Shown piece after piece: positions 1-64,000 of a DNA stretch of 64,000 bases; positions within the stretch are counted from its first letter, which is position 1, and each line of letters starts with the position of its first letter. The position numbers were made by a program, and so were the translations under genes. This DNA is from Metabacillus litoralis (lineage in GTDB: Bacteria; Bacillota; Bacilli; Bacillales; Bacillaceae): the NCBI RefSeq assembly GCF_007994985.1, contig NZ_VOQF01000005.1:124001-188000 (forward strand). The letters are read 5' to 3'. Below the pieces are notes generated by a model. It had not been told where the DNA came from. It saw only the letters and a program-made list of their open reading frames with translations, and made no database searches.

Positions 1-336
1 TTAACAACAATAATTGAAAAACAATTTGTCGTGTACATTCCTGCAACCATTGATGTGACGGCTAAAGTCATTAAAGGTAATAAGGGAGTGTTTACAGTTA
101 GAGTAGACTTACCAGCAGGATTTGATACAAAGGGATTTGAACTGGATAAAGCTACCGTGAATGGAGTAAACGCCCTAACAAGCAACAAGGGCTACTATAA
201 CCAAGCGAAAATTGGACAATTCAAGTTTGAACGTTCTGACTTTACTTGGGATTCTTCAGAAGAAACACTTGTGTTCCGAGGATATCTTGATGGTTATTTA
301 GTTGTTGGACAAAAGACTGTAAGAGTTCAGAAATAA
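1..336 (+). CDS. C-terminal part of an unidentified, probably extracellular protein (5' cut by window)
   Basis: The frame is open from base 1 to the TAA at 334-336, so this is the last 111 residues of a longer protein; the GTG at 31 is an internal codon with no ribosome site before it. The visible part is rich in Val, Thr, Gly and aromatic residues, with alternating hydrophobic stretches typical of a beta-sandwich (for example GVFTVRVDLPAGFD and LVFRGYLDGYLVVGQ). It has no cysteine and no membrane segment. This looks like the terminal domain of a secreted or cell-wall protein, but I do not recognise the family. A rho-independent terminator follows 40 bases downstream, so it ends its transcript. 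Confidence 0.6.
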   Translation, partial: LTTIIEKQFVVYIPATIDVTAKVIKGNKGVFTVRVDLPAGFDTKGFELDKATVNGVNALTSNKGYYNQAKIGQFKFERSDFTWDSSEETLVFRGYLDGYLVVGQKTVRVQK

Positions 337-376
337 ACGATTCTGTTCTCTACCGGTAAAAGCAGATAGAAATGAA

Positions 377-404
377 AAACTCGTCTACTAAGGCGAGTTT
401 TTTC
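377..404 (+). terminator. rho-independent terminator after the first gene
   Basis: Arms AAACTCG (377-383) and CGAGTTT (394-400) pair around a 10-base loop and run into TTTT. Confidence 0.75.
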
Positions 405-520
405 ATTTAATGAATGAATACAACATATATTATTAACACACCCTTAAAGTTCCCTGCACAAACTTAACCCAACCAAACAATCTTCTACAAAATTCACAAA
501 ATTTTTCAAATTATTTTTTA

Positions 521-546
521 GTTTAAGCAGGAGACAAGCAGGGAAA
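521..546 (+). promoter_or_regulatory. sigma-B promoter of hpf
   Basis: GTTTAA (521-526) and GGGAAA (541-546) are separated by 14 bases, matching the general-stress sigma-B consensus GTTTAA-N13-15-GGGWAW. It lies 48 bases before the hpf start codon. The B. subtilis homologue yvyD is a known sigma-B target, so position, sequence and gene identity agree. Confidence 0.85.
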
Positions 547-593
547 TATAGAATTAGTACTACATAGCTTTATCATAAAGGAGGAGTTCAATC

Positions 594-1148
594 ATGAGAT
601 ATAACGTCAGAGGGGAAAACATTGAAATAACTCCAGCATTAAGAGAGTATGCAGAAAAGAAGATTGGTAAGCTTGAAAGATATTTTGAAGAGTCAGTTGA
701 CGCGAATGTGAATGTCAATCTGAAATATTATAATGATCAAGAATCTAAAATTGAAGTAACCATTCCAATGACAGATCTTGTCCTACGTGCTGAGGAATAT
801 AACCAAGATATGTACGCAGCGATTGATCTTGTGGTGAATAAATTAGAACGTCAAATTCGTAAGCATAAAACAAAGGTTAACCGCAAACTTCGTGAGCAAG
901 GTACACCAAAGTTTGTGTTTAGTAATTTTCAATCAGAGGATGCTGTACCAGATGCAATTGATGATGAGGATGAAGTTGTTCGTACAAAGCGCTTTAACCT
1001 AAAGCCGATGGATAGTGAAGAAGCTATTCTTCAAATGGACATGTTAGGTCACAACTTCTTTGTTTATACAGATGCTAAATCTAACAAAACAAATGTAGTG
1101 TACAAGCGGAAAGATGGAAAATATGGCTTGATTGAGCCTCAAGTATAA
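594..1148 (+). CDS. hpf: Ribosome hibernation promoting factor, long form
   Basis: 184 residues. Residues 1-100 form the S30AE/YfiA domain that binds the 30S decoding region (MRYNVRGENIEITPALREYA start is typical). Residues 125-184 form the C-terminal dimerisation domain (KRFNLKPMDSEEAI...). The two-domain length is that of long HPF, which alone converts 70S ribosomes into inactive 100S dimers during starvation and stress. Ribosome site AAAGGAGG (577-584) sits 9 bases before ATG. A sigma-B promoter lies just upstream and a terminator just downstream, so it is monocistronic and stress-induced. In B. subtilis the same gene (yvyD) stands immediately before secA; here the ribose operon lies between them. 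Confidence 0.96.
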   Translation: MRYNVRGENIEITPALREYAEKKIGKLERYFEESVDANVNVNLKYYNDQESKIEVTIPMTDLVLRAEEYNQDMYAAIDLVVNKLERQIRKHKTKVNRKLREQGTPKFVFSNFQSEDAVPDAIDDEDEVVRTKRFNLKPMDSEEAILQMDMLGHNFFVYTDAKSNKTNVVYKRKDGKYGLIEPQV

Positions 1149-1155
1149 TATCATG

Positions 1156-1191
1156 GCGTCCTATTTATAGGGCGCTTTATTTTTTTTTATA
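1156..1191 (+). terminator. rho-independent terminator of hpf
   Basis: GCGTCCTA (1156-1163) pairs with TAGGGCGC (1168-1175) with one G-T pair; a T-rich run follows. Confidence 0.85.
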
Positions 1192-1199
1192 AAAAATTA

Positions 1200-1229
1200 T
1201 TGACAACAACCAAAGAAAGCGATTACAAT
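1200..1229 (+). promoter_or_regulatory. Sigma-A promoter of the ribose operon with overlapping cre site
   Basis: TTGACA (1200-1205), 18-base spacer, TACAAT (1224-1229). The 15-mer at 1213-1227 (AAGAAAGCGATTACA) fits the CcpA cre consensus WTGNAARCGNWWWCA with one mismatch and covers the -10 box. CcpA bound there would block polymerase when preferred sugars are present, as expected for a ribose operon. Confidence 0.8.
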
Positions 1230-1233
1230 ACAT

Positions 1234-1245
1234 GTAACGGGTTAC
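1234..1245 (+). promoter_or_regulatory. LacI-type operator 1 (probable RbsR site)
   Basis: GTAACGGGTTAC is a near-perfect palindrome a few bases downstream of the -10 box. It matches operator 2 at 11 of 12 positions. The LacI-family regulator RbsR is the first gene of the operon, so autoregulation is inferred. Confidence 0.7.
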
Positions 1246-1290
1246 ACAAATGATACAAACGTATTAATTCAAATTTTTTTGAGATATTCC

Positions 1291-1302
1291 GTAACCGGTT
1301 AC
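1291..1302 (+). promoter_or_regulatory. LacI-type operator 2 (probable RbsR site)
   Basis: GTAACCGGTTAC is a perfect 12-base palindrome with the central CG typical of LacI/GalR operators. Its centre is 57 bases from that of operator 1, so two dimers could bind the same leader. Confidence 0.75.
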
Positions 1303-1346
1303 ATATACGATCTACAATCGAGTGCAAGTTCATTGAGGTGTAAGTT

Positions 1347-2327
1347 ATGAGTACAATAAAACAAGTCGCTCAAGAGGCAGGGGTATCTGTTGCAACCGTT
1401 TCGAGAGTGCTAAATAGTAATGGATATGTGAATGAAGAAACACGTAAAAAGGTTTTACAAACAATTGAAAAATTAAATTACAAACCAAATGCGGTTGCGC
1501 GTAGTTTGTTTAAAAAACAGTCAAAAACGATTGCGTTAATTGTGCCGAATATATCAAATCCATTCTTTCCAGAAGTTGCACGTGCCATTGAAGATGTCAT
1601 GAGTGGTAAGGAATACACATTAATTTTGTGTAACTCTGATGATAAAGAAGAAAAAGAGCAGCATTATTTTGAAATGATGAAGCAGAAATATGTTGATGGT
1701 GTCATTATTGCAACTAGCACAGTGAGACCTAAATATATTGAAAAAAGCGGGATCCCAATTGTAGCTGTTGATAGATTTATTAATGAAGACATTCCATATG
1801 TTTCTGTTAACAATACTGCAGGCGCTATACAAGCAGTACGATATTTAAAAAGCACAGGTTGTAAAAAGATTGCGCATATTCGTGGTCCTGAATATATTCA
1901 TAACTCTGAAGAACGTTATCAAGGTTATTTAAAAGAAGTTCAAGGTGAAGGTTGGTTTCATCCAGAATTAATTGTAAATGGAAATTTCGAAAGTGAAACA
2001 ACGATAAAAGCTACTGAAAAGTTACTAACAAAATATCCTGATATTGATAGTATTTTTGCAGGAAATGATTATATGGCATTAAGTGTGATAAAAGCAGCAC
2101 TGAGAATGGGAAAAAGAATACCTGAAGACTTGTCGGTTATTGGTTTTGATGGAATTAATTTATCTAAGCTAACAAATCCAGAGTTAACGACGATTGAACA
2201 ACCAATCTATGATATTGGCTATAAAGCAGCAGAGCTATTACTAGATGTAATTGAAGGTAGACCATTGACGAAAATACAGCATGAATTAGATGTTTCTTTA
2301 TATGAGGGGCAGACAACAAAACGATAG
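1347..2327 (+). CDS. rbsR: Ribose operon repressor, LacI family
   Basis: 326 residues. Residues 1-55 carry the LacI helix-turn-helix and hinge helix (VAQEAGVSVATVSRVLN). Residues 60-326 form a periplasmic-binding-protein-like effector domain (IALIVPNISNPFFPEVARAI; AGNDYMALSVIKAAL; IGFDGINL). The family represses sugar operons until the cognate sugar binds. It heads rbsR-rbsK-rbsD-rbsA-rbsC-rbsB with a promoter, a cre site and two palindromic operators directly upstream, so it most likely represses its own operon. Ribosome site GAGGTG lies 8-13 bases before ATG. rbsK follows after 11 bases. Confidence 0.93.
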   Translation: MSTIKQVAQEAGVSVATVSRVLNSNGYVNEETRKKVLQTIEKLNYKPNAVARSLFKKQSKTIALIVPNISNPFFPEVARAIEDVMSGKEYTLILCNSDDKEEKEQHYFEMMKQKYVDGVIIATSTVRPKYIEKSGIPIVAVDRFINEDIPYVSVNNTAGAIQAVRYLKSTGCKKIAHIRGPEYIHNSEERYQGYLKEVQGEGWFHPELIVNGNFESETTIKATEKLLTKYPDIDSIFAGNDYMALSVIKAALRMGKRIPEDLSVIGFDGINLSKLTNPELTTIEQPIYDIGYKAAELLLDVIEGRPLTKIQHELDVSLYEGQTTKR

Positions 2328-2338
2328 AGGTGAGGATA

Positions 2339-3241
2339 ATGAAAAAAGCGAATATTACAGTCATCGGAAGCTTGAATATGGATATTGTGACAAAAACCTC
2401 GACAATACCTAAGGTTGGTGAAACAGTATTGGGTGAATCCTTTTTTACCATACCTGGTGGAAAAGGAGCAAACCAAGCTGTTGCAGCGGCAAGACTTGGT
2501 GCCAATGTGAAAATGGTAGGTAGAGTTGGAAGTGATGCATTTGGTTCTCAGCTTAAAGATGAATTACATAAACAGGGTATTAATTTGGATAATGTGAAAC
2601 CGGTTACACATTCTTCGACAGGAGTTGCGGCGATTACTTTATCGAACGGAGATAATAGCATAATCGTTGTTCCTGGTGCTAATTATGAGGTAACACCTGA
2701 GGTTGTGTTAGGTGTTGAAGATGACATTGCTACAAGTGATATGTTGCTTTTACAATTGGAAATTCCACTAGATAGTGTAGTAGAAGCGGTAAGAGTAGCA
2801 AAAAAACATCGTGTTCCTGTGATCTTAAATCCTGCTCCATTTTTAGTATTACCAAAAGAGGTTTTACAGAATGTTGATTACCTAACACCTAATGAGCATG
2901 AGTTAAATCTTTTGATATCTTCTTACGAATGGTCAGATGATGAGCTTGAACAATTAAGAGCAAAATGTATTGTGACTAAGGGAGAAAGTGGCATCTCGTT
3001 TTTTGAAGGAAAAGACCAGCTGATACCTAGTTATAAAGTAGATGTAGTTGATACAACAGGTGCTGGTGATTCTGTGAATGGGGCATTAGCTGTTGCACTA
3101 GGTAATGGATTATCTCTTAAAGAAGCATGTAGATTTGCTAATGCTGTTGGTGCGTTAACTGTGACAAAGCTAGGAGCACAGGGGGGCATGCCCACAAAGA
3201 GTGAAGTTGACAGTTTCTTATCGGAAAGAGGTGAGGTTTAA
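2339..3241 (+). CDS. rbsK: Ribokinase, PfkB family
   Basis: 300 residues. It phosphorylates D-ribose to ribose 5-phosphate with ATP. PfkB signature 1 is at about residue 38 (PGGKGANQAVAAARLG) and signature 2 near residue 240 (DTTGAGDSVNGALA), including the catalytic Asp of GAGD. I chose ATG 2339 rather than the in-frame GTG at 2330: AGAGGTG (2326-2332) then sits at normal distance and the protein begins MKKANITVIGSLNMDIV as in the family. The ribosome site overlaps the end of rbsR, and the stop directly abuts rbsD. Confidence 0.95.
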   Translation: MKKANITVIGSLNMDIVTKTSTIPKVGETVLGESFFTIPGGKGANQAVAAARLGANVKMVGRVGSDAFGSQLKDELHKQGINLDNVKPVTHSSTGVAAITLSNGDNSIIVVPGANYEVTPEVVLGVEDDIATSDMLLLQLEIPLDSVVEAVRVAKKHRVPVILNPAPFLVLPKEVLQNVDYLTPNEHELNLLISSYEWSDDELEQLRAKCIVTKGESGISFFEGKDQLIPSYKVDVVDTTGAGDSVNGALAVALGNGLSLKEACRFANAVGALTVTKLGAQGGMPTKSEVDSFLSERGEV

Positions 3242-3640
3242 ATGAAAAAGCAAGGAATGCTAAACAGTCATATTGCGGAAGTGTTATCGCGTCTTGGTCA
3301 TACAGATACGATTGTGATTGCTGATTGTGGGTTACCTATTCCTGATAAAGTGAAAAGAATAGATATTTCGTTAAAGCAAGGTGATCCGAGTTTTATTGAA
3401 ACCATTGAAGCTATTTTGGAGGATATGGTTGTGGAAAAAGCAACACTTGCTAGTGAAATAGTGGAAGAAAATAGCGCTGTTCATTCATTAACTCTTCAAC
3501 AATTAGGTGATGCAGAGATTAACTATGTAAGTCATGAGAAATTTAAGGAGCTTACGAAAAATGCAAAGGCAGTTATTCGAACTGGTGAAGTGACTCCTTA
3601 TGCCAACATCATTTTTCATGCGGGAGTGACTTTTTCATGA
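3242..3640 (+). CDS. rbsD: D-ribose pyranase
   Basis: 132 residues, the usual RbsD length. It interconverts beta-pyranose and beta-furanose ribose, supplying the form used by ribokinase. Typical features are the N-terminal [16 protein letters not shown] with the catalytic His near residue 20, IADCGLPIP, and the C-terminal [17 protein letters not shown]. Its ATG follows the rbsK stop with no gap; translation uses GAGGT inside the end of rbsK. It overlaps rbsA by 4 bases (ATGA), so the two are translationally coupled. Confidence 0.96.
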
Positions 3641-5127
3641 AACCGATCGTACAAATGAAATCTATTTCTAAGGCATTTTCAGGTAATAGAGTACTAGAGA
3701 ATGTTGATTTTGAGATTATGCCTGGTGAGGTTCATGCGTTAATGGGGGAAAATGGTGCTGGCAAATCTACGCTGATGAAAATCTTAACAGGTATTTATGA
3801 AAGAGATTCTGGAAGCGTTTCCTTTAAGGGGAATGAAGTACATTTTAAAAACCCAAAAGAAGCAGAAGATATTGGAATTGCGGTCATACATCAAGAATTG
3901 AACATTATTCCTTATTTGTCTGTAATCGATAATATGTTTCTTGGCAAAGAGCTAACAGTAGGAAAAACAGGTATTGTCAGACATAAAGAAATGAAGAAAA
4001 AAACAAAAGAATACTTAAATGCGTTAGGTATAGATATTGATCCTGATATCGAAGCTGGTGAACTTTCTGTAGGACAGCAACAGATGATTGAAATTGCAAG
4101 AGCTGTTGCTGCAAACATGGAAGTGCTGATTATGGATGAACCAACTGCAGCTTTAACCGATCGTGAAATTGACTCTCTTTTTAAAGTGATTTCAAGGTTA
4201 AGAGAGCAAGGTGTAGGAATTGTCTATATTTCTCATCGGATGGAAGAGATTTTTCAAATATGTGATCGTATTTCAGTGTTACGAGATGGTTCGTTTATTG
4301 GAGTTAAGAAAATTCCGAAAACAAATTTTGATGAAATTGTAAAGATGATGGTGGGACGTCAATTAGGCGAGCGCTTTCCAGCTAGAAACACCGTACTAGG
4401 TGCTGAGCGTATAAAGGTGAAAAACCTTTTTTGTAAGGGACTTTTTGAGAATATTAGTTTTTCCGTTAAAGAAGGTGAAGTTCTCGGTGTAGCAGGTCTT
4501 ATGGGAGCTGGCAGGACAGAGATCATGGAAGCGATATTCGGACATCGTTCATTACACGGAGGAAAAATTATCATTGACGGTCAAGAAGTGAAAATCAAAA
4601 ATCCATATGATGCGATTAAAAATGGACTAGGATTTATCACAGAAGATCGTAAAAGTGAAGGACTTGTTCTTGATCTTTCAGTTAGAGAAAACTTTTCACT
4701 CACAAATCTAGGGCGAATCTCAAAGAATCAAATCATTTCCACAAAGCAAGAAGAAGATTTTGTAGATGATTTAATAAAAAAGCTACATGTGAAAACAGCT
4801 AGTAGAGAATTACAGGTGAGTTCATTAAGTGGTGGAAATCAACAAAAAATTGTGATAGGTAAGTGGCTTGGAATTAAGCCAAAAATATTAATACTAGATG
4901 AACCGACTCGTGGTGTGGATGTTGGAGCGAAAAAGGAAATCTATCAGCTTATTAATCAACTAACAGAAGAGGGTGTATCGATTATTATGGTATCCTCTGA
5001 GCTTCCAGAAATACTCGGAATGAGTGATCGTGTTCTAGTTATTCATGAAGGAAAGGTTTCTGCGACAATTCCAATTGCAGAAGCAACTCAAGAAAAAATT
5101 ATGCAAGCAGCAACAGGAGGGATATAA
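3637..5127 (+). CDS. rbsA: Ribose ABC transporter, duplicated ATP-binding subunit
   Basis: 496 residues with two ABC cassettes in tandem, the layout of RbsA/MglA-type sugar importers. Cassette 1: Walker [10 protein letters not shown] near residue 39, LSVGQQQ signature, Walker [12 protein letters not shown]. Cassette 2: degenerate Walker [10 protein letters not shown] (no GKS/T), LSGGNQQ signature and [13 protein letters not shown]. The degenerate second site is normal for the family. It energises ribose uptake with RbsC and RbsB at the membrane. It overlaps rbsD by 4 bases and is followed one base later by rbsC. Confidence 0.96.
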
Positions 5128-5128
5128 A

Positions 5129-6073
5129 ATGAAATCCTCAAAATTAGTTACGACGAATCTACAAAAATTAGGCCCGTTAGTGGGATTGCTATTGATTATT
5201 GTGATTTTATCGATTGTTAGTCCAAATTTTATGACGGTAGACAATATTTTAAACGTATTACGTCAAGTATCAATAAATGCCCTTATTGCTTTTGGAATGA
5301 CATTTATTATTTTAACAGGTGGTATTGATTTGTCTGTTGGATCGATCTTGGCTTTAGCTTCAGCTGTTACAGCAAGTATGTTAGCTAGTGGCATGGATCC
5401 TATTTTAGCAATTTTGATTGGTTTATTGGCTGGTGCCATTATGGGGGCAATAAATGGCTTGATTATTACAAAAGGAAAGGTAGCTCCTTTTATTGCAACT
5501 CTAGCTACAATGACTGTATTTAGAGGTCTGACACTTGTGTATACAGATGGTCGACCAATTACAGGTCTTTCTGAAAGTGAGTTATTTGTGTTAATGGGTA
5601 AAGGGTATGTTGGTTGGATTCCGGTACCTGTTATTTGGATGCTGATCACGTATGCCGTTCTCTATTTTATCTTAAAGAAAACAACATTTGGTAGACGCGT
5701 TTATGCGATTGGTGGAAATGAAGGAGCAGCCATTTTATCAGGAATTCGTGCTGATCGAGTGAAAATTTGGATTTATTCTTTAACTGGTTTGTTATCAGCT
5801 TTAGCTGGAATTATTCTTTCATCACGTCTTAACTCAGCACAACCAACTGCAGGTGCTTCTTATGAGCTTGATGCCATTGCAGCAGTTGTTCTTGGGGGAA
5901 CAAGTCTTTCAGGTGGACGTGGTTGGATTTTTGGAACTTTGGTTGGTGCTTTGATTATCGGTGTGTTAAACAATGGGTTAAATATTATGAATGTGAGCTC
6001 CTTTTATCAACAAGTCGTTAAAGGAGGTGTTATTTTACTAGCCGTGTTGCTTGACCGAAAAAAATCAGCTTAA
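5129..6073 (+). CDS. rbsC: Ribose ABC transporter permease
   Basis: 314 residues from ATG 5129. The open frame extends upstream to 5045, but that part reads through rbsA and lacks a ribosome site, whereas AGGAGGGAT (5116-5124) precedes 5129. Many membrane helices and the conserved ITGGIDLSVGS and AAVVLGGTSLSGGRG loops mark the BPD_transp_2 family (RbsC/XylH/AraH). It forms the membrane channel with two copies and docks on RbsA. Start is one base after the rbsA stop. Confidence 0.95.
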   Translation: MKSSKLVTTNLQKLGPLVGLLLIIVILSIVSPNFMTVDNILNVLRQVSINALIAFGMTFIILTGGIDLSVGSILALASAVTASMLASGMDPILAILIGLLAGAIMGAINGLIITKGKVAPFIATLATMTVFRGLTLVYTDGRPITGLSESELFVLMGKGYVGWIPVPVIWMLITYAVLYFILKKTTFGRRVYAIGGNEGAAILSGIRADRVKIWIYSLTGLLSALAGIILSSRLNSAQPTAGASYELDAIAAVVLGGTSLSGGRGWIFGTLVGALIIGVLNNGLNIMNVSSFYQQVVKGGVILLAVLLDRKKSA

Positions 6074-6101
6074 TAAATGACAAACATAGGGGGAATTTAG
6101 T

Positions 6102-7040
6102 ATGAAAAACATGTTGAAAATGGTTATGTTCTTTGTCTTAAGTTTTGCATTATTAGTAGGATGTTCAACAGAGCCACCAGGAGCATCTTCTGAGAAAGAG
6201 CCTGCTGCAGCTGAAGGAAATGATGATAAAGTTAAAGTAGGTCTTTCGATCTCGACGTTAAATAATCCATTCTTTGTTACGCTAAAAGAAGGTGCAGAAG
6301 AAGAAGCAAAAGCTAAGGGGATTGAAATTGTCGTTGTTGACGCACAAAATGATTCTGCAAAACAGGTAAGTGATATTGAAGATTTAATTCAACAAAATGT
6401 TGATGTTTTACTTGTTAATCCAACTGACTCTGCAGCCGTTTCAGCTGCGATTGAATCTGCGAATAATGCTAATGTTCCGGTTATAACATTAGATCGTAGT
6501 GCTGAAGGTGGAGAAGTTGTTGCTCATATTGCTTCAGATAATGTAGCAGGTGGTAAGATGGCAGGTGACTTTATTTTAGAACAACTTGGCGATAAGGGGA
6601 AAGTAGCGGAAATCGAAGGAATTCCAGGGTCATCAGCAGCACGTGAGCGTGGAGAAGGTTTTCACCAAGCGGTAGATGCTGTTGCTGAAATCGAAGTAGC
6701 TGCAAAACAAACAGCTGATTTTGACCGTGCGAAAGGTTTAACAGTTATGGAAAATATCTTGCAAGGTAATAAAGACATCCAAGCTGTTTTTGCTCATAAT
6801 GATGAAATGGCATTAGGAGCTTTACAAGCCATTGAAGCTGCTGGTTTATCTAATGTTTTCGTTGTAGGCTTTGACGCAACTGAAGATGCAGTAAAAGCTG
6901 TAGAAGACGGAAGATTAGCAGCAACAGTTGCACAAAAACCAGCTGTTATTGGACAGCAGGGAATTGATACAGCTATTTTAGTGGCTAATGGAGAAGAAGT
7001 TGAAGAGTTTATTCCAGTAGAGCTTGAATTAGTAAAATAG
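6102..7040 (+). CDS. rbsB: Ribose-binding lipoprotein
   Basis: 312 residues. A signal peptide ends in lipobox LLVGC (Cys near residue 21), followed by a Ser/Glu/Ala-rich linker and a periplasmic-binding-protein fold (residues 45-312; VGLSISTLNNPFFVTLKEGA, ITLDRSAEGGEVVAHIASDN, VFAHNDEMALGALQAIEAAG). In Gram-positives the anchored lipoprotein delivers ribose to RbsA/RbsC. Ribosome site GGGGGAA lies upstream; a strong terminator follows, closing the operon. Confidence 0.96.
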   Translation: MKNMLKMVMFFVLSFALLVGCSTEPPGASSEKEPAAAEGNDDKVKVGLSISTLNNPFFVTLKEGAEEEAKAKGIEIVVVDAQNDSAKQVSDIEDLIQQNVDVLLVNPTDSAAVSAAIESANNANVPVITLDRSAEGGEVVAHIASDNVAGGKMAGDFILEQLGDKGKVAEIEGIPGSSAARERGEGFHQAVDAVAEIEVAAKQTADFDRAKGLTVMENILQGNKDIQAVFAHNDEMALGALQAIEAAGLSNVFVVGFDATEDAVKAVEDGRLAATVAQKPAVIGQQGIDTAILVANGEEVEEFIPVELELVK

Positions 7041-7054
7041 TAGAATAAGAAAAA

Positions 7055-7077
7055 AGAGCCGATTTGGCTCTTTTTTG
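7055..7077 (+). terminator. rho-independent terminator of the rbs operon
   Basis: AGAGCC (7055-7060) pairs with GGCTCT (7066-7071), loop GATTT, followed by a run of T. The rest of the 316-base gap to secA holds only the secA promoter. Confidence 0.9.
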
Positions 7078-7263
7078 TCTTGGAGTATTTTTCACGAGCT
7101 CACTTTGTTTTCTGAAACTAATATGTGTTTTGAAATGAATGCTTTTGAAACTTGTTTACTAAAAAAGTAGGTTTTTAATTAGTTTACGTAGAACTGTTTT
7201 GTTTCGAAACTCAGTGGAATAATAACCTTAATCAACCCTCTTCCACTCCATCACCCTTCCCTG

Positions 7264-7292
7264 TTGTACCACATCCCAAATAGTGCTAAAAT
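7264..7292 (+). promoter_or_regulatory. Sigma-A promoter of secA
   Basis: TTGTAC (7264-7269), 17-base spacer, TAAAAT (7287-7292), 64 bases before the secA start codon. Confidence 0.7.
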
Positions 7293-7356
7293 AAAGGATA
7301 GTTTGAATTATTTTCATTAGTTTGTATTTCCACTCTAAAACAGAGGAGCGTTTTGA

Positions 7357-9867
7357 ATGCTTGGAATTTTAAATAAGGTGTTTGATTTTAACAAACGTGC
7401 GTTAAATCGTTATGAAAAGATGGCTGATCAGGTGTTAGCGTTAGATAGTCAAATGAATGGCTTATCTGATGAAGCACTAAAAGCTAAAACAGAGGAATTT
7501 AAGGGTCGTGTGGCGAAGGGTGAATCACTTGATGATCTTTTAATAGAAGCATTTGCTGTTGTTCGTGAATCAGCAAAGCGTGTATTAGGATTACATCCAT
7601 ATAAGGTTCAGTTAATGGGTGGTATTTCTCTACACGAAGGTAATATTTCAGAAATGAAAACAGGTGAAGGTAAAACATTAACGTCTACAATGCCTGTTTA
7701 TTTGAATGCACTTTCAGGTGAAGGTGTGCATGTTGTGACGGTTAATGAATACTTGGCTAGTCGTGATGCACATGAAATGGGTCAATTGTACGAATTTCTT
7801 GGCTTAACAGTTGGTCTTAACTTGAATTCAATGGACAAAGATGAAAAACGTGAAGCATATGCTGCAGATGTTACATATTCAACAAATAACGAACTAGGCT
7901 TTGATTACTTACGTGACAATATGGTGTTATATCGTGAACAAATGGTTCAGCGTCCACTTAATTTTGCCGTAATTGATGAGGTTGACTCGATTTTAGTTGA
8001 TGAAGCAAGAACACCATTAATTATTTCAGGACAAGCTGCGAAATCAACAAAGCTTTATATTCAAGCAAATGGCTTTGTTCGTCAGCTGAAAAAAGATGAA
8101 GATTTTACGTTTGATGTAAAAACAAAGGCTGTTCAGTTAACTGAAGATGGGATGACAAGGGCTGAGAAGGCTTTTGGAATTGAAAATCTTTATGACATCA
8201 CACATGTCGCTTTACTTCACCATATTAACCAAGCATTAAAAGCACAGTTTGTGATGCAAAATGATGTTGATTATGTTGTTGATGAAGGACAAGTTGTGAT
8301 TGTTGATTCATTCACAGGTCGTTTAATGAAGGGTCGTCGCTATAGTGAAGGTCTTCACCAAGCGATTGAAGCAAAAGAAGGCTTAGAAATTCAAAACGAA
8401 AGCATGACTCTTGCGACAATTACGTTCCAGAACTACTTCCGTATGTATAAAAAGCTGTCTGGTATGACTGGTACAGCAAAAACTGAGGAAGAAGAGTTCC
8501 GTAATATTTATAATATGCAGGTTGTTGCGATTCCAACGAACAAGCCAATTGCTCGTGATGATAAACCGGATCTTGTTTATCGTTCAATGGAAGGCAAGTT
8601 CCGTGCTGTTGTTGAGGATGTAAAACAACGTTATGATCTTGGTCAGCCGGTTTTAGTTGGAACAGTTGCTGTTGAAACATCTGAATTAATTTCTCAGCTT
8701 TTAAAGAAAAAAGGCGTTCCACATCATGTGTTAAATGCGAAGCAGCATGAAAAAGAAGCAGAAATTATTGAAACAGCAGGACATCGTGGTTCTGTTACAA
8801 TCGCAACAAATATGGCAGGTCGTGGTACAGATATCAAGCTTGGCGAAGGTGTTCGGGAGGTTGGTGGCTTAGCTGTTATCGGTACTGAGCGTCATGAATC
8901 TCGTCGTATTGATAATCAGCTTCGTGGACGTTCTGGTCGTCAAGGTGATCCTGGTGCAACTCAATTCTATCTTTCAATGGAAGATGAATTAATGCGTCGT
9001 TTTGGTTCAGAAAACATGATGAATATGATGGATCGTCTTGGAATGGATGATACACAGCCAATTCAAAGTAAAATCGTTTCACGTGCGGTTGAATCTGCGC
9101 AAAAACGTGTTGAAGGTAATAACTTTGATGCACGTAAGCAGCTTCTACAATATGATGATGTATTACGTCAGCAGCGTGAAGTTATTTATAAACAACGCTT
9201 TGAAGTTCTTGATTCCGATAACCTTCGTAACATTGTTGAGAAAATGCTTACATCAACAATTCAACGTGTTGTGGCTACTTATACTCCACAATCAGAGGTT
9301 GAAGAAGATTGGAACTTAGAAGGCATTATTGATTATATGAATGCAAACATTCTTCAAGATGGTCAGCTTTCAATTGGTGATCTTCGTCGTAAAGAGCCAG
9401 AAGAAATGATTGAGCTTATTTCGAAGCAAGCACTTGCTCATTATGATGAAAAAGAAGCTGATTTCGGTGAAGAACAAATGCGTGAATTTGAAAAAGTTAT
9501 CCTACTTCGCGCAGTTGATTCGAAATGGATGGATCATATTGATGCAATGGATCAGCTTCGTCAAGGAATTCATTTACGTGCTTACGGACAAAACGATCCG
9601 TTACGTGAATACCAAATGGAAGGCTTTGCAATGTTTGAGACTATGATTGCCTCAATTGAGGAAGATGTAGCAAAATACATCATGAAAGCTCAAATCCGCA
9701 ACAACCTTGAACGTCAAGAAGTAGCCCAAGGTCAAACAGCTGTTCATCCAAAAGAAGGCGATGAAAAGGTTAAGAAAAAGCCAAAACGAAACGCCGTTGA
9801 AGTAGGCCGTAACGAAGCATGTATTTGCGGCAGCGGCAAAAAATATAAAAACTGCTGTGGACAATAA
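7357..9867 (+). CDS. secA: Preprotein translocase ATPase SecA
   Basis: 836 residues, the usual SecA length. The motor has Walker A MKTGEGKT near residue 100 and [14 protein letters not shown] (Walker B); NBD2 carries [15 protein letters not shown] and [14 protein letters not shown] preprotein cross-linking domain interrupts NBD1. The C-terminal zinc tail ([13 protein letters not shown]) binds SecB-type partners or lipid. It drives unfolded precursors through SecYEG. Ribosome site GAGGAG precedes ATG. Its neighbour prfB is the one found in B. subtilis, where secA and prfB are adjacent. Confidence 0.98.
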
Positions 9868-9914
9868 TTAGCATTACGATCCATAGAGAGATATAATAGA
9901 CTAATGTTTAAACT

Positions 9915-9942
9915 GAGAGAGGTGTTAATCACCTCTCTCTTG
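9915..9942 (+). terminator. rho-independent terminator of secA
   Basis: GAGAGAGGTG (9915-9924) pairs perfectly with CACCTCTCTC (9930-9939) around loop TTAAT. The T-run is short, so efficiency is uncertain. It separates secA from prfB, which in B. subtilis are close together. Confidence 0.75.
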
Positions 9943-9976
9943 TTGCGAAAATATCATATAATAGGTTAATCAATAA

Positions 9977-10172
9977 GGCTGTTTTCTCAAAATATTATGT
10001 TTTGAACACTATAGTGTAATGGAGCGGAAGACACTGACTCCTGCGGGTGTAGAGGAAAGGCTGAGACCCCACAGGCGTAGCCGAGGAGGCTCAGCTTCCT
10101 CCCCGCGGAAAGCAGTGTCTGCAGCGAAATGAAACGAACTCGTTTTAAAAGCAATAATGTATATGAACAGCC
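9977..10172 (+). mobile_element. GGCT...AGCC-ended element carrying a GC-rich hairpin (copy A)
   Basis: The left end GGCTGTTTTC (9977-9986) and right end GAACAGCC (10165-10172) are imperfect inverted repeats that resemble the ends of the 161-bp MITE-like elements at 25.7, 26.9, 47.6 and 61.7 kb. The interior is instead a GC-rich hairpin repeat. Flanking octamers (ATCAATAA, TAAAATAA) match at only 5 of 8 positions, so a target duplication is not shown. It fills most of the 329-base secA-prfB gap. No protein-coding gene is present. Confidence 0.5.
10021..10140 (+). repeat. GC-rich hairpin repeat, copy A
   Basis: One of six related elements. Outer arms GACACTG (10030-10036) and CAGTGTC (10113-10119); inner arms GCTGAG (10060-10065) and CTCAGC (10090-10095); middle arms CTGCGGG and CCCGCGG. 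Compare copies at 18.6, 25.9, 55.3, 59.7 and 62.9 kb, where the same arms have different but still complementary bases. Confidence 0.85.
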
Positions 10173-10196
10173 TAAAATAATCATGAGGTGACTGGA

Positions 10197-11301
10197 ATGG
10201 AATTAGTAGAAATTCGTCAAGAGCTTGAAAAAACAGCTAAACGTTTAGCGGACTTTAGGGGGTCTCTTTGACCTCGATATTAAAGAAGCACGTATCTCTC
10301 AACTTGAAGGGCAAATGACTGCACCTGATTTCTGGGATAATCAAAACGCTGCACAAGTTGTGATTAATGAAACAAATGCACTAAAAGAAATGGTCGATCA
10401 ATTTCATAATTTATTCGAATCATATGAAAATCTTCAATTAACACATGATCTTGTCAAAGAAGAAGCAGATGAGGATTTACAGTCAGAGCTTGAGTCAGAG
10501 CTTAAAGACTTAGTTTCTCAGCTAAATGACTTCGAGCTTCAGCTTTTATTAAGCGAGCAACATGATAAAAACAATGCAATTTTAGAGCTTCACCCAGGTG
10601 CTGGTGGAACAGAATCACAAGACTGGGGCTCCATGCTTCTTCGTATGTACACACGTTGGGCTGAGAAAAAAGGCTTTAAAGTGGAGACTCTTGATTACCT
10701 ACCAGGAGATGAAGCGGGAATTAAAAGTGTCACTCTTCTCATTAAAGGTCATAATGCTTATGGCTATTTAAAAGCAGAAAAAGGTGTACATCGTTTAGTT
10801 CGTATTTCACCGTTTGACTCATCAGGTCGTCGTCATACATCATTCGTATCATGTGAAATCATGCCAGAATTCAATGAAGAAATCGACATTGAAATACGTA
10901 CTGAAGATTTAAAAGTTGATACCTACCGTGCAAGTGGAGCTGGTGGGCAGCATATCAATACAACTGACTCTGCAGTACGTATCACGCACGTACCAACAAA
11001 CATTGTTGTAACATGTCAAACAGAGCGTTCACAGATCAAAAACCGTGAGCGTGCGATGAAAATGCTTCAAGCAAAGCTTTATCAAAAACGAATCGAAGAA
11101 CAAGAAGCAGAGCTTGCTGAAATTCGTGGCGAGCAAAAAGACATCGGCTGGGGAAGCCAAATTCGTTCATACGTGTTCCACCCATATTCAATGGTGAAGG
11201 ATCACCGTACGAATACGGAAATTGGGAATGTGCACGCTGTGATGGATGGAGAATTAGATCCGTTTATTGACGCGTTTCTTCGTTCTAAGTTATCTCAATA
11301 A
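10197..11301 (+). CDS. prfB: Peptide chain release factor 2, programmed +1 frameshift
   Basis: Translated from 10197-10268 joined to 10270-11301, giving 367 residues. Zero-frame codons 1-24 (start [12 protein letters not shown]) end at in-frame TGA 10269-10271; a +1 shift on CTT continues as [12 protein letters not shown]2 reads UGA and UAA. The stop-recognition motif SPF ([16 protein letters not shown]) and the catalytic GGQ ([15 protein letters not shown]) are both present. Ribosome site GAGGTG (10185-10190) precedes ATG by 6 bases. The frameshift makes synthesis depend on RF2 level: ample RF2 terminates at UGA. A terminator follows the gene. Confidence 0.97.
10257..10272 (+). promoter_or_regulatory. 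prfB: prfB programmed frameshift site
   Basis: AGGGGG (10257-10262), an internal Shine-Dalgarno, three bases, then CTT TGA C (10266-10272). This is the classic RF2 autoregulatory arrangement: slow UGA decoding plus SD-driven tension shifts the ribosome +1 from CUU onto UUU. Confidence 0.96.
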
Positions 11302-11310
11302 TAGATGGGA

Positions 11311-11342
11311 GCAACTCGACTTTATGGTTGAGTTGCTTTTTT
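11311..11342 (+). terminator. rho-independent terminator of prfB
   Basis: GCAACTCGAC (11311-11320) pairs with GTTGAGTTGC (11327-11336) with one G-T pair, then TTTTTT. Confidence 0.9.
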
Positions 11343-11417
11343 AATTAGTCGTTTTTAGTAAGGGAAACTTGGGCTAGTGAAAGCTACTTAATTTTGGGCT
11401 ATCAAACTAGGTGTGGT

Positions 11418-11540
11418 GGTGCGGATTTTGTCGGAAATAGTCTAATCGAAGATAAATCCGGAAAATCGAAGATAAATTCCCAGAATCGATGATAAATCAG
11501 AAAAATCGCCGATAAATTCAAAAAATCGACGATAATCTCG
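11418..11540 (+). repeat. 20-bp tandem array 1 with leader
   Basis: Leader GCGGATTTTGTCGGAAATAG (11421-11440) runs into TCT and then five units starting at 11444, 11464, 11484, 11504 and 11524, exactly 20 bases apart. Each unit holds the core AATCGNNGATAAAT (last unit degenerate) plus a variable 6-base spacer. The array lies in the 536-base prfB-yvjA gap. Its length of 20 is not a multiple of 3 and no frame is kept, so it is not coding. The remaining 11541-11763 shows nothing else I can identify. Confidence 0.9.
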
Positions 11541-11763
11541 ATCACCTGGGACCAAATCGAGCACCAAAGTACGAACCCCCCCTATTATAGTCCAAAATAG
11601 AGGCAAGTCAGCCTCCAAAATACCAGGAAATCACAAGTTTCTCCCTCCACCCACAGAATTTTTCCTCTTAAATAGCAAATACTACACAAAAAGAAGAATA
11701 GTCTTCCAATATTTCCACCTACACCGCAACTCTTTACTCCGTTAACACGTTATTTAACTGTTA

Positions 11764-11792
11764 TTCACAGACAAAATGGCGAGTGCTATACT
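11764..11792 (+). promoter_or_regulatory. Probable sigma-A promoter of yvjA
   Basis: TTCACA (11764-11769), 17-base spacer, TATACT (11787-11792), 45 bases before the start codon. Confidence 0.6.
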
Positions 11793-11837
11793 CATCTAGG
11801 GTTTTAGATTTTTGAAAGAGGAGGGCGAACTTACGAT

Positions 11838-12704
11838 ATGAATATGAAGAAACGAAATTATACTTATCATCCTAAATTCAACTTGCTACTTGAATACATA
11901 TACATTTTGTTAGGATCAGCTACTGTTGCGATTGGGTTTAATTTGTTTTTACTGCCTAATCGGATTGCATCTGGTGGAGTAAGTGGAATTAGTACGATAT
12001 TGGATGCTACTTTAGGATTAGAGCCGGCTTATGTACAATGGGCGTTTAATATTCCTTTATTTATTGCAGGTGTGATCTTGTTAGGAAAACAATTTGGGTT
12101 TAAAACATTAATTGGGACCATATTTTTACCGTTTGTTGTTTTTTTAACTAGAGATTGGGAGCCGGCTACAATGGATCCGTTGTTAGGTTCACTTTTTGGT
12201 GGAATTTGTATTGGGCTTGGTCTTGGGGTTGTTTTTAGAGGAAAGGCGTCGACTGGTGGAACAGATTTAGCGGCACAAATTATTCATAAATATACTGGCT
12301 TGTCATTAGGTACTTGTGTTGCGTTGATTGATGGGTTAATCGTCTTAAGTGCAGCATTTGTTTTCGATATTGAACGTGGACTTTATGCATTAGTTGGACT
12401 ATATGTAACAAGTAAAACAATTGATATTGTTCAAATTGGCTGGGGACGTTCGAAGATGACGATGATTATTACAACAAAGCAAGAAGAAGTTCAGCATGCC
12501 ATTTTAAATGAAATTGATCGTGGTGTGACAAGGCTTTCTGCACATGGTGGCTTTACGAATAATGAAAGACCTGTGTTAATGTGTGTTGTGGATCAGACAG
12601 AATTCACTAAGCTGAAGCAGCTCGTAAGAAGTATTGATCCAAATGCTTTTGTTACAGTTACAGATGCTTCTGAGGTGTTAGGGGAAGGTTTCAAAAGGGT
12701 TTAG
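11838..12704 (+). CDS. yvjA: YitT/DUF161-family membrane protein (YvjA)
   Basis: 288 residues. Residues 20-190 hold about five membrane helices with the family pattern NRIASGGVSGISTIL and FRGKASTGGTDLAAQIIH. Residues 200-285 form a soluble DUF2179 domain (TMIITTKQEEVQHAILNEIDRGVT) that resembles a small-ligand-binding fold. The family role is unproven; a transporter or sensor function is only inference. Its place between prfB and cccB is the same as yvjA in B. subtilis. AGGAGGG (11819-11825) lies 12 bases before ATG 11838, slightly long; ATG 11844 is an alternative. Confidence 0.85.
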   Translation: MNMKKRNYTYHPKFNLLLEYIYILLGSATVAIGFNLFLLPNRIASGGVSGISTILDATLGLEPAYVQWAFNIPLFIAGVILLGKQFGFKTLIGTIFLPFVVFLTRDWEPATMDPLLGSLFGGICIGLGLGVVFRGKASTGGTDLAAQIIHKYTGLSLGTCVALIDGLIVLSAAFVFDIERGLYALVGLYVTSKTIDIVQIGWGRSKMTMIITTKQEEVQHAILNEIDRGVTRLSAHGGFTNNERPVLMCVVDQTEFTKLKQLVRSIDPNAFVTVTDASEVLGEGFKRV

Positions 12705-12782
12705 AATGGTTATAATATCAATGGTATTGTATAGTAATTGATGAATGTTCTACATAATGAGGTTTGTTAGGAGGTATGCAAA

Positions 12783-13118
12783 ATGAAACATAAGTTACTA
12801 GCGTTGTTACTTGGTACTTCTGTGATTTTAGGAGCTTGTGGTGGTGCAGAAGAACCAGCTGATGAAGCGGCAGATTCTACTGAAGGAACAACAACAGCCA
12901 GCGGAGATGGAGAGGAAATTTATCAACAAAACTGTATTGGGTGTCACGGCCGTAATCTTGAAGGAGCTTCTGGGCCAAACTTAACTGAGGTTGGTGGCAA
13001 GTATGATCAAGCTGCGATTGAGAGTATTATCATCAATGGACAAGGTAACATGCCTAAAGGGTTGCTGAATGAAGCGGATGCTGAGGTTGTTGCATCATGG
13101 TTAGCTGAAAAGAAATAG
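12783..13118 (+). CDS. cccB: Cytochrome c551, membrane-anchored lipoprotein
   Basis: 111 residues. A lipoprotein signal ends in LGACG (Cys near residue 19), followed by a flexible Ala/Glu/Thr linker (20-42). A class I cytochrome c domain has the heme motif CIGCH near residue 56 and a distal Met ligand in GQGNMPKG near residue 96. It carries electrons on the outer face of the membrane, probably between the quinol-oxidising complex and terminal oxidase. Ribosome site AGGAGG ends 8 bases before ATG. A terminator follows; position before ftsE is as in B. subtilis. Confidence 0.95.
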   Translation: MKHKLLALLLGTSVILGACGGAEEPADEAADSTEGTTTASGDGEEIYQQNCIGCHGRNLEGASGPNLTEVGGKYDQAAIESIIINGQGNMPKGLLNEADAEVVASWLAEKK

Positions 13119-13126
13119 TGTTGAAG

Positions 13127-13154
13127 AAGATGGCTTAAATGGTCATCTTTTTTA
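13127..13154 (+). terminator. rho-independent terminator of cccB
   Basis: AAGATG (13127-13132) pairs with CATCTT (13144-13149), then a T-rich tail. The rest of the 363-base gap to ftsE holds a TATAAT at 13373 without a clear -35 and the phased motif below. Confidence 0.7.
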
Positions 13155-13422
13155 TTTGCATAAACCAGCATTATATTATTTTTTCTTGCAAAAATAGTCA
13201 GAAAGTTCTAAAATAAAACATAAATAATAGCGCTTACATACTAGTACCCAAAATATAACATTCTCCCATCATTCTCCCTAAAATGCCCTCTACAGCAAGT
13301 GTTCGACACAAATTACAAGCGTTGAAATGAAAATGTAACATTATTTAGTCTATATTTGTTGCATTTTGATGTTATAATAAATTTTGTAGTTTAGTAGACA
13401 AGGAATTACTATGTCTATTCGG

Positions 13423-13447
13423 TCGACAATTATCGACAACAATCGAC
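13423..13447 (+). repeat. Three TCGAC motifs at 10-base steps upstream of ftsE
   Basis: TCGAC occurs at 13423, 13433 and 13443, one helical turn apart, ending 35 bases before the ftsE start codon. The spacing places all three on one face of the helix. It may be a regulator site in the ftsEX leader, but no known consensus is assigned. Confidence 0.5.
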
Positions 13448-13481
13448 TGTTATCCAAAAAAACAACTTTAGGTGGTTCTAT

Positions 13482-14168
13482 ATGATAGAAATGTCAGAAG
13501 TATATAAAACATATCCAAATGGTGTTTTGGCCATAAATGGTATAGATATAATGATCAACCAAGGTGAGTTCGTTTATGTCGTTGGACCTAGTGGAGCAGG
13601 AAAATCAACGTTTATTAAAATGATGTATCGTGAAGAAAAACCTTCTAGCGGTAAAATTGTCATAAATGGTGTTGATCTATCAAAGCTAAAGGAAGCAAAA
13701 GTGCCGATGTTAAGACGTAATATTGGTGTTGTTTTCCAAGACTTTAAACTATTACCGAAATTAACTGTATTTGAAAATGTTGCATTCGCATTAGAAGTTA
13801 TTGGTGAAACACCAAAAACAATAAAAAAGAGAGTACTAGATGTACTAGATTTAGTTCAGTTAAAGCATAAAGCTAGATTTTTCCCTAATGAACTTTCAGG
13901 GGGAGAGCAGCAGCGTGTGTCAATTGCACGTTCCATTGTCAATAACCCATCAGTGATGATTGCCGATGAGCCTACAGGAAACCTTGATCCTGATACATCA
14001 TGGGAAATCATGCATTTGTTCGAGGAAATTAATAATCGTGGTACAACAATTGTAATGGCAACTCACAACAAAGAAATTGTAAATACATTAAAAAAACGTG
14101 TCATCGCAGTTGAGGATGGAAAAATAGTCCGTGATGAAGCAAGAGGGGAGTATGGTTTATATGATTAA
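13482..14168 (+). CDS. ftsE: Cell-division ABC ATPase FtsE
   Basis: 228 residues, standard FtsE length. Walker A GPSGAGKST near residue 33, ABC signature LSGGEQQR near 139, Walker B VMIADEPTGNLDP. With FtsX it forms a non-transporting ABC complex that uses ATP to switch on peptidoglycan hydrolases at the membrane. Ribosome site AGGTGG precedes ATG by about 7 bases. The 3' end overlaps ftsX by 8 bases, so the two are coupled. The adjacent M23 hydrolase gene is a plausible target. Confidence 0.97.
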   Translation: MIEMSEVYKTYPNGVLAINGIDIMINQGEFVYVVGPSGAGKSTFIKMMYREEKPSSGKIVINGVDLSKLKEAKVPMLRRNIGVVFQDFKLLPKLTVFENVAFALEVIGETPKTIKKRVLDVLDLVQLKHKARFFPNELSGGEQQRVSIARSIVNNPSVMIADEPTGNLDPDTSWEIMHLFEEINNRGTTIVMATHNKEIVNTLKKRVIAVEDGKIVRDEARGEYGLYD

Positions 14169-15051
14169 TGCTCTTGGTCGTCACTTCAGAGAAAGTATAA
14201 AAAGCTTAGCAAGAAATGCATGGATGACCTTTGCGTCAGTAAGTGCAGTGACTGTGACGTTGATTTTAGTAGGAACATTCCTAGTTATCATGATGAACCT
14301 TAATCATGTTGCATCTAACCTTGAGAATGATGTTGAGATTCGAGTACTAGTTGATGTAACAGCAAATGAAGAAGCACAAGCAAAGCTTAAAAGTGAAATA
14401 GAAAAGATCAGTCAGGTAGAATCAGTTGTTTTCTCTCCGAAAGAAAAAGAACTTGATAACCTAGTTGAAAGCATGGGAGAAGAAGGTAGATCGTTTGAAT
14501 TGTTTGAACAAAATAATCCGTTAAATGACGTGTTTATTGTTAAAGCAAAGAATCCGCAGGACACAAGTGCTGTAGCTGAAAAGCTGACGAATCTAGAGAA
14601 TGCTTCTAAAGTAAGATATGGACAAGATCAGGTTGAAAAGCTGTTTAAAGCCATTTCTGTTGCAAGAAATATAGGTTTAGGGTTAATTATTGGACTTGTT
14701 TTTACAGCCATGTTCCTAATCTCTAACACAATCAAAATAACAATTATGGCACGTCAACGTGAAATTGAGATCATGAGACTAGTAGGAGCAACGAACGGAT
14801 TTATTCGTTGGCCGTTTTTCTTGGAAGGATTATTTTTAGGAATCTTTGGTGCAATTATTCCAATTGTGCTAATTGTGATTGGTTATAAATCTCTATACAC
14901 ATGGGCTTTACCAAAGCTTCAAGGCTCATTTATCGAATTTTTACCATTCAATCCTTTTGTATTCCAGGTTTCAGCCATCCTTATCTGTATCGGTGCGCTT
15001 ATCGGTATTTGGGGAAGCTTAATGTCTGTTCGTAAGTTTTTAAAAGCATAA
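14161..15051 (+). CDS. ftsX: Cell-division ABC permease-like protein FtsX
   Basis: 296 residues from ATG 14161, with ribosome site AGAGGGGAG (14142-14150); upstream in-frame starts at 14131 and 14152 are too near or before this site. The family order is seen: N-terminal cytoplasmic part (LGRHFRESIKSLARNAWMTF), TM1 at residues 20-42, an extracellular loop of about 120 residues, then three C-terminal helices from about 165. The extracellular loop is where FtsX contacts hydrolase coiled coils. Start overlaps the end of ftsE. Confidence 0.96.
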   Translation: MINALGRHFRESIKSLARNAWMTFASVSAVTVTLILVGTFLVIMMNLNHVASNLENDVEIRVLVDVTANEEAQAKLKSEIEKISQVESVVFSPKEKELDNLVESMGEEGRSFELFEQNNPLNDVFIVKAKNPQDTSAVAEKLTNLENASKVRYGQDQVEKLFKAISVARNIGLGLIIGLVFTAMFLISNTIKITIMARQREIEIMRLVGATNGFIRWPFFLEGLFLGIFGAIIPIVLIVIGYKSLYTWALPKLQGSFIEFLPFNPFVFQVSAILICIGALIGIWGSLMSVRKFLKA

Positions 15052-15077
15052 ACTAGCAATCACCTTGATTGCTAGTT
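15051..15077 (+). terminator. Perfect hairpin after ftsX
   Basis: AACTAGCAATCA (15051-15062) pairs fully with TGATTGCTAGTT (15066-15077), loop CCT. There is no long T-run, so it may attenuate rather than fully stop transcription into the hydrolase gene. Confidence 0.55.
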
Positions 15078-15126
15078 TACTAGCTTTATAATAGTAATTT
15101 TACATAACATTTGGGGAGGAAACATG

Positions 15127-16464
15127 ATGAAAAGAAAGCTAATGACATACAGTTTGGCTGCCGTTGTTGGGACAAGCGGGTTATTGCTTCCAGCTAGTAA
15201 TACAACCTTCGCTCAAACGTTACAGGAAAAAAAGCAACAAATTGAACAAAAACAATCAGACGTATCTTCTAGTCTTGAAAATAAGGAAAGTGAAATTTCT
15301 CAGCTAGAGCAAGAAGAACAAAAATTAAACAGTGAAATAAAAAAAATAGATCTTCAATATGCTGAAATCAACGGTAAAATTAGAGAAAAAGAAGCTAGTA
15401 TTGAAGAAACTAAAAAAGAAGTTGAAGAACTAAAAATACAAATAGATGAAGTAAAAGCTCGCATAGCTGAGCGAAATAAATTGTTAGAAGACCGTGCTCG
15501 TTCACTTCAAGAAAATGGTGGAGTAGTTAGCTATTTAGATGTACTTCTAGGTGCTCAAAGCTTTGGCGACTTCGTAGGTCGTGTTAATGCAGTAACAACA
15601 ATCGTTGAAGCTGATAAAGAAATTATTAAAGCTCATGAAGCAGATAAACTTTTACTAGAGCAAACAGAGGCAGATCTAAATAATAAGCTAAAAGAATTAA
15701 AAGCGGCACTAACAGAATTAGAGGTTTTAAAAGCTCAATTAGAAGTCCAAAAGAATAAAAAAGAAGAATTAATGGCTACAGTAGAAAAGCAGCATGATGA
15801 AGCTTTACATGAAAAACATGTATTAGAAGATGAAGCAGCATTTTTAGCTGAACAAAAGAAAGCCATCGCACTTGAAGAGCAAAGACAACGTGAAGAAGCA
15901 GCAAGAGCAGCGGAAGAAGCAAAGCGTCAAGCTGAAGAAAGAAAAAGAGCTGAAGCAGCAGCGGCTTCAAGTAAGAGTTCAAATTCTAGCTCTGGATCTA
16001 GCTCTAGCTCAAATAGCAGTAGTTCTAGTTCAGGCAGTAGCTCAGCGTCTACACAAAAGCCAGCTGTAACTAGTGGATCATTCATGTGGCCTGCATCAGG
16101 TAGATTTACGTCAGGATATGGACAACGTTGGGGCAAACTACATGCTGGAATAGATATTGCAAACCGTTCAGATGTACCAATCGTTGCATCTGCAAGTGGT
16201 ACGGTTATTCGTGCCCATTATTCAAGCAGTTATGGTAATGTTGCTTATATTTCTCACAACATCGGCGGACAGGTTTACACAACATTATATGCACATATGG
16301 AAAATTTACAAGTAAGTGCAGGACAATCTGTTTCAAAAGGTCAGCAGATCGGTATCATGGGTAACACAGGTCGATCTACAGGTCAGCATCTACACTTTGA
16401 AATTCACAAAGGACCATGGAACGGACAAGCAAACGCTGTGAATCCTTTAAACTATTTACCATAA
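15127..16464 (+). CDS. Secreted coiled-coil M23 peptidoglycan hydrolase (EnvC-like layout)
   Basis: 445 residues from ATG 15127 (ATG 15124 is possible but only 4 bases from GGAGG). Signal peptide 1-30; long charged coiled coil about 30-280; Ser-rich linker about 280-315; M23/LytM domain 320-445. Metal and catalytic residues are visible: HAGIDIA, YAHM and HLHFEIH. The layout is that of EnvC, with a coiled coil that docks FtsX and an endopeptidase domain. B. subtilis FtsEX instead activates the NlpC/P60 enzyme CwlO encoded elsewhere. Here the gene directly follows ftsEX, so FtsEX control is strongly suggested. It ends at a terminator and is followed by array 2. Confidence 0.9.
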   Translation: MKRKLMTYSLAAVVGTSGLLLPASNTTFAQTLQEKKQQIEQKQSDVSSSLENKESEISQLEQEEQKLNSEIKKIDLQYAEINGKIREKEASIEETKKEVEELKIQIDEVKARIAERNKLLEDRARSLQENGGVVSYLDVLLGAQSFGDFVGRVNAVTTIVEADKEIIKAHEADKLLLEQTEADLNNKLKELKAALTELEVLKAQLEVQKNKKEELMATVEKQHDEALHEKHVLEDEAAFLAEQKKAIALEEQRQREEAARAAEEAKRQAEERKRAEAAAASSKSSNSSSGSSSSSNSSSSSSGSSSASTQKPAVTSGSFMWPASGRFTSGYGQRWGKLHAGIDIANRSDVPIVASASGTVIRAHYSSSYGNVAYISHNIGGQVYTTLYAHMENLQVSAGQSVSKGQQIGIMGNTGRSTGQHLHFEIHKGPWNGQANAVNPLNYLP

Positions 16465-16485
16465 TAATTAAATACCCGTATTTTC

Positions 16486-16517
16486 ACCTCTAAAACGTAT
16501 TGTTTTAGAGGTTTTTT
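16486..16517 (+). terminator. rho-independent terminator of the M23 hydrolase gene
   Basis: ACCTCTAAAAC (16486-16496) pairs perfectly with GTTTTAGAGGT (16502-16512), then TTTTT. Confidence 0.92.
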
Positions 16518-16613
16518 GTTATGTTTTTCTGAAATTTTGTCTCATCTGGGTCAGAGGGTTATGTTCTAGAACATTTTGTACTATCTCACTAAGGTGGGAT
16601 TGGCAATCTTAGA

Positions 16614-16738
16614 ATTTATCAGCGATTTTTTGAAAATATCAGCGATTATTGAGATTTATCGTCGATTTTCAGGATTTATCAGCGATTATTGAAAATTATC
16701 ATCGATTAGACTAATCTCGACAAAATCCGCACCACCAC
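16614..16738 (-). repeat. 20-bp tandem array 2 with leader (reverse orientation)
   Basis: On the minus strand the leader (GCGGATTTTGTCGAGATTAG within 16711-16730) is followed by five units of AATCGNNGATAAAT; on the plus strand the ATC of each core ends at 16620, 16640, 16660, 16680 and 16700, exactly 20 apart. The leader shares GTGGTGGTGCGGATTTTGTC with array 1, 5 kb away in the opposite orientation. It occupies the gap between the M23 hydrolase terminator and ctpB. Confidence 0.9.
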
Positions 16739-16888
16739 CTCCTCCTTTACGTAAACACAATTTCAAATCCAAAAAAACTATTCCCAAATTGCTTTACATG
16801 ATTTGTCCAAGCGTGACATATACTAAAAAAAGTCTAATTAATGCTCAAATTACATAAACGTGGCAACGTAAGAAATCGGAGGTAAAAG

Positions 16889-18346
16889 ATGAATCGAAAA
16901 CTAACAGCATTGTATATGACATTGTCTTTGGTATTAGGTGCAGGTGGTATGTATGTTGGTCAAGATATCCTTCAAACGGACTCACCTGAAAAATCTGAAG
17001 CGATCCCGACGTTTGGTAATGTGTTTAATGCGGAAGAACAGGCCTCAGAAATTGAAGGGTTTGATAAGTTTAGACAAGCTCTTGAATTAATATCAACAAA
17101 ATACGTGGAAGAAGTAGATGAAGAGGAGCTTTTAGAGGGTGCTATTCAAGGAATGCTTTCCACATTAGAAGATCCGTATTCGGTTTATATGGATAAAGAA
17201 ACAGCAAAGCAATTTTCACAATCACTTGATTCATCCTTTGAAGGAATTGGAGCAGAAGTAGGGATGGAGGGCGGAAGAGTTACAATTGTATCTCCTTTCA
17301 AAGGCTCTCCAGCTGAAAAAGCAGGTCTTCAACCAAATGATCAAATTGTTAGCATTGACGGAGAAAATGTTGAGGGCTTAGATCTTCATGAAACTGTCCT
17401 GAAAATTCGTGGTAAAAAAGGATCAAAGGTTGCTATAGAGGTTGTTCGACCAAATTCAAAGGAAAAGTTAACATTTGATGTTGTACGTGACGAAATTCCT
17501 CTTGAAACTGTTTTTGGTAGTACAAAGGAACATGAAGGCAAAAAGGTTGGATATATTGAAATTAGCTCTTTCTCTGAAAATACAGCAAAAGATTTTCAAC
17601 AAACATTAACAAAATTAGAAAAAGAAAATATTGAAGGCTTAGTGCTAGACGTTCGTGGCAATCCAGGTGGCTATTTGCAAAGTGTTGAGGAAATTTTAAA
17701 ACAGTTTGTAACAAAAGATCAGCCATATATTCAAATTGAAGAACGTGACGGAAATAAAAAACGTTATTTTTCTGATTTAACAAAAAAGAAGGATTACCCA
17801 GTTACAGTTTTAATTGACAAAGGTAGTGCCTCAGCTTCTGAAATCCTTGCTGGTGCATTAAAAGAGGCATCAGGCTATGATGTTGTTGGTGTCACATCTT
17901 TCGGAAAAGGAACCGTACAACAAGCAGTACCAATGGGTGATGGCAGCAATATTAAGCTAACGCTTTACAAATGGTTAACACCTGAAGGAAATTGGATTCA
18001 TAAAAAAGGTGTTGAACCAACAATTAAAGTGGAACAACCTGCTTTATACCAAGCAAGTCCATTACAGATCGAGAAATCATTAGTACGAGACATGAATAGC
18101 GATCAAGTGAAAACAGCACAAATCGCTCTAAAAGGACTCGGCTTCGCACCTTCTCGAACAGATGGATACTTTAACGAAGCAACAGAAACAGCTGTAAAAG
18201 CATTTCAACAAACAAACGAACTACCAATCAGCGGAAAAATCGACCAACAAACAGCAGACGTCCTAAATAAGAAAATGCAAGAACTCCGAGGCAAAGAAGA
18301 AAATGACGTACAACTAAAAATGGCGATTAAGACGTTGTTTAACTAA
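16889..18346 (+). CDS. ctpB: Carboxy-terminal processing protease, S41 family
   Basis: 485 residues. An N-terminal membrane anchor/signal (residues 1-25) is followed by a PDZ domain (about 110-195; GIGAEVGMEGGRVTIVSPFK), the S41 catalytic domain with Ser in KGSASASEILAGAL and Lys in SFGKGTVQQAV, and a C-terminal peptidoglycan-binding repeat (about 410-475; TAQIALKGLGF...). In B. subtilis CtpB acts outside the membrane and cleaves SpoIVFA in the sigma-K checkpoint of sporulation. Ribosome site GGAGGT precedes ATG. Position between ftsX and swrA/minJ agrees with B. subtilis. Confidence 0.95.
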   Translation: MNRKLTALYMTLSLVLGAGGMYVGQDILQTDSPEKSEAIPTFGNVFNAEEQASEIEGFDKFRQALELISTKYVEEVDEEELLEGAIQGMLSTLEDPYSVYMDKETAKQFSQSLDSSFEGIGAEVGMEGGRVTIVSPFKGSPAEKAGLQPNDQIVSIDGENVEGLDLHETVLKIRGKKGSKVAIEVVRPNSKEKLTFDVVRDEIPLETVFGSTKEHEGKKVGYIEISSFSENTAKDFQQTLTKLEKENIEGLVLDVRGNPGGYLQSVEEILKQFVTKDQPYIQIEERDGNKKRYFSDLTKKKDYPVTVLIDKGSASASEILAGALKEASGYDVVGVTSFGKGTVQQAVPMGDGSNIKLTLYKWLTPEGNWIHKKGVEPTIKVEQPALYQASPLQIEKSLVRDMNSDQVKTAQIALKGLGFAPSRTDGYFNEATETAVKAFQQTNELPISGKIDQQTADVLNKKMQELRGKEENDVQLKMAIKTLFN

Positions 18347-18376
18347 AGGTTGAAAAATAAATGTGTATTACATTAA

Positions 18377-18412
18377 ACAGACCAATCACAAGCAGTGATT
18401 GGTCTGTTTTTA
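18377..18412 (+). terminator. rho-independent terminator of ctpB
   Basis: ACAGACCAATCAC (18377-18389) pairs over 13 bases with GTGATTGGTCTGT (18395-18407), then TTTT. Confidence 0.93.
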
Positions 18413-18550
18413 TTACTATCTAAAATATGCTTATGTCGAGATTTGTATCCGCTAAATACTTAGAGTGATTTTACAACAGATTAAGAGAGCTAACCAAATG
18501 TACATTCGGTCCTTAAGGTCTTCTACACAAAAACTATATAAAGTTGATTG

Positions 18551-18726
18551 TGGCGGAAGGTGTGAGACTCCTGCGGGTGCAGCGGGACAGGTGAGATCCC
18601 ACAGGCGCTGTGCGCCGAGGAAGCTCACCGCCCGGCCCTAGGAAGAATTGCTTATTAAAAAAGTCGGTAATTGGACTTTTTTTATATTCTTCGCGCGGAA
18701 AGCGAGCAACCTGTAGCGCAAATCAA
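18551..18726 (+). repeat. GC-rich hairpin repeat, copy B, with an internal hairpin insertion
   Basis: The first half matches the family (CTCCTGCGGG at 18579, inner arms GTGAG/CTCAC). The second half is split: about 57 bases (roughly 18635-18692) lie between CCGCCCG and GCGGAAAGCGAGC. The insert is itself a hairpin with arms GAAGAAT/ATTCTTC and AAAAAAGTC/GACTTTTTT. It fills much of the 565-base ctpB-swrA gap; a TATAAT at 18883-18888 lies before swrA but lacks a clear -35. Confidence 0.75.
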
Positions 18727-18911
18727 CTAGCACCAGTACATTTTACATAGCAGATTGGTCTGAAGCTTTTTAATATAATGTTATTAATATTGTCAGTTTA
18801 ACTTCAACAATTGATTTCCTGCATCGTTTTAGCAATTCTTTCTATCTTCAAGGACGTAAAACCCACCCCCTCAACGAACCTCTATAATAAACAAACCAGG
18901 GGGAACTAATC

Positions 18912-19262
18912 TTGAGAAAATCCAGCTATCAAAGGGAACTTGTATATCAAAACCTACTAGACGAACTAACTGAAAAAGTAATCGTATCACCTCACTCCCA
19001 TGCAAGCTCTAGTAAATACATTCACCTATTTTGTATGTACTTAGCAAACTACTCCGAGAAGAAAACCATCCAAGAAGTGGACGAGCAAATCGTAAAAGAA
19101 TACTTTACCTATTTAACCAAAAGCCATAAACGATTAACACTCACTTTATCAGATATAAAAAAATCAATACAGATGATATCAGAAACCTTAAATATTGAAC
19201 TTGGTCAAACCTTGAATGATTTTTCCCTTTCCAACAGTAGTCTTTGGAACAAGTTAAAATAA
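18912..19262 (+). CDS. swrA: Swarming motility regulator SwrA
   Basis: 116 residues, the length of SwrA. The C-terminal half (KEYFTYLTKSHKRL, SDIKKSIQMIS, LNDFSLSNSSLW) fits the recalled B. subtilis SwrA pattern KHYFNYLMKNHKRL...LKDFSLSNVTLW. SwrA partners DegU to activate the fla/che operon and swarming. The start is TTG with GGGGGA (18899-18904) 7 bases upstream. Gene order ctpB-swrA-minJ also supports the call. B. subtilis laboratory strains carry a broken swrA; this copy is intact. The fold resembles a lone N-terminal domain of a tyrosine recombinase, with no catalytic domain. Confidence 0.88.
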   Translation: MRKSSYQRELVYQNLLDELTEKVIVSPHSHASSSKYIHLFCMYLANYSEKKTIQEVDEQIVKEYFTYLTKSHKRLTLTLSDIKKSIQMISETLNIELGQTLNDFSLSNSSLWNKLK

Positions 19263-19379
19263 GCATACTCAATTGTTAAGAGAGATGGTAAAATATGAGT
19301 AACTGATTTCAAAAAAATGAAAGTTTTTTGGACAAGTTCAAACTAGATACGGCTAAAAACAGTGAGGTGGGATTCTGTT

Positions 19380-20567
19380 TTGATAGAAAATTGGTTACTA
19401 GAGTTGCTGTGGGCTGTTGGTCGCTTCTTCATCCATCCACTCTTTTATTTATTTTTTCTTTTAACACTTGCTTATGGTTATTTTCGCGTTAAGCGTGAAA
19501 GAAGGTCATTTCATACGAGAGTTCGTGATCTTTATGATGAAATGAAATTTACTTATACAAAGGGAATACTTGCAGGGTTGATATTATCAATTATTTTATT
19601 TGCAGTAGGCTTAAGTCTTCCTTTCGGTGCAATTGTACTATGTGCAATAGTAACAGCAGTCATTGGTTTTACGTTTCGATTACGTTGGCTTTCTGCTGCC
19701 TTTACAATCGGGTTAACATTCTTCGCTATTTCCATTCTACCAGTGGAAAGTGCTGAGAAATTTGATTCTTTTTTAATTGGCTTATCAGAAACTAGCTTTA
19801 CATCACTTAGTATTTTGGCTGGATTACTGATTTTAACAGAAGGTGTGCTCATTTTCCGAACAGCGCATCAACACACATCACCATATATAAAAACAAGCAC
19901 AAGAGGTTTACCAATTGGTACTCATGAATCCAATCGTACGTGGATGCTGCCATTGCTATTTTTGGTTCCAGGCGGAGACTTAACATCTACCTTGTCATGG
20001 TGGCCTGTGTTATCCATTGGTGGACAACCCTTTCTTCTCTTGTTTATTCCTTTTTTCCTAGGCTTTCATCAACGAGTGCAGGGTTCAATGCCATTAGAAA
20101 GCATTAAAGTAACAGGAAAGCGTGTAGTCTGGTTAGGTGTTATGACCTTAGTAATTGCTGTTAGCAGTATATGGTTCACTCCTGCTGCGTTTATCGGCAT
20201 GTTTATAGCAATGATTGGGCGTGAGTTTATTACGATTCGTCAGCGTATAAATGATGATTCAGCTGCCTTTTATTTTTCAAAAAGAGATCATGGCTTAATG
20301 ATTTTAGGCATTCTTCCACAGTCACCCTCAGAAAAGATGGGGTTACAGGTTGGAGAAATGGTAATGAAGGTTAATGGTTATTCAGTTACCTCTGTTGAAG
20401 AACTTTATCAGGCATTGCAAAAGAATTCTGCGTTTTGCAAGCTAGAGATTATTGATTTTAACGGAGAAATTCGTTTTGCACAAAGAGCTTTGTATGATGG
20501 TGAACATCATGAATTAGGCATACTTTTTGTAGAAGATGATAAGAAATGGGAAACAGAAGCGGTTTAA
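19380..20567 (+). CDS. minJ: Division-site adaptor MinJ (PDZ membrane protein)
   Basis: 395 residues from TTG 19380; GAGGTGG (19364-19370) lies 9 bases upstream, while the earlier in-frame GTG at 19362 overlaps that site. About seven to eight membrane helices (residues 10-290) precede a C-terminal PDZ domain (about 305-385; ILGILPQSPSEKMGLQVGE). MinJ bridges DivIVA and MinD, placing the Min system at septa and poles; it was also named SwrAB because mutants fail to swarm. Length and order match B. subtilis yvjD/minJ. It converges on the next gene. Confidence 0.9.
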   Translation: MIENWLLELLWAVGRFFIHPLFYLFFLLTLAYGYFRVKRERRSFHTRVRDLYDEMKFTYTKGILAGLILSIILFAVGLSLPFGAIVLCAIVTAVIGFTFRLRWLSAAFTIGLTFFAISILPVESAEKFDSFLIGLSETSFTSLSILAGLLILTEGVLIFRTAHQHTSPYIKTSTRGLPIGTHESNRTWMLPLLFLVPGGDLTSTLSWWPVLSIGGQPFLLLFIPFFLGFHQRVQGSMPLESIKVTGKRVVWLGVMTLVIAVSSIWFTPAAFIGMFIAMIGREFITIRQRINDDSAAFYFSKRDHGLMILGILPQSPSEKMGLQVGEMVMKVNGYSVTSVEELYQALQKNSAFCKLEIIDFNGEIRFAQRALYDGEHHELGILFVEDDKKWETEAV

Positions 20568-20593
20568 AAACTGGCATAATAAATAGCAATAAA

Positions 20594-20632
20594 AATAAGC
20601 GCATGGAGAAAATAATTCTCCATGCGCTTATT
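20594..20632. terminator. Bidirectional terminator between minJ and the YcxB-like gene
   Basis: AATAAGCGCATGGAGAA (20594-20610) pairs perfectly over 17 bases with TTCTCCATGCGCTTATT (20616-20632). A/T-rich flanks on both sides suit termination from both convergent genes. Confidence 0.88.
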
Positions 20633-20643
20633 CTTTGTATCAA

Positions 20644-21169
20644 TCACATCAATTTAACTTTTTTAGCATTCATATTTTTGACAATCAGCTTTTTAAAAAG
20701 AATAATATCTTTCTTGTTTTCAAAAAATCTCTTTGGTATAAGCTTTATTTTTAGAAATGTAGAGGCGGAACATTTCATAGTGTTCATGTGCGACTAAAAT
20801 GTCATTCCAATCCAAGGAAGAGTTTGATCTTCTTACATTTTGAGTTATTCCAACGTTATCAAATATATATGTTAATTCGCTTTTTATTAGTTGATCACTA
20901 CTATATTCTCTACGAATACGGATGCGTAATCCTATTATTAATATTAATGTAAAGAAACCTGCAATTATTAAAGCAATTATGAATGAAATGGGCACTATTA
21001 ATATCCAATCACCAGAAAAAAGACGAGTACACATATAGGTTAAAACTAATAGTGCAGTAATAAAATAACCTATGACAATCTTCCTTTGATGATACCGATT
21101 ATGCTTTAGATAATCCTTAAATGTTAAGGTACCCGTGGCAGTTACTTCTATCTGTTTATCTTGTGTCAT
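20644..21169 (-). pseudogene. YcxB-like membrane protein, apparent frameshift near its C-terminus
   Basis: The uninterrupted frame (20720-21169) gives 149 residues with two membrane helices (about 35-85) and a YcxB-type C-terminal domain (ITQNVRRSNSSLDWNDILVAHEHYEMFRLYISKNKAY). It then stops after TKEIF. In another frame of the same strand, from about 20735 to the stop at 20644-20646, the expected continuation is read: PKRFFENKKDIILFKKL... ending KVKLM. That frame ends 12 bases before the shared terminator, as a real gene end would. A small indel near 20732-20745 explains both. Ribosome site AGGAGG is 5 bases before ATG. Function of the family is unknown. Confidence 0.72.
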
Positions 21170-21359
21170 TTTTCCTCCTTAATTTTAATATAATCAATTA
21201 TTTTAACATATTATTCCTATGGATCTAAACATTAGGTTAGGTAACTACACTATTTTCCAGTGCAGGATCTTAATATGTAATGCTAGTTGCTCTTAGAATA
21301 GATATAATATATTTATATGGTTCTTTTATCTGTATAGGCTTTTTTGAAAGGAGTTTACT

Positions 21360-22196
21360 ATGGGTTTGTTATCTCTTTTTATTACAGCTCTCATAGCTCT
21401 AATATTATTAACCACATATATAAAAAGCAGCAAGAAGTCGATTTATTATATGGGTTGGCTTGCTGTCCTTCTCTTTTTCTCTTTATTAATATACAATGGT
21501 AAGCAATTAAAAGCAGAGTTCAATAGTTTAGCAAATTCATTAAGTGAACCAGCGTTTTTACAACATATGATGGCTGGTGAAGAAATTATCCTTACTGAAA
21601 AGATGTTAGATGTACCTTTAGTATCACAGCTTCCAGAACTACCAAGAGGCTGCGAGGTAACTAGCTTAGCTATGCTCCTCTTATACGAGGGAATTGAAGT
21701 AGATAAAATGGAGTTAGCTCAAAATGTGAAAAAGGATCCTACTCCCAAGACTGTTAAAAATGGTGTGATTCACTTTGGTAACCCTCACTATGGCTTTGTT
21801 GGAGATATGTATACCTTTAACAACCCTGGTTATGGAGTTTATCACGAGCCAATTGAGGAGCTTGCTGAAAAGTATGTTCCAAATAAAGTGGTTAATTTGT
21901 CAGGATATGATTTTGAAGAAGTCATTCAGCATATTAATGCGGGTTCACCTGTATGGGTAATTGCAAATACCATGTTTAAAACTCTACCAGAAACATTTTT
22001 TGAAACGTGGGAAACACCACAAGGGAAAATTAAGATAACCTATAAAGAGCATTCAGTTGTTGTAACAGGTTATGATGAACAATTTATTTATTTTAATGAT
22101 CCTTTAGCAAATGAGAAAGATCGAAAAATACCGAAAGAAAACTTTATAGCTGCTTGGGAACAGATGGGGAAACAGGCGATTGCTATTAAACATTAA
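21360..22196 (+). CDS. C39-like (papain-fold) peptidase, membrane-anchored, YvpB-like
   Basis: 278 residues. The N-terminus has two hydrophobic segments (1-18 and 27-45). The C39_2 domain (about 80-278) has a catalytic Cys in LPRGCEVTSLAMLL near residue 100, and the His/Asp pair in HSVVVTGYDEQFIYFNDPL near 231. These are the papain-like triad elements. It probably acts outside the membrane; the substrate is unknown and it is not a bacteriocin transporter because no ABC domain is present. Ribosome site AAAGGAG precedes ATG. Confidence 0.82.
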   Translation: MGLLSLFITALIALILLTTYIKSSKKSIYYMGWLAVLLFFSLLIYNGKQLKAEFNSLANSLSEPAFLQHMMAGEEIILTEKMLDVPLVSQLPELPRGCEVTSLAMLLLYEGIEVDKMELAQNVKKDPTPKTVKNGVIHFGNPHYGFVGDMYTFNNPGYGVYHEPIEELAEKYVPNKVVNLSGYDFEEVIQHINAGSPVWVIANTMFKTLPETFFETWETPQGKIKITYKEHSVVVTGYDEQFIYFNDPLANEKDRKIPKENFIAAWEQMGKQAIAIKH

Positions 22197-22256
22197 TTGA
22201 AAGTAACGTATGGTCGCTATTTTTGGGTAGCAGAAACAAATTTGTTTATAAATGTT

Positions 22257-22294
22257 AAAAAAGCGTTTACAAATGGTATTTCTTTCTATATACT
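22257..22294 (+). promoter_or_regulatory. Sigma-A promoter of glpFK with overlapping cre-like site
   Basis: TTTACA (22266-22271), 17-base spacer, TATACT (22289-22294). A cre-like 15-mer at 22257-22271 (AAAAAAGCGTTTACA) has two mismatches to WTGNAARCGNWWWCA and covers the -35 box, which would place glycerol genes under CcpA. Confidence 0.7.
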
Positions 22295-22332
22295 AAATTT
22301 AACAAGTTAAATCGTGCTGATGAGTGATGGAG

Positions 22333-22390
22333 AGACAGCCATTTGCAACTAATAAATTATTTATTAGTTGTAAGTGGGCTGTCTTTTTTT
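22333..22390 (+). promoter_or_regulatory. glpFK leader terminator (GlpP antitermination target)
   Basis: AGACAGCC (22333-22340) pairs with GGCTGTCT (22377-22384) and, inside it, CAACTAATAA (22346-22355) pairs with TTATTAGTTG (22361-22370); seven T follow. A strong terminator about 60 bases before glpF and after its promoter is the arrangement by which GlpP with glycerol-3-phosphate permits read-through in B. subtilis. glpP is present 2.7 kb downstream. Confidence 0.85.
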
Positions 22391-22451
22391 ACTCTAAATA
22401 TTTTCTAACTTGTTAAAAATGTAAGCAATGACAAAACAGGGGGGATACTTT

Positions 22452-23288
22452 ATGTCAGCTTTTTTGGGTGAAATTATTGGTACGATGATTCTCATTATTT
22501 TTGGGGGAGGCGTTGTTGGAGGGGTAGTTCTTAATAAATCGAAAGCACAGAATTCTGGTTGGATCGTTATTACAATGGGCTGGGGTTTTGCAGTAGCATT
22601 TGGGGTATATGCTGTTGGTAGTATTAGTGGTGCTCATTTAAATCCAGCGGTAACAGTAGGTTTTGCATCAATTGGTCAATTTCCATGGGCAGATGTTCCA
22701 ACATATATCGCAGCTCAAATGATTGGAGCATTTCTGGGTGCAACAATTGTTTGGTTATACTATTATCCACATTGGAAAGCGACTGAAGATAAAGGTGCAA
22801 AATTAGCGGTTTTTTCTACAGATCCAGCGATTGCTCATACTCCATCTAATTTTATTAGTGAAGTTTTAGGAACAGCGGTATTAGTTTTTGGACTATTATC
22901 AATAGGTGCAAATCAATTTACAGAAGGTTTAAACCCAATCATTGTTGGTTTCTTTATCACAGCTATCGGACTTTCTCTTGGTGGAACAACGGGATATGCA
23001 ATTAATCCTGCACGTGACTTAGGACCACGAATAGCACACTTTTTACTTCCAATTGCAGGTAAGGGGTCCTCGAATTGGAAATATGCATGGATACCTGTTG
23101 TAGGACCTATTGTCGGTGGTGTTTTAGGATCGCAATTTTACCAAGTGTTATTTGTAAATGGCTCTGAAATGGGACTATATATTTTAATAGGTTTATTGGC
23201 AATCATTGTTTTAGGGGTAAGATTTACTAGTGGTAGTAAAACAGTAGACATAAATAAAACACCTAACATGAATAAGCAAGCACTGTAA
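22452..23288 (+). CDS. glpF: Glycerol uptake facilitator
   Basis: 278 residues from ATG 22452; GGGGGGA (22439-22445) is 6 bases upstream, while the in-frame ATG 22428 precedes that site. Six membrane helices and both half-helix NPA boxes (NPAVTVG near residue 67 and NPARDLGPR near 192) mark the aquaporin family; the Asp and Gly after the second box are typical of glycerol facilitators. It lets glycerol diffuse into the cell for GlpK. Followed after 27 bases by glpK. Confidence 0.95.
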   Translation: MSAFLGEIIGTMILIIFGGGVVGGVVLNKSKAQNSGWIVITMGWGFAVAFGVYAVGSISGAHLNPAVTVGFASIGQFPWADVPTYIAAQMIGAFLGATIVWLYYYPHWKATEDKGAKLAVFSTDPAIAHTPSNFISEVLGTAVLVFGLLSIGANQFTEGLNPIIVGFFITAIGLSLGGTTGYAINPARDLGPRIAHFLLPIAGKGSSNWKYAWIPVVGPIVGGVLGSQFYQVLFVNGSEMGLYILIGLLAIIVLGVRFTSGSKTVDINKTPNMNKQAL

Positions 23289-24842
<1,554 letters not shown>

Positions 24843-24897
24843 ACATATATTAATAAAGTTTATACATGTTAATAGATTAGGTCTGAGATAAATGAGG

Positions 24898-24948
24898 GGA
24901 CCACAACAAAGCTGAAGTTTAAAACAGCTTATGTTGTGGTCCTTATTT
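24898..24948 (+). terminator. Terminator after glpK
   Basis: GGACCACAAC (24898-24907) pairs with GTTGTGGTCC (24933-24942); within it AAGCTG pairs with CAGCTT; TTATTTTT follows. Its two-tier shape resembles the glpF leader terminator, so it could be a second GlpP target ahead of glpP, but a plain terminator is equally possible. Confidence 0.75.
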
Positions 24949-25120
24949 TTGCTGTAAACCAGATAGTTTTTCTTTACTTTAATAGATAGAGAATAAATTG
25001 TAAAAGAGCCTATTGCGAAAAGTGTTTAACGATATTTATTGCAATACTCATATTAGTTAATATATGTTAAAAGTATAGTATTATATAGAGATAATAGAAT
25101 AAGGGATTTGAGGGGATAAA

Positions 25121-25669
25121 ATGGATTTTAATGGACAGAAGATTTTGCCTGCAATAAAGACAATGAAGGACTTTGAAATAATTTTGAAAAGTGATATTGA
25201 GTACATTGTTATGCTAGAAGTCCATATTGCACAAGTGGAGAACATCATGAAATATGCTCATAAACATGACAAAAAGGTATTATTGCATGCTGACTTGATA
25301 CAAGGTCTAAAAAATGATGAATATTCCGCTGAGTATCTCTGTCAAAAAATCAAGCCTGATGGTCTTATTTCAACAAGAGGTAGTGTTTTAAAAACCGCAA
25401 ATAAAAACAACGTTTTATCAATACAGCGACTTTTTTTGCTAGACACAATAGCACTAGAAACTGGATATAAATTAATTCAAAAGGTTCAACCTAAATTTAT
25501 TGAAGTACTACCAGGATGTGTTCCTCATCTTATAGAAAGAATAAGTAAAGAAACTGGACTGCCAATCATTGCGGGAGGACTTATAACAAATCCTAATGAA
25601 GTCGAGAGTGTCCTTTCAGCAGGTGCGAAAGCTATCACAACATCTCGAAAGGAATTGTGGAAATTATAA
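25121..25669 (+). CDS. glpP: Glycerol-3-phosphate-responsive antiterminator GlpP
   Basis: 182 residues, the family length, forming a TIM-barrel-like fold (start ILPAIKTMKDFEIILKSD; LLHADLIQGLKNDEYSAEYL; C-terminal LPIIAGGLITNPNEV and AITTSRKELW). GlpP with glycerol-3-phosphate binds glp leader RNA and prevents termination. Here glpP follows glpFK rather than preceding it, and no glpD is in the window. Ribosome site GAGGGG precedes ATG. Its stop codon sits inside the 8-bp left target duplication of a MITE-like element. Confidence 0.92.
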   Translation: MDFNGQKILPAIKTMKDFEIILKSDIEYIVMLEVHIAQVENIMKYAHKHDKKVLLHADLIQGLKNDEYSAEYLCQKIKPDGLISTRGSVLKTANKNNVLSIQRLFLLDTIALETGYKLIQKVQPKFIEVLPGCVPHLIERISKETGLPIIAGGLITNPNEVESVLSAGAKAITTSRKELWKL

Positions 25670-25671
25670 AA

Positions 25672-25832
25672 GGCTTTTTTCTGAAAGATTGTTGCCAATT
25701 GCCCTAATTTTGCAGTTGAAACATTGTTTTATTACATAATAGGTACTAATCAATGAAGAAAAGATGCCACTATGCTTGATACAGAGCTGTTTACTAGGAG
25801 TTGCTAAAGCAACAAAGTTTATGAAAACAGCC
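25672..25832 (+). mobile_element. MITE-like element M1 (161 bp) with 8-bp target duplication
   Basis: Ends GGCTTTTTTC and GAAAACAGCC are inverted repeats that continue inward as TTGTTGC (25690-25696) and GCAACAA (25809-25815). TTATAAAA flanks both sides (25664-25671 and 25833-25840). There is no coding capacity. Same family as 26930-27090, 47642-47804 and 61681-61842, with internal matches such as GAAAAGATGCCACTA. The size, terminal repeats and 8-bp duplication fit a non-autonomous transposon mobilised by an unlinked transposase. Confidence 0.8.
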
Positions 25833-25841
25833 TTATAAAAA

Positions 25842-26077
25842 GAGGTTAGGACAAATGTATTTTATCAAAATAGAAACCGAATAATGGGAGTAGGTGAAGT
25901 TACGCCGCTCCTTAAAATATACTTCGCTTTCCGCGGGAAGATGGCAAGCCGCTTCGTACTACGCACTGTGGGGACTTGCAGTTGCTTTTCATCCCGCATT
26001 AGTCAACGTATATTTCATCCGCTAAGCTATTACTTTGTTCGGAATTTTTGTTAATTACTTAAGTTGTGTCCCAGCCC
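25842..26077 (-). mobile_element. Inverted-repeat-bounded element carrying a GC-rich hairpin (copy C)
   Basis: Ends GAGGTTAGGACA (25842-25853) and TGTCCCAGCCCC (26066-26077) are imperfect inverted repeats. Read on the minus strand, the core at about 25905-26024 is a diverged copy of the GC-rich hairpin family: outer arms AAATATAC/GTATATTT, inner arms GCAAG/CTTGC, and the shared CCCGCGGAAAGCGAAG. It begins 1 base after M1's right duplication, so two elements stand back to back in the 411-base gap after glpP. Confidence 0.65.
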
Positions 26078-26080
26078 CAA

Positions 26081-26569
26081 TTAATAATCCTTATTCTGAG
26101 ACGGAGTATTCTTTTGACCGATCACTTTATCATAACCAACTTGAAAACCATACATTAATAGTGACTTTATCAAGAATGATAAAGAAAGTTGAAATTTTGT
26201 AATCTTAACAAGTGATGCATAGCCCATTTTTTTAAACCAATCAAGAATGAAATAAGTAAAGAAAGAATCAACAATAGTATTTATTAACATGTACAAATTG
26301 AATTTTCCATATGTGAATTTTAAAATCCAAAATGATCCAACAATGAATGGTCCGAGTATTAAAGGGAGTTCTCCTATAACATTAGGTTTTACATGGAAAG
26401 GAAACCACCACCATTTTTTCTTCTCCGCAAAATAGCCTTCAGCTGTTAAAATTAAACTCATGAATAATACGCTTGGTAAAAATCTTATCAATGTTTTTTT
26501 CTTTAAAAATGGGATGGATAGCCATGGTAAGAGAGTCATTAAGATCATGAAAACTTTTGAATTCTTCAT
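26081..26569 (-). CDS. Multi-pass membrane protein of unknown function
   Basis: 162 residues, very hydrophobic, with about four or five membrane helices. A charged aromatic loop (FAEKKKWWWFPFHVKPNVIG near residues 47-66) precedes LPLILGPFIVGSFWILKFTYG. The pattern resembles small membrane proteins of the CBO0543 type found in spore-formers, a tentative match by eye. Ribosome site AGGTGG is 7 bases before ATG on the minus strand. It stands alone between repeat elements, suggesting an accessory gene. Confidence 0.6.
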   Translation of the reverse strand: MKNSKVFMILMTLLPWLSIPFLKKKTLIRFLPSVLFMSLILTAEGYFAEKKKWWWFPFHVKPNVIGELPLILGPFIVGSFWILKFTYGKFNLYMLINTIVDSFFTYFILDWFKKMGYASLVKITKFQLSLSFLIKSLLMYGFQVGYDKVIGQKNTPSQNKDY

Positions 26570-26723
26570 TGGTAAACCACCTTTGCAATTTTCTGTATAC
26601 GTTAAATATCCCCAATTTCATAAAGTTTATGTGTTTTCTAAAGAATAATTCATTTCTTGTCAAACTGCTTCTAAGTTCCTTTAAGGTGGCGGTTTTGAAC
26701 GATACCGACCTGATATTTACTAA

Positions 26724-26918
26724 TTAGACTTCAGCTTGTCGAATAGCCAATATTTCAATAGAATCAAGTACATCTTCAAATAAAAGCGCATGCCCTAGTT
26801 GGTCCTCTAACCATAAATTCGTTAGTGGGACAGGTTCTTTTCCTTGAACTAAATAACTTAAAATCCGTAAATTTACTTGATTTTCCGCTAATCTTATACG
26901 TACGAGGTAATATGCCAA
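26724..26918 (-). pseudogene. Possible gene remnant or small unknown protein
   Basis: A 64-codon frame opening at TTG (26918) without a recognisable ribosome site. The product (VRIRLAENQVNLRILSYLVQ...) has mixed, protein-like composition, but I do not recognise it. It ends 12 bases from element M2, so it may be a gene fragment left by insertion or deletion. A chance frame is possible. Confidence 0.25.
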
Positions 26919-26929
26919 GTAATTAAGGT

Positions 26930-27090
26930 GGCTCTATTCTGAAAGATTGTTGCTATGTATTAAAAAATATGAAGTAGAAAGAGTGTTTTTTGCATATAGG
27001 GTACCATTTTTTCAAGAAGAGAAGCCACTAGACTTTTTTCTGAGCTGTTTTCATCTTGCATTTAAAAGCAACAATATTTGTGAAACAGCC
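26930..27090 (+). mobile_element. MITE-like element M2 (161 bp)
   Basis: Begins GGCTCTATTCTGAAAGATTG and ends GTGAAACAGCC; same length as M1 and shared internal blocks (CTGAAAGATTGTTGC; GAAGCCACTA). Flanking octamers differ (ATTAAGGT, TTATTGAA), so the target duplication has decayed or was never present. No coding capacity. Confidence 0.72.
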
Positions 27091-27577
27091 TTATTGAACT
27101 AAATAAATTAATCTTAAAACTGTATATTACAATCGAGAGAATGTCGAAATTTGTCTTTTGGAGATAAGAATAATGTCTCATTGAATAGTTTATCACGTCA
27201 TTTGGATAGATAAAGATGCTATTAGGATATAAATGAGTTGGACATTTTCAATGATTGTCATTAATATTGTAAAGAATTATTAATAGAGTTCTAAATTGAA
27301 AAGGGGAAGGCATAATAACTAGTTTAACACGGTCCTGTTTATTGAACTTTTACTCTTATTGATAAATTCAGAAATTAAGTATTGTTATTTATGATTAACT
27401 TGTCCCCTTATAGATATGGTGAAAAAAATCTTCGTCTTAGTAACCTATTCAACAAATAACTAAATGAATAGTAAAAATATAAGTAATTCAGAAAAGATTT
27501 GACGAATTCATGAATAGGAATCGAGTCTGGTATTAGTTTATATAACAGCTCTATCAATGGTTTTATGGAGGATAAGG
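27091..27577. other. 487-base AT-rich gap upstream of the GGDEF/EAL gene
   Basis: No gene, no strong hairpin and no convincing promoter seen. A lone TTGACG at 27499-27504 has no suitably spaced -10. A single GATAAATTCAGAAA at 27360 resembles one unit of the 20-bp arrays but is not repeated. Confidence 0.5.
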
Positions 27578-30366
27578 ATGGATATGAATGTATTAAAATC
27601 TCGTATATTTAGGCGGACTTTTTTCTTCCTATTTATTGCTATTATTTTTTTAATCTGCTTTGTTTATATAGCTTCAAGTATTATTCTTCCACAGATTTCA
27701 AAAGACCAGTATAGGGAATTGACTGATTTATCTGTCAACCGTTTAACTGAACATGCAGAGTTGTTAGTAGAGAATGCAAACGCAATATCAAAAAGCAGCA
27801 AAGAAAAGAAGGAATTGTTTCAAAACGAACGAAATCAGCTCCAAAAGGAATTAGACATAATTGTTGATACTTCACCTTATTTTGATGGAGGAACAATAAC
27901 AGATGTTTATGGTGAGGAACTTGTTAGAAGAGATATAATCCTAAAGGACTATTTAGTTGAAAATGATAAAGAGTATGTCATGGACAAAATATTAGGACAA
28001 GAAATACATTTCAGTAATGTTCTTGCAAATAGGGTGAATCCGAAACAATCTATTATTTTATTGTCAATACCTTTATATGATGAGAATGAACAAATGCAGA
28101 GAGTTATACATTTGTCTATTCATCTTCATAAACAAGGGTTATTTCAATCTGTCTTTAAAGATTTAACCATTGGTAAAGATAGTTATGCTTATATAGTTGA
28201 TTCAAATGGGAACTTAATTGCTCATCCTAAAAAAGATATGATCGGAATAAATGTTTCCGATAATCCAGCGGTAAGAGCATTATTAGGAGAAAAATCTGGG
28301 TATATGGAATTAACCAATCAATTTAATATAGAGATGTATTCCTCCTATAAGTATGTTCCAGGCTTAGAGTGGGGAATAGTTACACAAGTCCCAGCAGAAA
28401 CAACCTTTTTAGGTGTACAGAAGTTTCATAAAAGTTTATGGGCTATTACAATAATTTTAGTTATTCTCTTAACGTTTTTATCAGTAATTCATACTATAAA
28501 GACTATGAACCCTATAAGAAAGTTGCATAATGCAGTTGATCAAGTCGCTAAAGGTAATTTTCAAACATTTATTAAAGATGTAGATTCGAAGGATGAAATT
28601 GGGAAAGTATTAAATCGATTCAATGAAATGATACAATCCTTGCATTCAACAAGAACACAATTAAAATCTAAAGAAATGTTCTTACGACAGATTATAGATA
28701 AGAGTCCTAATGCTATTTATGTGATGGATAGAGAGGGGCAGTATTTATTGGCAAATGAATCCTTTGCAAAGCTATTAGGTACAACACCTTCTGAAATAAT
28801 TGGGAAGAAGGAATCTGATTTTAATCCTGATCAAGAAGATGTTGAGCGATCATTTCAGATGAATCGTGAGGTAATTGAAACAAAAAGCGAGAAATTTCTC
28901 CCGGAGATTGCTCTTGTAGATACAAAAGGCTCACAACATTGGATGCAAGTAATGAAGATCCCAATAGTTGAAGAAGATGGAACAGCTCAATCTCTCTTAT
29001 GTTTTGCGACAAATATTACCGACAGAATCTTAAATGAAGAAAAAATAAAATTCCATGCTTCTCATGATAGTCTGACTCAGTTACCAAATCGATATATGTT
29101 TAAAAAAGCTTTGACGAAAGAAATTGAAATGGCTAGAGACGATCAAACGATAGTTGCAGTATTGTTTATGGATTTGGATCGATTTAAATATGTGAATGAT
29201 AATTTTGGTCATATAATGGGAGATAAATTATTACAGGCAGTTACAGTTAGATTAAAAGAAAATCTAGAAAAGTGTGATACAATCTCAAGGTTTGGAGGAG
29301 ATGAATTTACAATCATCTTACCAAACATTACTGATAAACAACATGTAAGTAGTGTTGCAACAAATTTAATTCAAGAGTTAGCACAACCTTATAATATAGA
29401 TGGGCATTCCTTTGTAACAACAACCAGTATAGGGATAAGCTTATTTCCACATGATGGTGAAAATGTAGATCATTTAATAAAAAATGCTGATACAGCTATG
29501 TATCAGGCGAAAAATCAAGGCAAAAACACCTACCGTCACTTTCATAATGAAATGAATTCAGTCCTATCTAATAAATTCAGGCTTGAAACATACATGCGCG
29601 ATGCACTAAAACGAGGGGAGTTTGACCTTTACTATCAACCGAAAATGGATACAATAACTGGGAAATTATCTGGTGTTGAAGCATTACTCCGTTGGAATCA
29701 ACTAGAGCTTGGAATGGTATCGCCAACAGAATTTATTCCAATTGCAGAAGAAAGCGGTATGATTGTACCGATAGGTGAATGGGTTTTAGAGCAAGCATGT
29801 TTACAAAATAAAAAATGGCAAGATGAAGGCCTGCCACCTATCAAAGTTTCAGTCAATTTATCTGTATTACAGATAAAACATAGTGATATTCTTAAAAGTG
29901 TTCAACAAGTACTAGAGAAAACAGGTTTAAATCCTATATGGCTTGAGCTAGAGATAACTGAAACTGCCGTTATGGAAAATAAAAGATCAATTATACGTAC
30001 AATAAAACAACTAAAAAAAATAGGTGTTTCTATTGCTATCGATGATTTTGGAACTGGTTATTCTTCCTTAAATTATTTAAAAAGATTTCCAGTGGATACA
30101 TTAAAGATTGATCGTACATTCATCCAGGGGATTTTAACAGAACAAAATGATACGGTCATAACGACAGCTGTTATATCTATGGCTAAAAACTAGGTTTAAA
30201 TGTTGTGGCTGAAGGCGTTGAAACAGAAGAACAATTACATTATCTTTGTGATTTACATTGTAATGAGGTTCAGGGCTTTCTCTTAAGTCCTCCAGTGCCA
30301 AAAGAGAAAATGGATTTATTATTGAATGAAGAACTTCTGTACTATATGACGAAAACGGTGAGCTAA
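27578..30366 (+). pseudogene. Cache-HAMP-PAS-GGDEF-EAL cyclic-di-GMP protein, frameshifted in the EAL domain
   Basis: ATG 27578 follows GGAGG (27567-27571) by 6 bases. Order: TM1 (15-38), extracellular Cache-type sensor (to about 280), TM2 (about 290-310), HAMP, PAS (about 370-485), GGDEF with intact RFGGDEF near 570, EAL with GVEALLRW near 700 and DDFGTGYSSL near 825. The frame stops at TAG 30191-30193 after AVISMAKN. The next frame carries the missing tail, LGLNVVAEGVETEEQLHYL to a stop at 30364-30366, including catalytic Glu and the Gln of VQGF. One base seems lost after AAAAAC. If real, the cyclase half stays intact and the phosphodiesterase half is truncated by about 57 residues. Confidence 0.85.
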
Positions 30367-30368
30367 AT

Positions 30369-30400
30369 AAAAGCTTGTATCTTTATAGATACAAGCTTTT
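30369..30400 (+). terminator. rho-independent terminator of the GGDEF/EAL gene
   Basis: AAAAGCTTGTATC (30369-30381) pairs perfectly with GATACAAGCTTTT (30388-30400), loop TTTATA. It lies right after the restored stop codon, supporting 30366 as the ancestral gene end. Confidence 0.88.
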
Positions 30401-30585
30401 ATCATGTTTATAACGAAGAGTTACATAAAATGGAAAAAATAAAAAGGATAAAGCTACTGTCGCTACAAGAATTAGCCTTGCCTCAGATAAACAAGTAATT
30501 GGAATAAGTTACATATAGTTCATGAAGAGAGTGTTTAGTAACATTAAAGATATAGTTTATATGTAAATAGTAAAGGGGAAAAAAT

Positions 30586-33225
30586 ATGTTCCAAATAGGT
30601 GTATCAGATTGTTCTGATCTATATTATTTTTTACTATCTCTGATAATGGCTTTAATTGGTTCATGGATTGCTCAGGATTATATAAGTAAACTAATTTTGT
30701 CAAAAGTAAAGTTAAATCTTTTTAATTTGTATTTTTTAGCATCTGGTGCTGGAATTATTATATGGAGTATAACTATTATTGGGTTACTAGGGTATCAGTG
30801 TCCCATTATACCTCAGTTTGACATAGTATTAATTGCTACTTCTTTCATTTTTTGGTCAGTTGGAATACTTTTTGTTTTTTACATTAACACATTAGATAAT
30901 AAATCAAAGACTATATATGTCATTAGTGGACTAATTTTTGCTATAGCCATTACATCTGTTCATTTTATTGGGATTTACTCTATACAACACTTAGGAGAGT
31001 TAGAGTTTAATTGGATTTTAGTGATAGTATCTTTTGGGTTTGCTCTAATAACAGCCTTTAGTTCTCTGTTGTATTTTAATAATCAACGATCTCATAAAAA
31101 AGGTGAAAAAAGAGGGTTTTATCATAAGTTAGTAAGATCCTTCTTGATAGGATTACCTTTAGTTGCAGTGCAGTATGTTTTATTAGCTGCAACCTCTTTT
31201 AACTCTGAAGAAGAATATATTCATTCCATCAATATGGATTACAGTAGAATGGCTTATTATATAGGCTTGGCAACATTATTAATCTTTATAAGTATTATTA
31301 TTGTAATCTATGTTGATAGAGAAAGAATCATACTAAAAAAGAAACTGGTAGATGAAAAATATCAATCTTTATTCCATTCAAGTCCTTTAATTGTTTTAGA
31401 ACTAGATAATCAGGGGAAAATAATAGATGTAAATCAAACATTTTTAATGATGACAAGATACACACGAGAAGATGTCATCAAACAAGATATTTATGGTTTG
31501 TTTTTACCGAAAAACAAAGTACAGCTACAATCAGCAATCCAAGAGGCTTTATCGGAGAACCCTACATTTAAAGAGTTGAGCATAGTTAAAAAAAGTGGAG
31601 ATCCAATAGATTTGACTGTAACACTTTTACCAATAATTCAAAATTTAGGAATGCCTGGTTTCTACTTAATAGGAAAAGATGTTAGTGAAAAAAATGAGGT
31701 AGTTCGCAAACTGAGAAGAGCTGAAGATAACTTAAAAGATATTATAAAAAATCAATTAAGTGTTATTAATAAGTTCAAAAAAGATGGCAGTTGTTATGTT
31801 CATACAGTAATTGACGGTCAATTACTGTATAAACTAGGTTTACCACCGAGTACTTTAATTAGTATTAAATTAAATGAATTGCCATTATCTGATGAAATGT
31901 ATCAATTTCACCTAAAACAATATGATAAAGCGTGGAGTGGTGAAGAAGTTACCTATGAGAGTTATTATAAAAACTTTAATCTACTTAGCTTTTTAAAACC
32001 AGTTATTAAAGATGGGAAAACAGTAGAAGTTATCAGTACCATCGTAGATATAACACAACAAAAAATGGTAGAGAAGGAAATGTTAATTGCTAAGGAAGAA
32101 GCTGATCAAGCAAGTAGAGCAAAATCGGATTTCCTTTCGAAAATGAACCATGAGCTAAGGACACCTTTAAATGGTGTGTTAGGTTTTACACAGGTGCTAG
32201 AAATGGATAAAGATCTAACTGAGGAACAAAGATCTCATGTTAAAGAAATTTTATTTGCAGGACGCCACTTGTCGAACCTTATTAATTCAGTATTAGATCT
32301 GTCAAGGAACGATTCTGGTTTGATGCACTTTAAAATGGAGGAAGTATTGATACAACCAATTTTGCAACAAAGTATAAGGATGGTTGAATCTCAAGCAACG
32401 GAGTTAAAGGTTAATCTTATTTTGAATGATTTAACAACTAAATCATCAATAGTTTGGGCAGATAGTACAAAGTTAAGGCAATTGTTTATTAACCTATTAG
32501 ATAATTCAATAAAATATAACAGTAATAACGGAAGTGTTTTTATTAATACGATCGAGGATGAAAAATATGTTTATATTACTATAAAAGATACTGGAATAGG
32601 TATAGGTAAGGGGGAGTTGAAAAAGGTATTTGAGCCATTTTATAGAAGTGTAAATATGAGAAATAATATACCAGGAGCTGGAATAGGACTTTCTATAGTA
32701 AACCAAATCATACAAGAATTTAATGGCTCTATAAGTTTAACTAGTGAATTAGGTAAAGGTACAAAACTAGACATTAAAATCCCTTTGCTACTATCTGAAG
32801 AAGAAAATAAGGAACATAGTGAAATGAAAGCAATAAATTATCACTTAAATATACCTTTCTCAAAAATTTTATATATTGAGGATAATAATATGAACCGTTC
32901 ACTTATTGAGAATTTATTCAGAAATGAACATGAGAAAATAATGATCTTATATGCTAAAACAGGAAGAGAAGGTTTGGAATTATTAAATAAAGAGGATATA
33001 GATTTAATTCTTCTTGATGTTAGTCTTTCTGACATGAACGGATTAGAGATTATTGACATATTAAGAGGAAAAGAGAAAAATCAAGTACCTATTATAGTTG
33101 TTAGTGCCAATGCATCTTCAGATGATATAGAGAAAGCATTGTCAGTAGGATGTTCCGAATATATAACAAAACCAATAGATGTAGGATTACTTTTCAAGCT
33201 TTTAAATCAATACCTAAGAAGGTGA
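30586..33225 (+). CDS. Membrane hybrid sensor histidine kinase with C-terminal receiver
   Basis: 879 residues. About seven N-terminal helices (residues 8-250) in the spacing of an MHYT-type sensor, though the MHYT residues are not conserved (one remnant reads TSVHFIGIY). PAS domain about 265-375, second PAS-like region about 395-500, HisKA with FLSKMNHELRTPLNGVLG (His near 524), HATPase with DNSIKYN, DTGIGIG and GAGIGLSI, then a receiver (about 758-879) with LILLDVSLSD phosphoacceptor and ITKP. The LytTR regulator follows after 10 bases, so they are probably a phosphorelay pair. Signal unknown. Confidence 0.88.
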   Translation: MFQIGVSDCSDLYYFLLSLIMALIGSWIAQDYISKLILSKVKLNLFNLYFLASGAGIIIWSITIIGLLGYQCPIIPQFDIVLIATSFIFWSVGILFVFYINTLDNKSKTIYVISGLIFAIAITSVHFIGIYSIQHLGELEFNWILVIVSFGFALITAFSSLLYFNNQRSHKKGEKRGFYHKLVRSFLIGLPLVAVQYVLLAATSFNSEEEYIHSINMDYSRMAYYIGLATLLIFISIIIVIYVDRERIILKKKLVDEKYQSLFHSSPLIVLELDNQGKIIDVNQTFLMMTRYTREDVIKQDIYGLFLPKNKVQLQSAIQEALSENPTFKELSIVKKSGDPIDLTVTLLPIIQNLGMPGFYLIGKDVSEKNEVVRKLRRAEDNLKDIIKNQLSVINKFKKDGSCYVHTVIDGQLLYKLGLPPSTLISIKLNELPLSDEMYQFHLKQYDKAWSGEEVTYESYYKNFNLLSFLKPVIKDGKTVEVISTIVDITQQKMVEKEMLIAKEEADQASRAKSDFLSKMNHELRTPLNGVLGFTQVLEMDKDLTEEQRSHVKEILFAGRHLSNLINSVLDLSRNDSGLMHFKMEEVLIQPILQQSIRMVESQATELKVNLILNDLTTKSSIVWADSTKLRQLFINLLDNSIKYNSNNGSVFINTIEDEKYVYITIKDTGIGIGKGELKKVFEPFYRSVNMRNNIPGAGIGLSIVNQIIQEFNGSISLTSELGKGTKLDIKIPLLLSEEENKEHSEMKAINYHLNIPFSKILYIEDNNMNRSLIENLFRNEHEKIMILYAKTGREGLELLNKEDIDLILLDVSLSDMNGLEIIDILRGKEKNQVPIIVVSANASSDDIEKALSVGCSEYITKPIDVGLLFKLLNQYLRR

Positions 33226-33235
33226 AAATCTTAAA

Positions 33236-33952
33236 ATGAGAATAGTTATTGCAGAAGATGATCTCACATCTAGAAAAGTGTTGACTCACTTTATAAGTAA
33301 GCTACCATCTTATAAAGTTGTGGGAGAGGCTAAAAATGGAGAGGAACTGATCAGTAAAATAATAACCGAGAAGCCAGATATTGCAATAGTAGACATAGAA
33401 ATGCCTGTATTAAATGGGATGGAAGCAATTAAGTATTGCAAATCCTTATTTCCAGAATTACAAGTTATCTTTACAACCGGTCATGATTGGTACGCTGTAG
33501 AGGCTTTCGGAATAAGTGCTGTAGATTATATAATAAAGCCTATTGAATATGATAGATTTGTTCAAGCGATTGATAAGGTTTCCAGGGTTCGAGTAGAGAA
33601 GTCAAAAGAAGAAGTCTTTTCTAAAAATAATGAAAAAAAGTTAGTTCTACAACATTATAGTAGCGTGACCATCATTCCACATGATGAGATTATTTTTATT
33701 GAGAAATTAGAAAGAAAAACGTTCATTCACACAAGGAATAAAGTCTATCAAAACTCTGAATCATTAACAGATTTATTAGAAAAGTTACCATATGGATTTG
33801 TGCAGTCGCATAGATCATATATTGTGAATATTAATCAATTGACAAATATAGAATCCCTTGGTCAAACATATTATGCATATTTTAAGGATTATCTAGAACC
33901 AGCAAAAGTATCTAAGCATCAAATAAAAGAGATTCAAAAAATGCTTAACTAA
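33236..33952 (+). CDS. LytTR-family response regulator
   Basis: 238 residues. Receiver at 1-120 with the acidic pair (IAEDD), phosphoacceptor in AIVDIEMPVLNG near residue 54, and IIKPIEYDRF. LytTR DNA-binding domain about 135-238 (VTIIPHDEIIFIEKLERKTFIHT; FVQSHRSYIVNINQL). LytTR proteins bind short direct repeats near promoters. It follows the hybrid kinase after 10 bases and ends at a terminator, so the two form an operon. No cognate repeat pair was recognised upstream of the cluster. Confidence 0.9.
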   Translation: MRIVIAEDDLTSRKVLTHFISKLPSYKVVGEAKNGEELISKIITEKPDIAIVDIEMPVLNGMEAIKYCKSLFPELQVIFTTGHDWYAVEAFGISAVDYIIKPIEYDRFVQAIDKVSRVRVEKSKEEVFSKNNEKKLVLQHYSSVTIIPHDEIIFIEKLERKTFIHTRNKVYQNSESLTDLLEKLPYGFVQSHRSYIVNINQLTNIESLGQTYYAYFKDYLEPAKVSKHQIKEIQKMLN

Positions 33953-33983
33953 AAAAAGCAGCCATTAAATAGCTGCTTTTTTT
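33951..33983 (+). terminator. rho-independent terminator of the LytTR regulator
   Basis: AAAAAAAGCAGC (33951-33962) pairs with GCTGCTTTTTTT (33972-33983). Confidence 0.9.
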
Positions 33984-34156
33984 CTATGTCTAAATTTGTA
34001 ACTTTTTGTCTTATTGGATTACTATTGTGGTTAAAAGGATAAAGAGTATGTCTATATAAACACTTACATGTCCTTAATGTAATTGGACATTTGTGTCAGT
34101 TATTCATATGATTTACATAGAATTATGATTTAGGACTTTGGTAGTGTGAGGGGGGA

Positions 34157-34870
34157 ATGAAAATTAGCAACAATACGTTTGAACCCTTAGGACTTTCAGG
34201 AATACATCATGTATTTCAGCCTCTTTGGACATTAGAAAATTGGAGTTTATCAGGATATGAGTGCTTTTTAAGAAGTAACAGTACCTTAAATCCAGAGGAG
34301 ATATTTTCCGAAGCAAGAAAGAACGGCTGTCTTTTTCAGCTAGATATCTATAGTTTAAAGAAAGCTATAGAGGAATATGTAAAATTCAGTCAAGTACCTC
34401 TATTTATTAATATATTTCCTTCTACAATTTTACATGAAGAATTTCCATTAATTATAAATGACTTACTTAATACGCATCCAAAAGCAGTTGGTAGATTCAT
34501 TTTAGAATTAAATGAATCTATTGAAGAAGAACAAATTTGGTTGATTCCAGCACTTAAGGAAAAGATAAGTTGGTTACAAGATCAAGGGATAAGCATTGCT
34601 ATTGATGATGTAGGAAAAGGTGCGGCATCGTTGCAGAAAATGGTTGAATTTCAACCTAGTTTTGTGAAGTTGGATCGATATTTTTCCCAGGGTCTTAGTG
34701 AATCTAGAAGAAAACAGAAAATTGTTTCACTACTTTCAGCATACTGCTCAGAAGAGAACATTGCCCTAGTGTTAGAGGGAATAGAAACACCTAGTGATCT
34801 TGCATGTGCTAAAGCTCTAAAAATTTCTTTAGGACAAGGATATATTATAGGAAAGCCCACGAGAATATAG
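34157..34870 (+). CDS. Stand-alone EAL-domain protein with degenerate signature
   Basis: 237 residues, EAL fold over the whole length, no membrane segment. The namesake EAL site reads ECF (LSGYECFLRS near residue 35), so the metal-binding Glu is kept but the motif is altered. Other sites: NIFP in place of NLS-type, ELNES, IDDVGKG replacing DDFGTG, KLDRYF, LEGIET and GQGYIIGKP. Several catalytic positions differ, so weak or absent phosphodiesterase activity and a c-di-GMP binding role are more likely than full activity. GAGGGGGG is unusually close (2 bases) to ATG 34157. Confidence 0.8.
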   Translation: MKISNNTFEPLGLSGIHHVFQPLWTLENWSLSGYECFLRSNSTLNPEEIFSEARKNGCLFQLDIYSLKKAIEEYVKFSQVPLFINIFPSTILHEEFPLIINDLLNTHPKAVGRFILELNESIEEEQIWLIPALKEKISWLQDQGISIAIDDVGKGAASLQKMVEFQPSFVKLDRYFSQGLSESRRKQKIVSLLSAYCSEENIALVLEGIETPSDLACAKALKISLGQGYIIGKPTRI

Positions 34871-34923
34871 GAGTGAATTTCGTGGAGTGAAAAATCAATA
34901 GTGATTGGAGGTAACTCTGAAAA

Positions 34924-35085
34924 TTGAGAACTTACAAGCATTGGACAACGAAAGAAGATTTTAAATTACTAACTCTTCGTAATAATGGTAAAAAATATAG
35001 AGAGATTGCCATATTATTAAATCGAACTATTGTTAGTGTTGAAAAAAGATATAGAAAAATTAAAAGAGAAAAGATATATGCTTGA
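34924..35085 (+). CDS. Small Myb/SANT-like helix-turn-helix protein
   Basis: 53 residues, starting at TTG 34924 with GGAGG (34907-34911) 12 bases upstream. The product has the Myb-like pattern WTTKEDFKLLTLRNNGKKYR then EIAILLNRTIVSVEKRYRKI, i.e. Trp, acidic turn, Leu-rich helix, a Gly turn, then a recognition helix with RT..SVEKRY, and a basic tail. The family binds DNA. It lies between the EAL gene and the chemoreceptor on the same strand. The start is uncertain because of the long spacing; the domain pattern itself is clear. Confidence 0.6.
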   Translation: MRTYKHWTTKEDFKLLTLRNNGKKYREIAILLNRTIVSVEKRYRKIKREKIYA

Positions 35086-35161
35086 AATTTGGGGAATTGT
35101 GAAAACAAGTTGAGGAAAGAGGAACGAACAATCCCATTATTAATAAATGGAGGAATCTATA

Positions 35162-36430
35162 GTGAAATTTAGCAGGACACTGCAATTTAAATTAATAAGT
35201 AGCTTGTCACTACTTCTGTTTATACTTATATCAATTAGAACGACATTGGTTGGTTTTGTACATAATTATTTTGAAAATTCACTTATGGTTAATATCATTT
35301 CAGCCATAGTCAGCATATTCATCGGAGCCATTATTATTTATTATATAATCAAGATCCTGATTGACAGACCTATAAAAAAACTATTAGCAATTACACATCA
35401 TTTTAACAACAATGATTATACGCAACGTGTTTCTGTAAAAACTAATGATCAATTTGAAGAGTTGGGTCAAGTATTCAACAATCTTGCAGATACTTTACAA
35501 AAACTAATTAAAGAAGTTCAGGAAACGAGCTACCAGGTAGCATCAACTTCACTTGAGCTTTCTGCTACATCAGAAGAAACGACCAGTGCTAGCGAAAATA
35601 TTTCAAATACAATGACTCAGCAGTTAAGGATCTCAGAGAACCAAGAAAAGCAGGTAGATGCAAGTAAAGAAGCAATTGAGAAATTATCAAATAATATTAG
35701 TGATATTTCCCAAAGCACCAAAAGAGTTGAGGAATTGACGAATTCAACTTCAGAAAAGGCGGCAATTGGTGGTAAAGAAATTCAAAACTCCTTACAACAA
35801 TTAAATACAATCAATACTTCAGTAGGAGATTTATCTAGTTCAATAACAAAATTGGGTGAACACTCTAACCAAATTGGAAATATTATTGAGGTTATTTCTG
35901 GAATATCTGATCAAACTAATTTACTTGCTTTAAACGCAGCAATCGAAGCTGCAAGAGCTGGTGAACATGGTAAAGGTTTTGCAGTAGTCGCTGATGAGGT
36001 TCGTAAATTAGCAGAGGAATCTTCTATATCTTCCAAAAAAATTGGTGAACTTATTCATGCGATCCAAAATGAAACAAAGATTGTATTAAAGTCAATGGAT
36101 ACATCAACTAATGAAGTTTCATCTGGTATTAAGAAAATATCAACCTTAAATGAAACTTTTAGGACTATACAAGATGCTGTTATCAATCTAGAAACAGAAA
36201 TTTTAAACGTGTCATCTAAGACATATATAATAGATAAAGATACAGAACATGTAACTAAAGCGGTATCAGATGTTCAAGAAATCTTTAGAGCTTCATTAGA
36301 AAGAATAGAAGAAATAACATCTGCAACAGAGGAACAACTGGCTGCATCAGAAGAGGTCTCTTCATCAGCAGAAAATCTATCCAATTTGGCTGACCATTTA
36401 AATAATCAACTTTTAAAATTTAAGGTATAA
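35162..36430 (+). CDS. Methyl-accepting chemotaxis protein without a sensor domain
   Basis: 422 residues from GTG 35162; GGAGG (35149-35153) is 8 bases upstream, whereas the in-frame ATG 35147 overlaps it. Two membrane helices (about 10-30 and 43-65) are joined by a loop of only about 15 residues, so there is no room for an extracellular ligand domain. HAMP about 65-120; signalling domain to the end with the hairpin tip [20 protein letters not shown] and [16 protein letters not shown]. It probably senses membrane or cytoplasmic signals. It closes the signalling cluster. Confidence 0.92.
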
Positions 36431-36463
36431 GTATATATTGATATTCTCTGAGTCCATAGACAT

Positions 36464-36499
36464 AGAACCACCTTCAGCAAACGAGGTTGGTTCTTTTTA
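36464..36499 (+). terminator. rho-independent terminator of the chemoreceptor gene
   Basis: AGAACCACCT (36464-36473) pairs with AGGTTGGTTCT (36484-36494) with one bulge, then TTTTT. Confidence 0.8.
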
Positions 36500-36843
36500 A
36501 TTTGTATTACTCTTCTGGAAAGCTATCTAAATCAATTGTATTAACTATATACATACAAGGTGGAATAACGTTTGTAAATAACAAATTTAACTTCCCAAAC
36601 ATGAAATGAAAAAGGATAAAAGTGTATATAACGTTTAAGTAAATAACTGCTTAAAAAGAAAGTCCGATGCCTATTGTAAAAACGAAATAAACAATTAATG
36701 AGCTTGATTCAGGTCAAAGACTTAAGAATCTACAACTAATAAAGGAGCAAAAAGTGTCCTTCAGCTTGGGCGAAGTCTGGTGGCTGGGATGATAAAGGGT
36801 GAAGGAGTAAACAGTGTTTTTAAATGTTGGATTGATATATTGT

Positions 36844-36879
36844 ATTCGACAAAAACCGGGGCGTGACAGGCACCGCCCC
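36844..36879 (+). repeat. Short dispersed repeat (GTGACAGGCACC type), copy 1
   Basis: ATTCGACAAAAACCGGGGCG followed by TGACAGGCACCGCCCC; GGGGCG and CGCCCC can pair into a hairpin. Related copies at 42637 and 42734. Confidence 0.75.
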
Positions 36880-37009
36880 AAAAATGCCACAAAATCAAGG
36901 GGTTTCGACAATGTTCGATATTGACAAAGTGGAGGTGTTTCTACCTTAAATTTAGTTTTGTCAACATTGTGTCAGACAAAATCATGTTTAGATTAAATTG
37001 TTTCTTTTA

Positions 37010-37023
37010 TGTAATCGCTTTAT
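37010..37023 (+). promoter_or_regulatory. cre-like site upstream of mtlA
   Basis: TGTAATCGCTTTAT matches 12 of 14 positions of TGWAANCGNTNWCA, 56 bases before the mtlA start codon. Confidence 0.5.
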
Positions 37024-37078
37024 TATTAAGACAAGAAAGAAACACAATAACAGATAATCTTATAAAGAGGTGACCATA

Positions 37079-38518
37079 ATGGAAACGAAGCAAAATCAGG
37101 CAGATTTCCGTGTTAAGATACAACGTTTTGGTAGTTATTTAAGTGGAATGATTATGCCGAATATCGGTGCATTCATTGCATGGGGTATTATTACAGCATT
37201 ATTCATTCCAACAGGCTGGACTCCTAATGAGACATTAGCAGCATTAGTTGGTCCAATGATTACGTACCTTCTTCCACTATTGATTGGATATACAGGTGGT
37301 AAGATGATTTATGATGTACGTGGTGGTGTTGTTGGTGCGACTGCAACAATGGGGGTTATTGTTGGTGCAGACATCCCTATGTTCTTAGGTGCGATGATTA
37401 TGGGTCCACTTGGTGGGTACTTAATCAAGAAGCTTGATGGTTTATTGAAAGATCGAGTTCGTACTGGTTTTGAAATGTTAGTTAACAACTTTACAGCTGG
37501 TATTTTAGGAGCACTATTAACGATAATTGCATTACTAGGAATTGGTCCAGTTGTTGAAGGGTTAAATAAAGTTTTAGCAGCTGCAGTTGAAGGTATTTTC
37601 GAAGCTGGTTTGCTTCCTTTAGCAAGTATTTTCATTGAACCAGCAAAAGTTCTTTTCTTAAACAATGCAATTAACCACGGTATTTTAAGTCCAATTGGTA
37701 TTGAGCAAGCAGCAAGTGCAGGAAAATCAGTATTATTCTTACTAGAATCAAACCCTGGTCCTGGTTTAGGGATTTTATTAGCTTATATGTTCTTTGGAAA
37801 AGGATCAGCAAAACAAACAGCACCTGGTGCCGTAGTTATCCACTTCTTAGGTGGTATTCATGAAATTTATTTCCCTTACATTTTAATGAAGCCTATGTTA
37901 CTTCTTGCAGCAATCGCTGGTGGGATAAGTGGGGTATTCACTTTCACAGTTTTCAATGCAGGTTTAGTAGCAAGTCCATCTCCAGGTAGTATCATTGCGT
38001 TACTTGCAATGACTCCAAAAGGTAACTATGTAGGTGTTCTTCTAGGTGTAATTATTGCTGCTGCAGTTTCATTCGCAGTTGCATCATTAATTCTTAAAAC
38101 AAGCAAGCAATCTGAAGAAGATTTAACAGCTGCTACTGCTAAAATGGAAGCAATGAAAGGTAAGAAAAGCTCTGTAAGTGGTAACTTAACAACTGCTGAA
38201 AAAACAGTAGAAGCTACTACAACTGAAGAATTTGATTTCGGAAATGTGAAAAAAGTCATCTTCGCATGTGATGCCGGTATGGGTTCAAGTGCAATGGGTG
38301 CATCCATCTTAAAAAATAAAGTTAAAAAAGCTGATATTGAAGGAATTGATGTAACAAACACATCAATCAACAACATCCCAGCTGATGCTGATATCGTTAT
38401 TTCTCACAAAGATTTAACAGATCGAGCACAAGCTAAGCTACCGACTGCTTATCATGTATCAGTGGATAATTTCTTAAATAGTCCAAAATATGATGAAATT
38501 GTAAACAAATTAAAATAA
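37079..38518 (+). CDS. mtlA: Mannitol PTS permease, EIICB component
   Basis: 479 residues from ATG 37079 with AAGAGGTG (37065-37072) upstream; the track-like earlier GTG at 37070 lies inside that site. EIIC (about 10-345): membrane helices with FGSYLSGMIMPNIGAFIAWG, GGKMIYDVRGGVVG and the substrate-binding GGIHEIYFPYILM. EIIB (about 385-479) carries the phosphorylated Cys in FACDAGMGSSAMGA. There is no EIIA; that is the separate mtlF. It imports and phosphorylates mannitol to mannitol 1-phosphate. It is separated from mtlRFD by a terminator and array 3. Confidence 0.96.
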   Translation: METKQNQADFRVKIQRFGSYLSGMIMPNIGAFIAWGIITALFIPTGWTPNETLAALVGPMITYLLPLLIGYTGGKMIYDVRGGVVGATATMGVIVGADIPMFLGAMIMGPLGGYLIKKLDGLLKDRVRTGFEMLVNNFTAGILGALLTIIALLGIGPVVEGLNKVLAAAVEGIFEAGLLPLASIFIEPAKVLFLNNAINHGILSPIGIEQAASAGKSVLFLLESNPGPGLGILLAYMFFGKGSAKQTAPGAVVIHFLGGIHEIYFPYILMKPMLLLAAIAGGISGVFTFTVFNAGLVASPSPGSIIALLAMTPKGNYVGVLLGVIIAAAVSFAVASLILKTSKQSEEDLTAATAKMEAMKGKKSSVSGNLTTAEKTVEATTTEEFDFGNVKKVIFACDAGMGSSAMGASILKNKVKKADIEGIDVTNTSINNIPADADIVISHKDLTDRAQAKLPTAYHVSVDNFLNSPKYDEIVNKLK

Positions 38519-38526
38519 TTTAGAGT

Positions 38527-38556
38527 AAAAAGGATGCCACATTAGGTATCCTTTTT
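38527..38556 (+). terminator. rho-independent terminator of mtlA
   Basis: AAAAAGGATGCC (38527-38538) pairs with GGTATCCTTTTT (38545-38556) with one G-T pair, loop ACATTA. Confidence 0.9.
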
Positions 38557-38589
38557 ATGTTTTGATGGACATGAGCATAGTGGATGTTT

Positions 38590-38697
38590 GTCGCTTTTTG
38601 TCTAATCGAAGATAAATTCTAATAATCGAAGATAAAATCAGAAAATCGAAGATAAATTTCAAGAATCGAAGATAAATTCTCAAAATCGAAGATAAAC
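38590..38697 (+). repeat. 20-bp tandem array 3 with short leader
   Basis: Leader TTGTCGCTTTTTGTCTAATC (38588-38607) then five units AATCGAAGATAAA at 38604, 38624, 38644, 38664 and 38684, exactly 20 apart. All five have AA at the two variable core positions, making this the most uniform array. It lies between mtlA terminator and mtlR; 38698-38960 holds nothing else recognisable. Confidence 0.92.
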
Positions 38698-38960
38698 ATG
38701 AAATTCATGAGAAATCCGCAAAATTACAGAGCTATCCACAATTCAAAAAAGAGGTCTTCAATAGAGTAAGGTCAATCAAATAACCTAATAATAATCCTTA
38801 GACCAAAACGATCAACCGCATCAGATTCTATATTAACAACAATTAAATTATGTCATGAGTGTAATTGAAAAATTCGCATTTTCTATTGTTTGAATCTATA
38901 TTGAAGGTGCATTTATAATTAAACTATGTCAATAACTCATGTTGAAACGAGTGATGGAAA

Positions 38961-41063
38961 ATGATTGTTTCTGCAAGGGAGCGGCTTATTCTTCAGTATT
39001 TAATTGAAGAAGCCAATCAGGAGGTTACGATTAAAGAGCTCGCTGATGTTATAGATGTTAGTGAGAGAACGATTCATCGAGATTTAAAGAATGTTGAATC
39101 ATTATTAAAGGAATTTAAGCTCGAATTAGTTAAGCGTGCTGGAATTGGAATCAAAATTGTTGGGAATGAAGCTAATTTTCATGAATTGAGAATTTCAATT
39201 CATAAGCAGGATTATAAGGAATATACCCCTGATGAGCGGATGATGGTGGCGTTTTGCACCTTATTAGATCATCAAGATCCGATGAAATTACAGACTCTCG
39301 CAAATGATCTTGGGGTGACAACAGCAACAATTAGTCATGATCTTGATAAAATGGAGCCATTTGTGCAAGAATATGGATTAACTTTAATTCGAAGAAGAGG
39401 CTATGGAATTGAGTTAACCGGTTCTGAAGAAGCAAAGCGAAAGGCAATAACAAGCCTAATATCAAACCGATTTGATGTTCCAGACTTTTTACGAATGGTC
39501 CGAGAAAATATTGATAGAAAATCAACAAACAAAATCGATTCAATTTCTGAACGACTTTTAGGGCTTGTAAAAAAGGATAAAATCATTGTGATTGAGAATT
39601 TGATTAATCAAATCAATTCTCGGTTACCATACCCCTTGGCAGATAGTTCTTATGTTGGATTGGTTGTACATCTTGCTCTTGCTATTGAGCGAATTCAACG
39701 TGGTGAGAAAATCACCATTAAAGAAGAATATCTTGATCAACTAAAAGACTCTCGTGAATTTACTTTTGCAGAAGAAATAGCAGAAAAACTAGAAAATACA
39801 TTTAATATATCTATTCCACTTGATGAAAAAGGCTATATTACCATGCACTTAAGAGGTGCAAAGCTCAGATTTGAAGGAAAGCTCGATATTCAAGATGAAA
39901 ATGTTGAGATTGCTTATCTTGTGCAACGTTTAATTGAGCAGGTGGAGCAGCTTACGAATAATAAACTACAAGATCAATCGCTATTTCAAGGTCTTCTTGC
40001 TCATCTTCAGCCAGCTATTTATCGTCTGAAGCAGGGTATGAAAATTACGAATCCACTTCTTCAGGAAATTAAGCGGGATTACCAAGAGCTGTTTGAGGTT
40101 ATTCAGCAGGCAGTGAAAGTAACACTACCATTTGATAAAGTACCCGAGGAAGAAATAGGATATTTAGTTCTTCATTTTGGAGCTGCTTTGAATAAAAAGA
40201 AAGTTATTCGGAAATTAAAGGCTTTAGTTGTTTGTTCTAGTGGTATAGGAACATCAAAGATGCTTGTTACGCAAATTAATAATCAATTTCCTCATTTAAC
40301 TGAACTGAGAAGTATTTCAGCTTTTGAATTAAGAGATATTGATCTTAACAATTATGATATTATTCTTTCTACCATTGCCATTGAGGAAATTTCCAGTGAT
40401 TATTTGCTTGTTAGTCCGATCTTGACTCCACAGGAATTGGAAAGAATTAAAAAGTATATAGAAGGAAAAGGACTTGAGATTTCAGGAATAAGCTCTTTTG
40501 AAGAAAATAATCCGAAGGTAGAGCTAACTTTAAATTTTGAGCAATTTAAAGATTTTACCGCGAAATCTCACGTTTTGATACAGCTTTTAGAGGATATGGA
40601 GCTTTTCAAAATAGTTGATCGTGATGATGTTAGCTCAATTTTGAAGCCTGTAAGTAAAAGATTAAAAGAAAAAGGATTAGTTAAGAACGAGCAAGAAATT
40701 GTTGATGCTTTATTACAGAGAGAACAAATTGGTGGCCTAGCCATTCCTGAAACAAAGCTTGCCTTATTTCACGCAAGAAGTGAGACGGTGTTTAGACCTG
40801 GGTTTCATGTTCTTGACCTTGAAAAACCTAGAATTCTCCGAGCGATGGACAATGAAATGCTTGAAGTTTCAAGAATTCTTTTATTAATAGCACCAGAGGA
40901 AGCAACAAGTGAGGAACTTGAGCTTATGAGCTTTATAAGTGCGAGTATTATTGAATCTCGAGAAAGTATCGTCATGTTTGAAACAGCTACAAAAAGCAGT
41001 TTTATTCAATATATTAGTCAGAAATATTTCAAGAACTTTGTTCAAAATATAAGGAGTGTTTAA
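38961..41063 (+). CDS. mtlR: Mannitol operon activator MtlR (PRD/PTS-regulated)
   Basis: 700 residues. DNA-binding helix-turn-helix domains at about 1-60 (IKELADVIDVSERTIHRDLK) and 85-145; two PTS regulation domains (about 195-300 and 305-405, each with conserved His-containing motifs such as HLALAIERI and HLRGAKL); an EIIB-Gat-like domain (about 410-500, ALVVCSSGIGTSKML); an EIIA-like domain (about 545-690, with His in LALFHARSETVF). HPr and EIIA/EIIB phosphorylation tune activity. It is the first of mtlR-mtlF-mtlD, as in Geobacillus stearothermophilus. Ribosome site before ATG is weak. Confidence 0.95.
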   Translation: MIVSARERLILQYLIEEANQEVTIKELADVIDVSERTIHRDLKNVESLLKEFKLELVKRAGIGIKIVGNEANFHELRISIHKQDYKEYTPDERMMVAFCTLLDHQDPMKLQTLANDLGVTTATISHDLDKMEPFVQEYGLTLIRRRGYGIELTGSEEAKRKAITSLISNRFDVPDFLRMVRENIDRKSTNKIDSISERLLGLVKKDKIIVIENLINQINSRLPYPLADSSYVGLVVHLALAIERIQRGEKITIKEEYLDQLKDSREFTFAEEIAEKLENTFNISIPLDEKGYITMHLRGAKLRFEGKLDIQDENVEIAYLVQRLIEQVEQLTNNKLQDQSLFQGLLAHLQPAIYRLKQGMKITNPLLQEIKRDYQELFEVIQQAVKVTLPFDKVPEEEIGYLVLHFGAALNKKKVIRKLKALVVCSSGIGTSKMLVTQINNQFPHLTELRSISAFELRDIDLNNYDIILSTIAIEEISSDYLLVSPILTPQELERIKKYIEGKGLEISGISSFEENNPKVELTLNFEQFKDFTAKSHVLIQLLEDMELFKIVDRDDVSSILKPVSKRLKEKGLVKNEQEIVDALLQREQIGGLAIPETKLALFHARSETVFRPGFHVLDLEKPRILRAMDNEMLEVSRILLLIAPEEATSEELELMSFISASIIESRESIVMFETATKSSFIQYISQKYFKNFVQNIRSV

Positions 41064-41066
41064 ACA

Positions 41067-41498
41067 ATGAGTATTTTAAATGCAGAAAACATTTTATTAA
41101 ATCAAAATTATGAAAACAAAATAGATGCAATTAAAGCTACAGGACAAATTTTAGTAGAAAAAGGCTATGTAGAAGCAGCTTATATCGAGGCAATGCTACA
41201 ACGAGAAGAATTATCTTCAACATTTATGGGGAATTTCGTTGCGATACCACACGGAACAGAAGATGCAAAAACATCTGTAATCAACTCAGGATTATCAGTT
41301 ATCCAGGTTCCTGCAGGAGTTGATTTTGGCAATGGCAATATCGTAAAACTTCTCATTGGAATCGCAGGTAAAGGTGATGAGCACTTAGAAATTCTTTCTA
41401 AAATTGCGATTGTACTTTCTGAAGAAGAAAATGTAGAAAAACTAGTTCAAGCACAAACGAAAGAGGAAATTATTCAGCTTCTTAGCGAGGTGAACTAA
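41067..41498 (+). CDS. mtlF: Mannitol PTS EIIA component
   Basis: 143 residues, EIIA fructose/mannitol family. Phosphorylated His in VAIPHGTEDAKTSVI near residue 63. It relays phosphate from HPr to the EIIB domain of MtlA. The start follows the mtlR stop by three bases, with AAGGAGTG inside the mtlR end. The next gene starts one base after its stop, so translation is coupled. Confidence 0.96.
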   Translation: MSILNAENILLNQNYENKIDAIKATGQILVEKGYVEAAYIEAMLQREELSSTFMGNFVAIPHGTEDAKTSVINSGLSVIQVPAGVDFGNGNIVKLLIGIAGKGDEHLEILSKIAIVLSEEENVEKLVQAQTKEEIIQLLSEVN

Positions 41499-41499
41499 T

Positions 41500-42636
41500 T
41501 TGAAGGCAACTCACTTTGGTGCTGGTAATATTGGTCGCGGCTTTATCGGGCTTTTATTACATCAATCAGGATATCATGTTGAATTTGTTGATGTGAATGA
41601 AGCATTGATAGATGAACTTAATAAAGAAAAATCATATCGTGTGATTCTTGCAAATGAAGAAAAATATGAATTTTTCGTAGAAAATGTTTCAGGAATTAAT
41701 AGTCAACAATCTCCCGATGCTGTGATAAATTCAATCGCAACAGCTGATATTGTTACTACAGCTGTAGGTCCACATATTTTGAAGTTTGTGGCTCCTTTGA
41801 TTGCGGAAGGTTTAAAAAAGCGTAAGCAAGTTGGTGGTGGCTCCCTTAACATAATTGCTTGTGAAAATATGGTCGGAGGAAGCAGTGAGCTGCAAAAGCA
41901 TGTTCTTGAAAAGCTTAATGATGAAGAAAAAGCTTGGGTCCTGGAGCATATTGGTTTTCCAAATTCAGCAGTAGATCGAATTGTACCAAATCAAAAAAAT
42001 GAACGCTTATTAGATGTTCTTGTTGAACCATTTCATGAATGGGTCATTGATTCAACACAAATAAAAGGTGAACAACCAAATGTTGAAGAAGCATTATTTG
42101 TTGATAATCTATCAGCGTATATCGAGCGTAAGCTATTCACAGTGAACACAGGACACGCTGCAACTGCTTATTTAGGCAATCTTGCAGGCTTTTCAACAGT
42201 AGCAGATGCAATAGCAAATGAAGAAGTAAAAAAAGATGTTCTTGATACTCTTAAAGAAACGGGCAATGTGTTAGTTTCTAAATACGGTTTTAACGAAAAT
42301 GAGCATCAAGCTTATATTCAAAAAATAATTGGTCGATTCGCTAATCCTTATATTGTAGATGATGTACAACGTGTTGGAAGAGCGCCTATTCGTAAGCTAG
42401 GACCAAAAGACCGTTTAGTGGCACCAGCTTTAGAATACTTAGAGAAATTCAAAGAAGCACCAGAGCATCTTGTAAAAGTAATCGTTGCCGCACTTCAATT
42501 CGTTTCCGAGGAAGATCAGGAATCAATTGATCTTAAGAAGATGATTGAGGAAAAAGGGGCAGCAGGTGCATTTAGCGAGATCACAGGGTTAGTTGTGGCT
42601 CATCCATTAGTGAAGGATGTAGAGAAGAAGATTTAA
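41500..42636 (+). CDS. mtlD: Mannitol-1-phosphate 5-dehydrogenase
   Basis: 378 residues, starting at TTG 41500 with GAGGTGA (41488-41494) 5 bases upstream. It oxidises mannitol 1-phosphate to fructose 6-phosphate with NAD. N-terminal Rossmann motif FGAGNIGRGFIG; catalytic region with GGSSELQKHVLEKL and FPNSAVDRIVP; NTGHAATAYLGNLAG. Long-chain dehydrogenase family length is normal. A bidirectional terminator flanked by two repeats follows. Confidence 0.96.
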   Translation: MKATHFGAGNIGRGFIGLLLHQSGYHVEFVDVNEALIDELNKEKSYRVILANEEKYEFFVENVSGINSQQSPDAVINSIATADIVTTAVGPHILKFVAPLIAEGLKKRKQVGGGSLNIIACENMVGGSSELQKHVLEKLNDEEKAWVLEHIGFPNSAVDRIVPNQKNERLLDVLVEPFHEWVIDSTQIKGEQPNVEEALFVDNLSAYIERKLFTVNTGHAATAYLGNLAGFSTVADAIANEEVKKDVLDTLKETGNVLVSKYGFNENEHQAYIQKIIGRFANPYIVDDVQRVGRAPIRKLGPKDRLVAPALEYLEKFKEAPEHLVKVIVAALQFVSEEDQESIDLKKMIEEKGAAGAFSEITGLVVAHPLVKDVEKKI

Positions 42637-42677
42637 TCGACAAAAACCGGGTGGTGACAGTCACCTGTATCTGCACC
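42637..42677 (+). repeat. Short dispersed repeat (GTGACAGKCACC type), copy 2
   Basis: TCGACAAAAACCGGGTGGTG followed by ACAGTCACCTGTATCTGCACC, beginning at the mtlD stop codon. GGTGAC and GTCACC form an inverted repeat. Confidence 0.8.
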
Positions 42678-42686
42678 GATATCAAT

Positions 42687-42724
42687 AAAAAATGTCGCCT
42701 ATTTAAAGAAGGCGACATTTTTTT
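42687..42724. terminator. Bidirectional terminator between mtlD and the aminotransferase gene
   Basis: AAAAAATGTCGCC (42687-42699) pairs with GGCGACATTTTTT (42711-42723); A-run and T-run suit both directions. Confidence 0.9.
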
Positions 42725-42733
42725 ATTGGTGTT

Positions 42734-42774
42734 ATTCGACAAAAATCGGGTAGTGACAGGCACCTATTTCTGCA
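42734..42774 (+). repeat. Short dispersed repeat (GTGACAGGCACC type), copy 3
   Basis: ATTCGACAAAAATCGGGTAG followed by TGACAGGCACCTATTTCTGC. It is a direct repeat of copy 2 across the terminator and overlaps the last codons and stop of the convergent aminotransferase gene. Confidence 0.8.
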
Positions 42775-44059
42775 AGTCTTCAGCACCTTGTGCAATTAAG
42801 TCAAATAGTTCTTCGATGTCTTCAGCTTCTACGCATGAGAATGCGATGCGCAGGTCTGTGGAGTTGATGGAGATTGTTCCGACACCGTATTTGTCTAGTA
42901 GGTGTAAGCGTAATTCTTCAGCGTTGATGCTGTGGAGCTTTAAGCACATGAAGTATCCTGAGTTGAATGGATAGTACGTCCAGTACTTTTGGAATTCTTC
43001 TTTGTTTAGCACTTCTTTTGTTTTGTCCGCACGGCTTTTCATTAACGCAAACTTTTGCTCTTTTTCTACATCAAACTCGTTTGATTGCAGTGATTGTAAA
43101 ATAATCGATTGTGAAGGATGAGAGCTGCTTGAGATTGTTCCCCTGATAAGACCCTTCGTTTTTTGCTCAAGTGCATTTAGAATTGCCGCACTTTTACTTG
43201 CATAAGTGATAAAGCCTACACGAAATCCCCATACATAGTTTTCCTTCGTTGCTCCATCAATTTTAACTGGTAGTATTCTAGGATGAACATCAGCTAATAA
43301 GCTGAAAATTGATTCTGTCATTGAATCTTCATAAAATAATCCGAAATACGCATCATCAATTAGTGCAACAATGTTTAAGCCAGCTTCAGCAGCTTCAGTT
43401 AAAACAGATACAATTTCTTTTGCTTCTGATTCTAGTGGTGTGTAGCCTGTTGGATTATTAGGGAAGTTTAGTAAAACAACCACTTTACCAGCAGAACTGT
43501 GTGAATTTATAGCTTCTTTTAATCCAGCACTATTAAATCCTTCTGCTTCATTAAATAAAGGAAAAGTGGTAACTGTTCCCCCGCGACGAACTTTAAATGT
43601 TAAGTTGTAGTTGCCCCAATATTTATCAGGTAAAATAACGGGTGTACCTTCGTCAACAAATAAGTCAGCGGCAATACTTAAGCCATGTGTTAATGCGTTT
43701 GTTACGATTGGATTACCAACGATTTCACCATTTAAGCTTGGATTATCTTTTAGTATTTTCTTTTTCCACTCTGTACGTAGAGCTTCTTTTCCTTGTGGTG
43801 GTGCATAAGGGAAAAGGTCTTTAGCAGCGACTTTGTCTCCGAATAGATCTTGAATATGCTGAAAATGCATTGGTTCATTGTTTTCCGTTGCAATACCGAT
43901 CGTCGCATTAAATCGATGTGCCTTTTTACCAGCTTCCGCTGATTGACTCAAAATACCCTTTGGATAAAACATTTCTTTTCCGAGCTGTGATAGCATATCG
44001 TACACATATTCATTTTCTTCTTTAACAGCTTGATTTAGCGCTTGAGCTAATTCATTCAT
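42764..44059 (-). CDS. PLP-dependent aminotransferase, class I/II
   Basis: 431 residues, fold-type I aminotransferase. Visible motifs: NALTHGLSIAADLFVDEG, FPNNPTGYTPLE (substrate/cofactor pocket), LIDDAYFGLFYED (PLP pyridine Asp and Tyr), DGATKENYVWGFRVGF (Lys forming the Schiff base), and a C-terminal LRIAFSCVEAEDIEEL with the carboxylate-binding Arg. Substrate is not fixed by sequence; an aspartate- or aromatic-type amino donor is likely. Ribosome site GAGGTGA is 8 bases before ATG. Its 3' end has been shaped by a short dispersed repeat. Confidence 0.85.
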   Translation of the reverse strand: MNELAQALNQAVKEENEYVYDMLSQLGKEMFYPKGILSQSAEAGKKAHRFNATIGIATENNEPMHFQHIQDLFGDKVAAKDLFPYAPPQGKEALRTEWKKKILKDNPSLNGEIVGNPIVTNALTHGLSIAADLFVDEGTPVILPDKYWGNYNLTFKVRRGGTVTTFPLFNEAEGFNSAGLKEAINSHSSAGKVVVLLNFPNNPTGYTPLESEAKEIVSVLTEAAEAGLNIVALIDDAYFGLFYEDSMTESIFSLLADVHPRILPVKIDGATKENYVWGFRVGFITYASKSAAILNALEQKTKGLIRGTISSSSHPSQSIILQSLQSNEFDVEKEQKFALMKSRADKTKEVLNKEEFQKYWTYYPFNSGYFMCLKLHSINAEELRLHLLDKYGVGTISINSTDLRIAFSCVEAEDIEELFDLIAQGAEDLQK

Positions 44060-44444
44060 GCTTTACTTCACCTCTATAATTAATAAGTATTTTGAAAATT
44101 CATTAAGTGATATTTTATCATAGTAAAGGTTGTTCTCACAGTGGTATTTCAACATTTTAGTGAAAATTAAAGACACAATTTGACACAAGTTTTTATGAGG
44201 AAACAAACGATCGTATTAAGCTTCTGTGATTGTTAGTAAATGAAACTTTTTATCACATAGTATTCATTCAGCAATTTCTAAGATAACCAGGTTTGCGCTA
44301 AAATATCTTATGACACTTTATGGAAAATAACCTTTGTTAGCATATAATATACTTAAGGATATAAGATAGCGATAGCCTTTACAAGTTAATTCATCATAAA
44401 GAAGCATGAACCTTTAAGCTTAGAAACGATTGAGGAGATATATA
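44060..44444. other. 385-base divergent intergenic region (aminotransferase / cls)
   Basis: A TATAAT at 44343-44348 lies about 100 bases before cls but lacks a good -35. No repeat or strong hairpin was seen. Promoters for both divergent genes must lie here. Confidence 0.5.
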
Positions 44445-45893
44445 ATGAATATTGTATCAGTGTTACTTGGTGTGATCATTGTTTTGAATATCTTATTTGC
44501 TGTTGTTGTGATTTTTCGGGAACGAAGAGATGCACCATCTTCATGGGCATGGCTGCTTGTGTTGTTTTTTATCCCAGTATTAGGTTTTTTATTGTATTTA
44601 TTATTTGGGCAAAATTTAAGTCGATATCGGATGTTTCAATGGGAAGATCGTAAAAAGCTTGGCATTGAGAAATTATTAGCAACACAGCTAGAGCATATCA
44701 GAAACAATATGTTTGAGTTTCAAGCTGACACAGCGATACATCATAAACAACTTATTAATATGCATGTAACAAATAATGATGCTGTTTTAACAGAAGATAA
44801 TAGTATTGATATTTTTACAGATGGAAATGAAAAATTTGATAAGCTTCTTCAAGATATTAATGAAGCAAAACATCATATTCATTTGCAATATTATATTTTA
44901 AAAAATGATCAGCTTGGTAAGCGGCTTCTTTCTGCATTAACAACAAAAGCAGAGGAGGGAGTAAAGGTTAGAGTTTTATATGATGATCTTGGATCGCGGG
45001 GCTTAAGGCCTTCATTTTTCCGTAAGCTTCGAGCTGCAGAAGGTGAAGTAGAAGTGTTTTTTCCATCAAAGTTAAGATGGATCAATTTGCGAATGAATTA
45101 TCGTAATCATCGCAAGCTTGTGATCATTGATGGAAGCATTGGATATGTTGGTGGCTTCAATGTGGGTGATGAATATTTAAGCTTAAATCCTGCATTTGGC
45201 TATTGGCGTGACACACATTTACGTATTCAAGGAACAGCTGTACATGCGATTCAAACACGATTTATCCTTGATTGGAATCAAGCAACAGGAAAAAGATGTA
45301 TTGCTTACTCACCAGAGCTATTTCCAAGTCCAGAAATGACCGGGAAAAGTAGTATGCAGATCGTGACAAGTGGTCCTGATTCTGAATGGGAGCAAATCAA
45401 AAATGGCTACATAAAAATGATTTCAACAGCGGAGAAATCAATTTATATACAAACACCCTATTTTATTCCTGATGCAAGTCTTTTAGATGCATTAAAAATA
45501 GCCTGCTTATCGGGTGTAAAGGTTGAATTAATGATTCCTAATAAACCAGATCACCCCTTTGTCTATTGGGCCACACTGTCATATGTTGGTGAATTATTAA
45601 ATTCAGGAGCAAAGATCTACATTTATGATAACGGCTTTATTCATGCAAAAACAATAGTGGTTGATGATGAAATTTCCTCAGTCGGCACAGCCAATATTGA
45701 TGTAAGAAGCTTTAAGCTGAATTTCGAAGTGAATGCTTTTATTTATGACCGAAATATTTCCTTGCAGCTTGTTGACGCTTTTCGGAAAGATGTGGCACTA
45801 TCACGCGTTTTAACTCTAGAAGCTTATCTTCAAAGAACACGAAGAATTCGGTTCAAAGAATCTGTATCACGACTGCTGTCTCCGATTTTGTAA
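44445..45893 (+). CDS. cls: Cardiolipin synthase
   Basis: 482 residues from ATG 44445 with GAGGAGA (44432-44438) upstream. Two N-terminal membrane helices (about 1-25 and 35-55) precede two phospholipase D domains. HKD motif 1 NYRNHRKLVIIDGSIGYVGG near residue 225; motif 2 FIHAKTIVVDDEISSVGTAN near 402. It joins two phosphatidylglycerols into cardiolipin at the membrane. Several Cls paralogues exist in bacilli, so the number (clsA/B) is not assigned. Confidence 0.95.
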   Translation: MNIVSVLLGVIIVLNILFAVVVIFRERRDAPSSWAWLLVLFFIPVLGFLLYLLFGQNLSRYRMFQWEDRKKLGIEKLLATQLEHIRNNMFEFQADTAIHHKQLINMHVTNNDAVLTEDNSIDIFTDGNEKFDKLLQDINEAKHHIHLQYYILKNDQLGKRLLSALTTKAEEGVKVRVLYDDLGSRGLRPSFFRKLRAAEGEVEVFFPSKLRWINLRMNYRNHRKLVIIDGSIGYVGGFNVGDEYLSLNPAFGYWRDTHLRIQGTAVHAIQTRFILDWNQATGKRCIAYSPELFPSPEMTGKSSMQIVTSGPDSEWEQIKNGYIKMISTAEKSIYIQTPYFIPDASLLDALKIACLSGVKVELMIPNKPDHPFVYWATLSYVGELLNSGAKIYIYDNGFIHAKTIVVDDEISSVGTANIDVRSFKLNFEVNAFIYDRNISLQLVDAFRKDVALSRVLTLEAYLQRTRRIRFKESVSRLLSPIL

Positions 45894-45897
45894 TATT

Positions 45898-45923
45898 GCT
45901 CCCAATACTTTGGGGGCTTTTTT
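45898..45923 (+). terminator. rho-independent terminator of cls
   Basis: GCTCCC (45898-45903) pairs with GGGGGC (45912-45917) with one G-T pair, then a T-run. Confidence 0.8.
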
Positions 45924-45960
45924 ATGGTGTAATCTTTTTGTAATGAGTTGGTAGGGTGTT

Positions 45961-46085
45961 GCAGGTTTTGTCGAAAATAGTCTAATCGATGATATTTTCG
46001 CAGAATCGACGATAAATCCGAAAAATAGATGACAAATCCGGAAAATCGACGACAAATCAGAAAAATCCGAATCGAAGATAAAATG
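45961..46085 (+). repeat. 20-bp tandem array 4 with leader
   Basis: Leader GCAGGTTTTGTCGAAAATAG (45961-45980) then units at 45984, 46004, 46024, 46044 and a remnant at 46064 (AATCCG), followed by AATCGAAGATAAA at 46070. The remnant lacks 14 bases, so a unit was partly deleted compared with array 5. It is the first half of a longer duplicated block. Confidence 0.88.
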
Positions 46086-46287
46086 ATTGCAGCCTGCTCG
46101 AGGTGTGAAAAAGATACACGTTTTAGCCATAAAGAGTGTTAAGTAAATAAGAGCTAACTTACTTTTACTAAAATTATTAAAGATTTAGTTAGTCTTAAGT
46201 GCATTTTGAATGAAAAGCCCTTTGATTAGTCCACTTTTAAAATAAGTAACTATATACATAGTTTGCTCGGCTATTAGTAAAAGTGGG

Positions 46288-46425
46288 CAGGTTTTGTCGA
46301 AAATAGTCTAATCGAAGATATTTTCGCAGAATCGACGATAAATCCGAAAAATCGATGACAAGTCCGGAAAATCGGCGATAAATCAGAAAAATCGGCGATA
46401 AATCAGAAAAATCGAAGATAAAATG
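46288..46425 (+). repeat. 20-bp tandem array 5 with leader
   Basis: Leader GGCAGGTTTTGTCGAAAATA (46287-46306) then six units at 46310, 46330, 46350, 46370, 46390 and 46410, exactly 20 apart. Two neighbouring units are identical, consistent with unit duplication. Confidence 0.9.
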
Positions 46426-46742
46426 ATTGCAGCCTGCTCGAGGTGTGGAAAAGAAACACGTTTTAGCCATAAAGAGTGTTAAGTAAATAAGAGCTAACTT
46501 ACTTTTACTAAAAATATTAAAGATTTAGTTAGCCTTAAGTGAATTTTTTAATAAAGAACCCCTTTAATTAGTCCAATTTTAATAAATAGCTATATTCATA
46601 GAAATAATGGATGGATTTCGTTGAACAGCCTACTTTTTCTTAAAAAATTTCAGTTAGTCCAAAGAGCCCTTTTAAATGAAAAGCCCTTTGATTAGTCAAA
46701 AAGCATTTACCAATAAATATTACATTGATTTTGCAGCACAAC

Positions 46743-46773
46743 AAAAAAACTAGCGAATTCATATCCGCTAGTT
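46743..46773 (-). terminator. rho-independent terminator of the TetR gene
   Basis: On the minus strand AACTAGCG pairs with CGCTAGTT (plus positions 46748-46755 and 46766-46773), then seven T. Confidence 0.88.
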
Positions 46774-46779
46774 ACTTGC

Positions 46780-47625
46780 TCAAAGTTCGAAATAGTCTTT
46801 AATCTGATTTCGTAATGATCGCAGTTGCGATTTTTCGGGTATGTTGTTGATCATTCCTTGGATAACTGGGAGTCTAGGTTTATCTTTTTTGAGTTCTTCT
46901 TCGATCACTTCAAGTGTGATTGATAAATTTTCATCCTCTGTTTCTGAGATTGCTTTTGCTAGCTGTTGAAGCAGTGCATCTTTACTAGAAGTGATCAGTG
47001 GTTCTGAGTGCTTTGTGATCCAATCTAATGTAATAATTGGTTCTTCTTTAGATACTTTGTAGCCAGATGCTAAGTCATCCATTCGGTTCATGATATAGAT
47101 TGATAGCTTTCTTACATCAATGGATGATTGTTCGAAAATAATTAACTTTAGATAAGACTGTATGATTCCTTGAAGGATGATGTTTAAGTCATACATATAG
47201 GCACTAATTGAGGTACCATATAGTCTTGTAAGTGATTGGTGATAGAGACTTCCGATTTCGTAGCCCATTTTTCGGATGAAATCTTCTACCTCTGTATTAA
47301 TCGGTGTTGTTTGCTCTCTAAATTGCATAATAATAAAATCTTTGTGTCTATTGATTTCTTCAAATTGGATTGTAAGCTGATTTATGAATGCCTCTCGAGG
47401 ATCTACACCTTCTATATCGATGGAGTCAATTTTTGATTTTATCATATTAAATTGGTACTTAAAGGCTGCAAGTAGTAAAGCATCTTTAGATTTAAAGTGA
47501 AGATAAAATGCTCCTTTAGACATTCCGCATGCATCAACAATTTCTTGAATAGATGTTGTTGAGTAGCCCTTTTTAGCAAATAATCTGCTACCTGCTTCGA
47601 TGATCATTTTTTCTTTAGCATTCAT
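46780..47625 (-). CDS. yerO: TetR-family repressor divergent from swrC (YerO-like)
   Basis: 281 residues, long for TetR. Residues 1-60 form the DNA-binding domain (AGSRLFAKKGYSTTSIQEIV, MSKGAFYLHFKSKDALLLAA). The remaining 220 residues are a helical ligand/dimer domain without recognisable motif. In B. subtilis yerO stands divergently beside swrC (yerP). Here two matching 14-base palindromes lie at the swrC promoter, so repression of the pump until a surfactant-like ligand binds is inferred. Ribosome site AAGGAGA precedes ATG. A MITE-like element lies directly upstream in its leader. Confidence 0.82.
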   Translation of the reverse strand: MNAKEKMIIEAGSRLFAKKGYSTTSIQEIVDACGMSKGAFYLHFKSKDALLLAAFKYQFNMIKSKIDSIDIEGVDPREAFINQLTIQFEEINRHKDFIIMQFREQTTPINTEVEDFIRKMGYEIGSLYHQSLTRLYGTSISAYMYDLNIILQGIIQSYLKLIIFEQSSIDVRKLSIYIMNRMDDLASGYKVSKEEPIITLDWITKHSEPLITSSKDALLQQLAKAISETEDENLSITLEVIEEELKKDKPRLPVIQGMINNIPEKSQLRSLRNQIKDYFEL

Positions 47626-47641
47626 GACAATCTCCTTTTAA

Positions 47642-47804
47642 GGATATTTACGTAGATTTTGTTGCATTTAGAAATCTAAAAGTAATAGCACTGTATATAG
47701 TTTTGTGGCATCTTTTCTTTCTAAAAATCGTTTCTTTTATAAGATAAAAGATTGTTTCTAACAAATTATGAGGTCTATTATCAACAATACTTCAGAAAAG
47801 ATCC
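47642..47804 (-). mobile_element. MITE-like element M3 (163 bp) in the 5' leader of the TetR gene
   Basis: Ends GGAT (47642) and ATCC (47801-47804) replace the usual GGCT/AGCC but remain complementary. Internal sequence aligns with M4 (GGCATCTTTTCTT, TTTTATAAGATAAAA). Flanking octamers CCTTTTAA (47634-47641) and CCTATTAA (47805-47812) match at 7 of 8 positions, a likely target duplication. The left octamer is directly adjacent to the ribosome site. Confidence 0.75.
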
Positions 47805-47923
47805 CCTATTAAAGCTTATCTATTTTAGTACCATTTATCTATCTGTTGTCACCTCTTTTTTGTAATTCATGACCATTCGTTCACAATTTACAAAAAGTTA
47901 ATATGGTATTTACGATATATTCA

Positions 47924-47952
47924 TTGACGAATGACCGACTAGTCATTTATAT
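47924..47952 (+). promoter_or_regulatory. Sigma-A promoter of swrC
   Basis: TTGACG (47924-47929), 17-base spacer, TTATAT (47947-47952). Operator 1 occupies the spacer. Confidence 0.7.
47932..47945 (+). promoter_or_regulatory. TetR-type operator 1
   Basis: TGACCGACTAGTCA, an inverted repeat TGAC-N6-GTCA between the -35 and -10 boxes; binding would exclude polymerase. Confidence 0.78.
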
Positions 47953-47964
47953 TATTATATATTG

Positions 47965-47978
47965 TGACCTAGTAGTCA
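47965..47978 (+). promoter_or_regulatory. TetR-type operator 2
   Basis: TGACCTAGTAGTCA shares TGACC and TAGTCA-type ends with operator 1. The sites are 33 bases apart, about three helical turns, so both face the same side of the DNA. Confidence 0.75.
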
Positions 47979-48005
47979 ATGATATTCGAAAAAACGGAGG
48001 GTAAT

Positions 48006-51000
48006 ATGAATAGCTTAATTAATTTTGTGCTTAAAAACAAGTTTGCAGTATGGCTGCTTACGATAATTGTATCTGTAGCCGGTTTATATTCTGGAATGAA
48101 TATGAAGTTAGAAACAATCCCTAATATTACTACCCCAATTATCTCTGTTACAACCGTTTATCCAGGTGCAACTCCCCAAGAGGTAGCAGATAACGTAACA
48201 GAACCAATTGAACAAACAGTATCAAATTTAAATGGAGTGAGCGTTGTTAGTTCAAATTCATTCCAAAATGCATCATCCATTCAAATTGAATATGGATTTG
48301 AAAAGGATATGGATGAAGCAGAAGATGAGTTAAATAGTATTTTAGCAAAGCTTGAATTACCAGAGGGTACTAATGATCCTTCTGTTTCAAGAATTAGCTT
48401 AAATGCATTTCCTATCGTAGCATTAAGTATTGCTAATGATGATTTATCACTTGCAGAGCTTACAACAGAAGTAGAAGATAAAATTCTTCCAGCATTAAAA
48501 GGTGTTGATGGAGTTTCATCAGTTCAAGTTTCTGGTCAACAAGTGGAGGAAATAGAGTTTTCTTTTAATGAAGAGAAAATGAAAGAATATGGTCTTGATG
48601 AAGAAACTGTACAAAACATCATTAAAGGCGCAGATGTAAGTTTTCCTCTAGGATTATATACATTAGATGATACAGAGAAATCTGTTGTTGTTGATGGAAA
48701 TATTACAAACTTAGAAGATTTGCAAAACCTAGAAATACCTGTTATACCTTCAGCTGGTGCAGCACAGCAAGGAATGATGCCTAGTGAGCAACAAGCTGGT
48801 ATGACTGGTCAGTCACAAGCTGGTGCAGAAGCTGCTAATCAAGCACAAGCACCTCAATCAATTGAATTACCAACTGTTAAGTTATCAGAAATTGCGAACA
48901 TTGAATTAGTTGGAAAAGCAGAATCTATTTCAAGAACAAATGGTAAAGAAGCAATTGGAATTCAAATTGTGAAATCTGCTGATGCAAACACGGTTGATGT
49001 GGCAAAAGAAGTAGCAGCAGAGTTAGCTGATTTTGAAGAAGAGATGTCAGGCTTAGACGTTGTGTATACACTAGATCAAGCAACGCCGATCGAAGAATCT
49101 GTTCATACAATGTTAAGTAAAGCGTTATTTGGAGCTCTTTTTGCAGTTGTGATTATTCTCTTATTTTTAAGAGATATTAAATCAACATTAATTTCAATCA
49201 TCTCAATACCGTTATCACTATTAATCGCGATTGTTCTTTTAAACCAAATGGATATCACGCTTAATATGATGACATTAGGGGCAATGACAGTTGCTATCGG
49301 CCGTGTTGTTGATGACTCGATCGTAGTTATAGAAAATATCTATAGAAGAATGTCTCTAAAAGGTGAAGTATTAAAAGGAAAAGCACTTGTTCGTGAAGCA
49401 ACGAAGGAAATGTTTATACCGATTATGTCTTCAACGATCGTTACAATTGCGGTATTCCTTCCATTAGCATTAGTAAAAGGAATGATTGGTGAGTTATTCT
49501 TACCATTTGCTTTAACAATGGTATTTGCGCTATTAGCATCATTATTAGTAGCCGTAACAATTGTACCAATGATGGCACATAGCTTATTTAAGAAAAATTT
49601 ATATGGTGAAGGCAAACAGCTGAAACAACATGATGATAAACCTGGAAAGCTTGCGGGGGCTTATCGAAAGATTTTAGAATGGACCTTAAATCATAAAATT
49701 ATTACATCAGCGATTGCGATTTTAATGCTAGTTGGAAGCTTATTCTTAGTGCCGGTTATTGGTGTTAGTTTCTTATCATCTGAAGAAGAAAAGATGATGA
49801 TGGTTACCTACAAACCAGAGCCTGGTGAAACAAGAGAACAAGCAGAAGAAATGACAGAAGTTGCAGAGAAATTCTTCCTAGATCGTGAACGTGAACATGT
49901 GAAAACAGTTCAGTTTTCTTTAGGAAGTGAAAATCCAATGAATCCTGGTGATACAAATAGTGCTTTATTCTTTGTAGAGTATGAAGATGACACACCAAAC
50001 TTTACTGAAGAAAAAGAAAAGGTTATTGCAGATTTAACAGAAGAAGCATCTGGTGGTGGAGAATGGGCTTCACAAGACTTTGCATCTGCTGGAGCTAGCA
50101 ATGCAATCACAATGTTTGTTTATGGTAATAGCATCGAAGACATTACACCTGTAGTTAATGACATTGAAGACATTATGAAAGATAATGACAATCTAAAAAA
50201 TGTTGAAACAAGTATGTCTGAAACATATGAAGAGTACACATTTGTGGCAAATCAAGAGGAATTAAGCAAGCTTGGTTTATCAGCAGCACAAATTGGGATG
50301 GAGCTAAGTCCGACAAGAGAGCGTCCTGTTTTAACTAAGATTGAAAAAGACGGAGAAGAAGTAAATGTCTATCTTCAAGTGGAAGAAGAAGAATACGAAT
50401 CTGTTGATGATTTAACAGAAAAAACAATTACCTCACCGTTAGGTCAAACAGTAAAAATTGGTGATGTTGTCGAAGTGAAAGAAGGCGAAACATCTAATAC
50501 TGTAACAAGACGTGATGGTAAAATTTACGTTCAAGTTTCAGGAGAAATTAAAACAGATGATGTTGCTAAGGTTTCATCTGATGTACAAACAAAGGTTAGC
50601 GATTTAGATATAGATTCATCTATTGAAGTGAATATGGGTGGAGTAACGGAAGATATCCAAGAATCATTTACTCAATTAGGATTAGCGATGCTTGCAGCAA
50701 TTGCAATTGTATACCTTATCCTTGTTATAACATTTGGTGGCGGATTAGCACCACTTGCGATTCTGTTCTCACTTCCATTTACAATCATTGGAGCACTTGT
50801 AGGATTATTGATTGCAGGTGAAACATTGAGTGTGAATGCAATGATTGGTGCGTTAATGCTAATCGGTATTGTTGTAACAAATGCGATTGTATTAATTGAC
50901 CGCGTTATTCATAAAGAAAAAGAAGGCTTAAGTACACGTGAAGCATTGCTAGAAGCGGGTACAACTCGATTACGTCCTATCCTTATGACAGCTATTGCAA

Positions 51001-51185
51001 CAATTGGAGCGTTAATTCCATTAGCTCTAGGTCTTGAAGGAAGTGGAATGATCTCTAAAGGTCTAGGTGTAACAGTAATCGGTGGTCTTACAAGTTCAAC
51101 ATTGTTAACACTTGTCATTGTACCGATCGTGTATGAAATGCTTAGTAAATTTAGAAAAAACAAATCATTAGTTGAAGAAGAATAA
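48006..51185 (+). CDS. swrC: RND-family efflux pump SwrC
   Basis: 1059 residues from ATG 48006 with GGAGG (47996-48000) upstream; the in-frame ATG at 47979 abuts operator 2 and lacks a site. Single N-terminal helix, large extracellular loop (about 35-335) with an unusual Gln/Ala/Met-rich stretch near residues 250-285, then membrane block TM2-6, second loop, and TM8-12 (acriflavin-resistance family: VYPGATPQEVADNVTEPIE; GRVVDDSIVVIENIYRRM; LIGIVVTNAIVLIDR). In B. subtilis SwrC exports surfactin and is needed for swarming. No membrane-fusion or outer-membrane partner is encoded, as usual in Gram-positives. Confidence 0.92.
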   Translation: MNSLINFVLKNKFAVWLLTIIVSVAGLYSGMNMKLETIPNITTPIISVTTVYPGATPQEVADNVTEPIEQTVSNLNGVSVVSSNSFQNASSIQIEYGFEKDMDEAEDELNSILAKLELPEGTNDPSVSRISLNAFPIVALSIANDDLSLAELTTEVEDKILPALKGVDGVSSVQVSGQQVEEIEFSFNEEKMKEYGLDEETVQNIIKGADVSFPLGLYTLDDTEKSVVVDGNITNLEDLQNLEIPVIPSAGAAQQGMMPSEQQAGMTGQSQAGAEAANQAQAPQSIELPTVKLSEIANIELVGKAESISRTNGKEAIGIQIVKSADANTVDVAKEVAAELADFEEEMSGLDVVYTLDQATPIEESVHTMLSKALFGALFAVVIILLFLRDIKSTLISIISIPLSLLIAIVLLNQMDITLNMMTLGAMTVAIGRVVDDSIVVIENIYRRMSLKGEVLKGKALVREATKEMFIPIMSSTIVTIAVFLPLALVKGMIGELFLPFALTMVFALLASLLVAVTIVPMMAHSLFKKNLYGEGKQLKQHDDKPGKLAGAYRKILEWTLNHKIITSAIAILMLVGSLFLVPVIGVSFLSSEEEKMMMVTYKPEPGETREQAEEMTEVAEKFFLDREREHVKTVQFSLGSENPMNPGDTNSALFFVEYEDDTPNFTEEKEKVIADLTEEASGGGEWASQDFASAGASNAITMFVYGNSIEDITPVVNDIEDIMKDNDNLKNVETSMSETYEEYTFVANQEELSKLGLSAAQIGMELSPTRERPVLTKIEKDGEEVNVYLQVEEEEYESVDDLTEKTITSPLGQTVKIGDVVEVKEGETSNTVTRRDGKIYVQVSGEIKTDDVAKVSSDVQTKVSDLDIDSSIEVNMGGVTEDIQESFTQLGLAMLAAIAIVYLILVITFGGGLAPLAILFSLPFTIIGALVGLLIAGETLSVNAMIGALMLIGIVVTNAIVLIDRVIHKEKEGLSTREALLEAGTTRLRPILMTAIATIGALIPLALGLEGSGMISKGLGVTVIGGLTSSTLLTLVIVPIVYEMLSKFRKNKSLVEEE

Positions 51186-51195
51186 ACAATGCAGG

Positions 51196-51219
51196 CCTGA
51201 CAATTGTCAGGTCTTTTTT
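51196..51219 (+). terminator. rho-independent terminator of swrC
   Basis: CCTGACAATTGTCAGG (51196-51211) is a perfect palindrome followed by a T-run. Confidence 0.85.
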
Positions 51220-51316
51220 TTGTGTTTGAAAAAAATATCGTCTCCTTTGTTCAACTAACTAGCACTCGGCATATTAGCATAATCAAAATATAGTGAAAAA
51301 CATGACAAAAAAGGTA

Positions 51317-51345
51317 TTGCCTCAACTATTCAATGATGGTAATAT
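51317..51345 (+). promoter_or_regulatory. Sigma-A promoter of the ppsR-ppdK pair
   Basis: TTGCCT (51317-51322), 17-base spacer, extended -10 TGGTAATAT (TAATAT 51340-51345). Confidence 0.7.
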
Positions 51346-51416
51346 AAAAATCAACTAAATAGTATAACACATTAATATTATTGTATAACTTATTATTGGG
51401 TGTATGGAGGTTTAAT

Positions 51417-52223
51417 GTGACGAAAACTGTATATGTTGTGTCTGATTCAGTTGGAGAAACAGCTGAGTTATTAGTAAAAGCTGTAGCAAGCCAGTTTAAT
51501 GGTGGAGTAGTTGAGATTCAGCATTTTTCATATGTACAGAATATTGAAGATCTGGAACTAATACTTACTCAAGCGAAAAATAATGATGCGATTATCGCAT
51601 ATACGATTGTTGTTCCGTTTTTAAAGCAATTTCTTGATGAAAAAGCTAAAGAAGAAGGAATTTTCGCTGTGGATTTACTGAATCCCCTTATGCAGGCTTT
51701 TCGTGCAAAGTTTAATAGTGAACCAAAAAGTGAACCTGGCTTAATGAGAAAATTAGATGAAAACTATTTTAGAAGAGTTGAAGCAATTGAGTTTGCTGTT
51801 AAGTATGATGATGGTCAAGATGTAAGAGGAATTAGACATGCAGATATTGTTTTAATCGGTGTTTCGCGGACTTCAAAGACACCGCTTTCAATGTATTTGG
51901 CTAACAAGATATTTAAGGTTGCCAATGTTCCGTTAGTTCCAGAAATCGCTCCACCTGAAGAACTGTTCAACATACCAAAAAACAAATGCGTTGGTTTAGT
52001 TATTACACCAAATAAATTGAATGAAATCCGCATCGAACGACTGAAAAATTTAGGTTTAACAGCACAAGCTAATTATGCGAATTTAGGTCGTATTCTTGAA
52101 GAGTTGGATTATGCTGAAAAAATTATGAAGCGCATAGGCTGTCCTGTTATTAATGTTTCGAATAAAGCTGTTGAAGAAACAGCTGATGTTATATTAGCGA
52201 TGTTCAAAAAGAGAGGGGTATGA
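51417..52223 (+). CDS. ppsR: Pyruvate phosphate dikinase regulatory protein (PPDK kinase/phosphorylase)
   Basis: 268 residues from GTG 51417 with GGAGG (51406-51410) 6 bases upstream. DUF299 family: N-terminal VYVVSDSVGETAELLVKAVA, P-loop-like IGVSRTSKTPLSMYLA near residue 150, and C-terminal RIGCPVINVSNKAVEETA. Family members reversibly phosphorylate the active-site threonine of PPDK or PEP synthase. ppdK follows after 4 bases, which fixes the likely substrate. B. subtilis YqfL is the homologue. Confidence 0.93.
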   Translation: MTKTVYVVSDSVGETAELLVKAVASQFNGGVVEIQHFSYVQNIEDLELILTQAKNNDAIIAYTIVVPFLKQFLDEKAKEEGIFAVDLLNPLMQAFRAKFNSEPKSEPGLMRKLDENYFRRVEAIEFAVKYDDGQDVRGIRHADIVLIGVSRTSKTPLSMYLANKIFKVANVPLVPEIAPPEELFNIPKNKCVGLVITPNKLNEIRIERLKNLGLTAQANYANLGRILEELDYAEKIMKRIGCPVINVSNKAVEETADVILAMFKKRGV

Positions 52224-52227
52224 CTTG

Positions 52228-54897
52228 ATGAATAAATTTGTTTATATGTTTAATGAAGGAAACAGTAATCAAAAAGAGCTTTTAGGAGGAAAGGGTGCCA
52301 ACCTGGCTGAAATGACTAGAATTGGTTTACCTGTTCCATTTGGCTTTACTATATCAACGAAGGCATGCCTTTCTTATTATGAACTTGGTCAATCTACTTC
52401 AGTAGAATTAGAGTTTCAAATCTTAGAAGCTCTTAAAAAGCTAGAAAAAGAAACAGAAAAAAAACTTGGTGATCCAACAAACCCTTTGTTGGTTTCTGTA
52501 AGATCTGGTGCCGTTCATTCCATGCCAGGAATGATGGATACGGTTTTGAATCTAGGAATGAATGATGAAACAGCCCAAGGATTAGCACAGTTAACAAATA
52601 ATCCTCGTTTTGCATTTGATTGCTACAGAAGATTTATTCAGATGTTTAGTGATGTTGTACTAAAGGTAGATGCTTTTTATTTTGAACAGTGTGTGGAAGA
52701 AACAAGAGAGGAAAAAGGGTATAGATCAGATCCTGAAATGTCTGCAGATGACTGGAAGGAAGTTATTGAGAAATACAAGGGAATTGTGAAAAAACATTGT
52801 AAAAGAATGTTTCCTCAAGATCCTAAGGAGCAGTTATTTCTTGCGATAAATGCCGTGTTTGATTCTTGGAATAATCAACGTGCTGTCGTTTATCGCCGTC
52901 TCCAAAATATCCCAGGTGACTTAGGTACTGCTGTTAACATCCAAAGTATGGTTTTTGGTAATATGGGCAATGATTCTGGAACTGGTGTTGCTTTTACTCG
53001 TAATCCTTCCACAGGTGAAGCAAAGCTTTATGGAGAATACTTAATTAACGCACAAGGTGAAGATGTTGTTGCAGGCATTCGAACTCCTCAACCAATTGCT
53101 ACTTTACAAGATGAAATGCCTACTGTTTATCAGCAATTCATCGATACATCTGAGTTACTTGAAACGCATTATAAAGATATGCAAGATATTGAATTTACAG
53201 TAGAACGTGGACAACTTTTTATTCTCCAAACTAGAACTGGCAAGAGAACTGCACAAGCAGCGATTCGAATTGCAGTTGAAATGGTAAAAGAAAACATCAT
53301 CTCTAAGCAGGAAGCTATTTTACGAGTGGATCCAGATCAATTAAATCAATTGCTTCATCGTCAAATAGATGACTCTACTGATAAAACACTACTTACAAAA
53401 GGGTTACCAGCTTCTCCTGGAGCGGCGACAGGTCAAGTTGTGTTTACGGCAGATGATGCAGAAAAGTTAACACACGATCATAAAAAGGTTATTCTTGTTC
53501 GACCAGAAACAACACCAGATGATATTCATGGAATGATTGCTTCACAAGCAACGGTGACTAGTCGTGGAGGGATGACTAGTCATGCTGCAGTTGTGGCAAG
53601 AGGAATGGGCAAGGCGTGTATTTGCGGATGTGAAGCTTTGTCTATTAATTTGAAGCAAAAGCACTTTTCAGTAGGAGATATTGTGATAAATGAAGGAGAC
53701 ATTATTACGGTTGACGGCTCTACTGGTGAAATTTTTTTAGGTGAAATAAAGATGATTGAGCCAGGGTTATCTGATGAGTTTCAATTATTATTAACATGGG
53801 CAGATGAAGAACGAAAGCTAGGAGTTCGAGCAAATGCGGATAATCCAGAAGATGCTAAAAAGGCTCTTGAATTTGGCGCGGGTGGAATCGGGCTTTGTCG
53901 AACAGAGCATATGTTTATGGATCCCAAGCGAATTCCAATTGTTCAGGAAATGATTTTGGCTGAAACGAATGAAGAGCGGAATAAAGCACTAGCTAAGCTG
54001 CTACCAATGCAACAAGAGGATTTTGAAGGAATCTTTGAAGCGATGAATGGAAATCCTGTAACAATTCGTTTGTTAGATCCGCCATTACATGAATTTTTAC
54101 CTGATAAAGATGAATTACTTGTAGAAGTTACAAAATTAAGGATGATTAACACACCTTCAACAGAGCTTAATGAAAAAGAAAGGCTTTTACGAAAGGTACG
54201 TCAATTGCACGAATTTAACCCAATGCTCGGACACAGAGGCTGTAGATTAGGTATGATTTTTCCTGAGATATATGTGATGCAAGCAAAAGCGATTTTTTAT
54301 GCGATTACAAAAGTAACTGCAAGAGGGTTCAAAGTAAAACCAGAAATTATGATTCCTTTGGTTGGACATGTAAATGAGTTAAAAGAAATGAGAAACCTAG
54401 TTCAAAGTGCAGAAATGCTAGTATCAGATGAAACAGGCCAATCATACTCTTATCTGATTGGCACAATGATAGAAGTACCACGGGCAGCATTAACTGCTGA
54501 TTCCATTGCAGAAGAAGCCGACTTTTTCTCTTTTGGTACAAATGACTTAACACAAACAACATTTGGATACAGTCGTGATGATGCAGAAGGCAAATTTCTT
54601 CAAGCCTATATTGACCAAAAAATACTCCAAGAAAACCCGTTTTCTACCCTTGATGTCGAAGGAGTTGGAAAGCTCGTTGAAACAGGTGTAAAGCTTGGAA
54701 AACAAACAAAACCGAGCTTGAAAACTGGCATTTGTGGAGAACATGGTGGAGAAAAGAAATCCATTCAATTTTGCCATGAAGTAGGCTTAGATTATGTTAG
54801 CTGCTCACCATACCGAGTCCCACTAGCTCGACTAGCAGCAGCACAAGCAAATATTCGGCATTCGCAGGTTGAACAAGCGCTCCAAGTTCAATTGTGA
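52228..54897 (+). CDS. ppdK: Pyruvate, phosphate dikinase
   Basis: 889 residues from ATG 52228 (GAGAGGGG at 52211-52218; TTG 52225 possible). It interconverts pyruvate, ATP and Pi with phosphoenolpyruvate, AMP and PPi. N-terminal ATP-grasp (GGKGANLAEMTRIGLPVPFG; VSVRSGAVHSMPGMMDTVLN), central swivelling His domain with GGMTSHAAVVARGMGKACIC near 446-465 (catalytic His; preceding Thr is the regulatory site of PpsR), C-terminal TIM barrel with GTNDLTQTTFG and CGEHGGEKKS. Its regulator is directly upstream. B. subtilis 168 lacks this enzyme, so it is a distinguishing metabolic gene. Confidence 0.96.
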   Translation: MNKFVYMFNEGNSNQKELLGGKGANLAEMTRIGLPVPFGFTISTKACLSYYELGQSTSVELEFQILEALKKLEKETEKKLGDPTNPLLVSVRSGAVHSMPGMMDTVLNLGMNDETAQGLAQLTNNPRFAFDCYRRFIQMFSDVVLKVDAFYFEQCVEETREEKGYRSDPEMSADDWKEVIEKYKGIVKKHCKRMFPQDPKEQLFLAINAVFDSWNNQRAVVYRRLQNIPGDLGTAVNIQSMVFGNMGNDSGTGVAFTRNPSTGEAKLYGEYLINAQGEDVVAGIRTPQPIATLQDEMPTVYQQFIDTSELLETHYKDMQDIEFTVERGQLFILQTRTGKRTAQAAIRIAVEMVKENIISKQEAILRVDPDQLNQLLHRQIDDSTDKTLLTKGLPASPGAATGQVVFTADDAEKLTHDHKKVILVRPETTPDDIHGMIASQATVTSRGGMTSHAAVVARGMGKACICGCEALSINLKQKHFSVGDIVINEGDIITVDGSTGEIFLGEIKMIEPGLSDEFQLLLTWADEERKLGVRANADNPEDAKKALEFGAGGIGLCRTEHMFMDPKRIPIVQEMILAETNEERNKALAKLLPMQQEDFEGIFEAMNGNPVTIRLLDPPLHEFLPDKDELLVEVTKLRMINTPSTELNEKERLLRKVRQLHEFNPMLGHRGCRLGMIFPEIYVMQAKAIFYAITKVTARGFKVKPEIMIPLVGHVNELKEMRNLVQSAEMLVSDETGQSYSYLIGTMIEVPRAALTADSIAEEADFFSFGTNDLTQTTFGYSRDDAEGKFLQAYIDQKILQENPFSTLDVEGVGKLVETGVKLGKQTKPSLKTGICGEHGGEKKSIQFCHEVGLDYVSCSPYRVPLARLAAAQANIRHSQVEQALQVQL

Positions 54898-55015
54898 TTT
54901 TGAAGAGAGATTTCTTTCGGCTTATTATGAACATTTAAACTGTGGAAATTTGCAAAGCTTGTAAAAACAGCCTTATATGTTCCGATTAGAGTGCAAAAAA
55001 GTAAATTAAAATAAG

Positions 55016-55046
55016 AATAAACGCGTGAATTCACGCGTTTATTTTT
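55016..55046 (+). terminator. rho-independent terminator after ppdK
   Basis: AATAAACGCGTGAA (55016-55029) and TTCACGCGTTTATT (55030-55043) form a perfect 28-base palindrome followed by TTT; it lies 120 bases after the stop. Confidence 0.8.
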
Positions 55047-55283
55047 ATTGATTTTACAACGTTTTAAACTACTTTCTCTAATTTTATAGCCATAACACAA
55101 TGTGTTGAACATTGAGCACTTATTTGGAAACAGGCTTAATTGGATTTTAGTATATAGATTATAAATGATTTTTAAGAGATTCAGTGAGAAGATACATCTA
55201 TTAAAAATAAATAAGAAGTAATATATAATTCCAATGGTCGAAATGAATTATTGATATCCACTATTAAGATAAACTTAGTGAAA

Positions 55284-55406
55284 TGTAGCGGAAGACACTC
55301 GACTCCTACGGGAATAGAGGAAAGGCTGAGACCCCGCAAGCGTAGCTGAGGAGACTCAGCTTCCTCCCCGTGGAAAGCGAGTGTCTGCAGCGCAATGGAA
55401 CGAACT
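55284..55406 (+). repeat. GC-rich hairpin repeat, copy D
   Basis: Outer arms GACACTCG (55294-55301) and CGAGTGTC (55378-55385); middle arms CCTACGGG and CCCGTGG, where A-T replaces the G-C pair of copy A; inner arms GCTGAG/CTCAGC. It lies in the 783-base gap between ppdK and the DUF47 gene; apart from this and the terminator, 55410-55680 shows nothing recognisable. Confidence 0.85.
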
Positions 55407-55680
55407 AGATTCTACGATTAACTACAATTTTTACCTCTTCAGTACTTTTCACAAAGGTTCCAACTCCAACCATAAAATCTCCTTAATAATTTCATAGCGA
55501 AATCCCATAAGATAAGCTACAATTCTATTAATCTTACTCGACTTTTCATCAGCAGCGTTTTGCTCGAAAATATAGGGTGATAAGGGGCACTACTTTCAAA
55601 AAAATCAGGATAGTAGTCATGTTTATTTCTTTTTGCACGTACTCTAATTACAGGACAAGTTGTTGATGGGGGAAAATGTT

Positions 55681-56304
55681 ATGGTATTTTCAAAGGGGAA
55701 GAAAGATAAATTTTCAGAGCTGTTATTAAAAATTACGAACAATTTACAGCAAACAACAAAATATTGTTTAAAACAAAAAATAACGAACCATCATGAATTA
55801 CAGTTATTCTTAGAAACTGTAAAAGAGTTTGAAACAACAGGAGATTCGTTCATACATATCATTACAAAAGAACTGAATTCAACATTCATTACTCCTATTG
55901 ATCGGGAAGATATTTTGCAGCTGGCTGTTGATTTAGATGATATTTTAGATGGTATCGAGCATATTGCTGCTTTACTTGAAATGTACTCTGTTACAAATTT
56001 GACAGAGCATATGAAAAAGTTCATTGTCATTATTGATCAATGTTCAATAGAAATTTCACATGCTATTGAATGTTTGTCACAAAAGAAATTACAAGAAATC
56101 TCACCATACTCTTTAAAAATAAAAGAACTTGAATCTAATAGTGATAATTTATTGCGATTAGCGGTTAAAAATTTATTTGCTGTAGTGAAAGATCCTATTA
56201 AAATTATTCAACACAAAGATATTTACGAATCATTAGAAGGTATTGTGGATGATTGTCGTAAAGTTTCAAATACACTAGATAGCATTGTAATGAAAAATGC
56301 GTAG
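55681..56304 (+). CDS. ykaA: DUF47/PhoU-like accessory protein of a Pit phosphate transporter
   Basis: 207 residues from ATG 55681; GGGGGA (55667-55672) is 8 bases upstream and earlier in-frame starts overlap it. All-helical PhoU-like fold (FETTGDSFIHIITKELNSTF, PIDREDILQLAVDLDDILDG with acidic metal-binding cluster, KIIQHKDIYESLEGIVDDC). Such genes sit beside pit and are thought to modulate transport. pit follows after 14 bases, so they form an operon. Confidence 0.9.
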   Translation: MVFSKGKKDKFSELLLKITNNLQQTTKYCLKQKITNHHELQLFLETVKEFETTGDSFIHIITKELNSTFITPIDREDILQLAVDLDDILDGIEHIAALLEMYSVTNLTEHMKKFIVIIDQCSIEISHAIECLSQKKLQEISPYSLKIKELESNSDNLLRLAVKNLFAVVKDPIKIIQHKDIYESLEGIVDDCRKVSNTLDSIVMKNA

Positions 56305-56318
56305 AGGTCGACAGTAGT

Positions 56319-57317
56319 ATGGAAGAAACCTTACTGATCACAACCTTAATTGTTATCGGCGCATTAACATTTGATTTTATCAATGGCTTTCATGATACAG
56401 CTAATGCGATTGCAACAAGTGTATCAACAAAAGCATTAAAGCCAAGGCAGGCGGTTTTACTCGCTGCAGTGATGAATTTCATTGGAGCACTAACATTCAC
56501 GGGTGTTGCAAAGACAATAACAAGTGACATTGTTGATCCTTTTACTCTAGAAAATGGATCTGTAGTCATTTTATCAGCTTTGATTTCGGCTATTTTCTGG
56601 AACCTTTTAACCTGGTATTACGGAATACCAAGTAGTTCATCACATGCAATTATTGGATCAATCGTTGGTGCAGCTATTGCTTCTTCTGGTTTTTTGGGTA
56701 TTAATTATTCCGGCTTTAGTAAGATTGTTCAGTCGTTATTATTATCACCTGTCTTAGCTTTTGTTGTAGGTTTCTTTGTGTATAGCTTGTTTAAAATAAT
56801 TTTTCGAAATCATTCTCTTACAAAGTCGAACAATCGATTCCGAAGATATCAAGTGTTAACAGCTGCATTTCAAGCATTTACACACGGAACGAATGATGCG
56901 CAAAAAGCAATGGGAATCATCACTCTTGCGTTAATCGCCAACAACTATCATAACTCAACTGAAATCCCTTTTTGGGTGCAATTTTCATGTGCTCTTGTTA
57001 TGGGACTCGGAACTTCAATTGGAGGTTGGCGAATTATTAAAACAGTAGGAAATAAAATTATGAAGATTCGACCAGTAAATGGTGTTGCAGCAGATATGTC
57101 TTCAGCTGCAATAATATTAGGTGCGACAATTTTTCATTTACCAGTAAGTACAACACATGTTATTTCCTCTGCGATTTTAGGTGTAGGAGCTTCACATCGT
57201 AGAAAAGGCGTTAACTGGGGCACAGCGCAAATGATGGTGATTACCTGGGTGATTACCCTACCAGCATCAGCCATTCTAGCAGGAATAGTCTATTATTTCC
57301 TCCAATTTTTTATGTAA
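56319..57317 (+). CDS. pit: Low-affinity inorganic phosphate transporter, PiT family
   Basis: 332 residues with about ten membrane helices. Both family signatures are present as inverted halves: GFHDTANAIATSVSTKAL near residue 23 and HGTNDAQKAMG near 190. It imports metal-phosphate with protons or cations. It forms a pair with the upstream DUF47 gene. GAGGT before ATG 56319 is a weak ribosome site, which suggests translational coupling. Confidence 0.94.
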   Translation: MEETLLITTLIVIGALTFDFINGFHDTANAIATSVSTKALKPRQAVLLAAVMNFIGALTFTGVAKTITSDIVDPFTLENGSVVILSALISAIFWNLLTWYYGIPSSSSHAIIGSIVGAAIASSGFLGINYSGFSKIVQSLLLSPVLAFVVGFFVYSLFKIIFRNHSLTKSNNRFRRYQVLTAAFQAFTHGTNDAQKAMGIITLALIANNYHNSTEIPFWVQFSCALVMGLGTSIGGWRIIKTVGNKIMKIRPVNGVAADMSSAAIILGATIFHLPVSTTHVISSAILGVGASHRRKGVNWGTAQMMVITWVITLPASAILAGIVYYFLQFFM

Positions 57318-57429
57318 GAAATATATTTCTAGCATATTATAAAAAATAACGCTATTTACAGATTTCCCTGAATGATTTTTCTCATGTCAACATATAAATA
57401 TGGACAAGGAGAATTGGGGGAGATTACAA

Positions 57430-57597
57430 ATGAATGATCTTTTATTTTTAATTGTGTCACTTCTATTATTAAGCTTTATCACCGGAATGAAAATGCTAAT
57501 CCACATATGGAGCAATAAGTATGAGTATAAAAATGCGTGGGATTTAGTAGATGTAGAAGCTAATAAGGGTAGAAATCGAAGACAGTATAGACGTTGA
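57430..57597 (+). CDS. Small single-pass membrane protein
   Basis: 55 residues from ATG 57430; TGGGGGA (57415-57421) is 8 bases upstream. One hydrophobic helix (residues 3-25, LLFLIVSLLLLSFITGMKML) then a basic, aromatic soluble tail (HIWSNKYEYKNAW ... RNRRQYRR). No family recognised. A terminator follows at once, so it is a genuine small transcription unit. Confidence 0.65.
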   Translation: MNDLLFLIVSLLLLSFITGMKMLIHIWSNKYEYKNAWDLVDVEANKGRNRRQYRR

Positions 57598-57599
57598 AG

Positions 57600-57623
57600 C
57601 AGAGGATTATTCCTCTGTTTTTT
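57600..57623 (+). terminator. rho-independent terminator of the small membrane protein gene
   Basis: CAGAGGA (57600-57606) pairs with TCCTCTG (57611-57617), loop TTAT, then TTTTTT. Confidence 0.88.
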
Positions 57624-57849
57624 CTTTTGGAAAAAGACACTAATAAGTGCTTGGGAAATTCATCCAACAATATGGTTGTTAGCCATGTAGCATCCTTTTT
57701 CATCGGTTTTTCTGTATATTTTTTAGTCAATGGTTGAACTTTCCAATGAAGAAAGGATAAAACATATCAATGGATAGACGATATATATAGTGAATATGTA
57801 CATCTCACAAAGACAACTAGAAAATGAAAAACAATTAAGGGAGACGAGC

Positions 57850-59562
57850 ATGAAATTAAAAATGAAATTTACAGTAGGACGTAAGCTTTTTGCAACATTT
57901 GCCGCAATTATTTTACTTATTCTCATATTGAATAGTATTAACACATGGAACATGAATAATATTAACGAACAATCTACTGAAATCAAAGACAATTGGTTAC
58001 CGTCAGTTGAGTATGTTGGAGAAATGAGATTTTTAATGGAAAGTTATGTTTCTTTAGAATTATTTCATATTACTTCAGTACTTCCTGAGAAAAAGGCAGA
58101 ATATGAGAACGCTTTAAATCAAGTGTTGGATAAATTAAATGGTGTTTCAGCTGAATATGAAAAGGTAATTTCATCAGATGAAGAGAGAAAAATATATGAA
58201 GAAGTAAAATTGGGTTGGGCAGACTATCTTACATCATCTGAAGAGGTTTTAAAAGCGAGTAATGCAGATGACGCTATTGCAGCTAGAGATCTTTTGCGTG
58301 AATCTAATGAAGAAATAAATTTGCTTAAAGAAAAGATTAATTCATTAGTCAAACTAAACCATAATGGTGCAGTCGCAGCATCCGATAAAGGAGATGCCAT
58401 TTTTAAACAAGCGAACATCGTAACAGTTGTGTTTGTGACAATCGTCATTTTATTGTCAGTTATTATAGGCTTCTTATTAACGAGAAGCATTTCGAGACCG
58501 CTTACAAATATGGCCAAGCAAGTAAATGAGGTTGCAAAAGGGAACCTAAATGTTGAACCACTTAAAATTAGAAATAAAGATGAGATTGGTAGTCTTGCAA
58601 TTGACTTTAATGAAATGACAAGTAGTTTAAGAGAAGTTATTAGCTCAGTTACAGGTCATTCTCAACACGTAGCGTCAACATCTGAAGAGCTAACTGCAAG
58701 TGCAGAGCAAACATCTAAAGCTACTGAACAAATTACTGAATCGATTCAAGAAGTGGCTTCAGGAACGGATACTCAGCTGCAACAGGCTTTAGAAGCAAAT
58801 AAAGCAGTAGAAGAAATTTCAAAAGGTATGACTCAGGCAGCAAACTCGATTGTCGTAGTCGCGGATTTATCATCATCTGCAAGCGAGCAAGCTATAAATG
58901 GATCAACTGTTGTAGAAGTGACAATAGAACAAATGAACGATGTGCAAACAAAAGTTCAATCGGCAACACAAGTGGTCAACTCATTAGGAGAAAAATCAAC
59001 AAAAATTGCTGGTATTGTTTCTCTGATTAATAGTGTGGCAGAACAAACAAACTTACTAGCGCTTAATGCTGCAATTGAAGCAGCAAGAGCTGGCGAGCAT
59101 GGAAGAGGATTTGCTGTTGTTGCGGACGAAGTACGTAAATTGGCAGAAGAATCGAGTCATGCAACAAATGAAATTCGAGCGATATTAGGAGAAATAAAGC
59201 TAGAAGCTGATAAAGCTGTGGAATCAATGGATGAAGGATCAACAGCTGTTGAATTAGGTATTGTGAAAGTGAAAGAAACAGGTGAAACATTTAAAGGAAT
59301 TGTGAAGGTGATTGAAGAAGTTGCCGCACAATCTCAGGAGGTTTCAGCAATTGTTGAAGAAGTGACAGCGAGCTCACAATCTATGGTCAAGATGGTTGAA
59401 GAAGTTGCGAGTATTTCACAACAAACAGCAGGAAACACACAAAATGTTGCCGCATCTGCTGAAGAACAAAACGCCTCTATGGAAGAAATTGCAGCTTCCT
59501 CTGAATCACTAAGTCAACTAGCGATTGAGCTTCAAGAAATTGTTAGTCGTTTTAAAATATAG
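57850..59562 (+). CDS. Methyl-accepting chemotaxis protein, four-helix-bundle sensor
   Basis: 570 residues from ATG 57850 with GGGAGA (57839-57844) upstream; the upstream open frame from 57790 lacks a ribosome site. TM1 (about 12-35), 4HB-type extracellular sensor (about 36-190), TM2 (about 192-215), HAMP (about 216-270) and the cytoplasmic signalling domain with [20 protein letters not shown] and [21 protein letters not shown]-terminal VSRFKI lacks an NWETF-type tether. It senses an unknown small ligand and controls CheA. Its own terminator follows. Confidence 0.94.
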
Positions 59563-59633
59563 AAACAGTTTAAGTAGTATTATGAAGGATTTTTAGAAAG
59601 AGGCTTAGACATAATTATTTAAGCTAATGATAA

Positions 59634-59686
59634 ACCCGAATTATTAGGCGATCAATTAATCTTTCGCCCAATAGTTCGGGTCTTTT
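59634..59686 (+). terminator. Long terminator after the second chemoreceptor
   Basis: ACCCGAA (59634-59640) pairs with TTCGGGT (59675-59681), extended by TATTAGGCG with CGCCCAATA; T-run follows. Confidence 0.85.
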
Positions 59687-59740
59687 TGCTTTCTTCAATA
59701 ATTTTTTTGAAATTGCTAACTATTTTTAAGCAATAGTGGA

Positions 59741-59865
59741 ATGGAGCGGAAGTCACTAGGGCACCTACGGGAATAGAGGAAAGGCTGAGACCCCGCAGGC
59801 GTAGCCGAGGAGACTCAGCTTCCTCCCCGTGGAAAGCGAGTGGCTGCAGCGCAATGGAACGAACT
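59741..59865 (+). repeat. GC-rich hairpin repeat, copy E
   Basis: Very close to copy D (shared ACGGGAATAGAGGAAAGGCT and CTCCCCGTGGAAAGCGAG). Outer arms AGTCACT / AGTGGCT include a G-T pair. It lies between the chemoreceptor terminator and prfC. Confidence 0.85.
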
Positions 59866-60021
59866 TTTTTTTAGCTAAACTGATTAATCTTCTAGGTTTT
59901 TTAATTATCAGAAATGCGATCTTTGCAAAACGCATATAAGATGAAGAACAAAAAAGAAGTCAAGTAGATAATTTACTTGAACATTCATATAGTAGAATGT
60001 ATAAGGAATTATGATAACAAA

Positions 60022-60050
60022 TTGTTCTTTCTCTTGCTTTGTAGTATATT
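60022..60050 (+). promoter_or_regulatory. Probable sigma-A promoter of prfC
   Basis: TTGTTC (60022-60027), 17-base spacer, TATATT (60045-60050), 35 bases before the start codon. Confidence 0.5.
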
Positions 60051-60085
60051 TGAAACACGAATTTATATAAAAGAGGTTATTGCTA

Positions 60086-61672
60086 ATGAGCTTACAAAAT
60101 GAAATAAATAAACGACGTACGTTTGCTATTATCTCGCATCCGGATGCTGGGAAAACGACGTTAACCGAAAAATTACTTTTCTTTGGACAAATTATACGTT
60201 CCACTGGAACAGTAAAAGGGAAGAAAACAGGAAAATTTGCTGCATCTGACTGGATGGAGATTGAGAAAAAACGTGGAATCTCTGTTACATCAAGTGTAAT
60301 GAGCTTTCCATATCATGATTTTCATGTGAATATTCTGGATACACCAGGACATGAAGATTTTAGTGAAGATACGTATCGTACACTAACAGCAGTTGATAGT
60401 GTTGTCATGATTATAGATTCAACAAAAGGTGTAGAGCCACAGACAATTAAACTTTTCAAAGTGTGTAGAATGAGAGGAATTCCAATCTTTACATTCATCA
60501 ACAAGCTTGATCGTGAAGGTAGAGATCCCTTAGAGCTTCTTTCTGAAATTGAAGAGGTGCTTGGAATTGAGTCATATCCAATGAACTGGCCTGTTGGAAG
60601 TGGGAAACGTTTCTTAGGAATTCATGATCGATTCAATAATCAATTTGTCCGTTTTAAGGGTGATGAAGAGGAAGAAATCATACCATTAGATGAAATTGCT
60701 GGTACTGATATTGAAGAAAGTGTTATCTATCAAGATACATTAGGTGAGCTTGAGCTTCTTGAAGAAGCAGGAAATGAGTTTACTCCTGAACGTGTAGAAA
60801 AAGGAGAGCTTACACCAGTATTCTTTGGTAGTGCTTTAGCAAACTTTGGTGTTCAAACGTTTTTTGATACCTTTTTGCAATTTGCTGCACAGCCTCAGCC
60901 ACGAAAAACAGATCAAGGCTTAATTGAACCTGAAAAAGATCAATTTTCTGGTTATATCTTCAAGATTCAAGCGAATATGAATCCAGCTCACCGTGATCGT
61001 ATTGCCTTTTTCCGTGTATGCTCTGGAAAATTCGAGCGTGGTATGAGTGTGAATTTAAGCAGAACAAACAAAACCATCAAGCTGAATCAAACTCAAGCTT
61101 TTATGGCGAAAGATCGTGATACAGTAGATGAAGCATATCCAGGTGATATTATTGGGATTTATGATCCAAATATTTATCAAATTGGAGACACATTAATTGG
61201 TGGAAAAGAATCTTATCAATATGAAGAGTTACCACAATTCCCACCAGAATTATTTAAACGAGTTCAAGCGAAAAACGTGATGAAAGCAAAGCAGTTTAGA
61301 AAAGGAATTGAACAGCTTGTGCAAGAAGGTGCGATTCAGCTTTATCGCCAAGAATTGAATGATTCAATTATTTTAGGTGCAGTTGGGCAGCTTCAATTTG
61401 AGGTTTTTGAATACCGAATGAAGGCAGAATATAATGTGGATATCGAATTTACTGCATTAGGAGAACGAATTCCTCGTTGGATTAAAAGTGAAAAGTTTGA
61501 AAAACGTTTCTTTGATTCTAGAAGTATGCTAGTTCGTGACCGTTTTGGTGCGTATGCTGTTTTATTTGAAAATGAGTTTACGTTAAGATACTTCCTTGAG
61601 AATCAAAAGGAAATTGAGCTTGTTGATTTATTAGAAGAAAATGATTATCAAGGTACAACATCACATAAATAA
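60086..61672 (+). CDS. prfC: Peptide chain release factor 3
   Basis: 528 residues from ATG 60086, 9 bases after AGAGG; TTG 60080 is too close. Translational GTPase: G1 [14 protein letters not shown]2 region [13 protein letters not shown]3 [12 protein letters not shown]4 [12 protein letters not shown]3 removes RF1/RF2 from ribosomes after peptide release. prfC is absent from B. subtilis 168 but occurs in other bacilli; with the frameshifted prfB this window carries two termination factors. The gene's terminator has been separated from its stop by element M4. Confidence 0.96.
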
Positions 61673-61680
61673 TGATCTTA

Positions 61681-61842
61681 GGCTATATTCGTAAACTTTG
61701 TTGCTTGTAGTAAATTGAAGGATCTATCACTGTATAAAATCTAGTGGCATCTTTTCTTCTCTAAATAGTACCTTTTATAAGATAAAACATTGTTTTAAAC
61801 TTGGTATTAGGTCAATTAGCAGCAATCTTTCAGAAAAGAGCC
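61681..61842 (-). mobile_element. MITE-like element M4 (162 bp) after prfC
   Basis: Ends GGCT (61681-61684) and AGCC (61839-61842). Reverse-complement alignment with M1 is good (CTGAAAGATTG, GAAAAGATGCCACTA, GCAACAAAGTTTA). Flanking octamers TGATCTTA and TATGTTAA do not match. It begins 9 bases after the prfC stop, before the native terminator. Confidence 0.75.
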
Positions 61843-61849
61843 TATGTTA

Positions 61850-61881
61850 AGAGGTTAGTTCATTTGAATTAGCCTCTTTTT
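61850..61881 (+). terminator. rho-independent terminator of prfC
   Basis: AGAGGTTAGTTCA (61850-61862) pairs with TGAATTAGCCTCT (61865-61877) with G-T pairs, then TTTT. Confidence 0.85.
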
Positions 61882-61921
61882 CATTGCACATGTTATGATA
61901 AAGCTAAAAAGCGTGGGGATT

Positions 61922-62374
61922 ATGTTGAACATTATTAAAGCAGAAATAACAGAACTGAATCAAGTTGCAACATTATTTAATGATTACAGAGTGTTTTATG
62001 ATCAGACTTCAAATATTGATGCAGCAACATCTTTTATAAAAGAACGAATGACTATGAAAGAATCAGTTATTTTCTTGGCGTTAGATGGTGAAATTCCAAT
62101 GGGGTTTGTGCAATTATACCCAATTTTCACTTCAGTAGGTATGAATCGTAAATGGTTGTTAAATGATTTGTTTGTTTCAGCAGACTATCGCCGTCATGGA
62201 GTAGGAAAAGCACTTATGAATGCAGCGAAGAAGCTTGCAGAAGAAACAAAAGCTTCAGGAATTTTATTAGAAACAACAAAAGATAATAACAAAGCACAAG
62301 CTCTTTATGAAAGTATAGGTTATGAAAAAGAAGAGTCTGTTTACTTTTACAATCTTTCATTATCAAAATCTTAA
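61922..62374 (+). CDS. GNAT-family N-acetyltransferase
   Basis: 150 residues from ATG 61922 (GTGGGGAT just upstream; TTG 61925 also possible). The GNAT fold is clear: acetyl-CoA-binding loop with YRRHGVGKALMNAAKKLAEE near residue 94-115, preceded by LNDLFVSADYR and followed by LETTKDNNKAQALYESIGYE. Substrate cannot be inferred. It lies between prfC and csbA, transcribed in the same direction, with its own ribosome site. Confidence 0.9.
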   Translation: MLNIIKAEITELNQVATLFNDYRVFYDQTSNIDAATSFIKERMTMKESVIFLALDGEIPMGFVQLYPIFTSVGMNRKWLLNDLFVSADYRRHGVGKALMNAAKKLAEETKASGILLETTKDNNKAQALYESIGYEKEESVYFYNLSLSKS

Positions 62375-62413
62375 CGAGTTATAAATTGATTACATTTGAA
62401 TAGGAGATTTCTA

Positions 62414-62647
62414 ATGGTTTTAAAAGCAATCTTAGCTTTAACTTTACCTTTTTTACTTGTGTTACTTTTTACACGTGTTAGCTATAACCATTATGTTGGA
62501 ACGGCATTAACAGCAGCACTTCTACTTGCATCTTATTCAAGAGGATATGCAGATACGTGGTTTATTATGGTTTTAGATTTTATCTCACTATCAGTTGGCT
62601 TTGTTTACGCCCGTAAAATGAAAGCAGATCTTATCAAGAAGAAATAG
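62414..62647 (+). CDS. csbA: CsbA-like small membrane protein
   Basis: 77 residues from ATG 62414 with AGGAGA (62402-62407). Three hydrophobic helices (about 4-18, 25-43, 46-66) and a basic C-terminus. In B. subtilis csbA is a 76-residue sigma-B-controlled membrane protein located immediately before uvrB; size, hydrophobic pattern and position agree here. No GTTT...GGGWAW sigma-B promoter was found directly upstream. Function is unknown. Confidence 0.85.
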   Translation: MVLKAILALTLPFLLVLLFTRVSYNHYVGTALTAALLLASYSRGYADTWFIMVLDFISLSVGFVYARKMKADLIKKK

Positions 62648-62678
62648 GTTTGACAAGCTACATAAAAAGGAATACTTA

Positions 62679-62707
62679 AAAGAGCTACTAGAAATAGCTC
62701 TTTTTTT
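62679..62707 (+). terminator. rho-independent terminator of csbA
   Basis: AAAGAGCTA (62679-62687) pairs with TAGCTCTTT (62695-62703), then T's. Confidence 0.9.
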
Positions 62708-62856
62708 GAATTTACCAAATTAAGTATTAAGGTTTTTTTGAAACTATATTTCTTTGGTGTATTAAAGAAATATATATAATCTCACTAAATGATCTTACTA
62801 CTTAAAAGTGTTTTAAGAATTTAAAAAGATCATACTATGTAAATTCTTTATAGTGG

Positions 62857-62981
62857 AATGTAGCGCAAGAAACTTGACTCCTGCGGGTGCAGAGGAAAGG
62901 TCGAGACCCCACAGGCGAAGCCGAGGAGGCTCGACTTCCTCCCCGCGGAAAGCAAGTTTCTGGAGCGAAATGAAACGGACT
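62857..62981 (+). repeat. GC-rich hairpin repeat, copy F
   Basis: Outer arms GAAACTTG (62869-62876) and CAAGTTTC (62953-62960); inner arms GTCGAG (62900-62905) and CTCGAC (62930-62935). Compared with copy A both pairs of arms have changed on both strands yet remain complementary. It occupies the csbA-uvrB gap. Confidence 0.87.
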
Positions 62982-63032
62982 CGTTTCTACCTAACAATTA
63001 CATGGCAAGAAATTCACATTAAAAAAACAATA

Positions 63033-63046
63033 CGAACTTTAGTTCG
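63033..63046 (+). promoter_or_regulatory. LexA (SOS) box of uvrB
   Basis: CGAACTTTAGTTCG fits the Bacillus LexA/DinR operator CGAAC-N4-GTTCG and is a perfect inverted repeat apart from the core. Downstream an extended -10 TGGTAATAT (63074-63082) leads to uvrB, a known SOS gene. Confidence 0.88.
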
Positions 63047-63114
63047 TATTTTTAGTCATTTAATATAAATTTATGGTAATATGTAGATAATTGAAATCGA
63101 ATGGAGGCTTATGC

Positions 63115-64000
63115 GTGAGCGAGCAATTTGAATTAGTCTCAAAATACAAACCAGAAGGTGATCAGCCTAAGGCGATTACTTCGTTAGTTGAAGGAATACA
63201 GCAAGGGAAAAAACATCAAACATTACTTGGAGCAACAGGAACAGGTAAAACCTTTACTGTTTCAAATGTGATTAAAGAGGTTAATAAACCTACACTCGTT
63301 ATTGCTCATAATAAAACATTAGCTGGGCAGCTTTATAGTGAATTCAAGGATTTTTTCCCTAACAATGCTGTAGAGTATTTTGTTAGCTACTATGATTATT
63401 ATCAGCCAGAGGCATATGTTCCACAAACAGATACATTTATTGAAAAAGATTCAAGTATAAATGATGAAATAGATAAACTTCGTCACTCAGCAACTTCATC
63501 ACTTTTTGAACGTAAAGATGTTATCATCATTGCTAGTGTTTCTTGTATTTATGGTCTTGGTTCTCCAGAAGAATATAAAGAGCTTGTTGTTTCATTAAGA
63601 AAAGGTATGGAAATTGAGAGAAACCAACTATTAAGAAGGCTAGTTGATGTTCAATACGAGCGAAATGATATTGATTTTCGTAGAGGAACATTTCGAGTAC
63701 GCGGTGATGTTGTAGAAATTTTCCCGGTATCACGTGATGAACAATGTATTCGAGTTGAATTTTTCGGAGATGAAATTGATCGAATTCGAGAAGTTGATGC
63801 GTTAACAGGTGAAATTTTAGGTGAACGCGAGCATGTTGCGATTTTCCCAGCATCTCACTTCGTTACCCGAGAAGAAAAGATGGAAAAGGCTATTGTGAAT
63901 ATTGAAGCAGAGCTTGAGGAGCGATTAGAGGTATTACGTGAAAATGGTAAGCTTCTTGAAGCACAGCGTCTTGAACAAAGAACAAGATATGATCTTGAAA
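63115..64000 (+). CDS. uvrB: Excinuclease ABC subunit B (3' cut by window)
   Basis: First 295 residues, starting at GTG 63115 with GGAGG (63102-63106) 8 bases upstream; the ATG at 63111 runs into a stop. Walker [16 protein letters not shown] near residue 37, [18 protein letters not shown], and the damage-locking beta-hairpin region [17 protein letters not shown] near 93. UvrB is delivered to lesions by UvrA and holds damaged DNA for UvrC. A LexA box precedes it. csbA before uvrB reproduces the B. subtilis order; uvrA is expected beyond the window. Confidence 0.96.

What the first reader, a model, noticed from the sequence alone, without database searches (positions are those of the whole stretch)
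11418..11540. Family of exact 20-bp tandem arrays with a shared leader: possible undescribed element
Seen directly: five intergenic loci (11.4, 16.6, 38.6, 46.0, 46.3 kb) carry five or six units at exact 20-base steps. Each unit has the core AATCGNNGATAAAT and a variable 6-base spacer. Each array is preceded by a leader ending in GTCTAATCG, with TTTTGTCG close before it; four leaders are nearly identical over about 28 bases. The period equals about two helical turns, so repeated sites would lie on nearly the same face. The core includes an ATC-NNN-GAT inverted repeat. Inference: arrays of binding sites for a DNA-binding protein, or a mobile array type. I know of no named family that fits.
Basis: partly seen in the sequence, partly recalled or inferred. 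Interest (0 to 1): 0.78.

Follow-up and report, generated by a model that had tools for sequence, protein, structure and literature searches.

The report
Gene-end DNA repeat arrays in Metabacillus
Dozens of short, evenly spaced DNA repeat arrays sit near gene ends in these Bacillus-like bacteria; many stay in place between species while the repeated word itself changes, which looks like a set of docking sites for an unknown DNA-binding protein.

Summary
In detail: five arrays of 5-6 units at 20-bp steps in the window (one step is 26 bp). The genome, by kinship a Metabacillus, has at least 31 such arrays. Most lie 25-156 bp after the stop codon of a co-directed gene, often after a terminator; they are depleted between divergent genes. 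Many occupy the same sites in relatives. Against a close relative the core and leader are kept, spacers drift, and the first N of AATCGNNGATAAAT changed in 24 of 49 units (all to C), against 17% at four-fold sites. Other species of the genus use other words at a 21-bp step (AATCGCGGATAG; AGTTGCAARAT), at two gene ends in the place where relatives have GATAAAT words. The leader often holds TGTCGAA, the Spo0A box core, usually 10 bp before TGTCTAA when both occur. Curved DNA tends to follow the arrays in the window's own clade. RNA structure found no support; phage origin and transposition found little. Best reading: an apparently unnamed DNA-level array for cooperative binding of a sequence-specific protein whose specificity changes between species, placed at operon ends as a transcription or topology boundary. 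The protein and the function are inferred.

The parts
11310..11342 (+). intrinsic terminator upstream of array 1 (after the prfB-like gene 10315-11301)
   Evidence: read by eye (one search gives totals only); gene family
11426..11443 (+). leader of array 1 (TTTTGTCG N6 GTCT)
11444..11537 (+). array 1, five units at 20-bp steps
11568..11679 (.). curved DNA after array 1 (predicted bend 134 degrees, z 4.6; best of 13 windows)
16708..16725 (-). leader of array 2
16614..16707 (-). array 2, five units; antisense to both neighbouring genes
16442..16553 (.). curved DNA after array 2 (predicted bend 137 degrees, z 4.7; best of 13 windows)
38586..38603 (+). leader of array 3
38604..38697 (+). array 3, five units
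   Evidence: no significant curvature found downstream (best z 1.2)
45966..45983 (+). leader of array 4
45984..46083 (+). array 4, five units, last step 26 bp
   Evidence: best downstream curvature z 1.5, not significant
46292..46309 (+). leader of array 5
46310..46423 (+). array 5, six units; local duplicate of array 4 and its flank
46494..46605 (.). curved DNA after array 5 (predicted bend 107 degrees, z 2.8; best of 13 windows)

Best explanation
These are DNA-level protein-binding arrays placed at the ends of transcription units. Shown: intergenic sites mostly just after gene ends, a leader with a TTTTGTCG box (in the own dialect often a second box, TGTCTAA, 10 bp on), about five tandem words at a fixed 20-bp step (21 bp in two other species-specific 'dialects'), many sites shared between species, change of the word between species, and a tendency to strongly curved DNA after the array in the own clade. 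Inferred: a sequence-specific protein binds the words cooperatively on one face of the helix; its specificity drifts between species and the words follow; the leader box, which matches the Spo0A box core, nucleates or times the assembly; the complex acts as a boundary at operon ends, stopping read-through or antisense transcription or holding and relieving transcription-driven supercoils.
For: Genome-wide: 63 exact double units in G000, 0 in the reversed-pattern control; 31 arrays of >=3 units in the 20 fetched regions plus the window, 21 of 31 with five units. Position: upstream neighbour co-directed in 25 of 31, stop codon 25-156 bp before the leader in 21 of these 25; sense terminator in the 150 bp upstream in 45 of 80 arrays of three genomes (orthologues counted), antisense 9 of 80, random windows 26 of 300, 3' sides of other ORFs 87 of 251; divergent intervals 1 of 28 against 24 of 105 (p 0.026); within co-directed intervals 15 with and 5 against the genes (p 0.04). 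Evolution: 20 orthologous pairs G000-G002: core 0.92, leader boxes 0.91 and 0.95, flanks 0.81 and 0.76, spacers 0.71, NN 0.56 identical; first N differs in 24 of 49 spacer-colinear units, all to C, four-fold sites differ in 2745 of 16074. Dialects: AGTTGCAARAT at 21 bp in G013, G015, G019; AATCGCGGATAG at 21 bp in G020 (217 pair hits, control 0). Same site, different word: after eno and after a CAP-domain gene. Leader TGTCGAA in 56 of 141 arrays, TGTCTAA 10 bp on in 37 of the 42 with both boxes. Curvature. Sense-RNA folding z only -0.44.
Against: No protein is identified and no expression or binding data exist here. 6 of 31 arrays are antisense to both neighbours; convergent intervals are not enriched over co-directed ones (p 0.40). 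Core and site conservation are partly ascertainment, because arrays were found by the core; the eno survey is free of that bias but is one locus. The curvature is strong only in the own clade, weak in other arrays of the genus and absent after TTGCAA arrays. 39 of 141 arrays lack TGTCG and only 4 of 15 TTGCAA arrays show a TGTC leader (read). Three genomes, G004, G009 and G018, have no such array after eno and none by the words tried, so the element looks dispensable. Upstream genes share no evident function.
Confidence: 0.45

Rival explanations
1. A selfish or REP-like dispersed repeat: arrays spread by an unseen copying mechanism into post-terminator DNA and are inherited passively; unit words differ because different families invaded different species.
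For: Many copies per genome; local duplications of array plus flank at five G000 loci; an IS3-like element sits inside an array, as IS do in REPs (PMC1525189, abstract); a weak match on a Peribacillus asahii plasmid (75% over 69% of the query, E 0.007) may be a relative.
Against: Many sites are shared between species; words change in place with spacers kept; different words occupy the same site, in the CAP-gene case behind the same TTTGTCG leader; no transposase among the 30 neighbouring genes scanned apart from the inserted IS; no viral or phage record.
Confidence: 0.22
2. A Spo0A-controlled regulatory or promoter element: tandem 0A boxes overlap a -35-like TTGTCG, 17 bp before the first GATAAA, which serves as a -10; the array tunes a starvation-induced transcript.
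For: TGTCGAA is the 7-bp 0A core (PMC3485338, passages); AA after TGTCG in 56 of 102 leaders against 52 of 306 in background; second box at 10 bp in 37 of 42.
Against: In some M. bambusae arrays (L074, L103, L122) the first unit lies 10 bp closer to TTGTCG, so the 17-bp spacing is lost; it does not explain four further units; 11 of 31 arrays point at a convergent gene; 39 of 141 arrays lack TGTCG.
Confidence: 0.17
3. An RNA element acting in 3' read-through transcripts (small hairpins AUC-GNN-GAU).
For: Orientation follows the upstream gene in most cases; short ATC/GAT inverted repeat in each unit; adjacent spacers pair slightly more than shuffled (p 0.02-0.03).
Against: Array RNA no more stable than shuffles: mean z -0.44 sense, 0.14 antisense, 31 arrays; no Rfam family in the window; strict 20/21-bp step; neighbouring spacers form only 2.57-2.80 of 6 pairs.
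Confidence: 0.06
4. Chromosomal iteron- or centromere-like arrays left by, or working like, plasmid replication/partition sites (direct repeats plus curved DNA).
For: About five direct repeats of two helical turns next to curved DNA is the recalled layout of iteron origins and of the 20-bp parC repeats bound by ParR; weak match on a Peribacillus asahii plasmid.
Against: No rep or par gene among the genes scanned beside arrays; at least 31 copies, many at housekeeping operon ends.
Confidence: 0.08

Closest known systems
REP / BIME elements of enterobacteria and pseudomonads
   Same: intergenic, many copies, targets of IS insertion (PMC1525189, abstract), proposed roles in supercoiling and transcription termination (PMC3733652, start of abstract in a listing); position at gene ends is recalled
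   Different: not palindromic alternating repeats; fixed-step direct repeats with a leader; no RAYT seen among the neighbours scanned; word differs by species at shared sites
Spo0A binding sites (0A boxes)
   Same: leader core TGTCGAA, flanking A/T, second box-like word one helical turn away
   Different: located after gene ends, not evidently in promoters; followed by units that are not 0A boxes; binding untested
Iteron origins and ParR-parC type centromeres (recalled, not tested by sequence)
   Same: about five direct repeats of ~20 bp, neighbouring curved DNA
   Different: dispersed chromosomal copies, no replication or partition genes among those scanned
CRISPR arrays
   Same: leader followed by regular repeats and variable spacers
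   Different: 14-bp repeats, 6-bp spacers, step 20, no cas gene seen among the neighbouring genes scanned; spacers shared between orthologous arrays rather than acquired

Membership tests
REP/BIME | palindromic unit in alternating orientation | tested here: not met
   units are direct repeats; array RNA fold z -0.44
REP/BIME | associated REP-type tyrosine transposase (RAYT) | tested here: inconclusive
   none among 30 neighbouring genes scanned; whole genome not scanned
REP/BIME | intergenic, 3' side of genes | tested here: met
   25 of 31 with co-directed upstream gene
Spo0A 0A-box element | TGTCGAA core | tested here: met
   exact in 56 of 141 arrays, TGTCG in 102 of 141, no TGTCG in 39; core per PMC3485338 passages
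Spo0A 0A-box element | binding by Spo0A~P | not testable with these tools
   needs EMSA or ChIP-seq
MITE / IS-derived element | terminal inverted repeats and target duplication at an empty site | tested here: inconclusive
   no terminal inverted repeat noticed by eye; eno end without any array in 4 of 21 genomes, too diverged to judge a duplication
Structured RNA / Rfam | match to a covariance model | tested here: not met
   0 hits in the window at gathering score
CRISPR | identical repeats with acquired spacers and cas genes | tested here: not met
   6-bp spacers shared between orthologous arrays; no cas family among the genes scanned
Plasmid iteron origin / parC | adjacent rep or par gene | tested here: not met
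   none among the 30 neighbouring genes scanned

The most novel reading that the evidence does not exclude
A previously undescribed, genome-wide addressing system of Bacillales: a conserved start signal (a Spo0A-type box) followed by about five copies of a species-specific binding word at two helical turns. Sites at operon ends stay fixed over evolution while the word is rewritten genome-wide, in step with an evolving DNA-binding protein, so that related species run the same layout in different dialects.
Probability: 0.3. Interest if true: 0.88.

Novelty: new variant of a known kind. Interest (0 to 1): 0.7.

Why it matters
If right, dozens of sites per genome are bound by an unknown, fast-evolving chromosomal protein, and the system gives a natural experiment in how a binding word is rewritten across a whole genome while its sites stay put. 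It would also tie operon ends, DNA curvature and possibly Spo0A together, a link I know of no report for. The exact words and places make it directly testable by pull-down and by deleting single arrays.

Tried and rejected
RNA structure: no excess stability on either strand; adjacent spacers pair slightly more than shuffled (p 0.02-0.03 for each of three neighbour comparisons), too weak for stems; alternate spacers are more alike (identity 3.0-3.3 of 6 against 2.2-2.4), a 40-bp super-period that I could not explain.

Replication strand: array strand follows the fork in 35 of 47 arrays listed for four genomes (my tally by hand, with the terminus taken as opposite dnaA; G003 9/11, G006 12/15, G011 7/10, G016 7/11, whose list was cut; G012, in three contigs, left out). 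The pattern is loose: its reversed control rang 0, 2, 11, 2 and 1 times in G003, G006, G011, G012 and G016. The share is about what I recall for Bacillus genes in general, so I claim no extra effect.

Curved arrays: the arrays themselves are not curved in G000 or G007 (mean z -0.06 and -0.02; G002 0.66; TTGCAA arrays 1.1); the strong signal lies downstream. It is not due to the separate ~120-bp repeat. The wedge-model parameters were recalled, not fetched.

A sigma-A promoter at the leader plus first unit: 17-bp spacing is lost in some M. bambusae arrays. Single gene function of neighbours: none evident. The NERD gene between two arrays after eno as the binding protein: no evidence. One search used a 20-bp step for G020 and found one place only; with 21 bp found the arrays. 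The chain counts are broken by my regular expression; only its per-locus context was used (12 of 15 arrays with a co-directed upstream gene, terminator in 7 of 15).

Literature: (open-access library only) listed no description of this repeat; the four papers hold what look like chance matches (listing only). That is not proof that none exists.

Full report
What is in the window. Five intergenic arrays of AATCGNNGATAAAT plus a six-base spacer occur at the stated places. Units step by exactly 20 bases except the last of the 46.0-kb array (26). Eleven tandem pairs at the 20-bp step stand against none in 20 shuffles. Each array is preceded by TTTTGTCG-N6-GTCT (GTTTGTCG at 38.6 kb) directly before the first AATCG. 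The 46.0 and 46.3 kb arrays are parts of a local duplication. Rfam has no match and there is no tRNA gene in the window.

Genome and relatives. The window lies in contig 45 of a 4.88-Mb genome, G000. The double unit occurs 63 times in it exactly, never in the reversed control. In the genus set, 11 of 21 genomes hold exact double units; in the family, 20 of 80 do with up to two mismatches; in a sample of the order, 9 of 397 for a looser word with one mismatch; the own genome is counted in each. Of 64 stretches in named genomes most are Metabacillus (litoralis, crassostreae, bambusae, halosaccharovorans, niabensis); the others are Peribacillus muralis and Bacillus salacetis (one each), Bacillus sp. 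J37, Bacillus sp. SG-1 and a Bacillus MAG (two each) and one Treponema MAG that looks unrelated. I equate G002 with M. crassostreae DSM 24486 and G007 with M. litoralis SaN21-6 from contig lengths, hence the genus. Viral contigs and phage records gave nothing; plasmids gave three weak matches, the best on a Peribacillus asahii plasmid (75% over 69% of the query, E 0.007), which may be a relative.

Anatomy. Over 64 arrays of G000, G002 and G007 the leader is TTTTGTCG (its G, C and G in 61, 59 and 59 of 64), then mostly G-T-C-T; the unit is AATCGNHGATAAATYYNNAD (236 units). Upstream DNA is T-rich around -59 to -46, which fits terminator tails. In one search, of 31 G000 arrays 14 lie between co-directed genes in their own direction, 11 between convergent genes, 6 antisense to both neighbours and none between divergent genes; counting intervals instead (other ORF cut-off) gives 15, 7, 5 and 1, with divergent intervals depleted (p 0.026) and convergent ones not enriched (p 0.40). 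A sense terminator lies in the 150 bp before 45 of 80 arrays. Neighbouring upstream genes include prfB-, eno-, pheT-, hisIE-, clpP-, cls- and bofC-like genes (my names from Pfam domains), with no common function.

Curved DNA. A wedge model (parameters recalled) gives no curvature in the G000 arrays but a peak 40-170 bp after them: windows starting 40 bp after the array bend 86.5 degrees on average against 42.8 in 374 control intergenic windows; 65% of 31 against 10% exceed z 1.64. AAA triplets there recur at lags peaking at 11, 21 and 33 bases. The signal holds without the seven loci that carry another repeat downstream (24 arrays, z 2.1), holds in G002 (15 arrays, z 1.4) and G007 (22 arrays, z 1.6-1.7), is weak in 35 other arrays of the genus (z 0.9) and absent after 15 TTGCAA arrays. 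In the window it is strong after arrays 1, 2 and 5 and not significant after arrays 3 and 4.

Evolution in place. Both flanks pair 21 of 33 G000 arrays with a G002 array and six with a G007 array, among the 18 and 9 regions fetched from those genomes (one spurious in-gene match left out). In 20 pairs with G002 the core is 92% identical, flanks 76-81%, spacers 71%, NN 56%. Because arrays were found by the core, core and site conservation are partly ascertainment; the contrast between NN, spacers and flanks is not. In 49 units with at least four of six spacer bases alike (16 of the 20 pairs given) the first N changed in 24, every time to C in G002, while four-fold sites of 112 neighbouring orthologues differ in 17%. 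The AA, AT and TT units that stayed (eight) are, as I read, those of the two arrays around the NERD gene after eno. Within G000 arrays the first N is homogeneous (concordance 0.603 against 0.458 shuffled, maximum 0.545 of 2000).

Dialects. The DNA after eno, fetched through the enolase protein and so free of pattern bias, was read in 21 genomes: 14 hold the GATAAAT family or its drifted forms (one unit only in G003, AAATAAG-like in G014, G005, G012, G017, GGATAG in G020), G013 holds AGTTGCAAGAT at 21 bp behind GTCGAAATTTGTC, G008 a repeat of 52-bp step, G015 one degenerate unit, and G004, G009, G018 and G019 none. AGTTGCAARAT arrays at 21 bp are spread over the genomes of G013 (34 pair hits), G015 (19) and G019 (8), with none in six other genomes tried. 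AATCGCGGATAG at 21 bp gives 217 pair hits in G020 and none in five others. A CAP-domain gene is followed by GATAAAT units in G017, by TTGCAA units behind TTTGTCGAA in G015, and its homologue in another genus (G072) by a GATAWAT array. On a tree of the eno region, whose root and several forks are unsure, the GATAAAT word is spread over several clades, and GGATAG nests beside genomes whose units often read CGGATAAA, which suggests gradual drift.

Leader. TGTCGAA, the 0A box core (PMC3485338, passages read), is exact in 56 of 141 unique arrays; TGTCG in 102; TGTCTAA in 49, at exactly 10 bp in 37 of the 42 arrays with both, at 20 in four. This set includes orthologues and other genera. In background DNA AA follows TGTCG in 52 of 306 cases. 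Tandem 0A boxes one turn apart as a Spo0A dimer site is recalled knowledge.

Mechanism. The fixed step of two helical turns, phasing of the boxes, conservation without RNA stability, and concerted directional change point to a DNA-binding protein. The place at operon ends and scarcity between divergent genes suggest a boundary or topological role. These last two steps are inference. I could not find the protein: whole proteomes were not available.

Known families. It resembles REP/BIME elements in place and in being hit by an IS (an IS3-like element lies inside one unit of an array in G000; compare PMC1525189, abstract), but the defining palindrome is absent. It does not meet the tests for CRISPR or an Rfam RNA, and neither phage nor plasmid origin found real support.

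Noticed in passing
window 61787-61843 (-), 25670-25724 (+); also L143, L176, L141, L146: A separate dispersed intergenic repeat of about 120 bp, roughly GGCTCTTTTCTGAAAGATTGTTGCTAATTG...AGAAGAAAAGATGCC, with similar inverted ends; diverged forms lie downstream of seven G000 arrays.
   Followed up: partly
L137 9311-10867: An IS3-like element (rve and HTH_Tnp_1) inserted inside a unit of an array; the same IS end abuts arrays in L083, L113 and L096 and a similar one in L125, so arrays may be preferred targets.
   Followed up: partly
L141 8404-9726; L165; L082; L104: A NERD-domain gene (Pfam tested in L141 only) after eno is flanked by an array on each side; similar pairs of arrays about 1.1-1.2 kb apart follow eno in L165, L082 and L104. 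In G002 these two arrays escaped the change to C.
   Followed up: partly
G008 C38 24940-25583 and C3 23-508: A different tandem repeat of 52-bp step occupies the place after the eno terminator in G008 and one further contig.
   Followed up: partly
G000 C45: C45 (586 kb) holds 13 of the 31 listed arrays while C1 (857 kb) holds one: regional clustering, unexplained.
   Followed up: no
arrays genome-wide: Spacers alternate with a 40-bp period: alternate spacers are more alike than neighbours.
   Followed up: partly
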